DNA from: Rickettsiales bacterium
Lineage (GTDB): Bacteria > Pseudomonadota > Alphaproteobacteria > Rs-D84
DNA length: 64,000 nucleotides
Assembly (NCBI GenBank): GCA_031260805.1
Contig: JAISKV010000001.1
Location: 84,978 to 148,977, forward strand
Direction: 5' to 3'
In this document: positions 1 through 64,000 of the stretch, one piece after another
Layout of the letters: each line of letters starts with the position of its first letter
Numbering within the stretch: position 1 is the first letter of the stretch
Position numbers and translations under genes: made by a program
Notes under the pieces: generated by a model
Database searches by the model: none
Seen by the model: the letters and a program-made list of their open reading frames with translations, nothing else
Told to the model about the DNA's origin: nothing

Positions 1-537
1 GATTGCACGCCGGACAATGTGGACGGCCTGTATGACAAGTTGATAGAGACTTCGTGCAAGGCGATTGGGATTGACAATGCGTTCGCGTCCGCGAAAACAA
101 AAATTGAATCGGAAAAGACCGAAGACGCGTGCCGCGGATTGGTCCAGGCATGCATGACGCGGGACAGCAAATGCTTGGCCGATTGGTCCGGATGCTTCGA
201 GACTGCGGACTTTGACCGGATAATATCGGCGTGTCTGATAGAAGAAGATTGCGGCCGGCATGGGGCCGCGCTGCGAACCGGCATGACCGCGCTGGTGCGG
301 GCGTCCGAGACGCGCTATGACAACATCGCGCCGGCGATAACGCAGAAATACGCGGCCGCGCGTGAGTCTAAATTGAGAGAGGCCCAGGATCAGTGCAAGC
401 CGACCGGCAAGGATGCCTGCATCAGCAACATGTGCGGGCATTTCGCTAACAAGTGCAGCGCGGACGCGCCGAACGAAAAGATTATGGCGAATTTGCTGTG
501 CAAGTACTTTGATACGGCCTGCGCAAAGTTGAAATGA
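1..537 (+). CDS. Cys-rich hypothetical protein, 5'-truncated by window edge
   Basis: Open frame from the window edge; regularly spaced Cys as in the neighbouring secreted proteins. Confidence 0.6.
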   Translation, partial: DCTPDNVDGLYDKLIETSCKAIGIDNAFASAKTKIESEKTEDACRGLVQACMTRDSKCLADWSGCFETADFDRIISACLIEEDCGRHGAALRTGMTALVRASETRYDNIAPAITQKYAAARESKLREAQDQCKPTGKDACISNMCGHFANKCSADAPNEKIMANLLCKYFDTACAKLK

Positions 538-1106
538 AGAAAGAAGTAAAGATTTTAGATAAAAATATAAATAAGATTTATACCATTCGCGGGGTCCAGG
601 TTATGCTGGACAGCGATTTGGCAGAATTGTATGAAATTGAAACAAAGAAACTAAACCAGGCGGTAAAAAGAAATCTGCACAGATTTCCGACAGATTTTAT
701 GTTTCAATTGGACAAGGATGATTTGGAAAACTTGAGGTTCCAATTTGGAACCTCAGGTTCCGGAAACTTGAGGTCACAATTTGTGACCTCAGGTTATGGC
801 GGCCGTAGATATATGCCGTATGTTTTTACGGAACACGGTGTTACAATGCTCTCGGCTGTGCTGAATAGTGAGCGGGCCGTGCAGGTTAATTTGGCGGTTA
901 TAAGGGCTTTTGTCGCAATGCGGCATCATTTTGCAAAGCCGCTGGTACAAAAGATAGATGATTTGGAACGGGTTTTAATGTTGCATATAGATGATACGAA
1001 CAATAATATTGAACAACATGCGGTAAGCATAAATGAAATTATAGAAGCGTTGAATAATTTGATAAACAAACCGGAACCGCCAAGACGAAAAATAGGTTTT
1101 ATATAA
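534..1106 (+). CDS. ORF6N-domain (phage antirepressor-like) DNA-binding protein
   Basis: IRGVQVMLDSDLAELYEIETKKLNQAVKRN...RFPTDFMFQL...GGRRYMPYVFTEHGVTMLSAVLNSERAVQVN is typical of ORF6N; 4-nt overlap with upstream gene. Confidence 0.9.
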   Translation: MKKEVKILDKNINKIYTIRGVQVMLDSDLAELYEIETKKLNQAVKRNLHRFPTDFMFQLDKDDLENLRFQFGTSGSGNLRSQFVTSGYGGRRYMPYVFTEHGVTMLSAVLNSERAVQVNLAVIRAFVAMRHHFAKPLVQKIDDLERVLMLHIDDTNNNIEQHAVSINEIIEALNNLINKPEPPRRKIGFI

Positions 1107-1115
1107 GATTAAATA

Positions 1116-2462
1116 ATGAAGCGAATATTTTTTATTTTTTATCTTTTGATTTTTATTTCGCCTGTGGCGCGTGCGGATGACGGCGTGGTCGCGCGGCCGA
1201 CGGCGACCGGAACGCGCGCGGTTGCCGGGGCTTCGCGCGGGTCAAATTCAGTGGCCAACCGCATCGCGTCCGTCGCGCCGCTTGTCCCAGTTGAAGAGCC
1301 TGCGCCCGAAATTATACCCGCGCCGGAACCGGCCGCGGAACCAGCGCCGATAATTGAAAACAAAGAGAACAGATTTTCCAATGTCGTCGGGGCCGGATCC
1401 GGCGGCGGCAGCGAAACTGACGCCGCACGGGCCGAGCGGATGCGGGCGCAGCGATCGGCTTTCCAGGCGGGCGAGCAGTCTTCGTTCACGCTGAATGGCG
1501 CCGGCGGAACGGGCGGCACGCTGTCCGCGTGCGATGACGCGGTTCGGGGATGCATGATGAAAATCTGCGGCAATGATTTCGGCAAATGCGCGATGGACGG
1601 CGATACAATCTGGGGTGATAAAGTCCAGAACTGCCGTTTGCACTTGGATGAAAAAGTCAAATGCGGGACCCGGGAATTTGCGGCGGTTATCGCGGAAATA
1701 AAGGCGGACCGCGATCAGAATCAAATGCTGGCGGGATATAACGAAACGCGCAATTGCGGAAACCGGTACAATGCCTGCATAGTTGAAAATTGCGGCGACG
1801 GGTTTGTCGGATGCATTGCCAAGCCCAAGAGCGATGCGGTTATTGAAAAATGCAAGTTAATAGCGGAAGAATGCATCGCGGCGGAAAGCGGTCTGGCCGC
1901 GCGCGCGATGGAGGTCTTTGGAAACCTGCGCGTGGACACGGAAAAAAGTATCAGCAAGTGGGAGCAGTCGCTGTATAAAATGCGCGAAGATATACGAAAT
2001 GCCTGCCAGCGCATCGGGGCGATGTTTGACGAACGGTCATTGGGATGCGTGTTTACCGCGGAATTGTGGGGAAATAATGACAGCGATAACTTGACGCTGT
2101 TCGCGTCAAAAAAATTGCTGCCGGACAGCGAGTATGTCTGCGACGACAATTGGTTCGGGGTTGATCTGACGACATACAAAGAAAATGCTTATCGCCGCAC
2201 GCGCAGCCAGGTCGGCGCATCCAGCGCGGTGCTGGGGGCGGGCGTCGGCATAGCGGTCGGCGCGATAACCAGCGGCAGCATCAACCGCGCAATGGACAGC
2301 AAAAAGGCTGGGGACGCATTGAAAAAGGAACAGGATAAACCGACGGAAGAAGAAGTAAAAGATAAGAATCCAGAACTGAACCCGGGGGGCACAGAAACGC
2401 CGACGGAAACACCAACGGAAACGCCGACGGAAACACCAACGGAAACACCGACTGGGGGATGA
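1116..2462 (+). CDS. Secreted Cys-rich hypothetical protein with C-terminal TPTE repeats
   Basis: Signal peptide MKRIFFIFYLLIFISPVARA; paired Cys motifs; (TPTE)n C-terminus. Confidence 0.75.
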   Translation: MKRIFFIFYLLIFISPVARADDGVVARPTATGTRAVAGASRGSNSVANRIASVAPLVPVEEPAPEIIPAPEPAAEPAPIIENKENRFSNVVGAGSGGGSETDAARAERMRAQRSAFQAGEQSSFTLNGAGGTGGTLSACDDAVRGCMMKICGNDFGKCAMDGDTIWGDKVQNCRLHLDEKVKCGTREFAAVIAEIKADRDQNQMLAGYNETRNCGNRYNACIVENCGDGFVGCIAKPKSDAVIEKCKLIAEECIAAESGLAARAMEVFGNLRVDTEKSISKWEQSLYKMREDIRNACQRIGAMFDERSLGCVFTAELWGNNDSDNLTLFASKKLLPDSEYVCDDNWFGVDLTTYKENAYRRTRSQVGASSAVLGAGVGIAVGAITSGSINRAMDSKKAGDALKKEQDKPTEEEVKDKNPELNPGGTETPTETPTETPTETPTETPTGG

Positions 2463-2647
2463 TTCTGCGCGGGAATGACGACGGGGCATTTGTTTTGTAA
2501 TGCGAATACTTGGGCCATCGTCACCCCGGGCCACGACCCGGGGTCCATGGCTCAATGGATTCCGGATTTCGCTTCGCTCCCCCGGAATGACGACGAGTTG
2601 TGTTTTTACGCGGGAATGACGGCGGTGATAATATTACAGGAATATGA

Positions 2648-2932
2648 ATGATAACGACATTTGCGGACAAAGAAACCCGCAAGATCTTTACAGGGGAAGT
2701 ATCTTTGGAATTTCCGGCAAGCATTCAACGACGGGCCGCCAGAAAACTTGCCGCGATTCATTTTGCTGTGAATATTGAAGACTTGCGGGTTCCGCCGTCA
2801 AACAATCTGGAAAAATTAAAAGGCGACAGGACGGGACAACACAGCATAAGGATAAACGATAAGTACAGGATTTGTTTTGTTTGGACCAGAATGAATAATG
2901 CGGAACAGGTTGAGATAACTGATTATCATTAA
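2648..2932 (+). CDS. higB: HigB/RelE-family toxin
   Basis: FADKETRKIFTG...A.RKL..I..A.N.EDLRVPPSNNLEKLKGDRTGQHSIRINDKYRICF; HigB signature, adjacent to HigA-like gene. Confidence 0.9.
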   Translation: MITTFADKETRKIFTGEVSLEFPASIQRRAARKLAAIHFAVNIEDLRVPPSNNLEKLKGDRTGQHSIRINDKYRICFVWTRMNNAEQVEITDYH

Positions 2933-2984
2933 TGATTGACATGTTGTTGTATCTGGTATATACTGTGTACAACAGGGTTGAAAA

Positions 2985-3317
2985 ATGACGAAATATATAG
3001 ATATTGGAAATATTGGCGATTATTTGCTGGAAGAATGGCTGGAACCATTGGGCTTGTCGCGCAATGCGCTGGCCAATGCGATCGGCGTGCCGGCAAATCG
3101 CATAACAAACATTGTTAATGGGAAAACCGGGATATCTGTTGATACCGACCTGCGCCTGTGCAAATATTTCGGCATGTCCGAAGGACATTTTCTGCGGATG
3201 CAGGAGCATTTGGAACGGACGATTGCAAAACGCGGCCTGCAAAAGCAACTGGATAAAATTATTCCGATTAATGCGGCGAATGAAAATTGCGAAACACGCG
3301 GGCTGTTAAGTATGTAA
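2985..3317 (+). CDS. higA: HigA-family antitoxin (HTH XRE)
   Basis: GDYLLEEWLEPLGLSRNALANAIGVPANRITNIVNGKTGISVDTDLRLCKYFG. Confidence 0.92.
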   Translation: MTKYIDIGNIGDYLLEEWLEPLGLSRNALANAIGVPANRITNIVNGKTGISVDTDLRLCKYFGMSEGHFLRMQEHLERTIAKRGLQKQLDKIIPINAANENCETRGLLSM

Positions 3318-3332
3318 GGCGCAAGAGAGAGA

Positions 3333-5138
3333 ATGAAAAAAACATTATTAATTATTAATTATTCATTATTTATTGCGTTTGCGGCCGTGCCGGCGCGCGC
3401 GGACTTGGCGTCGGATATCGCCGCGATCGCTGCGGCGGCGGACGCCGCCCTGCTGGATAACGCTTATCGCGATGCGATTGGCAATTTGATAGTCCGCTAT
3501 CCTGATGCGGACAAGAATGTTGTTGCAGATGCCAAAGAAAAGATGCAGGCGCGCCTGGCCGGGACCGCCGCGCAAAAGTTTGATATTCGCAATGACGAAA
3601 AAGTCGCTGCATTGCAGGAAAACTATGACAATATGAAGGCCAAGGAAAATTCCACCGCGAACAAAACCCTGACCAGCGTGTCAATGCTGGCCACCGGCGA
3701 AGGCGCGATGATGGCGTTGCAGGGTTCGGCCGAACAAAACGCGGATGCGGATGCGGCGCGCGACATGCAGGCGACGCTGGATTCCTGGCGTTGCGGCATT
3801 AACAACAAAATGCTGAACATTCGTTTTGGCGCGATCGCGCGGTCGCCGACTTATCCGGCAGACCTGTCCGCGCTGATAACCGAATACAAGGAAACCGCGC
3901 TGAAAACCAAGGCTTACAAGGAATCGCTGGACATGCTGCCGGGGATTGAATCTGAAATCCTGGCGAATACGGATGACTTGTACAGCAATGCGGCGACAGG
4001 CAAAACCGGCAATCAATTTGACACCGCGCTGGAACGCAAGGAAACCGGCGGCACCAGCAAGATTGGCGGACTGATCGAGATGAACACGCGCGATATGACA
4101 AAACTGGGTACGCAAATGTTCGCAGGCGGCGCGGCGGTGGGAATGATTGGAAATCTGGCGATAAATTCCGGTAAAAGCAAACAGGAAAAATCCGCCGAGA
4201 TTCAGCGGAAATACGGCGACAATTTCGCAAGTTTTCAGAAAAAATTGCAGGAATTGCCAGAAATTATCACGCCTTGCCCAGCTGAATCAACCAGCGGCAA
4301 TGCGCCGAATTGCGATTGCGGCGATGCGGCCGAATATATTGACAATTCTAATGAATGCAAGCCATGCGACAGTGGAAAAAAGGGCGCGAATGGTCATTGT
4401 ATTATAAACAAGTGCAATCAGGGCGAACATATAAGTATTGCCGAAGATGGGCAATGTTCCTGTAATGATGATTTTGATGGCGAGGGCGAAGGTGTCAATT
4501 TTAAGTGCGTATGCAACAGCCCAAAAAAAATTCAACCAGATGGCAAATGCGGGTTTGCCATTGTAAAATCAAGTATCCCACAAGTTCCGGTTCCGGGATT
4601 ACAGGCATCAAATATCGGAAGAATAAATATTCCAAATGCTGCGCCGGCAGGAATAAAATTTGATAGCAGTAAAACTTTCCAGACCAACAGTTTTGTTTTG
4701 ACCGAAGATGCAAAAAAAATAACAGATGAATTTGTATCGTCGCTTGGCGACAGCAGCGGGGCGGAAGTCTGCATGGTTGTCATAGGGCATGCCAGCAATT
4801 CTGGCGGCGGCGGCCGGTTCAGAAATGGCGAGACGAATCAGTCATTGTCTGAAAAAAGAGCGGCGGCTATATTGCAAGAACTTCGCAGTGCGGCAAGCGG
4901 CAAAATAAGCAATTTCAAGACTTTATCAATGGGTTTTGGATATGCTTGTTGTAATCCGAATGGAAGATCAAATCCTGGGTGCCAGAAAACGCAGGCATTA
5001 GTGGTTGATTGTGAAGATTTTGGTGATGGCGATCCAAGAAATTGGTCCGAAGAAATGGCGGAAAAAATTTATGAACAAAGTTCATGCGTAGAATTCAATA
5101 ACAATCTATCAATACAAATGCCATTGCTACGGGGATAA
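3333..5138 (+). CDS. Secreted OmpA-like C-terminal domain protein with Cys-rich EGF-like segment
   Basis: Signal peptide; CDCGDAAEYIDNSNECKPCDSGKKG... segment; FDSSKTFQTNSFVLTEDAKKITDEF...VVIGHASNSGG...NQSLSEKRAAAIL resembles OmpA family. Confidence 0.7.
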   Translation: MKKTLLIINYSLFIAFAAVPARADLASDIAAIAAAADAALLDNAYRDAIGNLIVRYPDADKNVVADAKEKMQARLAGTAAQKFDIRNDEKVAALQENYDNMKAKENSTANKTLTSVSMLATGEGAMMALQGSAEQNADADAARDMQATLDSWRCGINNKMLNIRFGAIARSPTYPADLSALITEYKETALKTKAYKESLDMLPGIESEILANTDDLYSNAATGKTGNQFDTALERKETGGTSKIGGLIEMNTRDMTKLGTQMFAGGAAVGMIGNLAINSGKSKQEKSAEIQRKYGDNFASFQKKLQELPEIITPCPAESTSGNAPNCDCGDAAEYIDNSNECKPCDSGKKGANGHCIINKCNQGEHISIAEDGQCSCNDDFDGEGEGVNFKCVCNSPKKIQPDGKCGFAIVKSSIPQVPVPGLQASNIGRINIPNAAPAGIKFDSSKTFQTNSFVLTEDAKKITDEFVSSLGDSSGAEVCMVVIGHASNSGGGGRFRNGETNQSLSEKRAAAILQELRSAASGKISNFKTLSMGFGYACCNPNGRSNPGCQKTQALVVDCEDFGDGDPRNWSEEMAEKIYEQSSCVEFNNNLSIQMPLLRG

Positions 5139-5162
5139 AGAAACAAAACAATAAAACAAAAA

Positions 5163-5564
5163 ATGGAGAAAAGGATGAAAAAAATAATTATCATTGGTGG
5201 GGTTATCGGGATTGCGTTCGGCGCGCATGCCGCGCAGATGGCGGACAATGCAAACGCGGTTATTTCTGAAAATGCCGGGGTTGTCGCGACGGATTTTCCG
5301 GCTGCGCCTGCGGATTTTCCGATTGCTGCGGAATCCGTGGTTGCTGAATCGCATGCCGCCGCACCGAAATCAACCGCCCCGGCCGAGAAGACCAAGTCTT
5401 TCAAGGAAATGATCGCGGACGCCCAGCGCAACCGCGACAACGGCGGCAAGCCGGTAGAGAGTTCTTTTGCAAAAATGGTGGATGAAGCGCGCAAGTCCGG
5501 CAAGCCGGCCGACAGCGATTTCGCCGATACGGTTGAACAGTTGAAAAAAGAAGCCGCAGAGTAA
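5163..5564 (+). CDS. Small secreted hypothetical protein
   Basis: Signal peptide MKKIIIIGGVIGIAFGAHAA (internal start); degenerate repeats toward C-terminus. Confidence 0.6.
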   Translation: MEKRMKKIIIIGGVIGIAFGAHAAQMADNANAVISENAGVVATDFPAAPADFPIAAESVVAESHAAAPKSTAPAEKTKSFKEMIADAQRNRDNGGKPVESSFAKMVDEARKSGKPADSDFADTVEQLKKEAAE

Positions 5565-5856
5565 AAGGTGTAGGTGAAGGTGAATGTGAATGTGAAGGTG
5601 GTGGTGCAGGTGAATGTCATTCTCCATCGTCACCCCGGGCTGCGCCCCGGGGTTCATGGCTCAATGGATTCCGGGTTTCGCAGCACTCCCCCGGAATTAC
5701 GACGGGGTATGAATTCGGTACGAGAATGACAATGGGGCCAATAATGCAGGCCATCAAAATCCCCTTCGCCAAGCGAAGGGGTGGACGCCGCAGGCGGACG
5801 GGGTAGTGGTAATAAAATTTATAAAAACAACAAATGTCAAAAAATAGAGTGAATGA

Positions 5857-8262
5857 ATGGTAAAAAAAATTTGTTCTTTATTTTTTATTCTTTTTTCTTT
5901 CGTGATGCCATTGGCGTTGCATGCCGCGCGCGAGACTGTAAAGACTCAATCCGTTGTTGCCGCCGGCATCAGTATTAAATCCCGCGTGGGCGCGACAAAT
6001 CTGTATGCCCAGGAATGTCATGATCAATACTTTGGCTGTATGAACGAATTCTGTCTGGGCGCGGAAGATTACGAGGGCGCCTGTGTTTGCAGCGACGATT
6101 ATGAAAAGCACAACGGCGAGTTTGAGAAGATAACTGCGACGCTGAAACAGGCGGAAAATCTGGAAACCATAGAAGTTGAAAAGATAAAGTTGGGCGCGAA
6201 CGCCGACATTGTTATGGGCGACGGAACCCGTCAGTACGACGCCAAGGGGAATGTTATCGGCGTTGACAAGAAAACGACCAGCCGCCGCAGCACTCGCGAT
6301 ATTCTGGCCGGGCTGAAAACCAGTTATTCTGCATCCGACGACATCGGCGACAAGCAGGGCGGCGAATTGTTTATTGCGGCCGACGATCTGTGTCTGAACA
6401 AGATGGACGAGTCCTGCGACGGCGACATGAAGATATTAAAGCAGTTGTACAGCACCCAGATCCGCAACGACTGCAACGGGATGGCCGCGTATGTTGCAGG
6501 AAAAAAGACTGATGCGGAATTGGCGCTGGCCGACGCGAACAGCGCGGTGCGCGACGCGCGCAACGAGCGGCTGAAAAATGATAACGCGCTGGACCGCGGC
6601 CAGTGCATGATAGCGTTCAAGAAATGCATGAAGGGCGGCGATGTCTGCGGGCCGGATTGGGATCGCTGCACCGGGTCAATCGCCGAAGAAAACATGCAGA
6701 ATAAAAAGCGCACCGGATCGGTCGCTTCCAACAAAGTAAAGCATACCGCGATTTTCAACATAACTGATTCGGTTCAGGAAATGCTGGATTCCAAGCGGTA
6801 CATTTGCGAAGGCGAACTGAACAAGTGCATGGCGGTTCGCGACCTGGTTTACGACGATTTTCTGCGCGAGGTTGCGCCTGAATTGAAACTGGCCGAGCGG
6901 AACTCGGAATCCAAACGGCGCATGTCATGCCTGACCAGCATTTCGGACTGCATCCATACCGCGTGCAAGGACGACATAGAAGGCAAGGGTGTTGAAACCA
7001 TGGATTCGTGCCTGTCCCGTCCGGAAATGGCCCGGTCTTTCTGCAAGTACGAAGTGGAGAGTTGCGAGCGGATGGAAAAGGACATCTGGGGCTATGTCAA
7101 AGACAAATTGGCCGCGATGCGCGTTGACCGCTGCACCGAAGAAGTCCGCGAATGCTTTACCGACGACGGCCGCTGCGGCAAAGATTTTGGAAACTGCATC
7201 GGGCTGGACTATGACGAGATGCACAAGATGTGCCCGCTGGACAAACTGATTGTATGCAAGCAGGGCAGGGCGGATTTTTCTATGAACGACATAGATTCTC
7301 TGCTGATGGGATTTTATCTGAATGTTGATAATTCCGCGTTGGAAAAATGTCAGAAAGTTGTTGATGACAAAATGGTTGAAATTTGCGGCAGCACGACAGA
7401 ATGCAACAAATTCGCCGCCGACGACAATCTGGGGTCAAACAGCGTCGTGTACCGCAAGAACGGGGACAAGCATGTTTTGTCCGGCATGATTTCTTATGGA
7501 ATGATAAAGGTCGGCAACGGATTCGGCGTGGTCAAGGATGATGATAAAAAACTGGCCGCCGGCGAAATCGGCGTCGCAGATTACATCCGTGAAATGAAGT
7601 CGCGAACCGCGCGGTCGTCCAGCACGGATCTCCATGCGGTCCAGGAATCAATTCAATCCGAACTGAACAATGTCGCCGGAACAATCAACCGCACGATTGA
7701 ACTGATGTCCGCTGATCCGGAAGTCCAATTCTGCATATCAGGGCGCGACATGACGCACATAAACGGCGGCGGCATGACGCAGGGGCGCTTTCCGCACTTG
7801 ATGGATCAGATGAAGATGGTGGTGGCAGAGTCAGCACTGCGCCAAGCGACGAACAATTATAATAAAAAGTTCCAAGAAGAACTGGCCAAGGCGACCAGCG
7901 AAAGTTCTATTGATTTGGCGAACGCGGTTTGCAACCGGCTGCCGCACAGCGATACTGCGAACACCGGCATCAATGGCATCGGCGGGGATACCTTGGTCGC
8001 GCCGTATTCCATCATTTTGGAACTGGGCGGCGTTTCGGACAAGGCGATAGCGGGCGAGGCCGGCCAGCATGTGAAAAGCGAATTCCAGCAGTCAACGCGC
8101 GAAATGTGGTCCAATTTTGACCGGGCAACGCGCACATGCCATGTCTGCACCAGCACGACGGTCTGCACGGAAAAGAAAAAGAACGGACTGTTCGGATTGT
8201 TCGGCAGCCGCACGACCGAATGCAGCGAGCCGACAGAAAAGTGCGAAGATCTGCACATGTGA
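5857..8262 (+). CDS. Large secreted Cys-rich hypothetical protein (801 aa)
   Basis: Signal peptide; many CxxxxxxC-type motifs; followed by terminator hairpin. Confidence 0.75.
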   Translation: MVKKICSLFFILFSFVMPLALHAARETVKTQSVVAAGISIKSRVGATNLYAQECHDQYFGCMNEFCLGAEDYEGACVCSDDYEKHNGEFEKITATLKQAENLETIEVEKIKLGANADIVMGDGTRQYDAKGNVIGVDKKTTSRRSTRDILAGLKTSYSASDDIGDKQGGELFIAADDLCLNKMDESCDGDMKILKQLYSTQIRNDCNGMAAYVAGKKTDAELALADANSAVRDARNERLKNDNALDRGQCMIAFKKCMKGGDVCGPDWDRCTGSIAEENMQNKKRTGSVASNKVKHTAIFNITDSVQEMLDSKRYICEGELNKCMAVRDLVYDDFLREVAPELKLAERNSESKRRMSCLTSISDCIHTACKDDIEGKGVETMDSCLSRPEMARSFCKYEVESCERMEKDIWGYVKDKLAAMRVDRCTEEVRECFTDDGRCGKDFGNCIGLDYDEMHKMCPLDKLIVCKQGRADFSMNDIDSLLMGFYLNVDNSALEKCQKVVDDKMVEICGSTTECNKFAADDNLGSNSVVYRKNGDKHVLSGMISYGMIKVGNGFGVVKDDDKKLAAGEIGVADYIREMKSRTARSSSTDLHAVQESIQSELNNVAGTINRTIELMSADPEVQFCISGRDMTHINGGGMTQGRFPHLMDQMKMVVAESALRQATNNYNKKFQEELAKATSESSIDLANAVCNRLPHSDTANTGINGIGGDTLVAPYSIILELGGVSDKAIAGEAGQHVKSEFQQSTREMWSNFDRATRTCHVCTSTTVCTEKKKNGLFGLFGSRTTECSEPTEKCEDLHM

Positions 8263-8290
8263 AAAAACGGCGCCCCGCGCCGTTTTTTCA
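8262..8290 (+). terminator. Rho-independent terminator
   Basis: aaaaaacggcgccccgcgccgtttttt directly after stop codon. Confidence 0.85.
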
Positions 8291-8339
8291 CAGTTATTAA
8301 TTGTTAGTTATTAGTTATTAATTATCTCTCACATATCAC

Positions 8340-8376
8340 TTTTCACTTTTCACTTTTCACTTTTATCTTGTATAAT
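8340..8376 (+). promoter_or_regulatory. Predicted promoter of priA C-half: (TTTTCAC)3 array plus TATAAT
   Basis: TATAAT at 8371-8376, 8 nt before ATG 8384; three perfect TTTTCAC units at 8340-8360 overlap the -35 position. Confidence 0.5.
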
Positions 8377-8383
8377 GCCGGTC

Positions 8384-9376
8384 ATGGCGGAATCACAGAT
8401 TTTATCAGAAATACTGACCGATGCGATTGCGGAAACGCTGGGCGCCGGGCATCAGGTCATGCTGTTCATCAACCGCCGCGGCCATTCCAACATAATTCAA
8501 TGCAAGAAATGCGGCTTTGTCGCGGCCTGCGATGATTGCAGCGCGGGCATGAATTTGCATAAATCCCAGAGAAAACTGATTTGCCACATTTGCGGCAAGA
8601 CTCGGCCGATGCCGCCCAAGTGTCCCGATTGCGGGAACGAATTGTCGCTGCGCGGGACCGGGATTGAAAAAGTGGCGGAAGCGGTCGCTGAAAAATTTCC
8701 CGCCGCGCGCGTCGCGCTGGTGTCCAGCGACACGATATCTTCGCGGCAATCGTTGGAACGGCTGGTTGATAAAATGGAATCCGGCGAAATTGACATAATC
8801 ATCGGAACACAGATTCTGGCCAAGGGTCATCACTTTCCGAACTTGACCTTGGTCGGGGTGATTGACGCGGACATGGGATTGTACGGGACGGACTTTCGCG
8901 CAGCGGAAAAAACTTTCCAACAGTTGTTCCAGGTGGCGGGCCGGGCGGGCCGCGGATCTGTTCCCGGGCGCGTGCTGTTGCAGACTTACCAGCCGGATCA
9001 TCCGGTTCTGCGGGCATTGGCGAACAACGATCGCGACGGATTCGCGGCGGCGGATTTGGAATCGCGGCGCGCGGCGCAGATGCCGCCATTCGGTCAATTG
9101 ATAGCGGTTATCGTTGAATGCGACAATGAAAAAAAATTGACGGAATTTTGCGAGAAATTGCGCGGCGCGGCGCCGGCGATAAATGGCGGCGGGAAAATAC
9201 TGGGGCCTATTCCGGCGCAGATTTATCAAGTGCGCAAATGGTTTCGCATGCGTTTTCTGGTGGCTGGCGGCGAGAATGATTTTCTGCAATCAGCAGTGCG
9301 CGATTGGCTGGGCAGGGTGAAGACGCCATCAAGTGTCCGTGTGAAAATTGATGTATCCCCGCAGAACTTTATGTAG
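8384..9376 (+). CDS. priA: Primosomal protein N' (PriA), C-terminal half (zinc-binding region and helicase domain 2)
   Basis: LFINRRGHSNIIQCKKCGFVAACDDC..CHICG...CPDCG...GTGIEKVAE...IIIGTQILAKGHHFPNLTLVGVIDADMGL...FQVAGRAGRG; lacks Walker A half. Track start is 8375. Confidence 0.93.
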   Translation: MAESQILSEILTDAIAETLGAGHQVMLFINRRGHSNIIQCKKCGFVAACDDCSAGMNLHKSQRKLICHICGKTRPMPPKCPDCGNELSLRGTGIEKVAEAVAEKFPAARVALVSSDTISSRQSLERLVDKMESGEIDIIIGTQILAKGHHFPNLTLVGVIDADMGLYGTDFRAAEKTFQQLFQVAGRAGRGSVPGRVLLQTYQPDHPVLRALANNDRDGFAAADLESRRAAQMPPFGQLIAVIVECDNEKKLTEFCEKLRGAAPAINGGGKILGPIPAQIYQVRKWFRMRFLVAGGENDFLQSAVRDWLGRVKTPSSVRVKIDVSPQNFM

Positions 9377-9451
9377 AGTTTAGAGTGTAGAGTGTAGAGT
9401 TTAGGTAGTGTGCGCCGACGCTCTCCACCTAAACTCTACACTCTAAACTCT
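9375..9451. repeat. Inverted-repeat element built of AGAGTTT/AGAGTGT heptamers
   Basis: agagtttagagtgtagagtgtagagtttagg...cctaaactctacactctaaactct; same element inverted at 19262-19332. Confidence 0.85.
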
Positions 9452-9806
9452 ATCTTGCTTTCATCTTTTCCCACATTTTCTCAAACTCGGCATTGCGAGC
9501 CAGTCCGCGCAAGGTTGGAAAACGGTTGAATATCGGATCGGTATCCCACAGTTCCATGACAGACCGGCCTGTGATTTTTTCAATCTGCGCGACGGCATTC
9601 CTGTTCTGCTCGAAAAATTCGTCCCCGATTAATTCGCGGATTATTTTATCCAGTTCGTCTTGCTGCTGGGACGCGATTTTCAAGATGTCATATTTTTTTT
9701 CTATCAGCGTGGTTGTCCAAAAAATTTCGTATTTGTGTTTCAGCCGCAAAAACCAGCGGTAAAATTCCATGCGGAATTTTCCGCCGCATAATATGAAAGA
9801 TATCAT
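9450..9806 (-). CDS. Hypothetical protein, coupled to miaA
   Basis: ATG at 9806 overlaps the miaA stop as ATGA. Confidence 0.6.
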   Translation of the reverse strand: MISFILCGGKFRMEFYRWFLRLKHKYEIFWTTTLIEKKYDILKIASQQQDELDKIIRELIGDEFFEQNRNAVAQIEKITGRSVMELWDTDPIFNRFPTLRGLARNAEFEKMWEKMKAR

Positions 9807-10687
9807 TGCATGACTGAACATAAATCCATCTCGGTCGGGATGTTATTAATAACCGCATCCGGTTTCAGTTGCGTGCGGAACCAGGTGTATTGCCGCTTGG
9901 CATTTCCGCGCTCTATCTTGCGCCGCCATAGTTCCAACGCGGCATCCTTAGGTATTTCGCCGCGCAGATATTTTGATATTTCCGCAACCCCGTCGGCGCG
10001 CTTAATCGGCAAATTATCGGGCAGGTTCATTATGCCGCGAACTTCCATCTCGGCATTTTTATTCAATGCGGTCATTCGCGTTGCGATGCGCTGCAAGACT
10101 ATTTCCCGCGGCGGCAGGATTAAAATAACTTTTGGCGGCGCTGGCAAGACCGGAACATTCGGCGCTGATTGCCATTGCGACAACGGCCTGCCGGTTTGTA
10201 AAAAAACCTCAACCCCGCGGGTGATTCGCTGGCGGTCGTTCGGGTTTATTTTTGCCGCCCAGACAGGGTCTATTTTTTGCAAGTCCGCGAATCCAAAAGC
10301 CGCTGCGCGCTGCCGGTTTTCCGCCGACACCGCCGGAATTTCTGAAAATCCAGTCAGCAGGGCCCGCAGATAAAATCCCGCGCCGCCGACAAATATCGGA
10401 ACGCGGCCGGACGCAATAGCATCGTCGTATTCCGCGCGCGCCATTTTCGCCCATGTTCCCGCAGACAGCGGCGCGGCCGGTTCTGTTATAGAGTAAAGCC
10501 GGTATGGAATTCCGTCATTTTGCAACCCTTCGGCCAAGGGCGACGCGGACAAGTTCTCAATGCCGCGGTAAACCTGGACGCTGTCGGCGTTTATGATGGT
10601 GCCAAAGACCTGTTTCGCGAACGCGTGCGCGAAATCGGTCTTGCCCGATGCGGTCGGTCCTGTGATGATGTAAGACAATTGTTTCAT
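9803..10687 (-). CDS. miaA: tRNA dimethylallyltransferase
   Basis: IITGPTASGKTDFAHAFAKQVFGTIINADSVQVYRGI...VGGAGFYLRALLTG; start moved to MKQLSY. Confidence 0.95.
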   Translation of the reverse strand: MKQLSYIITGPTASGKTDFAHAFAKQVFGTIINADSVQVYRGIENLSASPLAEGLQNDGIPYRLYSITEPAAPLSAGTWAKMARAEYDDAIASGRVPIFVGGAGFYLRALLTGFSEIPAVSAENRQRAAAFGFADLQKIDPVWAAKINPNDRQRITRGVEVFLQTGRPLSQWQSAPNVPVLPAPPKVILILPPREIVLQRIATRMTALNKNAEMEVRGIMNLPDNLPIKRADGVAEISKYLRGEIPKDAALELWRRKIERGNAKRQYTWFRTQLKPDAVINNIPTEMDLCSVMQ

Positions 10688-10754
10688 TGCAAAAATCATT
10701 ATAATTGGTATAATTGCGGTTGTCCAATAACAAAAATTACAAAGGAAGAATATA

Positions 10755-11750
10755 ATGTCAAAAATCAAAGTTGCAATCAATGGTTTCGGCCGCATCGGTC
10801 GGCTGGTCTTGCGCGCCGCGCTGGAATCGGGACGCGATGATTTGGAATTTGTCGTGGTGAACGATCTGGCCGCGCCCGAAGAAAATGCGTACCTGCTGGA
10901 ATACGATTCAGTTCATGGCAAATTGTCGATGCCGGTTGAATTTTCCGACGGATACATGACTGTCGGCGGGCATAAAATCAAAGTATTGGCGGAGCGCGAT
11001 CCGACAAAATTGCCTTGGGGAGAATTGGGCGTTGATATCGTCATGGAATGCACGGGGGTTTTCGCAACCGCGGAAAAGGCCTCTGTTCATTTGACTGCGG
11101 GCGCCAAGAAAGTCCTGATTTCCGCCCCTGCTGACGGCGTGGATAAAACGGTGGTGTTCGGCGTGAATGAAAAAACGCTGACCGGCGCGGATAAAATAGT
11201 TTCCAACGGATCTTGCACTACGAACTGTCTGGCGCCGGTTGCGGCCATTCTGGACGAAAAATTTGGAATCGTGAATGGCTGGATGACAACCGTCCATGCG
11301 TATACCGGGGACCAGGTTTTATTGGACCGCAATCATAAAGACTTTCGTCGCGCGCGCGCGGCCGGACTGTCAATGATTCCGACATCAACCGGCGCGGCCA
11401 AGGCAATCGGATTGGTTCTGCCGAATCTGGCCGGGAAATTGAACGGCACCGCGATACGCGTGCCGACGCCGGATGTCAGCGTGGTTGAATTCGTCGCGAA
11501 TCTGAATACTGCGGCGACCACGGACGCAGTGAACGCGGCGGTGAAGGCGGCCGAGTCAAAAATACTCGGGTACAATGAAAAGCCGCTGGTGTCGGTGGAT
11601 TTCGTGCATGATTCGCGCTCGTCAGTGTTTGACGCGACGCAGACGAAAATGATCGGCGATAAATTGCTGCATATAACTGCGTGGTATGACAACGAGTGGG
11701 GCTTTTCCAACCGCATGTGCGATACCGCGGTTATTATGGGCCGGATGTAA
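10755..11750 (+). CDS. gap: Glyceraldehyde-3-phosphate dehydrogenase
   Basis: KVAINGFGRIGRLVLRAA; SNGSCTTNCLAPVAAIL; WYDNEWGFSNR. Confidence 0.97.
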   Translation: MSKIKVAINGFGRIGRLVLRAALESGRDDLEFVVVNDLAAPEENAYLLEYDSVHGKLSMPVEFSDGYMTVGGHKIKVLAERDPTKLPWGELGVDIVMECTGVFATAEKASVHLTAGAKKVLISAPADGVDKTVVFGVNEKTLTGADKIVSNGSCTTNCLAPVAAILDEKFGIVNGWMTTVHAYTGDQVLLDRNHKDFRRARAAGLSMIPTSTGAAKAIGLVLPNLAGKLNGTAIRVPTPDVSVVEFVANLNTAATTDAVNAAVKAAESKILGYNEKPLVSVDFVHDSRSSVFDATQTKMIGDKLLHITAWYDNEWGFSNRMCDTAVIMGRM

Positions 11751-11772
11751 ATGAATAACCAAGGCCATGACC

Positions 11773-11838
11773 TATTTTTCCCCTTGCATTCCGGGATTCT
11801 ATTTTCTACACTCGGATTATAAAACAAGGGGAAAAATA
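11773..11838 (+). promoter_or_regulatory. 14-bp perfect inverted repeat bracketing the presumed ssb promoter and covering its RBS
   Basis: tatttttccccttg (11773-11786) pairs with caaggggaaaaata (11825-11838); the right arm contains aagggg just before the ATG. Confidence 0.6.
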
Positions 11839-12302
11839 TGGCTGGATGCGTGAATAAAGTAAGTTTGCTTGGAAATTTGGGCGTTGACCCGACTGTTCGC
11901 ACAATGGGCAACGGCGGCAAAGTCGTCAGTTTTACATTGGCGACATCAGAAACATGGAAGGATAAAGCAACCGGCGAACGGCGCGAGCAAACCGAATGGC
12001 ACCGCATTGTGATTTTCAATCCGAACTTGGCCGATGTCGCGGAACGGTTTCTGCAAAAAGGGACCAAGGTTTATGTGGAAGGCAATCTGCGCACGCGCAA
12101 GTACACCAACCAGGCCGGCCAGGAAGTGTACACTACCGAAGTAGTGCTACAAAATATGAGCAGCGTTTTGATTCTGATATCCGGAACCAAGGGCAACAGT
12201 GAAGGCGGCGAATACGGCGGCGGATCATCCGCGCCTGCGGCGGCGCCCGCCCCGCGCGAAGAAATAAACATCGCGCAAATCGCAGACGATATACCGTTCT
12301 AA
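11838..12302 (+). CDS. ssb: Single-stranded DNA-binding protein
   Basis: [35 protein letters not shown]...TEWHRIVIF; acidic DDIPF tail. Confidence 0.96.
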
Positions 12303-12329
12303 AAAAACGCGGCGTGCCGCGTTTTTTTT
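12302..12329 (+). terminator. Rho-independent terminator (ssb)
   Basis: aaaaaacgcggcgtgccgcgtttttttt. Confidence 0.85.
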
Positions 12330-12364
12330 GTTATTCATTATTCGTACTCGGAACTCGTATTCTA

Positions 12365-12440
12365 TCGTCACCCCGGGCTACGCCCCGGGGTCCATTACGA
12401 ATGGATTCCGGGTTTCGCTTCGCTCCCCCGGAATGACGAT
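12365..12440. repeat. Family A palindromic repeat
   Basis: cgtcaccccgggctacgccccggggtcca...ggattccgggtttcgcttcgctcccccggaatgacga; ends 4 nt before the priA N-half stop. Confidence 0.85.
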
Positions 12441-12444
12441 TTTA

Positions 12445-13728
12445 CTATCTGCTCTTTACCCTCAAATCCACAATCTCTATCCGCGGCAGAACCGCGCCGC
12501 CAAAGCGCGCGGTCAGGCGCAGATGCCGGTATCTTCCGGACGCCGCATTTTTCAATGTCTCGAAACTGGGGGTCGCCGATGCCAGAACAATCGGACAATC
12601 TTCTATCTTGGCGCGCAGAACCGCCATATCGCGCGCGTTGTAAATGCCCTGATCTTCCTGCTTGTAAGAACCGTCATGCTCTTCATCCACAACAATCAAA
12701 TCCAATTTTTGCCATGGCAAAAATAAAGCGGACCGCGTGCCGATGACTATCTTTATTTCGCCGCCGGCAACGCCGCGCCAAATATCGCGGCGGTTTGCTG
12801 CGGTCAGATTGCTGTGCCAGACCACAGGCGGCGCGCCAAAGCGATCCCGGAACCGATTGATGAACTGCGCGGTCAGCGCGATTTCCGGCAGCATGATTAA
12901 AACATTGCCGCCATTCAGATAAGCCCGCAATGCGGCGTCAAAATAAACCTGGGTCTTGCCGCTGCCCGTGATGCCATCCAGCAGGAATGTTTGGAAATAT
13001 TTGTAAACCACCCCGCCCTGCGGGCACCCCTCCAAGGGAGGGGAACTGGCATTCGCGTTCGGTCTAAGTTCCCCTCCCTTGGAGGGGTGCCGCGCAGCGG
13101 CGGGGTGGTTTACAGGATTTACTATTTCTTCTGCTGCGGCCTGCTGCTCGGCATTCAAGACAACGCTGCCTGTGTCAAAATAATTTATGATTTCTGATTT
13201 ATGCTTTTTAATTTTCTCATCGCACCGGACCAATCCACCGTTCTTTATCATCGTATTTATGACAGAAGGCGACACCCGCGCGATATTCCTTAAATCAGCC
13301 GCGGTCATCGGCGAATTATCATTGCTGTCAAACGCATCCGCGATCGCCATCCGCGCCGCTGTTATTTTCCCGCCGCCGGCAAAACTGTATAAAATTTCCA
13401 TTTTTGGCGGTGCAAAAACCTCTGGCACATTGACGATCAGGCGCAGCACCGCGCCAGGCGCCATCATCGTCCAATCCGCCATTTTATAAATCCAAGCAAT
13501 TGCGGCGGCCGGCAGCCGGTAATTTGCAATCGGCATTGCGGATTTAATTTTTTCAGCCGGCAATCCAGAATCGCCCGGGCCGACAATAACGCCAACGAAT
13601 TTCAACGGCCCGACATTGACGCCAGCGAATTGCCCGACCATGGCCGATTCGCGCAAACGATAATCATAACCGCTGTTCACAACATTCGGAACCAGTACCT
13701 TGACAATATCGCCGCAATTGAATTTCAT
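12445..13728 (-). CDS. priA: Primosomal protein N' (PriA), N-terminal half (DNA-binding, winged helix, helicase domain 1)
   Basis: FLLDGITGSGKTQVYFDAALRA...IMLPEIALTAQFINRFRDRF...WHSNLT...IVIGTRSALFLP...VDEEHDGSYKQ...ATPSFETL; ends VDLRVKSR* where full-length PriA would enter helicase domain 2. Confidence 0.93.
   Translation of the reverse strand: MKFNCGDIVKVLVPNVVNSGYDYRLRESAMVGQFAGVNVGPLKFVGVIVGPGDSGLPAEKIKSAMPIANYRLPAAAIAWIYKMADWTMMAPGAVLRLIVNVPEVFAPPKMEILYSFAGGGKITAARMAIADAFDSNDNSPMTAADLRNIARVSPSVINTMIKNGGLVRCDEKIKKHKSEIINYFDTGSVVLNAEQQAAAEEIVNPVNHPAAARHPSKGGELRPNANASSPPLEGCPQGGVVYKYFQTFLLDGITGSGKTQVYFDAALRAYLNGGNVLIMLPEIALTAQFINRFRDRFGAPPVVWHSNLTAANRRDIWRGVAGGEIKIVIGTRSALFLPWQKLDLIVVDEEHDGSYKQEDQGIYNARDMAVLRAKIEDCPIVLASATPSFETLKNAASGRYRHLRLTARFGGAVLPRIEIVDLRVKSR
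13003..13113. repeat. Family C palindromic element inserted in frame in priA N-half
   Basis: GTAAACCACCCCGC...CACCCCTCCAAGGGAGGGGAAC...GTTCCCCTCCCTTGGAGGGGTG...GCGGGGTGGTTTAC; 111 bp = 37 codons. Confidence 0.92.
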
Positions 13729-13730
13729 AC

Positions 13731-13766
13731 GAAAAAAATACCGCACTTGGCGGTATTTTTCAATAC
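13731..13766 (-). terminator. Terminator hairpin
   Basis: aaaaataccgcacttggcggtattttt between 13778-14086 and the priA N-half. Confidence 0.7.
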
Positions 13767-13777
13767 ATTTATTTTAA

Positions 13778-14086
13778 TTAATCATTGCAAGGCTTCACTG
13801 TGCGGCGAACGCTGTAAGTGCGGCTGGGTTCGTAATAAACGACTGGCTGGAATTCCTGGTAATGATCAATGATTTCGGTGCCAACCTTGACCCGGACCGG
13901 CGCGCCGCAAGGCGAACCGCCACAGCGCGATTGACGCGCAATCGGCTGGTATTCATACTTTTTAACCTGGGCCGGTTGTGCGCGACGATATTCAACCCGC
14001 TCATAATCGCCATACAGACCGCCATCGGATGCGACCGCTGCAACAGCGACAACTGACAAACAAACTGCTGTTAATATTTTCTTCAT
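13778..14086 (-). CDS. Small secreted hypothetical protein
   Basis: Signal peptide MKKILTAVCLSVVAVAAVAS. Confidence 0.65.
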   Translation of the reverse strand: MKKILTAVCLSVVAVAAVASDGGLYGDYERVEYRRAQPAQVKKYEYQPIARQSRCGGSPCGAPVRVKVGTEIIDHYQEFQPVVYYEPSRTYSVRRTVKPCND

Positions 14087-14153
14087 AACAAACCCCTTTT
14101 TTGGTTTTGACGAAGAAAATATAATACATAAAATTTAATTGTCAAGTTTTTTA

Positions 14154-14783
14154 TTAAAAATATGAATTATTCGTTTTCAGCCAGCCGACATCAACTTCGG
14201 GCCCGTGGCCGCAAATCACACGGGTTTTGTCCGGCATATTCAATCCGCGCATCTTTTCCAATGATTTTCGCAGCATCGCGGTGTCCCCGGTGGGCAGATC
14301 CGTTCGCCCGACCGAATCGCCGATAATCGTGTCCCCGGCGATAAAAACATCGTAATCTGTAAAGTAAAAGCCCAAACTGCCTGCGCTGTGTCCGGGTAAT
14401 TGAACGACGACCGCATGCAAGCCCGGCAATATTTCCAACCGGCCAACGCAAATGTCAACCGGTGGATTTTTTTCGCAGTCCAATTCCGCGCATCCGATAT
14501 CGGCCAAGACTTGATTAGACCATTTTACAACCGGCAGATCATGATGGGACAGATACCAGGGGCTGGCCGTTTCACAAATCAATTCCGGCACAGCCATCAT
14601 GTGGTCGTAATGCCCGTGCGTCAGGTAAATCGCGCGCAGTTTCAGATTTTTCCGGCCCAACAGTTCCAGCCAGTCCGCGGCCCGCCCCCAAGGGTCAAAA
14701 ATAACCGCATCCGTTCCATTGTCAATCAGCACTGAATTTGTGTTAATCGGCGACATTCGCATAGTCTGAATATTTATTGTCAT
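14154..14783 (-). CDS. MBL-fold metallo-hydrolase (glyoxalase II-like)
   Basis: LTHGHYDHM; GHSAGSLGF; GDTIIGDSVGRTDLP; GHGPE. Confidence 0.9.
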   Translation of the reverse strand: MTINIQTMRMSPINTNSVLIDNGTDAVIFDPWGRAADWLELLGRKNLKLRAIYLTHGHYDHMMAVPELICETASPWYLSHHDLPVVKWSNQVLADIGCAELDCEKNPPVDICVGRLEILPGLHAVVVQLPGHSAGSLGFYFTDYDVFIAGDTIIGDSVGRTDLPTGDTAMLRKSLEKMRGLNMPDKTRVICGHGPEVDVGWLKTNNSYF

Positions 14784-14855
14784 ACCGGCATGTTAACGAA
14801 AAATGCACAGCCATGAAACAGGAAAAATTTCACAATAAAACCACCACCTACACCT

Positions 14856-16670
14856 TCACCTAAGTACCTTTTCAATCTCTTCCCTGGTCAGGGTTTCGCG
14901 CTTTAACAATGCTTCGGCCAGTTTTTTGACCCTGGTCTTGTTTTTTACCAGAATTGCACGCGCGTTTTTGTATGCAGTGTCCATCCACTTTTTGACTTCC
15001 GCATCAACCAATTCCGCAGTTTTTTCAGAAGCGTTTTCCAGCGCGCCGCGCGACTCGAACCGCGTCATTTGGTTTATCGCCACCGGGCCGAATTTATCGG
15101 ACAGGCCCCAGACAGTTATCGCGCGCCGCGCCAGATAAGTTGCCGTCGCAATGTCATTTTCCGCCCCGGTTGTGATTTTGTCGCGGCCGAAAAATAGTTC
15201 TTCCGCGCCGCGCCCGGCCAATGAAACCACCAGATCCGCGCGCAGTTCCGCCAGCGTCAGATGAACTTTGTCATCCGTGGGCAAGTACTGGACCATGCCG
15301 GCCGCGCGGCCGCGCGGGATAATCGTCGCCTTGTGAATCGGGTCCACCACACCCTTGAAGTGCGTTGACATGAACGCATGGCCCGCTTCATGATACGCGG
15401 TCAGTTTTATGTCTTCGGCGCGCATTTTTTTATCTTTTTTCGGCCCCATCAAAATCTTGTCCCGCGCTTCGTCCAGATCGGCAACCGTGATTTCCGTGCG
15501 ATTCGCGCGCGCCGCAAACAAAGCCGCTTCGTTCAGCAGATTTTCCAGGTCCGCGCCGGAAAATCCGGTGGTTCCGCGCGCGCTGTCCGCCAAATCCACG
15601 CCGCTTGCAAACTTGAACTTTTTCGCGTAAATATCCAGAATCGCGCGCCGGCCCGCCAAGTCCGGCAGTTCAATGTAAACCTGGCGGTCAAAGCGGCCGG
15701 GCCGCAGCAGCGCGGGGTCCAGCATGTCCGGCCGATTCGTCGCACCGACGACGATTATGTTCGTTTCGTTGGAAAATCCGTCCATTTCAATCAGCAGTTG
15801 ATTCAGCGTCTGCTCGCGGTCATTGTCGTTGAAACTGCTATGGCCGCGCTTGGTTCCGATGGCGTCAATTTCATCAATGAACAGGATGCATGGCGCGTTT
15901 TTTTTCGCCAACTCAAAAATTTCTTTAATCTTCGCAACGCCCAGCCCCACGATGATTCCGGAAAAATCACTGCCGGACGCGGCAAAGAACGGGACATTCG
16001 CTTCGCCCGCAATCGCGCGCGCCAGCAAAGTCTTGCCGGTGCCAGGCGCGCCGGACAACAGAATTCCGCGCGGCACCCGCGCGCCCAGGTCCCGAAACTT
16101 GCCCGGATTTTTCAAGAAATCCACGATTTCCATGACTTCCGTTTTTGCATCGTCAATCCCGGCGACATCCGCGAAAGTTGTCTTGGTCTTGCCCGTCGTT
16201 ATTCTTGTCGGATTCATTTGCGATATTTTTCCGGGAAGCCCGCCAACGCCGCCGCCGCGCATTCCGCGGAATATCCACCAGATAAACAGCAGCCCCATCA
16301 GAATCGGAACCCAGGTTCCCAGATAATCAATCCATCCGCGCGATTTGTCCAGCGACACGGACGCGCCGGTCTTGGCGATTTTTTCCAGCAGCGCGGCATC
16401 GTAATCAATTGCCGCGGTGTATTTCAGCCCATCCCGCAATTCGCCAGTGGCAATCCCGTCGCGGATAGCCATCGTCGCAATATTCTTCTTGTCCGCATTT
16501 TGCAGTATTTGTGAAAAATTGAGTTCCAACGGCGCGGCTTGTTTGGTTTCCGCGCCCGGCGCCGCGGCCGGTTGCAGGTAAATCGCGCGCCCGATTGTTA
16601 TCGCCAGAATAACCGCAAAAATAATCAGATATTTCGCGCCGCCGTCTTTTTTATTAAATTTCTTTTTCAA
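14856..16670 (-). CDS. ftsH: ATP-dependent zinc metalloprotease FtsH
   Basis: GAPGTGKTLLARAIAGEANVPFFAASGSDF; LFIDEIDAIG; HEAGHAF; probable TTG start at 16670 overlapping tilS. Confidence 0.95.
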   Translation of the reverse strand: MKKKFNKKDGGAKYLIIFAVILAITIGRAIYLQPAAAPGAETKQAAPLELNFSQILQNADKKNIATMAIRDGIATGELRDGLKYTAAIDYDAALLEKIAKTGASVSLDKSRGWIDYLGTWVPILMGLLFIWWIFRGMRGGGVGGLPGKISQMNPTRITTGKTKTTFADVAGIDDAKTEVMEIVDFLKNPGKFRDLGARVPRGILLSGAPGTGKTLLARAIAGEANVPFFAASGSDFSGIIVGLGVAKIKEIFELAKKNAPCILFIDEIDAIGTKRGHSSFNDNDREQTLNQLLIEMDGFSNETNIIVVGATNRPDMLDPALLRPGRFDRQVYIELPDLAGRRAILDIYAKKFKFASGVDLADSARGTTGFSGADLENLLNEAALFAARANRTEITVADLDEARDKILMGPKKDKKMRAEDIKLTAYHEAGHAFMSTHFKGVVDPIHKATIIPRGRAAGMVQYLPTDDKVHLTLAELRADLVVSLAGRGAEELFFGRDKITTGAENDIATATYLARRAITVWGLSDKFGPVAINQMTRFESRGALENASEKTAELVDAEVKKWMDTAYKNARAILVKNKTRVKKLAEALLKRETLTREEIEKVLR

Positions 16671-17532
16671 TTTTAATCTCGTTTTTCTTTCTTGTGATGA
16701 TGCAGTTGCCCAGCGTCCTGCGCACGGTCGGCGCGGCCAGCAGAGCATACAATAATTTTTGCAGCGATTGCAAGCGCGGCGCGTAAGACGCTTTTCCGAT
16801 TCGCCGAATTTCATCGCCCAGAAATTTCAACTGCAATTCTGCCGGCATTTCCCAAAAGTCCCCGCGCGCCGCCATGGATTCCAGCGATTCGCGCGCACGC
16901 GCCAAGTTCGCGATCGCCAGCAGCATCCGTTCGTCCGTTATTCCCAGCGCATCGCGCAGAACGCGGCGATTCTTGCGAATCTTCACGCGCGTGTACTTTT
17001 CGTCGTCGTTCATCGCGTCATGAAAGTATTTGTGATTGAAGTCGGCGCAGTATTTTTCCAGCGCGGCGCGCGGAATGCCCAGCAGCGGCCGAATGATTTT
17101 AATCCCGTCGCGCGACGCAACAGCGCGAATCCCGGCCAGCCCGTAAATCCCGCTGCCGCGCCGCAAATTCATCAGAAAAGTTTCAATGTTGTCATCTGCC
17201 TGGTGCGCGACCGCCAAGACGCCGACCCCGTTCTTGTGGCACCAGTCCGTCATCAGCCCGTACCGCGCGTTGCGGGCGGATTCTTCCAGTCCCGTCCGCG
17301 GCTTGACCCCGTTCCATTCCAGAACAACCGTATCAAACGGCAGCGATTTCACATGCGCCGCCTCGGCCTCTGACTCTGGGCGCAGTTTGTGGTTCACATG
17401 CAGAACGACAAAGTCCAGCCCCAGTTCTGCGCACAAATGCATCAGCGCGGTTGAATCCGCGCCGCCGCTGACCGCCAGCGCGATTTTCTCCCCGCGGTAT
17501 TTTTCCATAAAATCTGCAAACTCTGCGAACAT
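16654..17532 (-). CDS. tilS: tRNA(Ile)-lysidine synthase
   Basis: IALAVSGGADSTALMHL; HVNHKLRPES; AHQADDNIETFLMNLRRGSG. Confidence 0.95.
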   Translation of the reverse strand: MFAEFADFMEKYRGEKIALAVSGGADSTALMHLCAELGLDFVVLHVNHKLRPESEAEAAHVKSLPFDTVVLEWNGVKPRTGLEESARNARYGLMTDWCHKNGVGVLAVAHQADDNIETFLMNLRRGSGIYGLAGIRAVASRDGIKIIRPLLGIPRAALEKYCADFNHKYFHDAMNDDEKYTRVKIRKNRRVLRDALGITDERMLLAIANLARARESLESMAARGDFWEMPAELQLKFLGDEIRRIGKASYAPRLQSLQKLLYALLAAPTVRRTLGNCIITRKKNEIKIEKEI

Positions 17533-17577
17533 TTATGGCTATTTTATGATATAATTCCGGAAAAGAAAGGACTTTTT

Positions 17578-18123
17578 ATGATTAATTCAGTGGCGGTTTA
17601 TTGCGGGCATCAATTCGGGACAGATCCAAAATTTGCGCGGGATGCGGCGGAAATAGGCGAATTGTTCGCCAGAAACAAAATCAAAATGGTGTTTGGCGGC
17701 GGAAATGTAGGCCTGATGGGAACGGTCGCGTCGGCCGCAATAAACAACGGCGGCGAAGTCATCGGCATCACGACCAGCCATGTCGTGCAAAAGCAAGAGC
17801 CTGCGCACGAAAACGCCCGCATTGAAATTGTCGGCGGCGTGAACGACCGCAAGCAGCGCATGTTTGATCTGTCTGATGCTTTTTTGATTCTGCCCGGCGG
17901 CATCGGCACGCTGAACGAACTGACCGATATTCTGACAATGCAGCAGATTGGCGAAACGCACAAGCCTATATGGTTTCTGAACACCGGAAAATACTGGGAC
18001 ATGATGGGCGCGATGTTTGTCCACATGCAGCAGAACGGGTTTATTGAATCAATGGACGATTACGACATCACTGTCTTCACCACGCCGCAGGAAGTAATCA
18101 ATGCAATCAGAAATTCTGAATAA
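17578..18123 (+). CDS. LOG family protein
   Basis: VFGGGNVGLMGTVA; KQRMFDLSDAFLILPGGIGTLNEL. Confidence 0.93.
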   Translation: MINSVAVYCGHQFGTDPKFARDAAEIGELFARNKIKMVFGGGNVGLMGTVASAAINNGGEVIGITTSHVVQKQEPAHENARIEIVGGVNDRKQRMFDLSDAFLILPGGIGTLNELTDILTMQQIGETHKPIWFLNTGKYWDMMGAMFVHMQQNGFIESMDDYDITVFTTPQEVINAIRNSE

Positions 18124-18982
18124 TTTTTTGGATTATCTGAAACTGACGCGCGGCTTTTCAGATTATACGGTGATTTCGTACCGTACCGACCTGCTGGACT
18201 TTTTCGGATTTATTGGTGATTTTTCAGGCGCGGATTCGCTGGGCGCGGTTGACACGCTGACATTCCGCTCGTACCTGTCCAATCGTCAGAACCGCAATTT
18301 GTCCGCGCGGGGAACTGCGCGCGCATTGGCCGCGATACGCAGTTTTTACAAATTTATTAAAAAAGAATACGGCATAAAAAACGACGCTATAAACCTGATA
18401 TCTTCGCCAAAAATCCCCAGGAAATTATCCAAGGCGATTGACACGCCCGACATAATGGAAATGCATGGCGCGATTAACGAATCCGACCCTTGGATTGCGG
18501 CGCGCGATTGGGCGCTGATCATGCTGATATTCGGATGCGGGCTGCGAATATCCGAAGCATTGTCGCTGACCATGCAAGATATAGCGGGCTGGCCGGAAAC
18601 GCTGCGCATCGTCGGTAAAGGTAAAAAAGAACGCATCGTGCCGGTTCTGCCGGCCGTGTACGACGCGCTGGAAAAATATATCGCGCTGCGCCGTCCCAGC
18701 GAAATCTTGTTTTTGTCAGTGCGCGGATTGCCGATGCGCGCGCGCATGGCGGAAAAAGTCTTGGAATCCGTGCGGTGCGCGTTGCAGTTGCCGGATTACA
18801 CAACGCCGCACGCGCTGCGGCATTCGTTCGCGACGGCATTGCTGTCCGGCGGCGTGGATTTGCGCAGTTTGCAGGAACTGCTGGGACATTCCTCGCTGTC
18901 CACGACGCAACTGTATACCAAACTGGACATGACCGAGGTTATGAAGAACTATAACCGCGCCCATCCAAAAGCCCGGGAATAA
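18101..18982 (+). CDS. xerC: XerC/XerD-type tyrosine recombinase
   Basis: Core-binding domain; GCGLRISEAL; TPHALRHSFATALLSGGVDLRSLQELLGHSSLSTTQLYT. Confidence 0.92.
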   Translation: MQSEILNNFLDYLKLTRGFSDYTVISYRTDLLDFFGFIGDFSGADSLGAVDTLTFRSYLSNRQNRNLSARGTARALAAIRSFYKFIKKEYGIKNDAINLISSPKIPRKLSKAIDTPDIMEMHGAINESDPWIAARDWALIMLIFGCGLRISEALSLTMQDIAGWPETLRIVGKGKKERIVPVLPAVYDALEKYIALRRPSEILFLSVRGLPMRARMAEKVLESVRCALQLPDYTTPHALRHSFATALLSGGVDLRSLQELLGHSSLSTTQLYTKLDMTEVMKNYNRAHPKARE

Positions 18983-19072
18983 ATTATTGCAAACCGGGCC
19001 ATTTATACTATAATCCGGGCAACCGGGGCCGTTAAAAAATAGGCGATAGGTACGATAACAATTTCTTATTAC

Positions 19073-19255
19073 CTATTTCCGTACTGCCAGCCACAGCGCG
19101 AACAGGTATCCGAATCCGGTCCAGCCGAACAGCCATGATGAAATCCGTATCATGCCCAGAGCAGTTTTGTCTTTCTTGTTTTTTGCGCCCAAAAATACAG
19201 GCGCGTACAGCACGATGCACAGAACTGCGGTAAAAAGCACAAGTTTTAGTATCAT
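19073..19255 (-). CDS. Small membrane protein resembling the superinfection-immunity (Imm) family
   Basis: IRISSWLFGWTGFGYLFALWLA matches the family pattern FLGWTGIGWxxALxWA. Confidence 0.55.
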   Translation of the reverse strand: MILKLVLFTAVLCIVLYAPVFLGAKNKKDKTALGMIRISSWLFGWTGFGYLFALWLAVRK

Positions 19256-19261
19256 TTAATC

Positions 19262-19332
19262 AGAGTTTAGAGTTTAGGTGGAGAGTGTCGGCACAAACTA
19301 CCTAAACTCTACACTCTACACTCTAAACTCTA
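19262..19332. repeat. Inverted-repeat heptamer element, reverse orientation of 9375-9451
   Basis: agagtttagagtttaggtggagagtgtcggcacaaactacctaaactctacactctacactctaaactct. Confidence 0.85.
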
Positions 19333-19336
19333 ACTG

Positions 19337-20590
<1,254 letters not shown>

Positions 20591-20652
20591 TTATATTGTT
20601 TTTTCAAGCAAATAAATGGTAAAATAAATCCATATGTTTCAGGGAGTTTTGT

Positions 20653-23600
20653 GTGTATAGAAAGATTTTGGCCGTTTTTGCGGCTTTATTTCCTGTATCC
20701 GGATTTGCGAATGTCATTTATCCAGGATATAACACCGGCGATTTAATCGGCACCGGCGTCGCGACTGGCGGCAACAGCGCGATAACAGCCGCGCCGAAGT
20801 GCACTGTTGTTGGCCAGGGTTTGCAGTGCGGCGGCGATTTTGTTGCAGGCTGGAATGTCGCAAGCGATTCAGGCGCCGGATTTCAATCCGGCGGCAGCGG
20901 AATTTACTTTGACCTGTCGTACGCGGGCGTCCCCGGCGTCCCCGTCCAACCGTATGCAATAAATAACGCTACTAATTTGGCCGGGTTTCCTGCAACCGGC
21001 GCGGCCAGCACATTATACATAGACACAGACACCGGTACCGCGTATGTTTGGAACGGAACGAATTACGCCGTTGCGACGCCGACGAATACTTTGGTGGCGG
21101 CGAACAAGTATCTGGTTGCCAATTCCAATTTGATTTATATTTGGGACGCGGGGTCAAACAAGTATATTGCGGCGACACTGCCCCAGGGGATTTATAACTC
21201 TTCGTCAATAACCAATATTGAAAATATAAATGTTGCTGGCAGTTTGTTGAACGAGCAGACGCTGATTCTGGCCCCCGGTGATCATACGAATGCGACCGAA
21301 GACCGGATTGCATGGATTGGCGGCGCGATTCTGAACGGAACGCTGGACGGGAAAACATTTGACGACAATGCCGGCGGCGGCGTCGCGAATTCAAGGCTGG
21401 TGGTGGAAGCGTCCGCAATCAGCGTCGGCGGCAAGATTATAACTGATAACCAAGGATATGCCAGCACGGCCGCGTTTCCTGCGACAGGTGCTCCGGGGGT
21501 GGTGTATACTGATAATTCCGACGGCCGCCAGTATACTTATGTCGGCGGATCGTATGTCGCATATGACGGCCGGTACACAGTCGCGATTCTTAATGCTGGT
21601 GAAAAAGTCATAACCGGGACGGCACTGGGCGGGCATACCAGCGTTGCGGATTCCGAATCGATGTCGCTGAAAACATTGAAGGGCGACATCACGCTGGGCG
21701 GCAGCGTTTGGAACAATGCCTATGTTGATGCATCAGGCAACATTGTCATTCGCGACGCGACAAATGCAGGCAGCGTGCAATTGGGGCTGGACAGCGCGGC
21801 GAATGTGAATATAACCGGCGATGTTGTGAATTTTGGCGGACACACGAATATCCGGGCGGGCCAGAATATTGCAATCAGCGGAAATGTTTCCACCAATTAC
21901 GGCACGGTAAATTTCTCGGCAATCGCAGGGCGGATTTTGATGGGCGATGTCGCAATCGGCGGGTCTTCGCAGTCCGCGGTATTTTCGCAAGTCGGAATCG
22001 GTGGGATTACCGCCGGGAACATTGATATTTCCAACGGATACATGACAGTCAGCGGGGCGGACTTTATAACGGTCGGAAATATTTCCAATACGACCGGTGT
22101 GGTGAACGCGATGGCGACCAGCGTGATTTCCGGTAAAAAATTAACCGTTGGCGGCATTGTCAATAATTCCAAAGTTGACATGAACCTGGCATCGGGCGGC
22201 GGATCGGATCTGGTTGTCGGCGGGAATATTTGGAACAACACGAATGACGGTCTGACGGCGTCGGATGCGACGGCGTCGCGCAACTATGGAAATCTGTCTT
22301 TGGCGTCAGCCGGCAATTTATCCGTATCCGGTGATTTGGTTAACTTTGGCAAGACCGCGATTTTATCCGCGGCCCAGGGAACAACGATAACCGGAAATAT
22401 CCTGAACGGATACGGCGCGATGTCGCTGGCGTCGGCTGCTGGGAAAATCCAGGCCGGCAACATTACGCAAACCGGCGGCGACAGCCTGGTCTTGACGCAG
22501 TCGGGAGTCGGCGGAATCACGGCCGTAAATGTTAACATAACGACCGGATACGCGCAGTTGAATGCGGCTGATTTCATGTCTGTCGGAAACATTTCCAACA
22601 CAACCGCGACCAGTTTGGCGAATAATACCAGTTTTATTACAGGCGCTGTATTGACTGCTGGCGACATTACACAAAATTCCGCCAATAAAATGGTTGTTTC
22701 GGCAGGCGGAAATATAACGGCGGGCCAGATTGCGAACACCACTGGCGTCATGGACATGACGACCGCGGCAAATGGAATTCTGAATGCTACGGGCGTAAAT
22801 GTCGCGGCGGGCCGCTTGACAATTGCGGGCGCGAACAGCCTGATGCTGGGGACCGGCGGATTGACAGTTTCTGGAAACGCGTATCTGAACGGCGGCGGAT
22901 CAACGACAGCCGGAGATCTGTATCTGACGAACAATGCGATGACAATTCAGACTGCGGGCGATATAGTCTTGGGCGGCGCGTTAAGCCTGGCGTCCGGAAC
23001 CGGACTGACAATCGGTACTGCGACAGGGGTTTATAAAACGGTGTCAATCGGCAGCATTTCCAACAACGGCGTGTTAAGTTTGCTGGATAGTTCATTTAAT
23101 ACAATCGGCGTTAGCGGCGCGATTACCAGCGGCGGCACCGCCGGAAACAATGCGTCTGTGTCTGCGTATTCTTATAACAGCGGCGGCGCGGCGGACAACA
23201 TAACGGTTGGCGGCACGATTACCAGCGGCCAGTATTCCAGCATAACGCTGGTTGCGGATGACAACCTGACGACCGGCGATGTTCTGTCCAATAATTCTTT
23301 GTCCGGCAATGTTTTGTTGCAGGCGAAAAATGCCAAAATCGCAACCGGAAATTTGCAGAACAATGCGGCGGCCGGAAAAACATTTGTGGCTGATGCGTAC
23401 GGCGATTTGACGATAACCGGAAATGTGAACAACACAGGGGACTTTATGCGGCTGACCGCGGGCGGCAATATCGCGGTTTCCGGCACGATGAAGAATGACC
23501 TGAACACCGGAAAATTATATATCGGGGCGACGGGCAAGGGCGGAACCAACATAGGGAACTTTGCATTGACGGGCCCCAGCGTTTCATCACTGACGATTTC

Positions 23601-26600
23601 CGGCGGCGATGCCAGCCATGCAGGACTGGAAAACAGCGGGACATTCTATGCGTTGGTGTCGGGCGCGACGACAATTGCGAACGGCGTCAGCATTGCGGCG
23701 ACCGCAACGGAGTTTTTCCTGGATACAGGAACGCTGTCCATGCCGTCCGCAGGCGCGAACGGATTGGAAAACCTGTTGCAGAACAAGATGAACTATTTCA
23801 CCATGATTGTGCGCAACGGCGATGTTTCCGGCGTTGGAATCACGAACGGAACGCGCAACGGGGCGACGGTTGAAAATGCAAGCGCGGCGATGCGGGTGGA
23901 AGCGGACAATATAGTTCTTGCCGATGCGGTAAAGAATGTCGGATCTGATTTGATATTGAAATCAGACGGCGCGACGGGAATAACAATTGGCGGGGTGCTG
24001 TACAACGGAACGCTGGATGGCGTTGCGGCGGTCGCGAACGCGGCGCAGAAAAATGCAAGTCTGACTGCATCCGGAACGATTTCAATCGCGGATACGGTCA
24101 GGAATTTCGGATATCTGGTTGTCAATGGGACGAATGCTGTGAACTTGGCTGCGATTGACAACAATGGCACCGCGCGGGTAGAGTCTTCATCCGCGGCCGG
24201 CGCGATTACAGGAACGACGATAACGAATAACGGAACGACAACCGGCGCGTGCAACGCGGGCGACGGTACAAACTGCGATTTGTATATCGTGGCCCGGGAT
24301 GCGAACTTTACCGGCGCATTTGCCAGCGGCAGCGGAAACGCGCTTATACAGACAACTAACAGCGCGGCGGTTGGCGGCGTATCGCTGACCGGCGGTCGGC
24401 TGGATATTGACGCGTACAACGGATTTGCATCAAACGGCGCGATTGCGGTGAATTCTGGCAGTCTGAATTTCAGCAGCAATACGACCACCGCGACCGCGAC
24501 AGGAAATGTCGCGACGGCCGGTGATATCAACGGCTGGCAGAGCGGCGTCGCAACCGGCGGCAGCATGAATTTCGCAATCGCGACCGGAAATACTGCGAGT
24601 TTCAGCACAACCGGGAATATTGCAGCCGGCGGCAACATTGTTGCGAACAGCGCGAATGCGATAACGCTGCAACTGAACGGGACCGGCGTTTCGGCGACCG
24701 GGGATATCTTGGCGCAGAACCGCGGCATCTTGAAGTTCGGCCCGTCCGTCGCCAGCATAACCGGAGAATTGATGAGCACGGACGCCAACGCGACGATTGA
24801 TTGGTCGGCGGTCGGCAGCGGCGCGACTGTTGCAATCGCGCAGTTGAACGATTTGGGCAAAGTCATTGCTGGCGGCGCGTCGCTGACAGCAGACGCGTCC
24901 GTTGACAACGCGATAAATATTGCGAATGGAGTTTTGATGAACGGCGCCACCAGCGGCGGTTTTAACATCCTGTCCAACAACTACACATTGCGCACGACGG
25001 GCGTAGGCGCGGATATCAAAATTGCTGCGAACGGCGTGAATGTCGCGGCATCCAAGACTTTGGCTCTGGACAGCGCGGACCGGATTGACATAACCGGCAC
25101 GACGACGAATGCCGGCGCGTTGACATACAACGCCTTGAATGAAATCGCGATTGGCGCGATTGCGAATACCGGAACGCTGAACGCTGCGGGCAAGTCTGCG
25201 ACCGGCGGAGCGGTTTCCAACACCGGCGGCGGGAACTTGAATATTGCGACGACAAACGGGGTTATAGCGTTCGGCGACTTTACAAACAGCGCGGCGGCCG
25301 TGCTGAATTCCGGAAATCAGAATACGACGCTGGGCGCTGTTGTAAACAATACCGGCGGCAATATAACACTGACGGCAAAGCAACTGAATGTGAATTCTAT
25401 CGCGTCCGCGGCGGCGTTCGTGGTTAATTCCGCGACGGTCGCGTCATCCGGCGCGATAACGGCGACCGGAAATTTGGGTCAAGACAGCGGCACCGGGACA
25501 TACGCGCTGCAATTCAAGACGAACAATCTGAATGTCGCAGCATCCGCATTGAATGTCAGTGGAAACTTTGTCGCGAATAACAATGCCGCGTCTTACACTA
25601 TTGCGAATGACGCGACCATAACCGGCGGCCTGACGATTGCCACGCCTGCGGAAACGCGATTGACATCCAGCACTGGAAACATCGCATCCGGCGTCATAAC
25701 CAACAACGGCAAGCTGGAACTTATTGCGACCGCCGCAGCCAAGAAAATAGCGACCGGCGCGATTTCCAATTCCGCGACCGGCGATCTGGCGATAAACACG
25801 ACGCGTTTGGAATCAGGCCTGGTTGCGAACAATGGCGTCGCCAATATAACAGCGGCGACCGCGACGGTTGCAGGATTGAACAATGCGGCTGGAAAAATGC
25901 GCCTGTCCGGTGGTTCGCTGGAATCAACTGGCGCGGTTTCAATCGTCGGCCAACTGGCCCAGAATCAAATCTGGAATTCATTCGCGGCCGGCGTTGACAT
26001 CATGTCAAATGATTACGCGATTAATTTGTCCGGGACGAACTCCGCATCGTCAACGCTCACGATTTCCCAAGGAATTGACCAGAATTCCGGCCTGATGACA
26101 TTAAAGACAACGGTGCTGAATATTACAGACGGCGGCATCGCCGCGAACGGCACTGTCCGGATTTCCGCGAATGATCACTCGTCGGATTCCGTGCCGGCAT
26201 CCGCCGCAGACCGCTATCCCTGGCTGACCGCGAATATCGTTGGCAATGTTTCCGAGAATGTTCAGTTCTTTGGCCTGTCCGATGCGACCATCAACGGAAA
26301 TTATGCGTTTGGCGATAATTCAATATTGTCTTTGGCCATATTGCCAAAGTCGGTGGAAAATTATTTTGCGACAGTATCGCTGGCGAACGACAACACTCTG
26401 GGCAATATAACAGATGATGCGGGCGGCACCAGCGCGATTGTCAATGTATCTGGCAAGTTCACGACGGATATAACGGGCAGCGTGTTCAGCCTGCCATCGT
26501 TGCCGGGACCGAACACCCCGCTGACAGCGGGCCAGGTTGGGTTTGTCTTGAACGATATCGTTGACGCGGGCACGGCGGTAAAACTGTTGCACGCGGACGG

Positions 26601-28086
26601 CGGTATCGAGGAAGACGGATTGCAAATGCGGAATTTGGTTGTCCGGTTTTGCAATGCGGACGGATCAAAGTGCTTTAATTATCTTGACGCGTTCCGCAAA
26701 ATGCCGGAAGATATCTTAACATCATCCAGCCCGCTGGCCGGATCAAATTCCAACAATGATCTGCCCGCGTACTTGACGCTGCGCGATACGGACGGCGATA
26801 ATGTTGCGGACACGATGTACGCAGTGTTTGACCCGCGCTTTGGCGGCCCGGTGGAAGTCTTTAAGATACAGCCGATTGTGGAAGCGGATCCGACGCACAC
26901 CCGGGGCGAGTACTTGTCCGCCGGCGCATTGGACGACATGGTGGAAGACGGCGTGCGCGACGCGGGATTTCACTTCCGCACACCGATAGAGGCGATCCCG
27001 GTCGTGTTCGCCGGGACGAATTTGCAAACCGCCGCGTCCGAACTGTACAACCGCATGGACCAGTATCAAATCGGCCGCGACAATGAAATATTGTCCCGTT
27101 TCAGCAAACTGTTCCAACAGCGCGAACTGGGCCAATTGTCCAACCAGATTAACTTGAACGAGCATGCGGTATTCCGCAGTTTCGAGAATCGCCTGTTCGA
27201 AGAATTGGATTGGGTGCGCAACCGCAGCCGCAACAAGTTCTGGGTTGACGCGGACTTTTCCAATTTCACGCACAGCGATTATGCGGGCGAAGCGGACATC
27301 GCGGGCGAACGGTTCAGCATTTCGTTCGGCGCGGACAAGCGCGTGTCGTCGGACCGCATCATCGGAGTTGCCGGACATGTAAACCAGTCTAGTTCCAACT
27401 TTACTGATACGATGAACCTGGGATACATGGGATGGGACATTGACGGCCGGGTCGTGACGGATGCGTCTGATCTGAACTTTGGCCTGGGCGCGTACTTTAT
27501 TGATACCCGCGGGGAGACATCAAAGATGTACGGGAACTTGTTCTTGGACATTCATTCACTGGAAATCAACCGCACCCAGAACTTTGTGAATCCGATTTCG
27601 GGCAGCGCGGTTTCTATATCATTGATAACCGAATGGGGAATCCTGCACGAACTGCTGGGCGAATATATTATTGGAAACGCGTACGCGCGCGGCGGGTACA
27701 ACTTTGGATTTGACATGACGACGCGGGCGGAAGCGGCCGATTACCAGAATCTGCAATCGCGCGGCTATGGAATCCTGACGCCCGGGTACAGCCTGCGGTT
27801 CCAGCGCAAGGTTTACACCAGCAACTGGCTGCAAATTCGTCCGCGCGTGGATGTCGGGCTAGAGTATGATCTGCTGGGCATCGGCAACGACGCGCAGTAT
27901 AAATTCGCGGTCGCGGACAATTATACCAAGTACAAGGTTGAAACCGATCCGTTGTGGATGAATGTTGGCGGCGGGATAGAGTTTGTCGCGGCGGATGGAA
28001 TTGGCGTTGCATTGGACTATAAATATTCGTACAATCAGGAAATGCGGGTCCACAATGTGAAAGTCGGCGGCCATTACAGGTTTTAG
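20653..28086 (+). CDS. Giant autotransporter-like surface protein (2477 aa)
   Basis: GTG start and signal peptide; repetitive Asn/Thr/Gly beta-helix-like passenger; C-terminal beta-barrel pattern (FWVDADFSNF...FSISFGADKR...VKVGGHYRF), final Phe. Confidence 0.85.
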   Translation: MYRKILAVFAALFPVSGFANVIYPGYNTGDLIGTGVATGGNSAITAAPKCTVVGQGLQCGGDFVAGWNVASDSGAGFQSGGSGIYFDLSYAGVPGVPVQPYAINNATNLAGFPATGAASTLYIDTDTGTAYVWNGTNYAVATPTNTLVAANKYLVANSNLIYIWDAGSNKYIAATLPQGIYNSSSITNIENINVAGSLLNEQTLILAPGDHTNATEDRIAWIGGAILNGTLDGKTFDDNAGGGVANSRLVVEASAISVGGKIITDNQGYASTAAFPATGAPGVVYTDNSDGRQYTYVGGSYVAYDGRYTVAILNAGEKVITGTALGGHTSVADSESMSLKTLKGDITLGGSVWNNAYVDASGNIVIRDATNAGSVQLGLDSAANVNITGDVVNFGGHTNIRAGQNIAISGNVSTNYGTVNFSAIAGRILMGDVAIGGSSQSAVFSQVGIGGITAGNIDISNGYMTVSGADFITVGNISNTTGVVNAMATSVISGKKLTVGGIVNNSKVDMNLASGGGSDLVVGGNIWNNTNDGLTASDATASRNYGNLSLASAGNLSVSGDLVNFGKTAILSAAQGTTITGNILNGYGAMSLASAAGKIQAGNITQTGGDSLVLTQSGVGGITAVNVNITTGYAQLNAADFMSVGNISNTTATSLANNTSFITGAVLTAGDITQNSANKMVVSAGGNITAGQIANTTGVMDMTTAANGILNATGVNVAAGRLTIAGANSLMLGTGGLTVSGNAYLNGGGSTTAGDLYLTNNAMTIQTAGDIVLGGALSLASGTGLTIGTATGVYKTVSIGSISNNGVLSLLDSSFNTIGVSGAITSGGTAGNNASVSAYSYNSGGAADNITVGGTITSGQYSSITLVADDNLTTGDVLSNNSLSGNVLLQAKNAKIATGNLQNNAAAGKTFVADAYGDLTITGNVNNTGDFMRLTAGGNIAVSGTMKNDLNTGKLYIGATGKGGTNIGNFALTGPSVSSLTISGGDASHAGLENSGTFYALVSGATTIANGVSIAATATEFFLDTGTLSMPSAGANGLENLLQNKMNYFTMIVRNGDVSGVGITNGTRNGATVENASAAMRVEADNIVLADAVKNVGSDLILKSDGATGITIGGVLYNGTLDGVAAVANAAQKNASLTASGTISIADTVRNFGYLVVNGTNAVNLAAIDNNGTARVESSSAAGAITGTTITNNGTTTGACNAGDGTNCDLYIVARDANFTGAFASGSGNALIQTTNSAAVGGVSLTGGRLDIDAYNGFASNGAIAVNSGSLNFSSNTTTATATGNVATAGDINGWQSGVATGGSMNFAIATGNTASFSTTGNIAAGGNIVANSANAITLQLNGTGVSATGDILAQNRGILKFGPSVASITGELMSTDANATIDWSAVGSGATVAIAQLNDLGKVIAGGASLTADASVDNAINIANGVLMNGATSGGFNILSNNYTLRTTGVGADIKIAANGVNVAASKTLALDSADRIDITGTTTNAGALTYNALNEIAIGAIANTGTLNAAGKSATGGAVSNTGGGNLNIATTNGVIAFGDFTNSAAAVLNSGNQNTTLGAVVNNTGGNITLTAKQLNVNSIASAAAFVVNSATVASSGAITATGNLGQDSGTGTYALQFKTNNLNVAASALNVSGNFVANNNAASYTIANDATITGGLTIATPAETRLTSSTGNIASGVITNNGKLELIATAAAKKIATGAISNSATGDLAINTTRLESGLVANNGVANITAATATVAGLNNAAGKMRLSGGSLESTGAVSIVGQLAQNQIWNSFAAGVDIMSNDYAINLSGTNSASSTLTISQGIDQNSGLMTLKTTVLNITDGGIAANGTVRISANDHSSDSVPASAADRYPWLTANIVGNVSENVQFFGLSDATINGNYAFGDNSILSLAILPKSVENYFATVSLANDNTLGNITDDAGGTSAIVNVSGKFTTDITGSVFSLPSLPGPNTPLTAGQVGFVLNDIVDAGTAVKLLHADGGIEEDGLQMRNLVVRFCNADGSKCFNYLDAFRKMPEDILTSSSPLAGSNSNNDLPAYLTLRDTDGDNVADTMYAVFDPRFGGPVEVFKIQPIVEADPTHTRGEYLSAGALDDMVEDGVRDAGFHFRTPIEAIPVVFAGTNLQTAASELYNRMDQYQIGRDNEILSRFSKLFQQRELGQLSNQINLNEHAVFRSFENRLFEELDWVRNRSRNKFWVDADFSNFTHSDYAGEADIAGERFSISFGADKRVSSDRIIGVAGHVNQSSSNFTDTMNLGYMGWDIDGRVVTDASDLNFGLGAYFIDTRGETSKMYGNLFLDIHSLEINRTQNFVNPISGSAVSISLITEWGILHELLGEYIIGNAYARGGYNFGFDMTTRAEAADYQNLQSRGYGILTPGYSLRFQRKVYTSNWLQIRPRVDVGLEYDLLGIGNDAQYKFAVADNYTKYKVETDPLWMNVGGGIEFVAADGIGVALDYKYSYNQEMRVHNVKVGGHYRF

Positions 28087-28128
28087 AGCATAAGTAATAT
28101 ATGGATTGAACAATAGCCGTAATTTCCA

Positions 28129-28232
28129 TCGTCATTGCGGGCTTGACCCGCAATCTATGGTTCAATGGATTCCGGCTTTCGCCGGAATGACGATAGAGTT
28201 ATGGACCCCGGGTCGGGGCCCGGGGTGACGAT
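28129..28232. repeat. Family A palindromic repeat
   Basis: cgtcattgcgggcttgacccgcaatc...ggattccggctttcgccggaatgacga...ccccgggtcggggcccggggtgacga. Confidence 0.8.
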
Positions 28233-28251
28233 GATTGGTTTTAGAGCATAG

Positions 28252-30198
28252 GTGATAGGTATGATGAAAAAAAATATTATTGGCATTATTTTCACTTTTC
28301 ACTTTTCACTTTTCACTCTTTCATCTGTGTATGCCGATGAAGCCGTTCCGACGACCGCGGCGCAGCAGTTGCAGGCCGAATTCGCAGCCGGCCCATCGTG
28401 CGAGCAAACTGTTCTGGCGGCAGCGCTTGTTGAAAACCAGGGCGCTGTATCCGAAGATATGTCGGACATCGCGGTACGCGGCTGGATTTATCAGACTTTC
28501 CGCAATGCGGCGGCTGCAAAAAAATTGCTGGAATGCGAAAAAACAAAAAATATGCAGGACTTGGACGAACTAGATGTCCCGTCCATCGTGTACAGATTTC
28601 CCGGCGGGCGCGAGATTACAACCAAGTACACTGCGGTTAAGAAACTGCTGACCCAGCGGGTAATGCTGGGCGACAAGCGGAACGCGGCGAAAATAGTCGC
28701 GAAATGCAAAAACAGCGATATTGAATGCATTGATCCGAATAACGGCACAATCTGGCTGAACAGCGAACCGTCCTGGTACGGAATCATGGTTGTCCAAGCG
28801 GGCAGTCTGAACGACTTTATCGGCGACGAGAACGCAAGCGCGAATTTGATTTCAATGAAATATATTGAACAGAATCAGGATTTGCTGTACCCGAAAAATT
28901 CCAATCATTCCGGTCCGCTGGGCAGTCTGGCGGTTGCGACCAGCGACATGTGCACATCCATGTCCGGCTGGGCGGACAGCGAAGATATCGTGAATATCGC
29001 GGCCTTGCGCGCCGCCGTAATGCCAGATGGCGAAAAGAACGGCAATCAATACTATGTGGCGGGCGATGTGGATTTGCGCTGGGTCGGGTATACCGAACTG
29101 GTTGCGGATGTCGCGCTGACGGTCGTGACATTTGGCGGTTCCCAGGCTGTTTCCGCCGGGATCAAGGGTATTCGTGCCGGCCGCATGGTTAAAAACTTGA
29201 AAACCGGCTTGACCGGACTGCGCAAACTGCCGCATGTTATTGAATATGAAAAGGCGACAAATGCGGTTCTTGACGCCCAGCGCGCGGTCGCCAAGTCGCA
29301 AAAAGCGATTAAAGAAGGCAAATTATTCGGGCGGGATTTGGTGGAAGCGGAAAAGGTTGTGGCTGATGGCGCAGGTAAAATAAAAGAATTAGAAAAGGCG
29401 GCCAATGCATTAAAAACTGCTGATAAAACCGGCGATATTGTGAAGATGGAAAAATCCGCGGAACAATTGCGCGAAGCATATAAATTGGTCATCGGCTTGA
29501 ACAAATTGAAAAAAGCGTGGCAGGTCAAGCAGACTGGGAATGTCATGGCGCGCGGGGCCAAGGCGACCGCCAAAACCGCCAAGGCTGCGGTGCAAACTAT
29601 CCGCGCATTGAACAAAGCGAACAAGGTTATTAAAAAAGGAAACAAAGTCGCGCGCGCTGCGATGAGTACGAAATCCGCGGTTGTGAAAGACTGGATATTC
29701 AGCAATGCACTGCGATTCACGGGTGCGACGGCGCGGCTGTACGGCAAATACGAGTTGTTGGATGGGGCGTTGGATATCGCAAAAGACTTTTGGGATATTA
29801 CAGATGTGGACAGCAGCAATATGACCAGCAATATCAATTTCAAGCCGTTTAACTTGCTCTCGGCCGATGACATCGCGGATCAAACCGCGGCGGCGACGGG
29901 CCAGGAAGTGCGTGAAATCAACTATGGCCTGTGGCTGATGTTTCTGGGACACAGTTCGGATCCGCGTGATGATGATGCCGCGTATTTGCAAGCGATGGAC
30001 TTTGCGGCAAAATTTTCCGAAGAAATGGAAGATGTCACGGATGAAGAGTTAGAGCGGGGCAGGTCGCAGTCAACAATGTGTAATGTGGATGTCTTTGTGG
30101 TGCGCCCGATTGTGAAAATGGCGTCCGAAGATGATGAAAATCCGGAATTGTATTACCTGATAATGAACAGCATCCCGTGGCAAATCAGAGCGGAATAA
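28252..30198 (+). CDS. Secreted hypothetical protein with internal hydrophobic and coiled regions
   Basis: Signal peptide IIFTFHFSLFTLSSVYA encoded by (TTTTCAC)4; followed by terminator. Confidence 0.7.
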   Translation: MIGMMKKNIIGIIFTFHFSLFTLSSVYADEAVPTTAAQQLQAEFAAGPSCEQTVLAAALVENQGAVSEDMSDIAVRGWIYQTFRNAAAAKKLLECEKTKNMQDLDELDVPSIVYRFPGGREITTKYTAVKKLLTQRVMLGDKRNAAKIVAKCKNSDIECIDPNNGTIWLNSEPSWYGIMVVQAGSLNDFIGDENASANLISMKYIEQNQDLLYPKNSNHSGPLGSLAVATSDMCTSMSGWADSEDIVNIAALRAAVMPDGEKNGNQYYVAGDVDLRWVGYTELVADVALTVVTFGGSQAVSAGIKGIRAGRMVKNLKTGLTGLRKLPHVIEYEKATNAVLDAQRAVAKSQKAIKEGKLFGRDLVEAEKVVADGAGKIKELEKAANALKTADKTGDIVKMEKSAEQLREAYKLVIGLNKLKKAWQVKQTGNVMARGAKATAKTAKAAVQTIRALNKANKVIKKGNKVARAAMSTKSAVVKDWIFSNALRFTGATARLYGKYELLDGALDIAKDFWDITDVDSSNMTSNINFKPFNLLSADDIADQTAAATGQEVREINYGLWLMFLGHSSDPRDDDAAYLQAMDFAAKFSEEMEDVTDEELERGRSQSTMCNVDVFVVRPIVKMASEDDENPELYYLIMNSIPWQIRAE

Positions 30199-30222
30199 AA
30201 AACGCGGCGAGCCGCGTTTTTT
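30195..30222 (+). terminator. Rho-independent terminator
   Basis: aaaaaacgcggcgagccgcgtttttta. Confidence 0.85.
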
Positions 30223-30256
30223 ATAGTTTTCAGAGTTCAGAGTACAGAGTTCAGTT

Positions 30257-30475
30257 TATTACCACTACCCCGCCGTTACGCGGCACCCCTTCCCCGGGCC
30301 CCGCGAAAAACGAAGTTTTTCGTGGGTGGGTCCCAGCGAAGGGGATTTGTCCCGACTTCGTTTCAATAAATATAATTTTATTGTGTGGCACAAGCCAAGT
30401 AATTCCCCTTCGCTTAGTGAAGGGGTGGCATTACGCCGAAGCGAAGCGTAGGCGGATGACGGGGTAGTGGTTCAT
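30257..30475. repeat. Family B MITE-like element
   Basis: ACCACTACCCCG...CCCGACTTCGTTTCAATAAAT...CCCCTTCGCTTAGTGAAGGGG...GACGGGGTAGTGGT. Confidence 0.85.
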
Positions 30476-31532
30476 GATTTCCAGTCCAAAAAACGCCGTA
30501 ATAATTATATTGACAAAGTTATTATTTTGTGTAAATATGTATCGCCGCATAACCCAAGGGGGCAGTGATATGGGAATATTTTGGAATAAAGAGATTAAAT
30601 TAAAACAGCCGGGAATTTCAGAAATAGACCGCTGTTTGTCAATCATACGCGATGATAATTGTGAGAGATATGCAGAACATTCGGCCGCGTATACATGGAT
30701 CACGGAAAATATGAATATTTTCCGGGCTGTCCAGCCCCAGGATAAAAAGGTTCTGGCTGTGTGCGCGGGGGGGGGTGATTCGTCTTTATTTTTCCGCGCG
30801 GCGGGTGCGCAATCCGTTGATGCCTTTGATGTGTCGCTGTTTCCGAAATATGCGGCAGAGTTAAAGTACGCAGCACTGCGCCGATTTAATCGCGAACAAT
30901 TCTTGAAATTTTATAGAATTGATGATTTTGATTTTGCGCAGGAATCCGGTCAATTATTCGCGCCATCGGGATATCGCAAACTTCGTAATGATTTGTCTGC
31001 CGATGCGCGCCATCTGTTTGATAAATGCGCGAAAAGCAGCGATCTGTGCAGCAAAATTCTGTCTCCGTTCGGCAAATATCGTTTGGAAGAAAACGAGTAT
31101 CTGCAAGACAGTGATGGGTACGAAATTTTGCGCCGCGCCGCAATGGACGGAAATCCGAACTTTATATGGTCGGACTTGAATGAATTGCCGCATCATTTGT
31201 CAGATTCTTATGACATAATTTACTTGTCAAACATTCATGCATTAATGTGCCATGATACCAAGCGCAAGGTTGCGGAATTGCGCGCATTAAAGAGACACCT
31301 GAATCCTGGCGGCATAATTATGGCAAATTATTTTTACAGCGTTGTTGAAAATTCATGGTCGCGGGATTTTGCGAAATCAATCAGGATTTATGGCGATATG
31401 AATGGAAAAATGGGCCAGTACGCGCCATACAAAAATGAAAGGTATGGGATGATGGAAGAATTTATGAGATTATTCCTTGATATGCGCGCATACGACATCC
31501 AAGTTATTTTGGACAAAGAAAATCTGAAATAA
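30474..31532 (+). CDS. SAM-dependent transferase, DUF3419/BtaA-like; contains a G9 tract
   Basis: KKVLAVCAGGGDSSLFFRAAGAQSVDAFDVSLFPKYAAELKYAALRR..REQFLKF; later LSNIHALM and LNPGGIIMANY; start may be internal (MGIFWNKE). Confidence 0.7.
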   Translation: MISSPKNAVIIILTKLLFCVNMYRRITQGGSDMGIFWNKEIKLKQPGISEIDRCLSIIRDDNCERYAEHSAAYTWITENMNIFRAVQPQDKKVLAVCAGGGDSSLFFRAAGAQSVDAFDVSLFPKYAAELKYAALRRFNREQFLKFYRIDDFDFAQESGQLFAPSGYRKLRNDLSADARHLFDKCAKSSDLCSKILSPFGKYRLEENEYLQDSDGYEILRRAAMDGNPNFIWSDLNELPHHLSDSYDIIYLSNIHALMCHDTKRKVAELRALKRHLNPGGIIMANYFYSVVENSWSRDFAKSIRIYGDMNGKMGQYAPYKNERYGMMEEFMRLFLDMRAYDIQVILDKENLK

Positions 31533-31559
31533 AAAACGCGGCGCAGCCGCGTTTTTTTT
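31530..31559 (+). terminator. Rho-independent terminator
   Basis: aaaaaacgcggcgcagccgcgttttttt. Confidence 0.85.
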
Positions 31560-31810
31560 AGGTATAGGGTTTGAGGTGTGAGGTTTAAGGTTTGGAGAGC
31601 GGCCAGTTCCCCCGCATCGCCGTTCGCTGCGCTCCGGCTCTGCGACCCCACCCCAAAACGCCGATGGCGTTTTGACCCGCCCTCAGGGGGCGGGTAATCA
31701 ACACCGAGTTAACTGGGGTGGGTAAGAGTTCGGAGTAAATTACCCGCCCCCTGAGGGCGGGTCAAAATTTTCACCAGAAAATTTTGTGGTGGGGTTGCAA
31801 AGCGTCTTCT

Positions 31811-31976
31811 ACCACTACCCCGTCAGCGGCTGCGCCGCTGCCACCCCTTCGCTTAGCGAAGGGGAATTATCCCGACTTCGTTTCAATAAATGTTGTTTTA
31901 TTGTGTGGCATAGGCCGTCAAATTCCCCTTCGCTAAGCGAAGGGGTGGACGCCGCAGGCGGACGGGGTAGTGGTGA
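31811..31976. repeat. Family B MITE-like element (full copy)
   Basis: ACCACTACCCCGTC...CACCCCTTCGCTTAGCGAAGGGG...CCCGACTTCGTTTCAATAAATGTTGTTTTATTGTGTGGCATAGGCC...CCCCTTCGCTAAGCGAAGGGGTG...GACGGGGTAGTGGT. Confidence 0.9.
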
Positions 31977-32026
31977 ATCAGACATTCATACTTGACAAAT
32001 CAGTATGTTTGTATTAAATTTCCAGC

Positions 32027-33073
32027 ATGAAGCGCAAAGAACAAAAACCTTTGATAAGTGTAATTATCCCTGCATACAATATTGAAAAGTGGATCGCGCC
32101 ATGCGCTGCTTCGCTGTTCGCGCAGAAAATGTTCAAGGAAACCGAGATTATTTTTGTTGACGACGGCAGCACTGACAACACCGGACGCGAGATTGAAAAA
32201 GTCTACAAACGCGCAAAAAAGAATGTTGTCATATTAAAAAATCAACGAAATTACGGCGTGTCCGCCGCGCGAAACCAAGCGATTGATGTTGCGCGTGGGG
32301 GGGGGATTATGTTCCTGGACGGGGATGATGAAATTGGTTATAATACCAATCACTCGTTTGATACCGGGTATCTTGGAAAATTCTGGGCCCCGCTGACCAA
32401 TCCTGAAATCAGGTCGGACATCGTTATCGGAAATATTGTTCAAGCCGGCGACAAGCGGGACTTTGCATTCAATCAATCCGCTATTTATGAAAATCACATT
32501 GTATCCGATACAATCAAATTGCTGAAATATGTGAACCGGCGCGTCAGCGCGTGCGCCACGCTTTATAATGCCGACACGATAAAATCACACAATCTGAAAT
32601 TTGACACAAGTCTTACTTATTTCGAGGACACCAGTTTTATTTCCAACTATATTCTGAAAATGCGGGGAAATTGCGCGGTATTTATTTCAGACGCAATTTA
32701 CAAATACAATTATCGCGCAAACAGCGCGATGCATCGCCTGAAATCACACAGCGAAGAAGAAATGCGCCGGTTGACATACATCAATAATCAGATGATTTAT
32801 TATCTGAAAATGATTGACTCGTGCGAGAAAAAGTTCGGACCCAGATCGCTGCCCGTACAGTTGTTCATGCAGAAAATGACCAAGAAACGCCGCGATATCA
32901 TAGAATTTTCGGAAAAATATCCAAATTCAAGGGATTTTTATTTATCGTTCTTGCAGTATTTGCCGGATGTTTGCCGCGGCTGTAATAAGCGGGGCTGTGA
33001 TAAATGCAAAGATTATGATTCGGAAAGAATGCTGATAACCGGCATCAGTGATCGGTTGTTGCGGGTAAAATAA
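32027..33073 (+). CDS. Family 2 glycosyltransferase; contains a G9 tract
   Basis: PLISVIIPAYNIEKWIAPCAASLFAQ...EIIFVDDGSTDNTG...NYGVSAARNQAID.ARGGGIMFLDGDDE. Confidence 0.93.
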   Translation: MKRKEQKPLISVIIPAYNIEKWIAPCAASLFAQKMFKETEIIFVDDGSTDNTGREIEKVYKRAKKNVVILKNQRNYGVSAARNQAIDVARGGGIMFLDGDDEIGYNTNHSFDTGYLGKFWAPLTNPEIRSDIVIGNIVQAGDKRDFAFNQSAIYENHIVSDTIKLLKYVNRRVSACATLYNADTIKSHNLKFDTSLTYFEDTSFISNYILKMRGNCAVFISDAIYKYNYRANSAMHRLKSHSEEEMRRLTYINNQMIYYLKMIDSCEKKFGPRSLPVQLFMQKMTKKRRDIIEFSEKYPNSRDFYLSFLQYLPDVCRGCNKRGCDKCKDYDSERMLITGISDRLLRVK

Positions 33074-33114
33074 AAAACGGCGCACAAGCCAGCAAACGAT
33101 CGTTGCGTTTTTAA

Positions 33115-33624
33115 TTATATCGTGTATATACACAATGTCAATACAATAGCAATCAGCATTCCGGCAAAGAAAAATGGCGCGTATGGGACGGCCCGCATTT
33201 TATGCCGAATTCCCCAAACCCCTGCGAGCACGGATGCCGCGACAATTGCAATTGGAAATGCGCCCAGGCCCAGCCAAGCCCCGCCTGCCGCAAACAATTT
33301 CACATCGCCCAGGCCCAATGATTCGCGCGCGACAAACCGGTCAAAAATTACTTTGATAACAAATCCAAATGCATATCCGATTGCGGCGGCAAAGACTGAT
33401 TCCGTAATGCCGCCTGTTATCCAGGGCAGCATTGGCGCGGCCATCAATCCGATTATAAAAAAAGGAAACAGCCAGACATCCGGAATAATTTGATGACGCA
33501 GATCGGTGCGCGACATCATAAAGACGCAAACAGCGGCCAGCGCAAACAACGGAATATAGTAAAGATCGTTCATGGTTGCATCCTTTTCGTTATTTGGGAC
33601 TCTGGGTTCATCGTCATCCCGCAT
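33115..33624 (-). CDS. Prepilin peptidase, A24 family (CpaA-like)
   Basis: SRTDLRHQIIPDVWLFPFFIIG; ESLGLGDVKLFAAGGAWLG. Confidence 0.88.
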   Translation of the reverse strand: MRDDDEPRVPNNEKDATMNDLYYIPLFALAAVCVFMMSRTDLRHQIIPDVWLFPFFIIGLMAAPMLPWITGGITESVFAAAIGYAFGFVIKVIFDRFVARESLGLGDVKLFAAGGAWLGLGAFPIAIVAASVLAGVWGIRHKMRAVPYAPFFFAGMLIAIVLTLCIYTI

Positions 33625-33790
33625 CGCGGCAAAGCCGCTCTGCGACCCCGCCCCAAAACGCCATCGGCGTTTTGGGGTGGGGTAATTGCAATCATGTCGC
33701 TGGCCCCGGTCCCAAATGACGATTTTGCCCTTGCAATCCGATTCGTTTTCTTGCTAAACTCACTGTAAATAAAATAAAGGTTTTTTGCAA

Positions 33791-34369
33791 ATGTCTGTCG
33801 GAACATGGAATAAAATAACCCTCCAAAAATTAAAGACGCTGGTTGACCGCGGCCTGTCCACTTCGGAAATCGGCAAAAAACTGGGTATGACCAAGAATGC
33901 TATTGTTGGAAAATTAAACCGGCTGGGCTGGAACGCAAAAAGCATCGCCGCTGTCCCGCCTGCCAAGTCCGCGGCGCGTCCTGTAAAAAAAACGCCGGTC
34001 CCGGCAAAAAAAACTGCCGCCGCCGCGCCCGCATCAAAAAAGAAGCCCGCACAAACGCCGATCAAGCCGGCCCCGGCCAAATCCGCCAAGCCTGCTGCAA
34101 CGGCAAAATCCGTAAAATCTGAACCGGCGCGCGCGACTGCCAAGGCGGCCGCCCCGACCCCCGCGCCGCGGACCAATCCAAAAGCACAAAAAAATTCAGT
34201 TCGGCACACGCTGGCCATCGCGAACTTGAAAAGCGACCAGTGCCGCTGGCCGATCGGAAATCCGGACGGCGATGACTTTCACTTCTGCGGGGCTAAGATT
34301 TTCCCGGGCAAGCCTTACTGCTATGATCACTGCTTGCAGGCGTATCAATTCATGCCAAAGAAAAAGTGA
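33791..34369 (+). CDS. gcrA: GcrA cell-cycle regulator
   Basis: WNKITLQKLKTLVDRGLSTSEIGKKLGMTKNAIVGKLNRLGW; C-terminal CRWPIGNPDGDDFHFCG. Confidence 0.95.
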   Translation: MSVGTWNKITLQKLKTLVDRGLSTSEIGKKLGMTKNAIVGKLNRLGWNAKSIAAVPPAKSAARPVKKTPVPAKKTAAAAPASKKKPAQTPIKPAPAKSAKPAATAKSVKSEPARATAKAAAPTPAPRTNPKAQKNSVRHTLAIANLKSDQCRWPIGNPDGDDFHFCGAKIFPGKPYCYDHCLQAYQFMPKKK

Positions 34370-34376
34370 GTGAAAT

Positions 34377-36293
34377 TTGCAGGACGAGAGAAGCGATTTT
34401 CAGAGCATAAAACTTCATGCGACCGATGGGATTCCGATGGTCTCGTTCTCGGATGCCACCGCGCCGCGCGCTGATGCGCGAAAAAAACACTTTCAGATTG
34501 GCGGCAATGTTTTTGACGCATGCTTTGACGAACGCGGGAAACTAATCTGCGTGCTGGATGAAACGCTGACCGCGCGGCGGCCGTTTGCTTTGCTGGTGCT
34601 GAACAGTGCGGACGGGCGGCGCTGGGATGACATTCTGGTCAATGACTATCATCTGAAACTGTCCGACATTCGTCCAAAGAAAAATAATCGTTATCAAAAG
34701 TTTGATATATCCTATACCGGATTGAGAATTTATGATAAAATGATTGCTGATTACAATGACGGCGGCGATTGGATGGCCGCCGGGTTGGAACTGGACCGGT
34801 TTCGCGATGCGGCGGCCCGCGATGCGGCGGTGTTGCGACTGACGCAGGGCACGGAAAATCTGGCTGCGGCGACGATAACGCTGGAACGCACGGACGCTGC
34901 GCTGACCGGCATGGCCGCAACGCGGAAAGAATTGCGATCCAAATTGGCCGCCTTGCGGCGCGGCATTGGAAAAACGCCGACCAAGGACAGCGCGGCGAAA
35001 ATACTGCGGACAGAATCCGCGTTGGAAAAATTGGAAGAGCGGGTCAAGAACGCGGCGCGGCGCAAGCGGCGTGCGGCCCGCAGAATAGAATCTGCAAATG
35101 CGGAAATCGCAGCGGCGACCGAGATATTAAATTATATCCCGGCGCGCGCGGCGCAGCAGATTGCAGTCGCGGCAGTTGATGACGAACCAGTGATAAATGA
35201 ACTGAAAACGATCGTCATGGAAACACAAGAAATCGTACCGGCGGTGCCGGATAAAGGGGGCGAAATGGCAGATAATAACGACATTCAACCATTGTTGAGT
35301 CAGGATCCGGAAATAATTGACAATGGCATCGCGTTCAAGCCTATTGATTTTGGCGAAGTTCCCGTGACTCCGCCAGCACCGCGGCCCCAGCCTGTGTCCG
35401 ATCCGTATGCGTCGCCGATCCCGGTCCCGATGCCTGCGTGGGATGCGCCCGCGTCCGCCACAGCGCCCCAGCCGACGCCGTTTATGCCGGCGCCCGCGCC
35501 CCAGCCGGAATTCTCGCAACCGTCGGAACAAATTTATAACCAGCCGATTGCAGCCCCTGATTTTCAACCAACACCAACGCCGGTTCCGGCCGCCCCGACG
35601 CCTGCACCCGCGCCTGTGTACGGCCCGGCCCCAGTAGCGCCTGTATACCGGCCCCAGCCCGCAAAAAAACAAACCGGGATTTATTACTTTATGCTGGTGC
35701 TGCTGATTGTGCTGGCGGTGTTTACGCTATGGATTTATCAGAAAAAGACCAGTGGCGGCGTCCCGAATATAGCGGCGGTCGTGTCCGGCACTGAACAGCC
35801 AACGCCGATGCCGGTCCCGGAAGAGCCTGCGCCCGAATTTATCAAGCCCGCGGCCATCACGCCTGAACCAGTGCAGGTTGAACCGGAACAACCAGTGTTC
35901 GTCGCGCCTGAACCTGATCCGGTCGCTGCGCCAGAGCCAATAGCGGAAATCCCGGTACCGGAACCAATCATCCGCGCGAATAAAATAGAGCCGGCCGCGC
36001 CAATAACCGAAGACGACCTGCGCGCGGTAGAGAACACCAAGCCTGCATACGGGGTCAGCGGTCCGACACTGAATGTGTACCCGGATGAAGACGCGGTTGA
36101 GTACGAAGAATATTCAGATACGGAATATTATGAAGAAGAGCCTGTGGCAGAGCCGGCCACGCCAGCGGCCGCCCAATCGCGCCAAGAACGAATCGCGGGA
36201 TCGGCCAGCGGACTGAAAACCGAAAACATAGAAGAGCAGTCGTATGAATCATATATGGAAGAAGAATATGAAACGGATGCATTCTTGGATTAA
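34377..36293 (+). CDS. Single-pass membrane protein with coiled-coil, Pro-rich and acidic regions
   Basis: TTG start 7 nt after gcrA; TM segment IYYFMLVLLIVLAVFTLWIY. Confidence 0.65.
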   Translation: MQDERSDFQSIKLHATDGIPMVSFSDATAPRADARKKHFQIGGNVFDACFDERGKLICVLDETLTARRPFALLVLNSADGRRWDDILVNDYHLKLSDIRPKKNNRYQKFDISYTGLRIYDKMIADYNDGGDWMAAGLELDRFRDAAARDAAVLRLTQGTENLAAATITLERTDAALTGMAATRKELRSKLAALRRGIGKTPTKDSAAKILRTESALEKLEERVKNAARRKRRAARRIESANAEIAAATEILNYIPARAAQQIAVAAVDDEPVINELKTIVMETQEIVPAVPDKGGEMADNNDIQPLLSQDPEIIDNGIAFKPIDFGEVPVTPPAPRPQPVSDPYASPIPVPMPAWDAPASATAPQPTPFMPAPAPQPEFSQPSEQIYNQPIAAPDFQPTPTPVPAAPTPAPAPVYGPAPVAPVYRPQPAKKQTGIYYFMLVLLIVLAVFTLWIYQKKTSGGVPNIAAVVSGTEQPTPMPVPEEPAPEFIKPAAITPEPVQVEPEQPVFVAPEPDPVAAPEPIAEIPVPEPIIRANKIEPAAPITEDDLRAVENTKPAYGVSGPTLNVYPDEDAVEYEEYSDTEYYEEEPVAEPATPAAAQSRQERIAGSASGLKTENIEEQSYESYMEEEYETDAFLD

Positions 36294-36320
36294 AAAATGC
36301 GGCGTTCGCCGCGTTTTTTA
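36292..36320 (+). terminator. Rho-independent terminator
   Basis: aaaaaatgcggcgttcgccgcgtttttt. Confidence 0.85.
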
Positions 36321-36352
36321 ATGCACAATGCACAATTCATAATTCACAATTT

Positions 36353-36531
36353 ATACCACTACCCCGTCTCCGCCTACACTACGCTTCGGCGTGATGCCAC
36401 CACTTCGTCAAGCGAAGGGGAATTGTCCCGACTTCGTTTCAATAAATGTTGTTTTGCTGCGTAATGCAGGCCAAGTAATTCCCCTTCGCTGGCGAAGGGG
36501 TGGCGGCGTAGCCGCCGGGGTAGTGGTAGAA
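36353..36531. repeat. Family B MITE-like element
   Basis: ACCACTACCCCGTC...CCCGACTTCGTTTCAATAAATGTTGTTTT...CGGGGTAGTGGT. Confidence 0.9.
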
Positions 36532-36663
36532 TTATGAATTAAGAAAGAAGAATTAAGAATTCCTGTTTATTATAGTAAACAACAATAATTCTTATTTCTT
36601 AATTATTAATTCTTAATTAAACTCTGTAAACCAACCCCGGACTTCGGCCACCCCAACCGGCCA

Positions 36664-37044
36664 TTACAACACTTCAATAATAACCATTGCGGCGGAATAT
36701 TCGCCCTGGTCCGTCAGCGATATATGCACGCGCGTTTTTTCGCCATTGGTCAATTCTTTTAACTTCGTTTTTGCGCCCCCGGATATCAGCAATTCCGGCC
36801 GGCCGTTTTCTTCATGCATCACGGAAACATCAGAAAAAGACAGTGAATCGTCAAACCCACAGCCCAATGCTTTGACAAAAGCCTCTCTCGCGGCCCAAAA
36901 GTTCGCCAAGTGCTTTTCCGAATTTGCTGAATCGCTGTCCGCGAATTCCAATTCTTTTTTTGTGAAAATTCGTTGTTTCTTGAACATTGACCAATCTATG
37001 AACCGATTGGATTCCACCATGTCTATGCCGCACCCGAGTATCAT
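36664..37044 (-). CDS. acpS: Holo-[acyl-carrier-protein] synthase
   Basis: MILGCGIDMVESNRF; FTKKELEFA; FWAAREAFVKALGCGF. Confidence 0.95.
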   Translation of the reverse strand: MILGCGIDMVESNRFIDWSMFKKQRIFTKKELEFADSDSANSEKHLANFWAAREAFVKALGCGFDDSLSFSDVSVMHEENGRPELLISGGAKTKLKELTNGEKTRVHISLTDQGEYSAAMVIIEVL

Positions 37045-37168
37045 AATTACTTCCTTATGAACTATTGTTTTGTGCATATAATAATTTTTAGACGATTCGT
37101 GCAAGAATTATTTTTAATGGGGGCGCTTTTGTGATAAAATGCTTACAAGAAATCAAGGGAATGTTGTA

Positions 37169-37879
37169 ATGAAAAAAATATTAATTGCATCGTTGGCACT
37201 GGCATCATTCGTTGGCTGGGCCGGGGCCGCGGTTCAGATTCAGGCTGCGCCGGCACCGCGCGAAAAAACTTATTCCGCGGACGAAGGCTGGTATGTCGCG
37301 GCTAATTTCGGCGCGAACTTTTTGACATTCAAGAATAATTATTCCAGCAACCAGCCGGGCAGCGCGACCGGCAGCGATTCGTATTCGTTTCAGTCGGTGT
37401 ATGGCGGCGGCGCGGCGTTTGGAAAAAGATTTGATGAGTCATGGCGCGGGGAAATATCCGGCGGGTACCTGGGCGAGTTTACGGATAGCGGTCAAGGCTG
37501 GGATTTCGCGTTAAACACTCCGTATGTGCTGGTCAGCGCGATTTACGATACGCCGCAGGAGTATTGGGGCGGACTGTATTTTGGCTTTGGCGCGGGCATC
37601 GCGTTGCCGACTGCAACGATGAAGACAAATGTGTACGAAACTTATTCCCAGGATCACAAAATGGCGATATCGCCGATGGGCGCGATCTCGTTCGGCTGGG
37701 AAAAGTCATTAAGCCAGAGCGTCATGCTGGGCGTCGGATATAAATTATCGGTATTCAACGGGCCGACGCATGATATTGAATGGTCTGTGGATTCTACCAG
37801 CGTGCATATTGTTAGTACTAATGATATCGGAATGGTGCTGAACAACGCGTTCGAGGCAGGATTGAGATACAGTTTCTAA
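37169..37879 (+). CDS. Outer-membrane beta-barrel protein
   Basis: Signal peptide MKKILIASLALASFVGWAGAA; amphipathic strands; C-terminal AGLRYSF. Confidence 0.8.
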   Translation: MKKILIASLALASFVGWAGAAVQIQAAPAPREKTYSADEGWYVAANFGANFLTFKNNYSSNQPGSATGSDSYSFQSVYGGGAAFGKRFDESWRGEISGGYLGEFTDSGQGWDFALNTPYVLVSAIYDTPQEYWGGLYFGFGAGIALPTATMKTNVYETYSQDHKMAISPMGAISFGWEKSLSQSVMLGVGYKLSVFNGPTHDIEWSVDSTSVHIVSTNDIGMVLNNAFEAGLRYSF

Positions 37880-37901
37880 GGGTCGTCTGGTATAAGGGGG
37901 A

Positions 37902-38795
37902 GTGATGACAAACATATACAAATTGGCATTGTATTCATTGGCTGTGGCTTTTATCGCGGGCGGCGCGGATGCCGCGCCTAGCGTGCGATCTTTCACTGCC
38001 GCGCCTTCGTCGTACCGCGCGACAACGCCTGGTGCGGCATCCGCATCAGGCGGCGCGATGACGGCCGCGCGCGCGGGCAGCGTCCGCGCCAGCAGCCCTA
38101 AATCCACGACTTTGGGCCGCGCGGCTGCGACGCCGGCGACTGCGCGACTGTCGTTCGGCGGATATGTCAACAGCGTCGCGGCGGCGAACGGCGGCAGCAG
38201 CGCGAAAAAGATTAACCCTGCGAAACCGAGCGCCGATCCCGGCGAACTGGAAGAATTGGGCAATGGCGTCAGCGCGTTGGAAGATATCGTAGCCGCATTG
38301 CAGGATGATGTTGCAGATATAAAATCCGGAATTTCGGATAAAGCGGACAAGGCGTCCGGCGCAACAAACGGGCATTTGGCCGGATTAGACAGCGGCGGCA
38401 ACTTGACGGATTCCGGAATTGCATCGGATGATGTTCTGACAATCAATGATGTCGGCACGGGCGTTGGAAATGTCGTCGCAGTCGGAACAAACGGAAAAAT
38501 TGACACCGCATTGATTGACACAACCGGATTGCAAGGATCCCAGGGCGCGGATGGCAAATCCGCATACGAGGTTGCGGTTGAAGGTGGATTCCTGGGCAAT
38601 CGGGACGAATGGCTGGCTTCGTTGCAGGGCGCGGTTGGACCACAAGGACCCGAAGGCCCACAAGGTGCGACAGGACCCGCCGGAACGGATGGCACAGTGC
38701 TGCCAGATGCGCCGGGCGATAATTACGCATTACTGCGCAGCAATGACGGAACGCCATTCTGGGTTGAAATTGCAACAGAATACAGCGCGAACTGA
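37902..38795 (+). CDS. Secreted collagen-like / tail-fibre-like protein
   Basis: DGKSAYEVAVEGGFLGNRDEWLASLQGAVGPQGPEGPQGATGPAGTDGT. Confidence 0.75.
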   Translation: MMTNIYKLALYSLAVAFIAGGADAAPSVRSFTAAPSSYRATTPGAASASGGAMTAARAGSVRASSPKSTTLGRAAATPATARLSFGGYVNSVAAANGGSSAKKINPAKPSADPGELEELGNGVSALEDIVAALQDDVADIKSGISDKADKASGATNGHLAGLDSGGNLTDSGIASDDVLTINDVGTGVGNVVAVGTNGKIDTALIDTTGLQGSQGADGKSAYEVAVEGGFLGNRDEWLASLQGAVGPQGPEGPQGATGPAGTDGTVLPDAPGDNYALLRSNDGTPFWVEIATEYSAN

Positions 38796-39093
38796 AATCA
38801 GAGTGCGGGGTACAGAGTTCAGAGTGCAGTAATTTGTCCCCGTCCAAGTTTTGCGATACTCGCAAAAAGAAAACGCTTGGTTAAATAATTTCTTACTTTG
38901 CCATTCTCTGTACCGAATTATCCCTCCATCGTCATCCCGCGCTCATATTTTGGTCACCCCGTGGCTTGACCACTGGGCCCAGGTGAAATAAAGCCCAATT
39001 TTGCCGTCAGCAAAATTGACAATAATACCTGGATTGCGGGTCATAGCCCGCAATGACGATAGATTAGAAGTTTGTATACAGGACAGATACCCC

Positions 39094-39170
39094 TTCATCA
39101 CCCCGGCCACGACCCGGGGTCCATGGCTTAATGGATTCCGGGTTTCGCTCTGCTCCCCCGGAATGACGAT
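39094..39170. repeat. Family A palindromic repeat
   Basis: catcaccccggccacgacccggggtccatggcttaatggattccgggtttcgctctgctcccccggaatgacga. Confidence 0.85.
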
Positions 39171-39240
39171 GGAATGGGAATTGTTTACTTATTGTTTTTA
39201 CCACTACCCCGTTCCGGCCTTCGCCGGAATGACAAAATAT

Positions 39241-39424
39241 ATACCACTACCCCGTCTCCGCCTACACTACGCTTCGGCGTGATGCCACCACTTCGCCAGG
39301 CGAAGGTGAATTGTCCCGACTTCGTTTCAATAAATGTCGTTTTATTGTGTGGTACAGGCCATCAAAATCCACTTCGCCAGGCGAAGGGGTGGGTTGCGCG
39401 CAGCGCAAGACGGGGTAGTGGTAT
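39241..39424. repeat. Family B MITE-like element
   Basis: Same architecture as 36353-36531. Confidence 0.9.
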
Positions 39425-39567
39425 AATAATGGGGAACTGGCTATGCAACTACTAACCACCAACTACCAAAAGGACGCGCAGCGTCCGCACCAACTACCAA
39501 CTCATCACCCCAACTAATAAAATCTAAAACATTGACAATTATTTAATTTGTGTTAATATTGTGGTAA

Positions 39568-41406
39568 ATGTCAATGTTGAAAAAATATATTTTTACACCA
39601 TTGATTGCTTGCGCGGTTGCACTGGCCGCAGTTTCGCGCGCGCCTGCTGCGCCGATTGCGAAAAAGTGCGACGCCCGGTATCAAAAGTGCGATTCCATAA
39701 AATCATCCTATGCGGTTTGGTTATCGTTTTTTGGCGGCACGGCCCTTGCCGCTATTGGCACAGTTCTGGGAAATGCGACTGACGATCCGGGCGCGCCGGC
39801 CGCGGTTGGATCGTACGAAGGCGCTTCACGCGCGGTTGGAAATTTGCAAAAGATAGATCCGTTGGAAAATTTTAACGCCGCCGCCTTGAAATCAGTTCAG
39901 TCCGGTTATTATTACGCGCGAAACTCAACGGCTTATGCCGCGGTCGGCTTGGATTACGCATTGGCGCGTGGCTTGACCGGGGCAGGGTCGCAGGTCGCAA
40001 TTCTGGACAATGCGAATGACTGGCACGGGCGCGCTGTGAACGAATTGATAAAGACGGCGGCGCCCAGCGCGCAAATAAGCCAGCATAACATTACAAATCC
40101 AAACGGATCGTTTCGGACTTATTCGGAAATTGCCGCAGTTATTCGTGATGCGGGCCGCGATGGGATAATTTACAACGGCAGTTGGGGAATTCCAGTATCG
40201 GCCCAGTATAATTCCGGCGTGATTTCCGGGGATTCCGCAATCGCGGCGCTGGGCGCTGATTTTGTGGATTCAGTCCGCGGGGCTGCGCGCAATGACGACG
40301 CCATCTTTGTCTGGGCGGCCGGAAACGACGGCGCGATGCAGTCAAATTTTATTTCCGGATTGGCGAATGTTTTTGATAATTTGCAGGGACATTTTATAAA
40401 TGTTGTCGCGTATGACTTGATACAGGATTCATTGGCGGATTTTTCCAATGCGTGCGGCGCGACAAAATCTTACTGCCTGACCGCGCCAGGCACCGGGATA
40501 AACGCGGGCCTGCGCATTGCGGACGGGACTTCGTTCGCCGCGCCGATTGTCAGTGCGTCCGCTGCATTGTTGAAAGAAATGTTTCCGTATTTGTCGGCGC
40601 GCGAAATTACTGAAATCATGTTTATAACGGCCCAGGATCTGGGCGATGCCGGCGTTGATGAGATTTACGGCTGGGGGATGTTGGATATGGAAAACGCAAC
40701 CAGGCCGATAGGCCAGCGGCGTGTTATGACCGGCGCTGGCGGCGATGCCAAACCGTTGGCCGTCATGAATTTACCCGGCGGCGTTGGCGCGCGCGTTGCG
40801 GCAAAGAATTTGCGTTTCGTGTTCTTTGATTCTTATAACAGGGCGTTCGGCGCGAACTTGAACGATTATCTGACCGTCATGCCGGCGGCCAGATTGACCA
40901 TCATGAAACTCCGCGAATTCGGCAATGACAAAAACGCGCTGTCAATCGGCGATTGGAAGTTCGGATTTTCGGCCGGCGCGGAAAATTACGGCGAAAACTT
41001 TCTGGGGCTGGACGCGCGCGATTCGTTTGTGCAGTATCGCGCGGGCCATCGCGTGCGGCTGACGGATTCAGTCGTTATCGCGTCAAACGCGGCCATGCAG
41101 TATTCAACGGCGTACAGCACGGTTTCAACGGAACTGGGTTTCATGATTGAAAAAGCGATTCATGATAAAATGTCATTCGGACTGGGGCTGGCCAGTCCTA
41201 TGGCGATCAAGCACGGAAGCATGAATATCAAACTGCCGGTCGCGCGATCCGATTCCGGCGCGGTGGCTTATGAAGAATATAAAATCAATCTGCGTGAAAA
41301 GTCAAAATCTGAATTTGCGTTTTCATTCAAGGCCGGCGGGTTTGACTTTTACGGATCGGTCGGCGCGGACCAATTGTTCATGATGAAATACAAGACCAGT
41401 TTTTAA
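39568..41406 (+). CDS. S8 (subtilisin-like) serine protease with C-terminal barrel-like region
   Basis: QVAILDNANDWHGRAV; IYNGSWG; GTSFAAPIVSASAALL; C-terminal MKYKTSF. Confidence 0.85.
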   Translation: MSMLKKYIFTPLIACAVALAAVSRAPAAPIAKKCDARYQKCDSIKSSYAVWLSFFGGTALAAIGTVLGNATDDPGAPAAVGSYEGASRAVGNLQKIDPLENFNAAALKSVQSGYYYARNSTAYAAVGLDYALARGLTGAGSQVAILDNANDWHGRAVNELIKTAAPSAQISQHNITNPNGSFRTYSEIAAVIRDAGRDGIIYNGSWGIPVSAQYNSGVISGDSAIAALGADFVDSVRGAARNDDAIFVWAAGNDGAMQSNFISGLANVFDNLQGHFINVVAYDLIQDSLADFSNACGATKSYCLTAPGTGINAGLRIADGTSFAAPIVSASAALLKEMFPYLSAREITEIMFITAQDLGDAGVDEIYGWGMLDMENATRPIGQRRVMTGAGGDAKPLAVMNLPGGVGARVAAKNLRFVFFDSYNRAFGANLNDYLTVMPAARLTIMKLREFGNDKNALSIGDWKFGFSAGAENYGENFLGLDARDSFVQYRAGHRVRLTDSVVIASNAAMQYSTAYSTVSTELGFMIEKAIHDKMSFGLGLASPMAIKHGSMNIKLPVARSDSGAVAYEEYKINLREKSKSEFAFSFKAGGFDFYGSVGADQLFMMKYKTSF

Positions 41407-41420
41407 GGGTGCGCCGGTCT

Positions 41421-42638
41421 TTATTTTTTCTCAAATTTTCTGGCGCGGTCCGTCAGTTGCGCGTGCATGTCAAAGTTGCTGGCGCGGCCCAGATCCACGA
41501 TGTAATCCAGATATTCCAGATAGTCAAAGCCGAAATCTTTTTCATCAAAGATAAAATTATTGTCCTTGAAAAACTGGCGCGTGAACGGCGTGTCGCCGAC
41601 CATGTGCGGGCAGAAATTCTGCTGCGTCGTGCTGTATTTCCAGACATCGCGCGATGCGGAGATGTAAGTGGCGTTGATTTTCTTTAATTGATTCAGCGCG
41701 CATTGCCGGCCGTTTCCTTCCATATGTCCGCGCTCGAACACCAGCAGTTCCGCGCCGTCCCTCATAAACATTGAAAAGTGCAGCAGCGTTCCCTGGACGC
41801 ATGCCAGGCTGTCCGCATCCATGACGACGCGGATTTGATCTGCAAACGACATTGTTTCCGGATAGATGACAGTGTACCCGTTTTTCGCAAAAATTCCTTC
41901 CAGCGATTTTTCGCCGAAAGTCATGATGCCTGCTTTCAGCCGGGTGCGCGACAGGTAAACTTTTTTTATCGGAAACTTTGGCTTGCCCCCCCCCGCGCGG
42001 ACTTTGTCAACGATGCGGTTGTAAATGTCGCGCATCAGCGGATGGACATAGTGCGTCTTGCCGGGAAACCGATTCGCAAAGTTATAAAACTGCGCCGGCT
42101 GGATCACAAAAACAGTGTCAAAAGAAACAGGCTTGTGTATGAACAGGATTCTGTCCAGCGGGATTCCGAACAGCGCGACGATATTTGCGAATTTCCGCGC
42201 GGCTTCCGTTTCCAATAAAAACGCGATTTTTTTATCCCTATACTTTTCATCCAGCAGCGGCCACAGGTACGACAAGACATCGGTCAGAATATGTCCGAAA
42301 TGATTCGGCATTGATCCGCAGTAAATCACATCTTCGCCCATGTGCGGAATTTTTCCGCCGTTGTCGCCAACCTGCTTGTCCAGCGTCGCGCGGTCCGGCG
42401 ACACCAGCAGCGTTCCGCGCGTGATGAATACCGATTCGGCGACTAGCTGCTTGTTTGCGTCAAACACGCCGCCGGCCGCGGTTTCGTTCTGCTTTAATAC
42501 CGCATAAGGTGCGATGATGCCCTTTGGCACAGCCTTTATTTCCAATGGCTCGGTCCGGATATAATCAATGATTGCGTTTTTATCAAACCATTCGCGCATG
42601 TCCGGATTGTATTTGTAAAAGTCTTTTGGCAATTGCAT
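41421..42638 (-). CDS. Glycosyltransferase family 61 (DUF563-like); contains a G9 tract
   Basis: NHFGHILTDVLSYLWPL; KKVYLSRTRLKAG; SFADQIRVVMDADSLACVQGTLLHFSMFM. Confidence 0.85.
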   Translation of the reverse strand: MQLPKDFYKYNPDMREWFDKNAIIDYIRTEPLEIKAVPKGIIAPYAVLKQNETAAGGVFDANKQLVAESVFITRGTLLVSPDRATLDKQVGDNGGKIPHMGEDVIYCGSMPNHFGHILTDVLSYLWPLLDEKYRDKKIAFLLETEAARKFANIVALFGIPLDRILFIHKPVSFDTVFVIQPAQFYNFANRFPGKTHYVHPLMRDIYNRIVDKVRAGGGKPKFPIKKVYLSRTRLKAGIMTFGEKSLEGIFAKNGYTVIYPETMSFADQIRVVMDADSLACVQGTLLHFSMFMRDGAELLVFERGHMEGNGRQCALNQLKKINATYISASRDVWKYSTTQQNFCPHMVGDTPFTRQFFKDNNFIFDEKDFGFDYLEYLDYIVDLGRASNFDMHAQLTDRARKFEKK

Positions 42639-42654
42639 TTTCTTGCTCCTGTAC

Positions 42655-43389
42655 CTACATCTTAAAATCTTCGCCCAGATAAACCTGGCGGACCATTTTG
42701 TCCGTCACGATTTCAGGCGTTGTTCCGTGCTTTAATATTTTCCCGTCGTGCAAGACATAACTGCGGTCGGTAATGCCCAGCGTTTCCCGGACATTGTGAT
42801 CCGTGATGACCACGCCCAGCCCCCGGTTCTTTAACTGCGACACCAGCGTCCGTATGTCGTTCACGGCAATCGGATCAATTCCGGCAAACGGCTCGTCCAG
42901 CAGAATGAATTTCGGATCCGTCGCCAATGCGCGCGCGATTTCGGTGCGTCGCCGCTCGCCCCCGGACAGCGCGGTCGCGGGGCTGTGCCGCAGGTGCGAT
43001 ATTGAAAATTCGTTCAGCAATTCGTCCAGTTTTCGTTCCCGCTTTTTTCGCGATGGTTCAACCACTTCCAGAATCGCCATGATGTTCTGTGCGACGGAGA
43101 GCCCTTGGAATATGGAATTTTCCTGGGGCAGGTATCCGATGCCCAACGCCGCCCGCTTGTAGAAAGGCAGCCGCGTGATGTCCTGGGAATTAAGCATTAT
43201 TTGTCCGCCGCCCGCCATGATTTGCCCGGTTATGCAATAAAAAGCGGTCGTCTTGCCGGCGCCGTTCGGCCCCAGCAGCCCGACAGATTCGCCCTGGGCC
43301 ACGGTCAGCGAGATGTCGCGCAGTATCTGCCGGCGGCCGTACGCCTTGGACAAATGATTGATGGTCAGCGTGCTGGCATTGTGTTTCAT
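42655..43389 (-). CDS. lptB: LPS export ABC transporter ATP-binding protein
   Basis: LLGPNGAGKTTAFYCITG; YLPQENSIFQGLSVAQNI; ALSGGERRRTEIARALA; LLDEPFAGIDPIA. Confidence 0.96.
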   Translation of the reverse strand: MKHNASTLTINHLSKAYGRRQILRDISLTVAQGESVGLLGPNGAGKTTAFYCITGQIMAGGGQIMLNSQDITRLPFYKRAALGIGYLPQENSIFQGLSVAQNIMAILEVVEPSRKKRERKLDELLNEFSISHLRHSPATALSGGERRRTEIARALATDPKFILLDEPFAGIDPIAVNDIRTLVSQLKNRGLGVVITDHNVRETLGITDRSYVLHDGKILKHGTTPEIVTDKMVRQVYLGEDFKM

Positions 43390-43901
43390 AACTGAATCTC
43401 CATGCTGTTCGTTCTGATTTTGTCGCCGTTGCTGGAATCTATGCGGACATCGCCGACCAAGTATACTTTTTTTGTCGCGGTGTTCATTGTTCCGCCATTC
43501 GCGCGAATATTGTCTGTTATTTTTTGATTTCCGGCGACGCGGACGATGCGCGCGGTCAGTCCGACAAAATTTATAACGCTGTCGCTGTCATAATTTTTTG
43601 TCGCGGACCGGGCGCGGATATGCACAGGATTTTTGTTTTGATCCAAGCCCGAAAATTCCGCGTCAGTCATCTGGAATTGATTCTGAACAATGCTGGGCAG
43701 ATTGTCCAGCGACAGTGGCGTCCACAGCATGTTTTTAACGAAAAAAGGACTGGCGGCCAGCAGCGTGAAAAACACCAGCCCCCAGCCTGTGAAAATGAAT
43801 TGCCACAGCCGCTGCAAACGCCGGTGCCGGTTCAGGATAAGCAAAGAACGCGAACTTTTCGCCATAAATCGCAGTCTAGCCCACAAAACGCTCGTTTTCA
43901 A
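43386..43901 (-). CDS. lptC: LPS export ABC transporter periplasmic protein LptC
   Basis: N-terminal TM, LptC-like region, 4-nt overlap with lptB. Confidence 0.8.
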   Translation of the reverse strand: MKTSVLWARLRFMAKSSRSLLILNRHRRLQRLWQFIFTGWGLVFFTLLAASPFFVKNMLWTPLSLDNLPSIVQNQFQMTDAEFSGLDQNKNPVHIRARSATKNYDSDSVINFVGLTARIVRVAGNQKITDNIRANGGTMNTATKKVYLVGDVRIDSSNGDKIRTNSMEIQL

Positions 43902-44012
43902 GGATAAAGTGCAGATGAAAGTGGAAAGGTGAAGGTGCAGGTGAATGTGATGGCCTGCACCTTCACCTACACTTTCACTTTGCGCTTTCCCACTTTTATG
44001 GTATAATTAGCG

Positions 44013-44831
44013 GTGAGAGAGCATCTGTTGAAAAAATATTTATTCTTGTTTCTTTATTCTTTTTTCCTTTGCGCGTCCGCGCAGGCTGCCGTCACTATCA
44101 AAAAGGCCGAAGCCGTTCAAGAGCAAAAATCCAGCGGCGGATCTGCAACCGATTTTCTGGGGACCGCAATAAACCTGGGTACCGGCATTATTGCGATGAA
44201 CAAGGATATGAAAGCGGTCAGCGCAGAATGCTATCCGACCGCGCCCGATATAACTTTTATTGAAAACACGATGAAGGAATACGCAAAAACCGGCGCGCAG
44301 GACAAATCTGGCATTTACGGGCGGCTGTCGCCGCGAACCCAATGCGTGACCAGCAATGGATATGGCGCGTATGTGGCTGAATATGGAAAAACGGCGGGCG
44401 CGCGTCCATGCTTTAATTTCTTTTCCGGATCCGGTGATAAAGATATGGTTTGGGATGGGTATCCGCGTGTGGGCACCGGGGTTATTTGTCCCAAGGGCGG
44501 CACGGATTGCGAGGCGCGCGACCAGGAAAAAATAACAGACGCGTACGAGATTTTTAATCTGATTGAATTTGGCCCCGGCGATTACAAAACCGGCGAATTG
44601 ACCCAGGCTACCAAATTGCTGGAAAAAGTGGAAGTTTGCAGCGATGCCAAAATTTCCGAAAAAAAGCGGCAAATGTGGATGGGCATGCTGAATACGACAA
44701 TATCAAATATCGGCGCGAAACAGAGCAGCGGCGATGTTATGCAAACAGTGCAGTCTGTCGTTGGCGGTGGCGGCGGTGTGAATAGTTTGGGTGGCGTTGC
44801 CAGCATGATACCGGGAATTTTTGGGAAATAA
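44013..44831 (+). CDS. Secreted hypothetical protein
   Basis: Signal peptide KKYLFLFLYSFFLCASAQA; tataat at 44002-44007 just before the GTG start. Confidence 0.7.
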   Translation: MREHLLKKYLFLFLYSFFLCASAQAAVTIKKAEAVQEQKSSGGSATDFLGTAINLGTGIIAMNKDMKAVSAECYPTAPDITFIENTMKEYAKTGAQDKSGIYGRLSPRTQCVTSNGYGAYVAEYGKTAGARPCFNFFSGSGDKDMVWDGYPRVGTGVICPKGGTDCEARDQEKITDAYEIFNLIEFGPGDYKTGELTQATKLLEKVEVCSDAKISEKKRQMWMGMLNTTISNIGAKQSSGDVMQTVQSVVGGGGGVNSLGGVASMIPGIFGK

Positions 44832-44840
44832 TGTGGCGCC

Positions 44841-45050
44841 AGGTTCCCCTCCCTTGGAGGGGTGGCCGCAGGCCGGGGTGGTTTACAGGGCAGTGAAAAA
44901 GTGAATAGTGAAAGTAGTGAAAAAAGTTAAATTTTGTCGTCGCGCTTTGCGCGACACATTCACTTCTTTCACTTTTTTAGTTTTTTCACTTAACTTTTGT
45001 AAACCACCCCGCCGCTGATGCGGCACCCCTCCATGGGAGGGGAACTGGCC
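44841..45050. repeat. Family C elements (two half-copies flanking a spacer)
   Basis: gttcccctcccttggaggggtgg...ggggtggtttaca...tgtaaaccaccccg...cacccctccatgggaggggaac. Confidence 0.85.
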
Positions 45051-45117
45051 ATGCAACTTACTAACTACCAAAAGGACGCGCAGCGTCCGTACCAACTGCC
45101 AACTACCAACTACTATC

Positions 45118-46179
45118 ATGAAAAAAATACTCTTTAATCTTACCCCTGACGAATTGACAGAATTTGTTGCTGGCATGGGCCAGCCAAAGTTTCGCGCGAA
45201 ACAAATAACCGAGTGGCTGGATCGCGGCGCGCCGGACTTTTCCGTCATGAAAAATCTGCCGGAACAATTGCGCGAACAATTGGCCGGTGTTGCCGAGACT
45301 CTGCCGCTGACCATCGCGGACCGCCTGGACAGCGCGGATGGCGAAACGACCAAGTTTTTATTGCGTCTGGCCGATGGCGAATTGATTGAATCGGTGCTGA
45401 TGCGCACGAACTATGGAAATTCCGTCTGCGTGTCGTCCCAGGTCGGCTGCGCGATGGGGTGCAGATTTTGCGCCAGCACTCTGCTGGGGCTGCGGCGAAA
45501 CCTGACAACCGCGGAAATGGCGGCCCAAGTCTTGATTGCGCAATGGACGCTGCGGGCAGGGCGGTTTGACATCGCGGCGAACGGCGACCGCAACAATGGC
45601 GATGTGTCGCATGTCGTGATTATGGGCACGGGCGAGCCTTTGCAGAATACGGAAAATTCAATAGCGTTCATGGAATTCCTGCATGAAAAATTAAATATTT
45701 CATGGCGGAAAATCACAATATCCACATGCGGATTGGTGCCGGGGATAGAGCAGTTGACGCAGTGGGGGCGGCCTGTGAATCTGGCGATTTCGCTTCACGC
45801 GCCGACAGATGAATTGCGCCGGAAAATCATGCCGATTGCGGACCGGCACACGATTGTCCAGGTTCTGGATGCCGCATTTGCAAACGCAGGCGCACACAAC
45901 CGGCAACTGATGATAGAATATATTTTACTGGGCGGATTCAATGATTCCGTCGCCCAGGCGGATGAATTGGCGGACCTGCTGCGCGGGCGCGAAGTCATGG
46001 TGAATCTGATTCCATGGAACGCGGTCGGCGAGCGGGATTGGACGGCCCCCAGCGGCAATGCGATTCATCGGTTTAACGACGCGCTGATTAAAAAGGGAAT
46101 CAACAGCCGCATCCGCCGGGAACGCGGCGCGGATATCGCATCGGCCTGCGGCCAGTTGCGCGCGCAAAGGATTTCTTGA
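45118..46179 (+). CDS. rlmN: 23S rRNA (adenine-2503-C2)-methyltransferase
   Basis: CVSSQVGCAMGCRFCASTLLGLRRNLTTAEM; MGTGEPLQN; LAISLHAP. Confidence 0.95.
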   Translation: MKKILFNLTPDELTEFVAGMGQPKFRAKQITEWLDRGAPDFSVMKNLPEQLREQLAGVAETLPLTIADRLDSADGETTKFLLRLADGELIESVLMRTNYGNSVCVSSQVGCAMGCRFCASTLLGLRRNLTTAEMAAQVLIAQWTLRAGRFDIAANGDRNNGDVSHVVIMGTGEPLQNTENSIAFMEFLHEKLNISWRKITISTCGLVPGIEQLTQWGRPVNLAISLHAPTDELRRKIMPIADRHTIVQVLDAAFANAGAHNRQLMIEYILLGGFNDSVAQADELADLLRGREVMVNLIPWNAVGERDWTAPSGNAIHRFNDALIKKGINSRIRRERGADIASACGQLRAQRIS

Positions 46180-46224
46180 AATTGCGGATGTTTTGCGATA
46201 GAATCAGGCAAAAGGAGAATTATC

Positions 46225-46524
46225 ATGGAAATGAATGAATTAATGATGCGCGCGCGCGAAATGCAAACCAAAGTCGGCGAAGCCCAGGAATTGCTGGCCA
46301 GTTCATCGGTCAAGGGAATTTCCGGCGCTGGTCTGGTGATTGTGGAATTGTCTGGCAAATATGATTTGTTGAAATTAACATTGTCGCCGGAATTGCTGAA
46401 ACAGTCTTTGGTGGAAATTACGGACTTGATTTCATTGGCGTTCAAGGATGCCAAGGAAAAAGCGGACGCGCTGATTGATAAAGTGATGGGCGCCGCAACC
46501 GAAGGCATGCCGATACCGGAATAA
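46225..46524 (+). CDS. YbaB/EbfC-family nucleoid-associated protein
   Basis: MNELMMRAREMQTKVGEAQELLASSSVKG...VIVELSGKYDLLKLTLSPELL. Confidence 0.88.
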   Translation: MEMNELMMRAREMQTKVGEAQELLASSSVKGISGAGLVIVELSGKYDLLKLTLSPELLKQSLVEITDLISLAFKDAKEKADALIDKVMGAATEGMPIPE

Positions 46525-46552
46525 TAAAAAACGCGCGCAGCGCGTTTTTTAT
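46525..46552 (+). terminator. Rho-independent terminator
   Basis: aaaaaacgcgcgcagcgcgtttttt. Confidence 0.8.
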
Positions 46553-46669
46553 AAAATTATTAGTTATTAATTGTTAGTTATTATACTTTTGTTTGTGGTG
46601 GCCAGTTGGAGTGGCCGCAGCCCGGGGTGGTTTACAGGATTTAATTAAGAATTATTAATTCATAATTGT

Positions 46670-46822
46670 ACAACTACCCCGTCCGCCTGCGGCGTCCACC
46701 CCTTCGCTAGGTGAAGGGGAATTCGTTGGCCTGCGCATTTATGATTGAAACGAAGTTGAGGCAAATCCCCTTCGCTGGCGAAGGGGTGGATTGCGCATCA
46801 GCGCAAGACGGGGTAGTGGTAA
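46670..46822. repeat. Family B MITE-like element
   Basis: acaactaccccgtccgcc...gaaggggaatt...gaaacgaagttgaggcaaatccccttcgctggcgaaggggtgg...gacggggtagtggta. Confidence 0.8.
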
Positions 46823-46837
46823 AAACAATGTAATTTT

Positions 46838-47137
46838 TTATTCTCTATCGCACAGGGACTGTCCGGGCTGGGGCGTATTCGCGTTCCAGTAATTCATGAC
46901 GCCGTCCCATTCCGCCCGCGTGATGCAGCCATCATTGTCCGGGTCCAAACACGCTATGTCTGCGATATATCCGTTTTTGACATCCTGATTCAGGCAGCCG
47001 TTTTTATCAAAAATATATTCAATCGGCATGTGCTCGTCGCCGGATTCATCTTGTGTGCGGATTGTCCGCATGACCAAGGCCGCAACAAATCCGATAATAA
47101 TTATAACGATAGCGAAAAAAATAATTTTCTTTTTCAT
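46838..47137 (-). CDS. Membrane-anchored EF-hand protein
   Basis: N-terminal TM; DPDNDGCITRAEW matches an EF-hand loop. Confidence 0.75.
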   Translation of the reverse strand: MKKKIIFFAIVIIIIGFVAALVMRTIRTQDESGDEHMPIEYIFDKNGCLNQDVKNGYIADIACLDPDNDGCITRAEWDGVMNYWNANTPQPGQSLCDRE

Positions 47138-47392
47138 GATGAATCTCTTCCTGGGGCTTGGCTGATTTCTTAAATTTTCTGCTTTGCAAAAAATTAACGA
47201 AAATTGGCGGGAGATAATTCACAAGTTCCTAACCAGTGATTTCTCCACTTTTGAGAGTTTAACACGCAAGATACAGGGGTTCAAGAAAAAACTAAATTCT
47301 TACAATTTCATATTGATAAAACAATTTAATTTTGTATACTAGAAGCAACAAAGTAAACTTTGTAAAACCAAACTAAAAGGAAGGGGGTAATT

Positions 47393-48310
47393 ATGAAAAA
47401 AATTGTAATGACTTCACTTGTCGCCGTGTTTGCCGCAAGTGCTGCGAATGCGGGGGTGGGCGTGCTGGATGCAAACTATCGCGTTGGCGCGAACCAGTTT
47501 TCGGCTGGCGTGAATTTGGAATTGTATAAAACGGGATTAGCCAGAGATAAAGACGAAGTGCAGACTTATTCAAGTTTCGGCGGCGGTTCGTTTGTGAATT
47601 GGTCTGCTGAACCGATTGCATACGGCATTACCAAAGAATTGGCGGTGTCATTGAAACCCGCAAACGGCGCATTGGGTGCGGGCGTTGATTACCGCGTTTA
47701 CAACAGCAATGCTATTGCGGTTGATGTTTTGGTTGACGGCGCTTTATCTTTGACAAAATTTATTGATAAATACAATGAGACTAAATTTCCGGTTGGTCAA
47801 AATTCTGTATCCGGCGGTCTGAAATTGTCTGGCGCACTTGATAAATTGGCGTATAAAGTCCAAGGCGCATACAAATACAATTTTGAACAAGATATTACTG
47901 TTTTTGACGATAATTATACCTTGGCCGCATCAAATGTAATTTCATTGTCCGCGCAAGTTCAATATCAAGTCGTCGATAAATGGGCGGTCGCATTATTTGG
48001 CGGATATGATATAACATCGTACCCAGGCGAAAATAAGGTTGAACTTACGGCTGTAAATGCAATTACTGGCATCTTGTCTGGCTTCGTTTTTATTAAAGAT
48101 GCTGGCAGTGCAAAAGATGTGAAATTTAATACCGGATATATTGCTTTGGGCGGAATATACACATTATCTGACAATGCGCAGATTATGCCGTATGTTTTGT
48201 ATCAACTGAATACAGATATTTATGTTGATGGCAAAAAAGAGTATCTGGGTAACAAAAAAGACTCCGATGCGTCCATCACACTCGGCGCGAAATTTGGAAT
48301 CCAGTTCTAA
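47393..48310 (+). CDS. Outer-membrane beta-barrel protein
   Basis: Signal peptide KKIVMTSLVAVFAASAANA; alternating strands; C-terminal LGAKFGIQF. Confidence 0.8.
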   Translation: MKKIVMTSLVAVFAASAANAGVGVLDANYRVGANQFSAGVNLELYKTGLARDKDEVQTYSSFGGGSFVNWSAEPIAYGITKELAVSLKPANGALGAGVDYRVYNSNAIAVDVLVDGALSLTKFIDKYNETKFPVGQNSVSGGLKLSGALDKLAYKVQGAYKYNFEQDITVFDDNYTLAASNVISLSAQVQYQVVDKWAVALFGGYDITSYPGENKVELTAVNAITGILSGFVFIKDAGSAKDVKFNTGYIALGGIYTLSDNAQIMPYVLYQLNTDIYVDGKKEYLGNKKDSDASITLGAKFGIQF

Positions 48311-48322
48311 ATTTCCACTTGT

Positions 48323-48355
48323 CAAAAAAATCCCGCTTTCGCGGGATTTTTTTTG
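48323..48355 (+). terminator. Rho-independent terminator
   Basis: aaaaaaatcccgctttcgcgggattttttt. Confidence 0.85.
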
Positions 48356-48477
48356 AGAGTTCGGAACCAGAGGCAAAACGGCAATTTTTAAGAATAATAA
48401 TACTGAACAACTTCCGAACCTATCCAGCCCGTCTTCGCATGCCTATGGCATGTCAAAAGGCAATCTTCGTATAAAAT

Positions 48478-48553
48478 TGGTGGATGTTGAGGGACTCGAA
48501 CCCCCGACCTGCTGGATGTAAACCAGACGCTCTACCAACTGAGCTAAACATCC
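48478..48553 (-). tRNA. tRNA-Val (UAC)
   Basis: Reverse complement GGATGTTTAGCTCAGTTGGTAGAGCGTCTGGTTTACATCCAGCAGGTCGGGGGTTCGAGTCCCTCAACATCCACCA; encoded CCA. Confidence 0.93.
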
Positions 48554-48891
48554 TTTGATGCACCGGATTATACAATTAGCGGAATAATTTTGCAAATTAT
48601 AATTTGTTGATATTTATTTTGCTCTGTTAAACAATTTTTACTTTATCATCCCCTGTCGTCATCCCCGCCCAGTCGTCATTCCCGCGCAGGCGGGAATCCA
48701 CTGTTAGCGATAAAAGAAGTTAGGTATTATTAACAAATGAATAAGTTTTGAGTTTGTTAACAATGGATCCCCGCCTGCGCGGGGATGACGACTGGGGTGT
48801 TGTTCGGCGCGCGGGATGACGATGGGGTGGTGGTTCAGTGTGCGGGAATGACGACTGTTAAAAAAGTGATAAAAAAGTATAACAGAGCGTA

Positions 48892-49734
48892 TTATTTTAC
48901 ACACGATTTATAGCCGGCCGGCCGCATGCTGATTGGCAATTTATCGTTTAGTTCGCACGCATCATTAATGATTTCTTCAATATCATCAAAAATTTTATGC
49001 ACATCTGTATAGTTTTTGGTATTCAATTTTTTGGCTGCTTCAATATCATTTACCAAACTGTCTCGTTTTAATAAAAGTTCATCTTTTATGCCTGCTTCAT
49101 CTTCATAATATTGTTTAATAACTTCATTAAAACGGTTATATGAATCGGTATTTTCATTTATTTTGGCGGATGCCTTGTCCAGATTATCATAAAGCGCGTC
49201 GGCACTGTTAAACACAATATTATAACGATCAAACAGAGAATTATTTTGCTGTTCCAGGATTTCGTTGTTCATTGCCAGAACATCGGCAGGACACAGGGCT
49301 CCATATTTGCCTAGATCAGCGTTTTTCTGTTTCAGCGCGGCACATTGCGCCACACGATTGCGGGTTGTGTTAATGTTTTTCTGCAAACCCTGCAACAACT
49401 GCCCGCCATTACGATAATTATCATAAATTATGCTATAATTTTCATTATTAAGCATATGGGTTGTGACGACCAGATTATCATAAGCCCGTATTATAATCGC
49501 GATATTATATATGTCTTTATCATTATCCCCCAAGACATCCGTGTCCTTGTATCTCTCATACGAAGCGGGTGTCGTATAACGCGAAACATCTGTTATTGTC
49601 ATATTGTTGAAATCAGAAATACTGACAGTGTCGTCGGCACGCGCAACCGGTAAAATTAAAAGATAAAAGATAAAAGATAAAAATATTTTCTTCATAATGT
49701 TTTGTTTTGTATGAATTGCGGGCGGGGCCCGCAA
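48892..49734 (-). CDS. Secreted hypothetical protein
   Basis: Signal peptide MKKIFLSFIFYLLILPVARA, same as in 49761-50468 (start at internal ATG). Confidence 0.7.
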   Translation of the reverse strand: MRAPPAIHTKQNIMKKIFLSFIFYLLILPVARADDTVSISDFNNMTITDVSRYTTPASYERYKDTDVLGDNDKDIYNIAIIIRAYDNLVVTTHMLNNENYSIIYDNYRNGGQLLQGLQKNINTTRNRVAQCAALKQKNADLGKYGALCPADVLAMNNEILEQQNNSLFDRYNIVFNSADALYDNLDKASAKINENTDSYNRFNEVIKQYYEDEAGIKDELLLKRDSLVNDIEAAKKLNTKNYTDVHKIFDDIEEIINDACELNDKLPISMRPAGYKSCVK

Positions 49735-49760
49735 TGACGATTGGCGGCGCCATGGTTTAT

Positions 49761-50468
49761 TTATGCCAGATTCAGAAAATCTTTCAATACTGCATCCGGA
49801 CGATCAATATTTTGGTTGATTTCCAGATTAGAATCAACAATCGGGGCAGCGGATTGCGCTGTATCGCCGCAGTATGCGGCCAGGTCGGGTTTTATCGTAT
49901 CTTCGCTGACGCCGTCTATTAATCCATTTGTGCAACCCAATGATTGTGAAGCAGAGTTATTTTGCAGTTCGCAATTAATCGCGCCGTGTCCGCCAACACA
50001 ATATTTGGCGAGCAATGCCCCCCCCTGATCCAAGGTGTTGGTAAATTCGGCAGACCGCTTGTTAATTTGTCCCCGTTCTGTTTCAGTCAAAGCGGCGGAT
50101 ACGGGTTGCTGTGTATTGGTCTGGACTGGTGTGTGGGCAACCGTGGTGGTGGTTGGCGTTGTGGCGACCCCTTTTTTCCGGGCATCGTACGCATTGTCAA
50201 TCTGCTTTAATTCAGCGCAGAATGTTTTATTGTTATCTTTGCCAGCGCCTTCGTTATCGCAGGTATCCTTGGTCAACAGGTCTTTTGCACCGCCGCCAAC
50301 AGTCTTGGCAGCATTGCTAATCGCGCCGCCGGCTGTTTTGGCCGCGCCGCCAAGTCCCGACATAGCCCGTTGAATCAGGTTTGGTTTTTGGGCTGGCGTG
50401 GTGTCTTCGGCACGCGCAACCGGTAAAATTAAAAGATAAAAGATAAAAGATAAAAATATTTTCTTCAT
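49761..50468 (-). CDS. Secreted hypothetical protein; contains a G8 tract
   Basis: Signal peptide MKKIFLSFIFYLLILPVARA. Confidence 0.7.
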   Translation of the reverse strand: MKKIFLSFIFYLLILPVARAEDTTPAQKPNLIQRAMSGLGGAAKTAGGAISNAAKTVGGGAKDLLTKDTCDNEGAGKDNNKTFCAELKQIDNAYDARKKGVATTPTTTTVAHTPVQTNTQQPVSAALTETERGQINKRSAEFTNTLDQGGALLAKYCVGGHGAINCELQNNSASQSLGCTNGLIDGVSEDTIKPDLAAYCGDTAQSAAPIVDSNLEINQNIDRPDAVLKDFLNLA

Positions 50469-50481
50469 AATGTTTTGTTTT

Positions 50482-51981
50482 CTAAAACACCCGGTGCCAT
50501 GTTTTTACTGTGAAATCACCGACCCAATGCGCGCCGGAAATAACCGCATTCCAGAACGCATCAGTCCATTCGCCCAGTGTTATCCATGACCCGCCAATCC
50601 ATTCGCCCAGTCCGTGCCAGATACCACTGACCACATTTGCGGCGCAGTGCCATGCGCATGCAACCCCGGAAATAACCGCATTCCAGAACGCATCAGTCCA
50701 TTCGCCCAGCGTTGTCCATGATCCGCCGATCCATTCGCCCAGACCTGTCCAGATTCCATTTGCAACCCATGCTGTCCAATGCCATGCAATCGCCAAGTAT
50801 TTATATACCCAGACCGCAGCATCCGCGGTTGCGTACCCGGCAATGACCAGTCCGCTGGCCGTCCAATCCCATGCTGCGTCGCCCCAGGCAACCAGTTTGC
50901 TGCCCAATCTGTTTAGAAAAGATGGCGTTTGTGGTTCATCGGTTGCCGCTGGCCCCGCCGCGTCAGGCAAATATTCATGCGCCACGCTGTCGGCCGGGAC
51001 GGTTATGGTTTCACGGACTTCTACAATTTCAGCGTCATCCGCCGGGTAAGTCGTCGCGATCGCATGGGTTTCCATTACGACAATTTCATCAGGCGCGGCG
51101 ACCGGCGCGATAACATCTTCCCTTTCCATCGCGATTTCAATAACCGGCTTGTCCGATTGCAATGATGGCGCGCGCGCTTCATACACATCTTCTTCGCCGC
51201 AATCCAGCACGCAGTTCATGTTGCGCCCGACGATTTCGCATTTGGAAATGCACTTGTTCGGCTGAGATGCGGAACTTTCAGAGTTCAGAACGCATTCGTT
51301 CTTTTTATAATTGTCATGCACGCGCGCGGCGAACCCGTTCACGCACTCAAAGTTCCGATCGCCGCCATAGCATTTCGCGTTGTCGGGACAGGTTCCGCTG
51401 CACCAGCCCTGGGGCGTGCCGTTCGCGCTGTGCACCATGTACGCGCCCAGCCGGCACAGATGCGCGACGCAGCGCCGTTCAATTTCTTTCCCGGTTTTGA
51501 CATCCTGGCAGGTTGCAATTTTCGCGTTTGTCAGTTTGCATGCATCGCCGACGCCGCGGCCGATGCACTGGGGATCAGATTTGTTTATTTTTTTGGAACA
51601 AATCCGCAGGCTCATGTCATACTCAAACCCGTCCGCACATTCCCAGCCCCAGAACGAAGTATTTGTCGCGCTGTTGGAATATTTTACGATTTTTGTATTT
51701 GATGGAATAACCGTGCCGTCAAAATAATCGGCATGATAAATGTTGTAATAACTCTTGCCGCTGGCCAGACAGGATGAAAATTTGCCATTATTTCCACAGT
51801 ACCGGTAATTGCCGGATGAACAGTCAAAAATGCTGCCCAATGATTCCTGGACCAAGACGCCTTTGTCATCCGCGGCGCCGCAGCATAAATTCTTTTCCAA
51901 AAAGTTGTCGTAAATGCATTGCGAAAACGCTGCTGGCGAAAACAGCAGGACCCCGGCCAAGGCAATATATATTCTTTTCAT
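50482..51981 (-). CDS. Secreted Cys-rich protein with C-terminal Trp-rich tandem repeats
   Basis: Signal peptide; many Cys; two copies of GIWxGLGEWIGGSWxTLGEWTDAFWNAVISG. Confidence 0.75.
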   Translation of the reverse strand: MKRIYIALAGVLLFSPAAFSQCIYDNFLEKNLCCGAADDKGVLVQESLGSIFDCSSGNYRYCGNNGKFSSCLASGKSYYNIYHADYFDGTVIPSNTKIVKYSNSATNTSFWGWECADGFEYDMSLRICSKKINKSDPQCIGRGVGDACKLTNAKIATCQDVKTGKEIERRCVAHLCRLGAYMVHSANGTPQGWCSGTCPDNAKCYGGDRNFECVNGFAARVHDNYKKNECVLNSESSASQPNKCISKCEIVGRNMNCVLDCGEEDVYEARAPSLQSDKPVIEIAMEREDVIAPVAAPDEIVVMETHAIATTYPADDAEIVEVRETITVPADSVAHEYLPDAAGPAATDEPQTPSFLNRLGSKLVAWGDAAWDWTASGLVIAGYATADAAVWVYKYLAIAWHWTAWVANGIWTGLGEWIGGSWTTLGEWTDAFWNAVISGVACAWHCAANVVSGIWHGLGEWIGGSWITLGEWTDAFWNAVISGAHWVGDFTVKTWHRVF

Positions 51982-52006
51982 TCTCTCTCCTATACAACCC
52001 TTAACC

Positions 52007-52324
52007 CTATTTGATCGCGTTCACCTTGACCCGGAACAAAGTTTCTTTGCCGGCCAAATTCGCCGCGGGATAATCCGCAGGGAACTTAACCGTGATATTC
52101 CGTTCTTCGCCAACCTTGGCCCCGATCAACTGTTCCTCGAACCCGGGAATAAACGAATGGCTGCCCAGTTTCAGCGGGACATTTTGGGCGGTTCCGCCCT
52201 CGAACTGTTCGGGTCCCAAGAATCCGGCAAAGTCAATGACGACCGTATCGCCATTTTTCGCCGATTTGTCGCAACCCGTCAGCACCGCCAATCCCAATAC
52301 CGCAACCGATAATACTTTTTTCAT
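52007..52324 (-). CDS. FKBP-type peptidyl-prolyl isomerase-like lipoprotein
   Basis: Lipobox LTGC; DTVVIDFAGFLGPEQFEGGTAQNVPLKLGSHSFIPGFEEQLIGAKVGEERNITVKFPADYPA. Confidence 0.85.
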   Translation of the reverse strand: MKKVLSVAVLGLAVLTGCDKSAKNGDTVVIDFAGFLGPEQFEGGTAQNVPLKLGSHSFIPGFEEQLIGAKVGEERNITVKFPADYPAANLAGKETLFRVKVNAIK

Positions 52325-52408
52325 GTTCGCATCCCTTTTTTAGTTATTTTACCACTACCCCGTCTTGCGCTGCGCGCAATCCACCCCTTCGCCAAGCGAA
52401 GGGGATTT

Positions 52409-52969
52409 TTATTTCTGATAAATGCAGCGGAATCCGTATTCGCGCATGGTGCTGCCCTCGGCCTCGATCCTGTAATCAAAGTACGGCGTCGGGCGCATTG
52501 AATCAAAAGACGGATTGTCATACACAATGACGAAAGAATCCGCATTGCGGCCGCAGACCCTTTTCATCTCAAACTCTGCCACCTTGCCCAGCACGGTGCG
52601 GTTGTCGCCGTCAACATCCGTGCCGTTCGCGTTCTGCATCAGGCGGAGCCGCATTTCGCGCAAGTCCGTGTTTCCCAGCAAAATCTGGACCCTGACCATC
52701 GCGCCCTTGTATTCCTGCCACCGGGTTTCCATGCGCGCGGTGTTCCAGCGGTTATTGTTTTCCGCTTTTTCCGCCTGGGTTTTCGGCTTGTAAGAATCAA
52801 TATTGGAATATTGATTTTCCGGCGTCATAAAATTTTCAACCCGTTCGTTCATGTACGGCGCGTCGGGGCCGCCGTTCGCAAAATCATCCTGGTTATAAGG
52901 CGCGTCCGTCCCGCTGTCCGCGCAGGCGGCCAGCAAAAACAATGGCAGGACAAGGAATTTTAGTTTCAT
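52409..52969 (-). CDS. Hypothetical lipoprotein
   Basis: Lipobox LLAAC; no family recognised. Confidence 0.65.
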   Translation of the reverse strand: MKLKFLVLPLFLLAACADSGTDAPYNQDDFANGGPDAPYMNERVENFMTPENQYSNIDSYKPKTQAEKAENNNRWNTARMETRWQEYKGAMVRVQILLGNTDLREMRLRLMQNANGTDVDGDNRTVLGKVAEFEMKRVCGRNADSFVIVYDNPSFDSMRPTPYFDYRIEAEGSTMREYGFRCIYQK

Positions 52970-53047
52970 GGCAAACTCTCTTTGCTGAAATTATAACACA
53001 AATGCCGCGTTGATTGAAAGTGTTTTTTATGATAAACTTCCGATGAA

Positions 53048-54013
53048 ATGCCGGATATTGTCCTTGATACTTTAATCCGCCCGCTGGAAGAATTCTGGCG
53101 GCCCGGTTTTGTGGAAGAAATCGCCGTCAATCGCGCCGGCGAAGTGTGGTTGCGCCTGCACGGCGCGCGCGTGCCATGGGTTTCGTATCCCGCGCCGCAA
53201 CTGACCCAGTCTTACCTGGTGGATTTAATCAGCGTTGTCGCGAATGTGTACGAGCAGCCGTTTGATCCATACCACGGCGTGCCGGTCGTGTTTGCATCGC
53301 TTCCCGGCAATCACAGATTTTCCGCAATCGCCGGCCCCAATGTGAACTATGACGACAACGATATCACGGGCGGCGTCGCGTTAAGCGTTCGCGGCCAGTC
53401 TGCGAACGACACCAGTTTCGCGAATTATCATTTGTCGCGCGGCGCGCCATTGTTAAAGGTAAAGCCGCGCGATAAAAGCAAGTCCGACGACCCGTACGAC
53501 CGGCTGATAGAAATTATTAATGAAGGCAGCCCGCTGTTAATAAGCGGCGCGACCAGCACTGGAAAAACGACTTTCCTGAATCACATCATGAAACAGATTG
53601 ACCAGTCCGCCCGCGTGATAACCGTGGAAGACGCGCGCGAACTGCATGTGCCGCAGAAAAACCATGTGCATTTGGTTTTGTCCCGCACAGAGCAAAATAA
53701 TAAATTCAGTTATAAAAGCCTGCTGGACCTGGTCGTTCGCATGACGCCTGATGTCTTGATCGGCGGCGAAATCTCAACGGGGAACGCCGGGGTGCTGTGG
53801 GAAATCATGCGGACCGGACACGATCACTTCTATACAACAATCCATGCGAACAGCGCGGCCGAGGCGTATGACCGGTTTGCCGGATTGATTTTGGAAACGA
53901 AAAATTCAGGATACGATGTGGAAGTCTTGCTGCGCGAAATGCGAGAGAAGTTGCATGTCGTGCAATTGTCGCGCGACGGGGTAGTGGTAAAAAAACTAAA
54001 AAAGTTTTACCTA

Positions 54014-54037
<24 letters not shown>
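53048..54037 (+). CDS. VirB11-like ATPase
   Basis: EIAVNRAGEVWLR; LLISGATSTGKTTFLNHIM; VITVEDARELHVP; RMTPDVLIGGEIS; TTIHANSA. Confidence 0.88.
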
Positions 54038-55775
<1,738 letters not shown>

Positions 55776-55796
55776 TTATGCGATGATTTCGTTCTC

Positions 55797-55906
55797 CGTC
55801 GTCATTCCGGCGAAGGCCGGAATCCATTGCGTTAATAATGCGCAATTTTGCAATGCAAAATTGACAATAATTTAATGGATGCCGGGTCAAGCCCGGCATG
55901 ACGACC
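55797..55906. repeat. Family A-related palindromic repeat
   Basis: cgtcattccggcgaaggccggaatcca...ggatgccgggtcaagcccggcatgacga. Confidence 0.75.
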
Positions 55907-55923
55907 TAGGGAGAAAATACACA

Positions 55924-56151
55924 ATGAACAAAATCAAGAAAATATTCTTTGGCGGCGTGTTTGGGGTAATCTATATTTCTTTTGTCGCGCAGTTGGTTTA
56001 TGTCATCGGATGGGCCAGCGGATTTGATCAGATTGCAATCGGATTGGGCCTGCTGTCGGTTGAATGGCTGGTAATTGTCGCGGCGCGGTACTTGTCCAAA
56101 AAGTCTTCATCTGGTTCGCGGCCGGAATTTCGGCGCGATTTCCGCAGATAA
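55924..56151 (+). CDS. Small membrane hypothetical protein
   Basis: Two hydrophobic segments; followed by terminator. Confidence 0.55.
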   Translation: MNKIKKIFFGGVFGVIYISFVAQLVYVIGWASGFDQIAIGLGLLSVEWLVIVAARYLSKKSSSGSRPEFRRDFRR

Positions 56152-56173
56152 GAAATCAGATAAAAAATAAAAA

Positions 56174-56203
56174 TAAAAAACGGCGCGGCGCGCCGTTTTT
56201 TTA
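56174..56203 (+). terminator. Rho-independent terminator
   Basis: aaaaaacggcgcggcgcgccgtttttt. Confidence 0.85.
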
Positions 56204-56332
56204 ACGCTTTTTTGACGCCGTCAAATGTGATATAATATGCAGTGAAAAGAAAGAAAAACACAAAGAAAATCAATATAAACAACAGGTCTGAACGAATCGG
56301 AATTATTAAAACAAAAAAAACGGAGAGATAAA

Positions 56333-57079
56333 ATGAAACTTCAAGTAAAATCTTTGGTAATTGCGGGAACTTTGCTGGTTTTGCCTGTTATGGCGAACGC
56401 GGCTGTTACACCGGCATCGGCGCCGCTGGCGTCAAAATCGTATGTGGACAGCGCGGTTGAATCTATCGCCGGCGACATTGCGGACACACTGTCAAACTAT
56501 TCAACAACAACCCAAGTGAATACCGCAATATCCACTGCTGTTTCCGACAAATTGACGGCGGCTGATATCTCCGATTTGGCGACCAAGACATATGCCGATG
56601 GTGTCAGCACTGCCGAACAGGCTGCAATTGACGCGGCGGTTTCCAATCGTTTAGTTGCATCAGATATCGCTGGCAAAGCAGATGCGTCCAATGTTTACAC
56701 AAAAACAGAAACAAATACTTTGGTATCTGATTTCATAACGGCCGCCGATATTTCCAATAAAGCGAATGCGTCTGATGTTTATACCAAGGCTGCGGCGGAT
56801 GCTGAATTTATTGACTCAACGGAATTGAGTACAGCAATTTCCAACAAAGCGGATAAAGCGACAACTCTGGCTGGCTATGGAATCAGCGATGCGGCTGCGG
56901 CGGTGCATACCCATGCGTCCACAGATATTTCTGATTCTACCGCGACAGGGCGCAGTGTCTTGACTGCATCTGATGCGGCTGCGGCGCGCGCAGCGATCGC
57001 AGCGGTCGGCGCATGTCCGGCGGATCAAGCAATGGTCGGCAGCACATGTACGGCAGTTGCAACGACTTATGTTCCGTAA
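56333..57079 (+). CDS. Secreted protein with phage tail-fibre-like repeats
   Basis: Signal peptide; NKADKATTLAGYGISDAAAAVHTHASTDISDSTATGRSVLTASDAAAARAAIAAVG; repeated ADASNVYTK/ADISNKA. Confidence 0.8.
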   Translation: MKLQVKSLVIAGTLLVLPVMANAAVTPASAPLASKSYVDSAVESIAGDIADTLSNYSTTTQVNTAISTAVSDKLTAADISDLATKTYADGVSTAEQAAIDAAVSNRLVASDIAGKADASNVYTKTETNTLVSDFITAADISNKANASDVYTKAAADAEFIDSTELSTAISNKADKATTLAGYGISDAAAAVHTHASTDISDSTATGRSVLTASDAAAARAAIAAVGACPADQAMVGSTCTAVATTYVP

Positions 57080-57090
57080 TCAGCGTTATG

Positions 57091-57120
57091 TAAAAAAACG
57101 GCCTTCGGGCCGTTTTTTTA
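57091..57120 (+). terminator. Rho-independent terminator
   Basis: aaaaaaacggccttcgggccgttttttt. Confidence 0.85.
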
Positions 57121-57200
57121 AGGTTTAAGGTTTAAGGTTTAAGGTTTGAGAGTGGTCAGTTCATATTCCATCGTCATTCCCGTATAGAATCACCGCTCCT

Positions 57201-57275
57201 TCGTCACCCCGGGCCACGACCCGGGGGCCATGCCGAATAGATTCCGGGTTTCGCTGCGCTCCCCCGGAATGACGA
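57201..57275. repeat. Family A palindromic repeat
   Basis: cgtcaccccgggccacgacccgggggcca...ggattccgggtttcgctgcgctcccccggaatgacga type. Confidence 0.85.
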
Positions 57276-57384
57276 TGGCGTTTTGTGGTGGGGGGCGCAG
57301 AGCGGCTGCGTCGTGATGCTGGGAAGGGGACTGGCTGCGTCAGCCACAAGAGTATAATAGTTAACAATTAATAACTGATAATTA

Positions 57385-57414
57385 TTAAAAAACGGCCTTT
57401 CGGCCGTTTTTTTA
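57385..57414 (-). terminator. Rho-independent terminator (clpX)
   Basis: aaaaaacggcctttcggccgttttttt. Confidence 0.8.
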
Positions 57415-58683
57415 AGCAACTTTCTTTTCTGTGGCAAACACAAACAGCGGTTTCGCCGCGCTGTTCACGACATCCGCATTAATTACAATCTCGTCCAGAT
57501 TTTCTGCATCCGGCGCGTCAAACATAGGCGTCAGCAGCACCCGTTCCAGAATAGACCGCAGCCCGCGCGCACCGGTTTTTCGTTTCAACGCCAATGCCGC
57601 AATCGCATCCAGCGCGTCATCCGTGATTTTCAGTTTGACGCCTTCCATGTCAAACAGAGCCTCGTATTGCCGGACTATCGCATTTTTCGGCTTGGTCAAT
57701 ATTTGCACCAGCGCGCTTTTATCCAAATCGGTCAGCGCGGTTATAATCGGCAGACGGCCGATTAATTCCGGGATAAGTCCGAATTTAACCAGGTCTTCGG
57801 GCCGCACATCTGTCAAGTCTGTCGTTATTTCAGACTTTTCACGCACAGTCGCGCCGAACCCGATTTCAGATCGGGCATTTGATCGCGCCGCAATGATTTT
57901 GTTCAGCCCGTCAAACGCGCCGCCGCATATAAACAAGATTTTCCCGGTATCAATTTTCAGCATTGCTTCGCCGGGATGCTTGCGCCCGCCGCCCTGGGGC
58001 GATACATTTGCGGTCGTGCCTTCTATTAATTTCAGCAGCGCCTGCTGGACCCCTTCGCCAGAAACATCGCGGGTCAGGCTCGGGTTTTCGGACTTGCGCG
58101 CTATCTTGTCAATTTCGTCAATGTAGATAATTCCGCGCTGGGCCCGTTCAATGTCATAATTCGCGTTCTGATACAGCCGCGTCAAAATACTTTCCACATC
58201 TTCGCCGACATAACCAGCCTCGGTCAAAGTTGTCGCGTCCGCAATCGCGAACGGCACATCCAGAATTTTCGCCAGCGTTTGCGCGAACAAAGTCTTGCCG
58301 GTCCCCGTCGACCCAATCATCAGAATATTTGATTTCTGAATTTCAACATTGGATTTCGCGCCCGCGCCATGCCGCTTGTAATGATTGTAAACCGCCACGG
58401 CCAGCGTTCGTTTCGCGTCATCCTGGCCGATTATATATTCGTTCAGAATGTCGTAAATCTGCTTTGGCGTCGGCGTTTTGGAAGAATCGCTGACAACTTG
58501 CTCGCGCTGCTGATCGGTCAGAATATCGTTGCACAAACTGATGCATTCGTTGCAGATGCAGGTGCTGCGCCCTGTAATCATGCGGCGAACTTCATGCACT
58601 TTCTTTCCGCAAAAACTGCATGTCTGGCCGGAAGATTCCGACGCGGGCTTGTGTGTTATTATGATGTCGTTTTCATCTGACAT
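57412..58683 (-). CDS. clpX: ATP-dependent Clp protease ATP-binding subunit ClpX
   Basis: [17 protein letters not shown]...[39 protein letters not shown]. Confidence 0.97.
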
Positions 58684-58685
58684 GA

Positions 58686-59270
58686 TTATTTCTTCTCCAA
58701 TACTGCGTCTATCAGGCCGTATTTGACGGCGCTCGGCGCGGACATGTAATTATCGCGCTCCATGTCTTCGGCCAGCGTCTTGGCCGGCTTGCCTGTGTAA
58801 TCTGCCAGCAATTTTTGCAACAGTTCCTTGGCTTTCTGAATTTCAGCGGCTTGTATCAAAATATCAGTCGTCTGGCCTTGGGCGCCGCCGTGCGGCTGGT
58901 GGATCATAACGCGCGTATTCGGCAGGGCGAATCGCTGGCCGCGTTCGCCGGCTGCCAGCAACACGGATGCCATAGAAGCGACCATGCCGATGCCGATTGT
59001 TGAAACCGGCGATTTGATATAATTCATGGTATCCAGTATCGCCATTCCGGCATCAATGCTGCCGCCGGGGCTCTGGATATACAAAGATATCGGCTTGTTT
59101 GGATTTTCGGATTCCAGCAGCAGCATTTGGGCGATAATTACATTCGCCATTTCAGATTCAATATCGCCCTGCAACATTATGATGCGATCGCGCAACAGCC
59201 GCGAAAAAATATCAAAGCCGCGCTCGCCGCGGGGTGTTTCTTCAACAACATGCGGTATCAGGTAAGACAT
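58686..59270 (-). CDS. clpP: ATP-dependent Clp protease proteolytic subunit
   Basis: [46 protein letters not shown]. Confidence 0.97.
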
Positions 59271-59376
59271 AGTATAATCCTTTGTTTACAGGATTATACC
59301 ACCCGTTTGACCGATTCGCAATTTTAGTAGTCGGCGGTTGGTACGGCGGGCGATGCCGCCTTTTGGTAGTTGTTGA

Positions 59377-59612
59377 GCCAGTTCCCCTCCCTTGGAGGGG
59401 TGCCGCGTAGCGGCGGGGTGGTTTACAGGATTTATGATTTATGAAGTATGATGGATGGAATGACAAACTTGTTGTGAAACAAGGTTTAATGCCCTATGGC
59501 GGACTAAATCCGCCATGACAAATTTTCTGACGAAAATTTGTAAAAATTGTACTCTGAACTTTACTTTTGTAAACCACCCCGGCCTTCGGCCACCCCTCCA
59601 AGGGAGGGGAAC
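59377..59612. repeat. Family C elements (two half-copies flanking a spacer)
   Basis: cagttcccctcccttggaggggtgccgcgtagcggcggggtggtttacagg...tgtaaaccaccccggccttcggccacccctccaagggaggggaac. Confidence 0.85.
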
Positions 59613-59621
59613 TACCAATTA

Positions 59622-60815
59622 CTAACCGCCAACAGCAATTGCTTCTATCCCCGGCAATTTCTTTCCTTCTATGAACTCCAAGAATGCGCCGCCGCCCGTG
59701 CTGACATAAGTCATGTCGTTCTTGGTTCCGGTCGCTTCCAATGCCGCGACCGTATCGCCGCCGCCGATTATGGATTTTAACAGTCCTTGTTTTGTGCGAT
59801 TTGCGATGTACCGTGCCAGCGCGAAACTGCCTTGCGACCAAGTTGGTTGCCACTCGGCCATTCCAACCGTCCCGTTCCAGAGCACTGTTTTAACCGTATC
59901 AATCAATTCTTCATAATTTGCGATTGATTGCGGGCCGGCGTCCATTATGACATCGTCCGTCTGGATTTCCGAAAAAGGCTTGTTTGTGCGCGTTGCCTTG
60001 GGCGAGAATGATTTTCCGACGCCCTTGTCTATCGGCAGCATTATCTCGCAGCCCTTGGCGGCCGCATAGTTCAGAATTTCAAGCGCGGCGCCGATCAATT
60101 CCGGTTCTGCCAGGGAATTTCCAATATTTTCCCCCTGGGCCAGGATAAATGTGTTTGCAATCGCGCCGCCGATAATCAATTTGTCGCACAGGTTTATCAA
60201 GGACTTTAACAATGTCAGTTTGCTGGATACTTTCGCGCCCGCGACAATCCCCAGCAGCGGCCGGTCCGGATTCATCATCAGATTCGTGATTTCCGTTATT
60301 TCATGACCCAGCAATTGCCCCGCGTACGAAGGCAGAAGTTTTGCAACCCCGACGGTTGATGCATGCGCGCGGTGCGATACGGCAAACGCATCATTTACGA
60401 AAATGTCAAAGCCTCCCGCCAATTTCCGGGAAAATTCAGTATCATTTTCTTCTTCGGCCGCGTAAAAGCGCACATTTTCCAACAAGACCACGCTGCCGTC
60501 CGCCATTGTCGGCAAAATGGTTTTATTCAGGCAGTCCGGGACAAACACAACCGGATGCTCTAACAATTCGGCCAGCAATTGCGCGACCGGCGCCAGCGAG
60601 TATTTTGGAGCGCGCTGGCCATCCGGCCGCCCCAGATGCGATACGATTGCGATTCGCGCGCCCATTTCCATCAATCGGCGAATCGTCGGCAGCGATTGTT
60701 CAATGCGAAAGGCATCCATGATTTCGCCATCAACAATCTGCACATTGAAGTCGTCGCGCAGCAGCACATATTTGCCGCGGATATCTGTTAATTCATCTAT
60801 TGTTCTGATTTGCAT
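59622..60815 (-). CDS. pgk: Phosphoglycerate kinase
   Basis: YVLLRDDFNVQI; SHLGRPDG; NDAFAVSHRAHAS; SIIGGGDTVAAL; STGGGAFLEFIEG. Confidence 0.97.
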   Translation of the reverse strand: MQIRTIDELTDIRGKYVLLRDDFNVQIVDGEIMDAFRIEQSLPTIRRLMEMGARIAIVSHLGRPDGQRAPKYSLAPVAQLLAELLEHPVVFVPDCLNKTILPTMADGSVVLLENVRFYAAEEENDTEFSRKLAGGFDIFVNDAFAVSHRAHASTVGVAKLLPSYAGQLLGHEITEITNLMMNPDRPLLGIVAGAKVSSKLTLLKSLINLCDKLIIGGAIANTFILAQGENIGNSLAEPELIGAALEILNYAAAKGCEIMLPIDKGVGKSFSPKATRTNKPFSEIQTDDVIMDAGPQSIANYEELIDTVKTVLWNGTVGMAEWQPTWSQGSFALARYIANRTKQGLLKSIIGGGDTVAALEATGTKNDMTYVSTGGGAFLEFIEGKKLPGIEAIAVGG

Positions 60816-61405
60816 AACGCTTCCTTTACTGGTTTATATGTTTTCCGATAATGACTATTTATACCATATTCCGCGATTGCCGCCAAGTGCGATTTTGTCG
60901 GGTACCCTGCATTTTTATCCCATCCGTATTGCGGAAATTGCCGCGCCAAATCCGCCATGTAATTATCCCTGGTTTCCTTGGCGATTATTGATGCCGCCGC
61001 GATGGACAAACTTTTTGCATCCCCGCCGACCACCGCGCGCCCGACAACGCCGTCCGGCAGCCGGTTCCCGTCAACCAGGATAAAATCCGGCGGCTGGGGC
61101 AGGTTCGCAATCGCGCGCTTCATGGCCGTCAATGAAGCCTGCAAAATATTCATCCCGTCAATTTCAGCCGCGCTGCATTGCCCGATTCCAACCGCGCAAT
61201 TTTTCATAATCCAGTCATATGCGGCCGCCCGCGCCGCGCGCGTCATCTTTTTGCTGTCGTTGATGGCGCAGCCCGCCGCGCGCGCCGGAATGACGACCGC
61301 GGCGGCGACGACAGGACCGCACAGCGGGCCGCGGCCGGCTTCGTCCACGCCGGCGACAATTCCGCCGGTTTCATTTTCAATGTCAAATGTTGGAAATGTC
61401 TTCAT
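60797..61405 (-). CDS. rnhB: Ribonuclease HII
   Basis: IVAGVDEAGRGPLCGPVVAAAVV; NDSKKMT; SIAAASIIAKETRD. Confidence 0.96.
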   Translation of the reverse strand: MKTFPTFDIENETGGIVAGVDEAGRGPLCGPVVAAAVVIPARAAGCAINDSKKMTRAARAAAYDWIMKNCAVGIGQCSAAEIDGMNILQASLTAMKRAIANLPQPPDFILVDGNRLPDGVVGRAVVGGDAKSLSIAAASIIAKETRDNYMADLARQFPQYGWDKNAGYPTKSHLAAIAEYGINSHYRKTYKPVKEALCKSEQ

Positions 61406-61680
61406 GTTCGCTTGATATCGCGATAAAAATTTTCATGACTGCCCAATGCCGCAAGTGTCAAAATAATTTCATCGTCCCCGGATACGCAATATCCCAATAA
61501 AACAAGTTGAGCATTTATCTTGAATTTGTAAACGCGCAGCCAATCAAGGTCGCCCCGTTTCAATTCGCCCGCTTCTGGATTATCGCAAATGAATTTGATG
61601 GCGGCATTCACCGCCGGCAGTTGATTAGAGTGTAATTTCTTGTAAATTTTATTAAAAGAACTTGTTTGCGTCAGTTGCAT
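61402..61680 (-). CDS. RelE/ParE-family toxin
   Basis: LTQTSSFNKIYKKLHSNQLPAVNAAIKFICDNPEAGELKRGDLDWLRVYKFKI..QLVLLGY; YafQ/RelE-like; ATGA overlap with rnhB. Confidence 0.8.
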   Translation of the reverse strand: MQLTQTSSFNKIYKKLHSNQLPAVNAAIKFICDNPEAGELKRGDLDWLRVYKFKINAQLVLLGYCVSGDDEIILTLAALGSHENFYRDIKRT

Positions 61681-61683
61681 TAT

Positions 61684-61917
61684 TCAGGCAGTTCTGAAAT
61701 TAAATTTTGATGTTTTCTTATTATCAATCTCGGCCCGGGCGGAAATCGCATCGCGTATAAAGGCCAGCGGCAAGTCCGGATTTTCCGCGGCTATTTTCCC
61801 CAGTGTGTAAAAATATTCTATTTGTTTCGGCACGCTGCGCATTTCCAAGGCGGCGTATTTTGACGCGTCGGCGATGATGTTTTGCGAAAGTCTGACAGAC
61901 TGAAAACTATTAAGCAT
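61684..61917 (-). CDS. ParD-like antitoxin
   Basis: VRLSQNIIADASKYAALEMRSVPKQIEYFYTLGKIAAENPDLP. Confidence 0.8.
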   Translation of the reverse strand: MLNSFQSVRLSQNIIADASKYAALEMRSVPKQIEYFYTLGKIAAENPDLPLAFIRDAISARAEIDNKKTSKFNFRTA

Positions 61918-61973
61918 TTTATATCCTTTTATTGCATTATGCGATAAAACGCGACAAAAGTCAAGTTCTTAAT

Positions 61974-63686
61974 TTATACCGGTTTAATTTCACCACGACG
62001 CAATACAAAGTCGTCCTGGGATTCGTACATTGGCCATTTGCCTTCGGTCAATTCTGTTATTCCGCGCAATGGCTGGCCCAATCTGGCCCGGTACAGCCAC
62101 AGGTTGGACAAGACTTTTTTCACATAAGTTCGTGTTTCCGTGTTTGGAAAACTTTCAATAAACAGCAGCGGATCATCGGTCTGAAATGTCTTCTCGAACT
62201 TGGCCAGGGCCCCGTTTCCGGCATTATAACTGATAAGCATTTTTATAATATTTCCGTCAACATTCGGCAGTTGCAGCAAATCAACAATGTGCTGCTGGCC
62301 GACGGACATGTTATGATTCGGATTCGCCATGTCCAGTTCGCGGATATTCGGCGCGGTCAGTTTGGCGGTTTTCGGCATGATTTGCATGACGCCGTTCGCG
62401 CCTTTGACAGACTTGGCGGCGGTCTTGAATCCTGATTCCTGGCGGACGATTGCGAACAGCAATGCGCGGTCCAGGCTCCACCCGCCCAATGGCTCCCAGT
62501 CGGGCATAGGGTACTGGGCCGCCGAAATGACATCGTCGTCAATTTCCAAAATTCCGCGCGTCCGCACGACGCCCGCAACCTGCATCGCGGTCCGCGGCAG
62601 TTCAGCGGTCGTGGCCAGCGCGTGCACCGCGTGCAGTTGCTTGTCGCTGGCGTCCGCCGTTATCAGCAGGCGCAAGTATTGCTCGGCCAGCGCCGGCTGG
62701 CCCGCCTGCAAAGCGGCGACCGCATGCCGCCCGTATTTCGTGTTCATCAGTTTTTCAATGTCTTCGTCCGTCAATTCGTCTTCGTAAAAGTCATAACTGG
62801 TGGTCCAGCCCAGCGATGAATTTGACAGCGCGCCATAGAATGAAGCCGGACTGGCCGCGGCCGCGATTTTCCAATAATCGCGCGCAATGCCATAGTTGTC
62901 GTTCGCCTCGGCCGCGCGCGCCGCCCAGAACAAGACTTCGTTCTTGCGCAAATTGTTGATTTGCGGCAGGGCCAGCATTTGCTTGAAATATTGTTCCGCT
63001 GCCGGATACTCGCCATTTTTCCAAGACATCAGCCCCATGGTCCACAGCCCGTATTCAGATTTCGCGTCCGCCGCGATTGTCCCCCAATGCCGCGCAAAGT
63101 CAAAGTACCCGCCGCAGTAATAAATAAACGCCAGCCGTCCGGACAAGCGGCCGTAATCTTCCGCGGTCAGCGCTGCCGCGATTTTTTTATCCTGCAAAAT
63201 ATCCTTGGCATTTTTGGTGTTGCCGCGCCGCAGGGCATTCTTGAATTTCGTTATATTCTGCTCTGTCCCGGGTGAGTATTTTTTCGCGGTCCACGATTCG
63301 GATCTGGTGTTCTGCGCGGCCGCGCCGGATATGGTCGCGGGCAGTTTCGGCGCGCGCGCGCGGTCTGCGACCTTTTTGCGATGCGCCATTTTCATCATGT
63401 TGTCCGCGCCGGGCAGGGTATTGTTGACATACAGCCAGTTGATTATTTCCTGGCCGGTGGACCGGTAAGACCGGGACATGTATTTGTTGTACTGGACATC
63501 CGGGATTAAAATCCGATCGCTGATGCGCGGTTCCAGTTTGGTTGCCGCGTCAATCTTTTCCTGCCGCTGCAACTCAAAAATCTGGGCGTATGTCTCGGCG
63601 TCCGATTCGGACAGCACAGTCGGCAACTGCGCCGCCAGAGCAGGCAAAGATAAAAGATAAAAGATAAAAGATAAAAATTTTTTCAC
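61974..63686 (-). CDS. Soluble lytic murein transglycosylase (SLT domain)
   Basis: LFAIVRQESGFKTAAKSVKGANGVMQIMPKTAK; ISYNAGNGAL; probable GTG start at 63686 overlapping the nrdR stop as GTGA. Confidence 0.92.
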   Translation of the reverse strand: MKKFLSFIFYLLSLPALAAQLPTVLSESDAETYAQIFELQRQEKIDAATKLEPRISDRILIPDVQYNKYMSRSYRSTGQEIINWLYVNNTLPGADNMMKMAHRKKVADRARAPKLPATISGAAAQNTRSESWTAKKYSPGTEQNITKFKNALRRGNTKNAKDILQDKKIAAALTAEDYGRLSGRLAFIYYCGGYFDFARHWGTIAADAKSEYGLWTMGLMSWKNGEYPAAEQYFKQMLALPQINNLRKNEVLFWAARAAEANDNYGIARDYWKIAAAASPASFYGALSNSSLGWTTSYDFYEDELTDEDIEKLMNTKYGRHAVAALQAGQPALAEQYLRLLITADASDKQLHAVHALATTAELPRTAMQVAGVVRTRGILEIDDDVISAAQYPMPDWEPLGGWSLDRALLFAIVRQESGFKTAAKSVKGANGVMQIMPKTAKLTAPNIRELDMANPNHNMSVGQQHIVDLLQLPNVDGNIIKMLISYNAGNGALAKFEKTFQTDDPLLFIESFPNTETRTYVKKVLSNLWLYRARLGQPLRGITELTEGKWPMYESQDDFVLRRGEIKPV

Positions 63687-64000
63687 AACAACCGCCCGGT
63701 GTGTTTTGGCAATTCGCATGCAGAATCGACGGCGTCCGTTTCTGGAATGGTGTTCAGCAGTTTCTTGAAGTCCGAAATCCGGCTGAATTTGTTATACACC
63801 GACGCGAACCGCACGAACGCGATTGCATCCAGGTTCAGCAAGGATTCCAGGACCATCTGCCCGATTGTTTCACTTGGAATGACTGAATCGGAATTTTCCG
63901 TTTCCAGGCGGCGGTGAATGGAATTGACCAATTTTTCAATCTGTTCTTCGCTGATGTTCCGCTTGCGGCACGAGATTTTGATGGATTTCTTTAACTTTTC
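63683..64000 (-). CDS. nrdR: Transcriptional repressor NrdR, truncated at window edge
   Basis: KSIKISCRKRNISEEQIEKLVNSIHRRLE...IGQMVLESLLNLDAIAFVRFASVYNKFSRISDF. Confidence 0.93.
   Translation of the reverse strand, partial: EKLKKSIKISCRKRNISEEQIEKLVNSIHRRLETENSDSVIPSETIGQMVLESLLNLDAIAFVRFASVYNKFSRISDFKKLLNTIPETDAVDSACELPKHTGRLL

Follow-up and report, generated by a model that had tools for sequence, protein, structure and literature searches.

Palindromes inside ORF6N and Bro-N genes as probable binding sites of the proteins that these genes encode

Genes of the ORF6N family carry, within their own coding sequence, a palindrome whose bases change together with the recognition helix of the encoded protein. 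We have considerable confidence that the protein binds DNA at this palindrome and thereby limits its own synthesis: both the binding and the repression are inferred, and neither was measured.

The stretch of DNA analysed (64 kb; hereafter the window) contains an ORF6N-domain gene of 190 aa on the forward strand (534–1106). Its product matches the Pfam ORF6N profile over the full length (PF10543; E=1.7e-35; 121.6 bits, against a cut-off of 27.8) and is thus a full member of the family; the only other Pfam match is to Phage_pRha, below the cut-off of that profile, and the same search matched no XRE/Cro-type HTH domain. Two palindromes, neither assigned to a strand, lie within the gene: TGAGGTTCCAA-T-TTGGAACCTCA (733–755; centre 744) and TGAGGTCACAA-T-TTGTGACCTCA (769–791; centre 780), each a perfect stem of 11 bp, with 36 nt between the two centres. 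Re-location of both in the window bears out the coordinates, perfect stems and 36-nt period given in an initial annotation of this DNA, and the encoded peptides that it listed are also correct. With one mismatch allowed (i=12), both palindromes reach arms of 15 nt (729–759 and 765–795). The pattern GAGGTNNCAANTTGNNACCTC occurs twice in the 64-kb window, where chance would give 0.01 occurrences, and the two occurrences are the palindromes themselves.

In the AlphaFold model of the window protein, helices 26–33 and 37–46 are placed with high reliability (pLDDT 92–97), the second being the predicted recognition helix of a helix-turn-helix (codons 37–46, TKKLNQAVKR; 642–671, forward strand). Both palindromes fall in the segment (732–800, forward strand) that encodes a flexible loop between helix 61–70 and strand 96–98; the loop is disordered in the model, with pLDDT <50 at residues 76–88. 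Comparison of the fold with PDB structures gave weak matches only (best E 0.25).

Across the family, a constraint on the palindrome as a DNA element is strongly supported. An initial sample of 80 ORF6N loci, fetched from genomes of many phyla, was enlarged by paralogues from 41 genomes and by 63 loci from viral contigs (IMG/VR); hosts include several bacterial phyla and one archaeal MAG. In a set of 121 genes, where the motif was placed by a protein HMM and not by palindromicity, 117 have at least nine of the eleven arm pairs and 64 have all eleven; most of the exceptions are accounted for by displaced sites. A palindrome score of at least 8 was found in 158 of 179 ORF6N genes compared to one of 356 neighbouring coding stretches of the same length; in approximately 12% of the ORF6N genes the palindrome is weak. 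The mean number of arm pairs is 10.4 of 11, whereas synonymous recoding by the codon usage of each gene leaves 4.9 (z=44).

The pairing profile, computed on 96 nonredundant sites, stands at 0.88–0.99 for arm positions 2 to 11, at approximately 0.8 for positions 12 and 13, and near background by position 16, which indicates an element of approximately 27 bp. Almost no variation is seen at positions 2 and 3 (CA) or 6 (T); nine others vary and covary, pairing at 0.78–0.98 against 0.34–0.62 expected, and the innermost arm position does not pair above expectation. At the left end, Leu is encoded by TTG in sites with Ser at the right end and by TTA in sites with Leu there: in each case the choice matches the demands of pairing. 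In eight genes the core of the palindrome is read one frame over, so that peptides of the ELITNCDKL type take the place of LRSQIVTS. Pairing beyond that left by synonymous recoding, together with survival of the palindrome through a frame shift that changes the peptide, indicates that the constraint acts on DNA. The initial annotation had inferred from compensatory changes between the two window copies that the palindrome itself is maintained: both the changes and the inference stand, and alignment of ORF6N nucleotide sequences, the check that it had recommended, extends the covariation to the whole family and reveals eight genes with two internal sites. The data reverse the outcome that it named as refuting (homologues keeping the peptide and losing the pairing): pairing is kept while the peptide varies.

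Bacteroidota, and loci that match ORF6N queries, weigh heavily in the sample, and the site class of a gene is that of its best-scoring palindrome: this choice slightly favours the palindromicity statistics, but not the residue-to-base relationships described below. A 33-nt blastn search against plasmids gave no match, and neither did a scan of viral sequences with the single window protein, although an alignment query did. Pattern scanning of viral contigs was uninformative, returning mostly intergenic hairpins, many of them terminator-like, plus chance matches. Some of these intergenic hairpins (contigs L111–L190; for example AGAGGTCGCAAATTGCGACCTCTTTTT) resemble the ORF6N site and look like bidirectional terminators.

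When the bases of the half-site are compared with every protein column outside the loop, mutual information is highest in the predicted recognition helix. Column 42 is coupled to position 4 (Z 45) and position 5 (Z 22), column 38 to position 7 (Z 20) and wing column 82 to position 10 (Z 19), while column 39 also stands out (Z 18.5); coupling of these columns to other protein columns, by comparison, averages a background Z of 0–2. The associations are specific. Gln at residue 42 goes with CA (42 of 44), Glu with CG (18 of 20), Lys with TC (14 of 17), Arg with GC or TC/GC hybrids, and Leu with TT or TG (4 of 4); Lys38 goes with G at position 7 (58 of 59) and Arg38 mostly with A; in wing column 82, Arg goes with G and Lys with A at position 10.

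Relatedness was controlled in several ways. Among matched pairs of genes (at least 70% identical, with identity computed without loop and contact residues), 96% of the 67 pairs that share residue 42 also share the site bases, compared to 0% of the 119 pairs that differ at this residue. The tree requires no fewer than 59 changes at residue 42. Pairs that are phylogenetically independent and lie on supported branches bear out all six elements of the code (Q, E, K, R, K38 and R/K82; p between 0.0005 and 0.016). When training sequences are limited to those of <60% identity, residue 42 predicts the site bases in 83% of cases, whereas the majority class is right in 40% and the nearest homologue in 20%; among columns other than those of the recognition helix, none predicts above 48%. 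The code is obeyed by six of the eight frame-shifted sites, which argues against coevolution between the helix and the loop peptide. Reading of the site by the encoded protein, by way of a residue-to-base code, is thus strongly supported, albeit by coevolution alone: there are no binding data. Since the genes come from hosts in different bacterial phyla and from an archaeal MAG, the reader that they share is most simply the protein itself, and the inference that an ORF6N protein binds the palindrome in its own gene is a very probable one.

A counterpart exists in Bro-N (PF02498). In the subfamily whose domain ends ...IQSIPSPKAEPFK, palindromes occupy the homologous place and 73 of 85 score at least 7 (loci L368–L397 and L482–L554); DinD-like Bro-N genes, taken as a contrast set, have no palindrome. 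The helix Y-W-x1-x2-L-K carries a two-residue code of its own: at x2, D goes with CG (17/18), V with TA (13/13) and K with GA (17/21), and at x1, R goes with GT (14/15) and Y with TC (4/4). In the model of one member, helix 48–61 is the second of a helix-turn-helix and the loop encoded by the palindrome comes after it; the peptides of Bro-N loops are unrelated to that of the ORF6N loop. The genome from which the window derives has a Bro-N gene (L546; G000:C15:15481-16302) that is interrupted by one in-frame stop and retains the palindrome TCAGTTGGTTACAA-A-TTGTAACCAACTGA, as expected for its YWKVLK helix.

For the window protein the code makes a definite prediction. Lys38 (AAG, 645–647), Gln42 (CAG, 657–659; the main specificity residue) and Arg92 (807–809; second R of GGRRY, HMM column 82), all encoded on the forward strand, would pair with G at ±7, CA at ±5,4 and G at ±10: the half-site so predicted, TTGAGGTCACAA, is exactly that of the second palindrome (769–791). 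The half-site of the first palindrome (733–755), TTGAGGTTCCAA, is of the K42-type class (TTCCAA), and the Lys codon AAG is one substitution from CAG, which is likewise a single base from a codon for E, R or L. Only the second palindrome is therefore predicted to be cognate. The suggestion in the initial annotation that both are operator-like sites for the encoded protein thus gains strong support from helix coevolution as to kind, but for the second palindrome alone.

Tandem internal copies are spaced 27–63 nt apart. All eight two-site ORF6N genes have at least one cognate site; in six, the window gene among them, the other site is of a different class, and in two both sites are cognate. A strict rule of one cognate and one foreign site, which held at first (6/6), was given up when a looser definition of sites reduced it to 6/8. 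The first palindrome of the window is most simply regarded as a leftover, or a target, of the specificity of the lineage before or after a one-base change in codon 42. The two sites may mark a switch of specificity in progress or the first may serve a second regulator; the evidence does not distinguish between the two. One Bro-N gene (L383:1441-2340) parallels the ORF6N tandem genes, having two in-frame segments encoded by palindromes (QLSDNFGQL and FQLSTNCRQL) that are apparently of different classes.

Palindromes also occur upstream of some ORF6N genes. Of 33 such leader copies, 10 match the gene's own protein, against 7.3 expected (P=0.11): because this is only slightly above chance, some are probably read by another regulator. 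Leader copies beside some genes fit ordinary operators, but with the match to the own protein not significant they were dropped as proof of autoregulation. Two intergenic palindromes, TTAAGGTCGCAATTTGCGACCTTAA, were observed in the genome of the window (L086:1405-1446, on G000:C11 after gatB; L087:1450-1480, on G000:C14 beside ruvC). Their form, TTAAGGTCGCAATTTGCGACCT(T/C)AA, is by the code of the E42/K82 type and not cognate to the window protein, and no ORF6N gene that matches them was found in that genome.

The mechanism that we propose places the binding site in the gene segment that encodes the flexible loop of the protein's own DNA-binding domain. A dimer would read the palindrome, each subunit one half-site, with residues 38, 39, 42 and 43 of the recognition helix and a residue of the wing (R92 in the window protein); in the window the second palindrome would be the working site. 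Once bound, the dimer is inferred to stop RNA polymerase approximately 200 nt into the ORF, and such a roadblock would impose negative feedback on synthesis of the protein under any promoter. Promoter-independent autorepression is on present analysis the most likely function, with roadblock and repression both inferred.

The setting of the window gene is that of a mobile gene in a borrowed operon. Its ATG overlaps the stop codon of the upstream neighbour (ATGA, 534–537), whose 3' part occupies 1–537, and the downstream neighbour (1116–2462) begins 9 nt past its own stop; both neighbours are on the forward strand. In 27 of 29 fetched loci from relatives of the same family the two neighbours are present in this order with no ORF6N gene between them, and there the upstream gene directly adjoins the downstream one. 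Almost no extra sequence accompanies the inserted gene on either side (534–537; 1107–1116), and only 7 of 36 genomes of the family have it. Self-limitation that does not depend on the promoter would suit genes that transfer from operon to operon, and the window gene has made such a move. Two further features were noted downstream: 12-nt tandem repeats at 2391–2450 encode a TETP repeat with which the 1116–2462 protein ends, and at 2648–3317 a gene for a HigB-like toxin and, after it, one for an HTH antitoxin-like protein form a probable higBA toxin-antitoxin pair.

Binding of a protein within its own gene is known from phage lambda O, the sites (iterons) for which lie inside the O gene. Like LacI at O3, lambda O is a single system, whereas the ORF6N site is family-wide, with a class that follows the recognition helix. 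LacI autoregulates at O3, a site at or within its gene, where it acts as a roadblock (PMC3711431). The closer likeness is to C.Kpn2I, the controller of the Kpn2I restriction-modification system, which has been shown experimentally to bind a site, single or duplicated, inside its own ORF and, as an elongation roadblock, to stall RNA polymerase: the authors argue for a promoter-independent regulation suited to horizontal transfer (PMC6237814). C.Kpn2I, however, belongs to the XRE/C-proteins, and its site lies where the gene begins (about -14 to +34). The ORF6N/Bro-N site, by contrast, is approximately 200 nt into the ORF, in the segment encoding a loop; it is found across phyla, and its coevolution with the recognition helix can be decoded. 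No account of internal operators or binding sites in ORF6N or Bro-N genes was found in the literature searched; subscription journals were mostly not covered, and absence is unproven.

A minority possibility, which we do not discount, is that the internal palindrome is bound for a purpose other than autorepression: recognition of related incoming elements (immunity classes), cross-regulation among ORF6N paralogues, or replication and partition, for which phage lambda O, with binding sites in its own gene, is the parallel. The presence of ORF6N and Bro-N genes on plasmids and phage-like contigs, the many changes at residue 42, and the existence of upstream sites and foreign-class second sites are all in keeping with this. 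Yet among the matches listed from the 41 genomes, palindromes are found almost only in, or just 5' of, ORF6N genes. Avoidance of a shared class by co-resident paralogues is suggestive (0 of 61 in the fetched set; P=0.012), but as a rule it is contradicted by pairs with the same site in genomes G074 and G083, which were not part of the fetched set. No replication genes were seen beside the window ORF6N gene, though none were specifically sought.

Action as an mRNA hairpin (an attenuator, translational operator or processing site) appears improbable. As hairpins, the long perfect stems, closed by a loop of 3 nt, would be stable, and the palindrome keeps a fixed place early in the ORF; however, G-T mismatches are no commoner than A-C mismatches (16 of each at arm positions 2–12), and so give no sign of the wobble tolerance of RNA, and a hairpin leaves unexplained why bases track residues 38, 42 and 82. 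The ORF6N gene and palindromes have no Rfam match, the only hits being chance microRNA matches at an unrelated inverted repeat.

Still harder to sustain is the idea that the arms are kept complementary without function, either because the palindrome is a selfish coding element or because hairpin-templated (quasi-palindrome) mutation restores it. Coding palindromes are already known as Rickettsia RPEs, Wolbachia elements and PARCELs, and share with the ORF6N site a place within coding sequence, tolerant loops and sometimes a tandem arrangement; they are described, however, either as repeats that are mobile or dispersed among genes of various kinds or as amphipathic repeat proteins (PMC2996958 and references therein). 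The tandem copies, and a disordered loop like the insertion sites of RPEs, speak for such an origin. The ORF6N/Bro-N palindrome nevertheless occupies one homologous place in one superfamily, is coupled to the residues that read DNA, and is not scattered in unrelated genes; a dispersed mobile palindrome is ruled out, as is membership of the RPE/PARCEL kind, by the confinement of sites to ORF6N genes and their borders among the matches listed, and the window protein lacks the 25-aa amphipathic tandem repeat. Templated mutation, for its part, cannot couple arm bases to codons approximately 75 nt away in supported independent pairs. This coupling contradicts both versions, which could still explain the duplication step: the hairpin-driven expansion raised in the initial annotation may at most account for the origin of the tandem copy, and not for why the bases track the recognition helix. 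Finally, conservation of the LRxQFxTS peptide for the sake of the protein, with the palindrome incidental, is compatible with the use of one frame by most genes and with similar peptides among close relatives, but is refuted by the frame-shifted sites and has against it the synonymous null and the unrelated peptides of Bro-N loops.

Returning to self-binding and autorepression, a wider picture can be drawn, although we would not yet commit to it: ORF6N and Bro-N genes may be mobile, promoter-independent, self-repressing cassettes in which the codons for the DNA-binding domain also contain the operator, their specificity shifting by single-base changes in the helix, and two-class genes such as that in the window would be caught mid-switch, one site being read by the present protein and the other by a neighbour one mutation away. 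Such a self-contained operator is a plausible reason why these genes can be dropped into foreign operons, and provides a concrete hypothesis of function for proteins annotated merely as 'ORF6N domain-containing' or 'BRO family'. With reader and target in one gene, a protein–DNA code becomes readable from sequence alone in large and mostly uncharacterised families: the code makes DNA specificity predictable and gives hundreds of natural repressor–operator pairs, with which a long-standing question is made testable, namely by what route regulator and site can shift specificity in concert while binding is preserved.

Follow-up and report, generated by a model that had tools for sequence, protein, structure and literature searches.

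The window analysed here, a stretch of 64,000 nucleotides from the genome of a Rickettsiales bacterium, carries the gene for PriA in two pieces. The N-half gene (12445..13746, minus strand; recognised by TIGR00595, PF17764, DEAD and Foldseek) extends from the 3'-DNA-binding domain to helicase lobe 1, and its start is likely the ATG at 13728, since relatives begin MFxxGDIVKVLIP. It is a complete and separate gene, a correction to the "N-half" of the earlier note on this DNA. The C-half gene (8375..9376, plus strand; PF18074, PF18319 and PF00271) encodes the zinc ribbon, helicase lobe 2 and PriA_C; its start is its own, and a terminator lies upstream. The N-half matches TIGR00595 over the cut-off (3.8e-69) at model positions 1-177 of 509 only, and the C-half at positions 183-508 of 509 (E = 4e-105): the two matches abut at model position 183, with the halves on opposite strands and the split at the linker between lobes 1 and 2. 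Both halves are open, helicase motifs are intact in both, and the zinc-ribbon cysteines are kept.

Within the N-half gene, just before the matched Walker A region, lies a 111-bp palindromic element (13003..13113, minus strand), which reads GTAAACCACCCCGC...GCGGGGTGGTTTAC. It is composed of two inverted half-elements – a first arm of 45 nt (13003..13047, minus strand) and a second arm of 47 nt (13067..13113, plus strand) – separated by a 19-nt loop (GGCATTCGCGTTCGGTCTA; 13048..13066) that lies between the outer (AGTTCCCC) ends of both. The ends of the arms are GTAAACC and AGTTCCCC; the first arm shows up to 98% identity to other half-elements in the genome and the second shows 98% identity to several. 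Folding predicts that the whole element forms a single hairpin, whose stem is about 45 bp long: the DNA fold has an energy of -59.4 kcal/mol, compared to -21.4 for shuffled sequences (z = -12.9), and the RNA fold reaches -99.7 kcal/mol (z = -14.7), with no shuffle as good in either case. An mRNA hairpin of -100 kcal/mol could impede translation or be a target for RNase III. A search of Rfam with the element returned no matches.

The element is exactly 37 codons long, is in frame with the reading frame 12445-13746 on the minus strand, and is translated as VNHPAAARHPSKGGELRPNANASSPPLEGCPQGGVVY; two of the six frames of the 111-bp unit are open. The earlier note had described a palindromic element of this length in frame within the N-half of priA, and its coordinates proved exact, as did the count of 37 codons; the peptide it gave, of 36 letters, omits the 37th codon (the Tyr of GTT TAC).

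Comparison with relatives defines the insertion. In an alignment of 16 PriA proteins (the window protein and 15 relatives, alignment A1) the extra 37 residues are found in the window protein only and both flanks are conserved; the relatives compared are about 57-63% identical, none belongs to the same genus, and the limits of the insertion are thus set at the level of protein, not DNA. The edges are clean, and the 37-residue insert is likewise absent from PriA of 32 further named relatives. It sits between helix LNAEQQAAAEEI and Walker A strand FLLDGITGSGKT of lobe 1, where relatives have some 7-13 residues – the short linker that the earlier note had expected – and joining the flanks without the insert would give AAAEEIVNPKYFQTF. 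Because the adjoining AGGATTTA is also found beside other copies of the family, the inserted unit may extend to about 40 codons. Conservation of the segment in lineages free of the repeat, or lack of relationship among the repeats elsewhere, would have argued against the earlier note's reading; neither was found, and both arms are 92-100% identical to members at other places. The analysis confirms that a palindromic repeat has inserted in frame in PriA, with well-defined limits.

The predicted structure of the N-half protein (AlphaFold with alignment A1) has a mean pLDDT of 78. Its longest stretch below 50 comprises residues 213-249, approximately the insert, whereas helix 199-209 and strand 252-257 are intact; Foldseek ranks PriA structures first (4nl4, E = 3.8e-24), and the alignment to solved bacterial PriA chains begins at residue 250, directly after the insert. 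These data suggest that the insert forms a disordered loop in an otherwise normal lobe 1. In PriA, the one carrier protein that was modelled, the peptide is thus predicted to be compatible with the host fold, as a low-confidence loop.

The arms belong to a repeat family (Family C) that is well represented in the same genome (729 kb; a 15-contig draft with many repeats, 93.5% complete): 88 matches over both strands correspond to about 45 half-elements of 45-48 nt. Most are intergenic and paired, with the AGTTCCCC ends facing out and 13 to about 218 nt between the two members. In the priA copy and one other (C11:36003-36136) this layout is reversed, and the 111-bp unit with its 19-nt loop occurs once in the genome. 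The window contains two outward, intergenic pairs (44843..45046 and 59380..59613) and two partial half-elements (46608..46638, plus strand; 36624..36654, minus strand). The related intergenic copies reported by the earlier note at 44841-45050 and 59377-59612 are real; however, given their opposite arm orientation and longer spacers, they are related to the arms without being further examples of the 111-bp unit. Five of the six frames of the half-element consensus are open, a composition that eases survival in frame. At TsaD (L004, same genome) and HemW (L119, G011) a pair of half-elements lies over the 5' end of the gene; an N-terminal extension is possible in both cases, with translation uncertain owing to the choice of start codon.

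Beyond this genome, Family C is present in 14 of the 25 genomes compared from the same bacterial family, in none of 16 genomes from other families of the order, and, in a 387-genome sample of the class, in no genome outside the family at E <= 1e-5. Spacers vary between genomes (G011, for example, has CCCAAACTTCGGATGCACTG). Among the closest PriA records with a name are those of 'Candidatus Enterousia' as well as gut or rumen alphaproteobacterial MAGs; the genus is placed in the reduced-genome order Rs-D84 (PMC12306168), to which the genome of the window probably belongs too.

Copy-bearing reading frames in the relatives were picked mechanically and then identified by NCBIfam. The earlier note had suggested a search of coding sequences for in-frame copies, and such copies were found in core genes of the relatives: one in MnmG of G011, two in Der of G022, one in MnmE of G009 (with a further copy in MnmE of G011), one in YchF of G008, and in RlmN of G004 a full, outward paired element of 123 bp (41 codons), the corresponding position in the congener G017 being a short turn. 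When RlmN, MnmE and MnmG were aligned with insert-free orthologues the copies were absent from the latter, and in MnmE and MnmG the surrounding loop differs as well. Single half-elements of 42-48 bp are found in frame, as are pairs, and the half-elements are read in at least four reading frames, in several codon phases and on both strands, which argues against selection for a particular peptide. Reading frames of 125-270 aa overlapping other copies gave no Pfam match and were dropped as likely chance frames; two large copy-bearing frames (L070 and L172) gave no NCBIfam match and were left out of the count. Coding density is reported to be near 0.90 for the Rs-D84 group (PMC12306168): with only a handful of the roughly 45 copies in genes, most genic insertions would appear to have been lost or never fixed.

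Other palindromes occur at and around priA. An unrelated CGTC-type palindromic repeat (12364..12439, plus strand; direct-repeat family D3, 92% identical to the window consensus) begins no more than about 6 nt from the stop codon of the N-half. It is a member of a second palindromic family, CGTCACCCCGGG...GGAATGACGA, which resembles the CGTC-tagged REPs and is also found at 2515, 5624, 28126, 39091 and 57197. Members of a third repeat family (TTCCCCTTCGC..GCGAAGGGGTGG..CGGGGTAGTGGT) lie at 5756, 31811-31974, 36397-36527, 39364, 46670-46820 and 52351, and have a two-hairpin architecture as in Family C. Among the relatives, in-frame palindromes unrelated to the window element are found in other loops of PriA (L049, L035, L037, L054, L094 and L097, being PriA of G002, G008, G013, G016, G004 and G008). 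That of G002 lies in the linker between lobes 1 and 2; G008 has two in the N-half and one in the zinc region; and G013, G016 and G004 (zinc region) carry others, some palindromes being inside the zinc-binding region of the C-half. Several palindrome families thus occupy loops of one gene, priA, just as different groups of Rickettsia palindromic elements (RPEs) have been found close together within the same Rickettsia genes (PMC3767692). The peptides NHKSEIxN and GAHTCAxGRE, coded by further AT-rich or other short repeats, recur in PriA, MnmE and MnmG of several genomes (L262, L264, L274, L281 and the window at about 13180-13210), which suggests more in-frame repeat families.

The division of priA is not confined to the window. 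Seven relatives of several genera (G004, G008, G009, G017, G019, G021 and G023) have the same split point with the C-half elsewhere and both halves open, which suggests a working two-piece enzyme; PriA is full-length in congeners such as G011 and in named relatives whose contig spans both halves. On a tree of the split state five changes are needed, at least two of them forced by the starred branches, and splitting has thus probably occurred more than once. In the window a palindrome lies directly next to the N-half stop, and in G019 one overlaps the stop; since palindromes are frequent in the intergenic DNA of these genomes, however, a causal link between palindrome and split is only a possibility. 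A broader conjecture, which we regard as unlikely, is that in this lineage palindromes systematically remodel core genes, repeatedly lengthening linkers in PriA and other essential proteins, and that insertion in the linker between lobes 1 and 2 has more than once divided priA into two genes whose products work together. If true, selfish palindromes would be tied to the recurrent splitting of a helicase gene. A search of the literature turned up neither these repeats nor a split PriA.

The reading that we favor, with a probability of roughly 0.85, is that a short palindromic repeat of REPIN/RPE-like type, neither coding nor autonomous and made up of two inverted half-elements of 45-47 nt plus a 19-nt loop, inserted in frame and is tolerated in a surface loop of PriA. 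According to this hypothesis the half-element family multiplies mainly between genes, in a single alphaproteobacterial family whose genomes are mostly 0.7-1.1 Mb in size, and a genic copy is expected to persist only if it is divisible by three in length, has no stop in the frame used and places its peptide in a surface loop. The priA copy would have added 37 residues (up to about 40) before the Walker A strand as a disordered loop, leaving the helicase fold intact; copies that are in frame and located in loops would survive through tolerance. The inserted peptide is probably without any function in itself, PriA with the insert presumably still works, and the priA copy appears to be recent. Copy number and scattered positions point to mobility: the element would have moved as DNA, either through recombination or with the help of a trans-acting enzyme.

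Where the enzyme is concerned, the idea of a REPIN- or BIME-type element mobilised by a RAYT (a Y1 tyrosine transposase) has some appeal: the two repeat units are inverted and joined by a short loop, and 32 outward pairs show no consistent duplication of the target site, as transposition of the HUH type predicts. The units are, however, without the GTAG tag, and a search for Y1_Tnp (PF01797) gave no match in the window's own genome (93.5% complete) and, among 12 relatives, two weak matches only, with none in the copy-rich G009: we consider movement by a RAYT unlikely. (An apparent excess of target duplications over shuffled sequences was traced on inspection to the palindromic TGGCCA ends.) It is improbable that priA is simply decaying, the element having entered a fragment of an already split pseudogene. 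PriA is indeed in two pieces on opposite strands, and a second palindrome adjoins the N-half stop codon, but decay sits poorly with open halves that keep their motifs and zinc-ribbon cysteines, with the separate start of the C-half and the terminator upstream of it, and with the same split point in seven relatives whose halves are also open.

A function for the peptide – for example, as a contact surface for assembling the PriA halves, or as a regulatory loop near the ATP site – is suggested by its position near Walker A in a split helicase. Yet no other relative with split PriA has an insert at that position, the family is read in several frames and on both strands in other proteins, and the model gives the peptide no structure, which makes such a role very improbable. 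Finally, a draft of 15 contigs with many repeats might be expected to contain misjoined sequence, but an assembly artefact that placed a repeat in priA is scarcely credible: the frame is exact on both sides, the 111-bp unit with its loop is unique in the genome, and independent in-frame copies exist in several other genomes. Tolerated insertion in frame thus remains the preferred reading.

Descriptions of protein-coding palindromes have treated them as peculiar to Rickettsia and, to some extent, Wolbachia. Another reduced-genome alphaproteobacterial lineage with several palindrome families in frame in essential genes indicates that the phenomenon can recur, and the many pairs of orthologues with and without an insert offer a chance to test tolerance, added function, and movement in the absence of an obvious transposase. 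The repeated occurrence of PriA as two genes is a peculiarity in its own right, and one that can be tested.

Among known systems, Family C shares with bacterial MITEs short length, non-autonomy, terminal inverted repeats and genus-specific spacers; it seems to differ in that the 32 pairs show no consistent target duplication and no partner IS was identified in the search, which covered Y1_Tnp. Like REPINs and BIMEs it consists of inverted pairs of units with a short loop and is mostly intergenic, but unlike them it has no RAYT found in its own genome, no GTAG tag, and copies within coding sequence. The CGTC-tagged REP super-family comprises palindromic dimers in alphaproteobacteria without a dedicated transposase (PMC3733652); the family at 12364-12439 looks like a CGTC REP, whereas Family C ends in neither CGTC nor GTAG. 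The closest parallel, already drawn in the earlier note, is with the RPEs: palindromes of 100-150 bp in many copies and several families, often in frame in conserved genes without breaking them (PMC10969869, PMC3767692). Here too there is a multicopy palindrome of this size range (111 bp) in frame in conserved genes, including core genes of relatives, and the resemblance stands in the sense of working alike, which need not imply that Family C belongs to one of the RPE families. The 111-bp element and the half-element ends lack the CGTC tag that R. conorii RPE-4 and RPE-6 are reported to carry (PMC3733652), the lineage is different, and single half-elements as well as pairs occur in frame. Family C is probably a different repeat from the RPEs, in a different lineage, and it is of the protein-coding-palindrome kind.

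Follow-up and report, generated by a model that had tools for sequence, protein, structure and literature searches.

In Campylobacter, 53% of the phase-variable poly-G/C tracts are 9 bases long and 26% are 10, and strains carry 5 to 81 phase-variable genes per genome when tracts of 7 or more are counted (PMC6321876). In C. jejuni, which is without functional mismatch repair, indels arise at rates from 1e-4 to 1.6e-3 per division (PMC8355987). Length changes can also fall within a promoter, as in porA of Neisseria meningitidis, for which work cited in PMC3899988 places a poly-G tract between the -35 and -10 elements. For homopolymeric tracts at the 5' end of genes, such as that of Listeria inlA, a survey reports an excess of poly-A/T (Orsi et al. 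2010, PMC2831843).

Here we describe a G9 tract inside a DUF3419-like gene, located in a 64-kb stretch of DNA (the window, by which we mean the whole stretch analysed) from a genome of 729 kb in 15 contigs with about 51% G+C. We read it as a contingency (phase-variation) tract, through which slipped-strand mispairing would turn the gene on and off, and we give this reading a probability of about two in three. It is based on the effect of the tract on the reading frame, the genome-wide excess of such tracts, the classes of genes that carry them, a set of out-of-frame secreted paralogues, and similar repertoires in relatives. Doubt arises from the mid-gene tracts all being in frame, from a tract in ligA, from the presence of MutS and MutL domains, and from a single assembly being the basis.

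The genome resembles Campylobacter in carrying G9/G10 tracts within genes for glycosyltransferases, methyltransferases and surface modification (LOS, capsule and flagella in Campylobacter), a peak of tract lengths at 9, truncation by frameshift and a similar number of tracts per genome. It differs in its G+C content, its probable alphaproteobacterial affiliation, its mismatch repair domains, the in-frame state of the scored mid-gene tracts and the ligA tract, and switching is here proposed from the sequence. The porA arrangement is paralleled in some relatives of the same order, where G9 occupies the spacer between -35 and -10 (at 45 places in genome G048 alone), but these candidate promoters precede many genes, including dapB, and were not found in the genome studied here. 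As with inlA, the length of a start-proximal homopolymer would decide whether a surface protein is produced in several leader-type genes (contigs C13, C14 and C15), although the excess here is of poly-G/C and the tract in the window lies mid-gene. Compared with DUF3419/BtaA proteins (PF11899), the predicted product has its GGGD loop at the expected place of a SAM-binding motif, but it is much shorter and matches partially, and nothing in it points to betaine-lipid synthesis.

The tract and its neighbours in the window

The gene (30570-31532, forward strand) encodes a 320-aa DUF3419/class I SAM methyltransferase-like protein, with AAGGGGG ahead of its ATG. The G9 tract (30767-30775, forward strand) is in frame within this open reading frame, where the codons GCG GGG GGG GGT give A-G-G-G ahead of GAT in the motif VLAVCAGGGDSSLFF. 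The original prediction had placed the tract in the VCAGGGDSSLF codons of a DUF3419-like transferase and expected a one-base slip to truncate the protein early; both sequence and frame were as given, and single-base changes left 97 (-1) or 69 (+1) aa. Two-base changes left 68 (-2) or 98 (+2) aa, so that the frame stays open only at the assembled tract length.

We propose that slipped-strand mispairing during replication would lengthen or shorten the tract by one G in a minor fraction of cells. Either single-base change would stop translation within 30 codons and shut off the methyltransferase-like enzyme, while the reverse change would restore it, and a clonal population would thus mix cells with and without the enzyme. 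This supposes an appreciable rate of length change in the gene, and an enzyme that is active when the frame is open, presumably on an envelope component.

The assignment to DUF3419 was upheld by a Pfam match above the gathering cut-off (E 2.2e-7; 30.8 against 28.2 bits), which was partial (profile positions 26-119 of 385) and short of the full-length domain. Generic methyltransferase profiles matched the second half of the protein (190-261) with scores under their cut-offs. A PDB search returned no relative better than E 0.02, a scan of the genome contig collection with the protein found no relative, and an AlphaFold single-sequence model (pLDDT 37) was too poor to judge a Rossmann fold.

A promoter-like TTGACA - 16 bp - TAAATA, read by eye, precedes the gene (30510-30537, forward strand), and a terminator-like hairpin, AAAAAACGCGGCGCAGCCGCG followed by T8 (31533-31559, forward strand), would close the transcription unit. 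The adjacent gene, which has its own promoter-like site, encodes a 348-aa GT2 family glycosyltransferase (32027-33073, forward strand; Glycos_transf_2, E 8.6e-27) and carries a second G9 tract (32297-32305, forward strand) in AR-GGG-IMFLDGDD, directly before the acidic donor motif. One-base slips in this tract leave 100-122 aa of the 348. Intergenic repeats of the form CCACTACCCCGTC...AAGGGGAAT and similar were observed around these two genes (30267-30475, 31607-31780 and 31812-31980), with short matches to this repeat type recurring elsewhere in the genome. Just upstream of the tract genes, a 2477-aa open frame (20653-28086, forward strand) with a signal-peptide-like start had no Pfam match.

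The third run of nine (41986-41994; C9 on the forward strand, G9 on the coding strand) lies in a reverse-strand gene for a 405-aa GT61 family glycosyltransferase (41421-42638; Glyco_transf_61, E 3.2e-13), of which one-base slips leave 223-360 aa. This gene adjoins LPS-export-like genes, an ABC ATPase (42655-43389, ABC_tran) and an LptC-like gene (43386-43901, LptC). These three were the only G/C runs of exactly nine in the window; a single run of eight (50018-50025, G8 on the reverse, coding strand) lies in a signal-peptide-bearing gene (49761-50468), which one-base slips would truncate. The claim that all three runs of nine lie within glycan or envelope genes thus held for the two Pfam glycosyltransferases, while the third carrier is DUF3419/methyltransferase-like. 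Independent tracts in the DUF3419-like, GT2 and GT61 genes would generate combinatorial variation of a surface glycan or lipid.

Long G/C runs across the genome and the state of their carriers

For G/C runs at least 300 bp from contig ends, counts at lengths 6 to 14 were 39, 6, 2, 10, 3, 1, 2, 1 and 1, unlike A/T runs, which fell off smoothly with length. Ten of the 18 runs of at least nine were exactly nine long, with a tail reaching 14, against 0.1-3 such runs expected from Markov models whose fitting excluded the long runs. Within coding sequence we observed 19 runs of at least nine, a few of them near contig ends (contigs C8, C10, C14 and C15; the count of 18 omits contig-end poly-G), where synonymous codon redraws of the 635 called genes gave 4.15 per genome. 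Runs of 6, 7 and 8 showed the opposite, with 28, 4 and 2 in coding sequence versus 135, 30 and 11 in the redraws (34 versus about 176 in total). A depletion of runs of 6-8 together with an excess at nine and above indicates that incidental runs are purged and long ones kept, the pattern expected if tracts are maintained and not if they follow from composition. For the window, the original estimate of about 0.4 runs per 64 kb at 25% per base was about right; Markov models of orders 1-5 fitted to the genome gave 0.01-0.26 and the synonymous redraws about 0.36. The excess of the three observed runs over chance is borne out, and genome-wide it is unambiguous.

The carriers outside the window included a WbsX/RgpF glycosyltransferase, a PAP2 enzyme, a lysozyme-TPR protein, dCTP-deaminase-like, PIN and HTH proteins, LigA, an adhesin whose sequence looks like that of a trimeric autotransporter, and a secreted family with the motif TGPLAAKSYVDxA. 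Signal peptides were found in 10 of 19 carriers versus 158 of 616 other genes (p 0.012), a weak enrichment that includes two doubtful calls. The tract lies inside the signal peptide in the autotransporter-like gene (G10) and right behind it in the PAP2 gene (G13), in frame in both cases. The predicted leaning of carriers towards envelope and glycan functions was supported in part; besides the surface and glycan genes, the PIN and HTH genes and ligA carry tracts, and the one in ligA shows that tracts are not confined to dispensable surface genes.

In the TGPLAAKSYVDxA family, a poly-C or poly-G tract is located between the start codon and the signal peptide. Copies were observed at the ends of contigs C14, C15 and C3, at the start of C10, and at C13:35002-35013. 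Those on contigs C13, C14 and C15 were out of frame as assembled, and another tract length opens a complete secreted protein of 180-328 aa. Two leaders of this family were 98.6% identical over 140 bp, yet their tracts differed, reading C15 (fifteen cytosines) in one and C9TC3 in the other.

All ten of the scored mid-gene tracts, including that of the DUF3419-like gene, were in frame. With random phase only about a third should be, which points either to an advantage of the ON state or to tracts that are slow to move. The alternative that survives best, although we regard it as unlikely, is that the tract is effectively fixed, with mismatch repair holding its length, so that Gly-Gly-Gly is left from a past expansion and no switching occurs on relevant time scales. 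Besides the in-frame tracts, this would agree with the MutS and MutL domains encoded in the genome and with the G9 tract in the gene for the NAD-dependent DNA ligase LigA (C6:17247-17255, locus L014, QAGGGLEIRGEV), an enzyme that is normally essential. Against it stand the joint depletion of runs of 6-8 and enrichment of runs of at least nine, a combination that slow neutral drift would not be expected to produce, the out-of-frame secreted genes that open at another length, and coding tracts of 10, 11 and 13 besides 9.

The ligA tract appears specific to its lineage, since a search of 39 other genomes of the family, with 30 ligA loci fetched including the present one, yielded no other with a run of nine in the gene. 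A LigA scan of the genome contig collection gave nothing closer than a 41% match, filed under 'Bacilli'. In a relative, G025, G9 was observed about 100 bp upstream of ligA. Loss of mismatch repair as the cause of the tracts was considered and rejected for the genome studied here because MutS and MutL domains are present; searches of G025 (86% complete) gave no hits to either protein.

Poly-G tracts in related genomes

In 60 relatives, which comprised no further species of the genus, we counted between 0 and 149 runs of at least G9 per genome, among them 149 in G048, 116 in G050, 43 in G025, 41 in G042, 31 in G013 and 29 in G015; on the same count the genome studied here had 27, contig ends included. 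Runs of exactly seven were often very few, and in some relatives nearly all tracts were exactly 9 long. Many of the tracts in G050, G042 and G038 were located 17-53 bases after a start codon, ahead of a signal-peptide-like stretch, and nearly all the scored ones among them were out of frame.

A second position was the promoter spacer. In G025 (loci L092-L111), 15 of 21 tracts were preceded by a TTGACA-like -35 and immediately followed by a TANNNT -10, an arrangement found around 0.1-0.6% of runs of 3-5. A pattern scan of 96 genomes of the order for exact TTGACA-N-G9-TANNNT sites gave 45 in G048, 12 in G050 and none in the genome studied here, and the reversed pattern had no match. Among the candidate TTGACAAAA-N-G9-TANNNT promoters (G048, loci L072-L091, and G025), most of the listed spacers measured 15 or 18, and a spacer of 17 was very rare. 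Two genomes of different families, G025 and G048, each had a candidate promoter of this type ahead of a dapB-like gene. Orthologous tracts were sought between G048 and G050 for a comparison of lengths, and only short promoter matches were found. At five loci in G042 (L144, L146, L156, L158 and L168), an intergenic inverted repeat enclosed a G9 run, as in tccatccccctaG9taagggggatgga; these are possibly terminators with a poly-G loop.

The genomes also bear on whether slippage might be non-heritable, with RNA polymerase or the ribosome slipping on G9 to set a ratio of full-length to truncated product in every cell. G9 is plausible as a slippery sequence, and tracts of nearly uniform length would fit such a role, but the many spacer tracts of relatives are beyond the reach of RNA or ribosome slippage and carrier tracts in the genome studied here vary from 9 to 16. 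We therefore consider this explanation improbable.

Homologues of the DUF3419-like protein were found in 17 of the 60 relatives at about 25-32% local identity, the nearest having 20-24% identity over the alignment (about 30% locally). None of the nearest had GGG at the tract site, where relatives showed VL-T-V-AGSGD or VL-S-I-CAGGD, a motif conserved among them. Variants of the form VL[TA]xAGSGD and VLSICAGGD at this place make it reasonable to read the loop as SAM-binding, as had been proposed. The protein is one residue longer than those relatives between VL and GD, which indicates that the third glycine is not needed by the fold. By this alignment the glycine run would not be an ancestral requirement, and it fits in-frame growth from a shorter G run. 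It is more improbable still that the tract is a product of chance or composition, i.e. a glycine-rich loop that happens to use GGG codons. Such loops are typical of SAM-binding motifs and GGG is not rare among the glycine codons of the genome (3361 of 17097), but relatives have GSG or GG with one residue fewer, and the run counts exceed expectation both in the window (3 versus 0.01-0.4) and in the genome (18 versus 0.1-3).

Least probable of all is an assembly or sequencing artefact (a homopolymer miscall or two-colour poly-G), since, despite suspicious poly-G at several contig ends, the G9 tract lies 30 kb into the window with unique flanks and a frame that is open only at the assembled length. 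The contig-end runs of 27-63, observed on C3 (C3:18764-18869, G34 and G63) and C12 (C12:186573-186599, G27), are probably two-colour sequencing artefacts.

The best RecA matches on plasmids were mostly alphaproteobacterial, and the tract-bearing genome is probably alphaproteobacterial. The assembly yielded no 16S core, and a GroEL motif search had no match. We take the group to be the RF32-type gut order; a literature search pairing RF32 with phase variation found nothing, the name RF32 itself being our guess.

Meaning for the lineage

The mechanism of switching by tract length is already known; the apparent novelty lies in the lineage and in the scale, together with the number of tracts and the use of promoters in relatives. 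We tentatively suggest that this order of Alphaproteobacteria, with tiny genomes (0.5-1.1 Mb), a probable gut habitat and mismatch repair, may have evolved some of the densest repertoires of poly-G switches known, placed within glycan genes, before signal peptides and, as G9, in the spacers of dozens of promoters (that of the housekeeping gene dapB in two families). Up to 149 tracts of at least nine in about 1.1 Mb compare with 5-81 genes in Campylobacter, a comparison that is not like-for-like because tracts of at least 7 were counted there (PMC6321876).

Should the tracts switch, a lineage that is uncultured and genome-reduced would vary its surface by the stochastic device of Campylobacter, in a genome a third to two thirds the size. 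Metagenome reads that already exist would suffice to check the prediction of switching, with no need of a culture, and it carries a caution, as genes that seem 'broken' in such genomes may be merely switched off. With mismatch repair domains present, switching tracts in this lineage would offer a natural experiment on whether contingency loci depend on the loss of repair.

Follow-up and report, generated by a model that had tools for sequence, protein, structure and literature searches.

Among the described systems of phase variation, Campylobacter jejuni is the closest to the one considered here: as exemplified by Cj1295 (PMC3068675), its in-gene G runs are mostly 9–10 bases long, many loci are found in a small genome, glycan-modification genes are among the hosts, and the reading frame is switched by changes of a single base, all of which is also seen or predicted in the present case. 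The slippage bias in C. jejuni, with insertions at G8 and deletions at G11 or longer, holds the tracts mainly at G9/G10, and the tract length profile of the genome analyzed here resembles the profile reported in the same study (PMC8355987). The differences are that C. jejuni is devoid of functional mismatch repair (PMC8355987) whereas here the genes for MutS and MutL are present and open, that the two lineages are unrelated, and that switching in the present case is predicted from sequence. The second group of comparable systems comes from Neisseria, where the poly-G tracts of phase-variable genes are found in coding sequences as well as in promoters (phasome study PMC5953494), hmbR/hpuAB being cases with poly-G inside the ORFs (PMC3786947). 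As in Neisseria, tracts are found here inside genes and, among the relatives of this genome, also between the -35 and -10 elements, but the genes and the lineage are different, and the tracts are known from sequence rather than from a strain series. In the open-licence literature searched, no description of poly-G switching came up for this bacterial group; the paper on Ca. Enterousia/Rs-D84 (PMC12306168) contains no mention of homopolymers and uses ‘phase' only in an unrelated sense. The most likely reading of the locus analyzed below is that of a phase-variable glycosyltransferase belonging to a well-known class; for this lineage, no earlier description was found.

The window, that is, the entire 64,000-nucleotide stretch of DNA that was analyzed, encompasses a gene for a 348-amino acid GT2 glycosyltransferase (32027..33073, + strand; PF00535, E-value 8.6e-27, 94.6 bits against a cut-off of 23.3). 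The original prediction that a G tract lies just upstream of the DxD region of this gene, in the ON frame, holds in full: exactly nine G occupy positions 32297..32305 on the + strand, the codons CGT GGG GGG GGG ATT are in frame, with the tract encoding Gly91–Gly93, and the 348-codon ORF is open. The DGDD motif follows shortly after, at residues 98–101, within the FLDGDD stretch (the DxD-type metal/donor motif), the aspartates of which are invariant in the 12 aligned sequences. Loss of one G yields a product of 122 amino acids and gain of one G a product of 100 amino acids, neither of which retains an intact DGDD. The sugar transferred by this enzyme may end up on the cell surface, as the original prediction envisaged. 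The evidence at the tract itself comes from one genome of its genus.

Alignment of the GT2 protein with 11 homologs from the same family (28–37% identical) shows that the homologs have the consensus A-x-G-x-x-[IVL]-M-F at the site of the tract, in which the first glycine is invariant and, in the homologs, encoded by GGA, GGC or GGT, and the two residues that follow it vary (ST, KN, ET, QT, RY, KK); one of the 11 homologs has one residue fewer at this site. The tract-encoded residues directly precede the M-F-[LVI]-D-[GS]-D-D strand. As was also predicted, the tract replaces residues that are otherwise encoded without poly-G: none of the 11 homologs has a G run at this site, or a G or C run of at least 7 bases anywhere within the gene. 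The solved GT2 relatives, namely chondroitin synthase (2z87), GalT1 (5hea) and TagF (3l7i), share with the window protein the GT-A N-terminal domain with DDGSTD and the A-x-G-x-x-I-x-F-x-D-x-D-D stretch. Unlike these enzymes, the window protein has Gly-Gly, encoded by part of the G9, in the two otherwise variable positions and, in common with the family homologs, a distinct C-terminal half with a cysteine-containing tail.

The length of this tract is not a matter of chance. The contig that contains the window (186,599 bases, 51% GC) has 95 G/C runs of length 5, 13 of length 6, two of length 7, one of length 8, and 10 of length 9 or more. Among 200 codon shuffles of the genes of this contig, which keep both the proteins and the codon usage, in-gene runs of 9 or more bases occur 0.92 times on average (maximum 4), compared with the 6 observed. 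In contrast, shorter in-gene runs are depleted relative to the same shuffles (90 versus 210 for 5 or more bases, and 15 versus 48 for 6 or more), so that short G runs are avoided whereas those past about 8 bases are retained or lengthened. When the window is instead subjected to a plain dinucleotide shuffle, the result is less extreme: there are 7 matches of eight bases compared with 1.5 on average, and one of the 100 shuffles reaches the observed number. The same shape of the run-length distribution, with a gap at 7–8 and an excess at 9 or more, is found in the tract-selected loci of another genus of the family, g10.

The genome as a whole (729 kb in 15 contigs, 93.5% complete) contains about 26 tracts; prior to corrections, there are 29 run starts of 8 or more bases, which include two artefact-looking ones at the end of contig C3, and the end of contig C8 and the start of C3 may represent a single locus. 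Two of the tracts are 8 bases long, eleven are 9 and three are 10, with one or a few at each of the other lengths up to 27. Many of the hosts are glycan or envelope genes (GT2, GT61, a WbsX/RgpF-type glycosyltransferase, PAP2 and a YadA-type adhesin), and others are collagen-like, lysozyme-TPR, PIN-domain and transposase-like genes; yet, in-frame G9 tracts are also found in ligA, a dCTP deaminase-like gene and other housekeeping-type genes, so that the host classes are mixed. In ligA (NAD-dependent DNA ligase; L049, G000:C6:17247-17255), the tract lies in a loop just before LEIRGEV. One G10 tract (L071) is out of frame, and removal of one G would open a coherent C-terminus. Two surface-type genes at the ends of contigs C14 and C15 (L070/L072) share a 140-base 5' part that is 98.6% identical and runs up to a poly-C tract (run lengths C15 and C9), beyond which the sequences differ; the shared part could be a common leader, or the tract could be a recombination joint. 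The contig breaks do not prove length polymorphism: contigs C14 and C15 end 140 bases past the tracts, in the shared sequence. Loss of mismatch repair is likewise rejected as a simple cause of the tracts, given the open MutS and MutL genes, and therefore, slippage rates may be nearer to those of repair-proficient bacteria than to those of C. jejuni.

Several further tracts are located in the window. The gene next upstream of GT2 (30474..31532, + strand; likely start at 30537) is methyltransferase-like, with a match to DUF3419 (E-value 3.1e-07) and weak methyltransferase matches, and is in the ON frame; its G9 tract (30767..30775, + strand) lies in a glycine-rich loop of the SAM-binding type, VCAGGGDSS, and the slipped products, counted from the first listed start, consist of 129 (G8) and 101 (G10) amino acids. 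Homology of this gene to the G9-bearing methyltransferase-like gene of G171, a g10 genome, is unsupported (E-value 0.16); the two are alike only in that the tract of each lies in a Gly-rich loop. A GT61 glycosyltransferase gene, 9 kb away from GT2 (41421..42638, - strand; 405 amino acids, ON frame; PF04577, E-value 3.2e-13), contains a G9 tract at 41986..41994 (- strand; C9 on the + strand), with slipped products of 223 (G8) and 360 (G10) amino acids. A possible further member of the set is the G8 at 50018..50025 (- strand), in a 235-amino acid ORF without a Pfam match (49761-50468, - strand). The window also includes a 2,477-amino acid repetitive adhesin-like ORF (20653-28086) with an autotransporter-like look of the C-terminus and without a Pfam match, and an ORF at 33785-34369 that we take to be GcrA-like, which points to Alphaproteobacteria.

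The intergenic space between the methyltransferase-like gene and GT2 is packed with palindromic repeats such as CCACTACCCCGTC, which is dispersed on the + strand of the window at 31812, 36356, 39244 and 52352 and, as the reverse complement, at 5797, 30458, 31961, 39409, 46807 and 53975, and is also present in the end sequence that contigs C14 and C15 have in common. Promoter-like elements precede both genes: TTGACA-16-TAAATA before the methyltransferase-like gene (30510-30537) and TTGACA-16-TTAAAT just 5' of the GT2 start codon (31992..32019, + strand; 31992-32027 when counted to the start). Both stop at the start codons or at most 8 bases from them, which suggests that the two messages may be leaderless.

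Comparison across 183 genomes of the family, which range from about 0.5 to 1.1 Mb and are dominated by one genus, as would fit GTDB Rs-D84 with Ca. Enterousia (PMC12306168), shows that the number of tracts of 9 or more bases differs widely, with 0–4 in the majority of species in g2, the largest genus, 27 run starts in the present genome and 17–43 in some genera, although part of this spread may reflect base composition, which is not the same in all the loci seen. The clearest indication that, in this family, sugar-transfer genes are turned off by tract-length differences of a single base comes from the GT92/GT2_4-type glycosyltransferase genes of g10, rather than from the window GT2. In these genes, a G run immediately follows the IDLDEFLV motif: G172 has a G9 and the gene is whole, whereas the two copies in G171 have a G10 and continue only in another frame. 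At another locus (L187:1345-1353, G170:C2), a G9 immediately precedes the stop codon of a GT2 gene, and the next GT2 gene, read in a different frame, stays open through this position, so that gain or loss of one base could join the two enzymes or separate them. The C10 tracts in two surface-type genes of G171 (L195:2017-2026 and L203:1961-1970) are both out of frame and are followed by the identical C-terminal sequence LxxASRWVGADG...SSQKDAGFDK. In-frame G9 tracts of g10 also occur in ORFs that match the DNA polymerase III alpha and orotate-pathway families.

The tracts of the relatives are not confined to genes. Spacers between -35-like and -10-like elements contain 11 of the 141 distinct tracts (those of the fetched loci, not a random sample), compared with 1.2% of random positions in the same loci; the ligA tract, one of the 11, is a chance hit because it is inside a gene and the -35 is mismatched. 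In L152, L156, L164, L167 and L219, from genera g10 and g12, G9–G12 fill the spacer between TTGACA and a -10-like element 5' of ORFs, the one behind the L219 tract having a signal peptide and the look of an outer membrane protein. A homolog of the window GT2 in genome G162 (L083) has a G8 in the spacer of TTGACA-16-TACACT 5' of its start; among the GT2s of the present genome that entered the comparison, it is matched best by the window GT2, although this set did not properly cover the GT2 of contig C5.

These observations have to be weighed against the main alternative, which differs from a switch in rate and selection, namely, that replication and repair in this lineage let G runs beyond about 8 bases persist or expand wherever loops tolerate glycines or prolines, so that the GT2 tract slips slowly, OFF cells are lost and no switch has been selected. 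The G9 tracts in ligA and other housekeeping-type genes imply that some tracts may indeed be such tolerated passengers, and the cost of slippage at G9 must be bearable, given that the same length is found in ligA, where OFF cells should die. Hence, a length of G9 alone does not prove that a tract is an adaptive switch. Further points on this side are that the Gly-Gly of GT2 falls on two variable residues and that slippage bias without selection could alone produce the length distribution. This explanation is nevertheless unlikely because sugar-transfer genes are over-represented among the g10 hosts, with about 5 GT2-type ORFs among 46 tracts in G171 and G172, compared with 19 GT2 ORFs among roughly 1,500 genes (P about 2e-4, a rough estimate), and because passengers would be expected neither to fill promoter spacers nor to appear at two different places in homologs of the same GT2 gene.

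The two remaining alternatives have far lower probabilities. Stuttering of RNA polymerase, as discussed for long homopolymers in Buchnera (PMC2831843), would produce mixed-frame messages, with the tract tuning the dose instead of switching the cell, and would also soften the cost of the ligA tract; given, however, that such a mechanism cannot operate on tracts between -35 and -10, and that the sequence data carry no sign of mixed messages, it is highly improbable. Even less credence is due to a miscount of the run through assembly or sequencing error. Some contig ends of this assembly do carry implausible runs with degraded tails, such as the G34/G63 at the end of C3, which looks like an artefact because the homologous sequence in C10 has C20 there; but the GT2 tract is well inside a 187-kb contig, in a full-length, in-frame gene, and eleven tracts in this genome have exactly nine bases. 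A miscount would normally have broken the frame.

The reading we favor, with a probability of roughly 0.7, is that the GT2 tract is a simple-sequence contingency locus, that is, a phase-variable sugar-transferase gene that is currently ON; the frame switching envisaged in the original prediction is well supported by the tracts across the genome and the family. Under this scenario, strand slippage during replication would add or remove one base of the run. With nine G (or twelve, etc.), the 348-amino acid enzyme would be made, whereas with eight or ten, the frame would shift in or just after the glycine run, and the short product would lack, along with the intact DGDD, the acceptor half. Provided that slippage is frequent, as seems probable, the population would be a mix of cells ON and OFF for this sugar transfer, the OFF cells presumably differing in phenotype and the glycan presumably being on the surface, and independent switching of the G9 tracts in the methyltransferase-like and GT61 genes could generate several glycan types. 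The points against a switch are the single length at which this tract is seen, in the one genome of its genus, the tract-free gene in the 11 closest homologs, the G9 tracts in housekeeping genes, and the open MutS and MutL genes, which may lower slippage.

At the level of the family, the chances appear about even that these uncultured alphaproteobacteria with reduced genomes maintain a large set of poly-G switches in genes and -35/-10 spacers while keeping mismatch repair genes and accepting G9 even in essential genes, with one GT2 family having acquired tracts repeatedly: one genus has its tract in the promoter, another just 5' of the catalytic DxD. Existing metagenome reads suffice to check the prediction of switching, with no need for culture, and the G9 in ligA provides a natural test of the slippage load that an essential gene can bear. 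If the switch reading is correct, a very small alphaproteobacterial genome devotes about two dozen sites to random switching, and several of these lie in glycan and adhesin genes; this would suggest that host immunity, phages or partner cells exert a strong and variable pressure.
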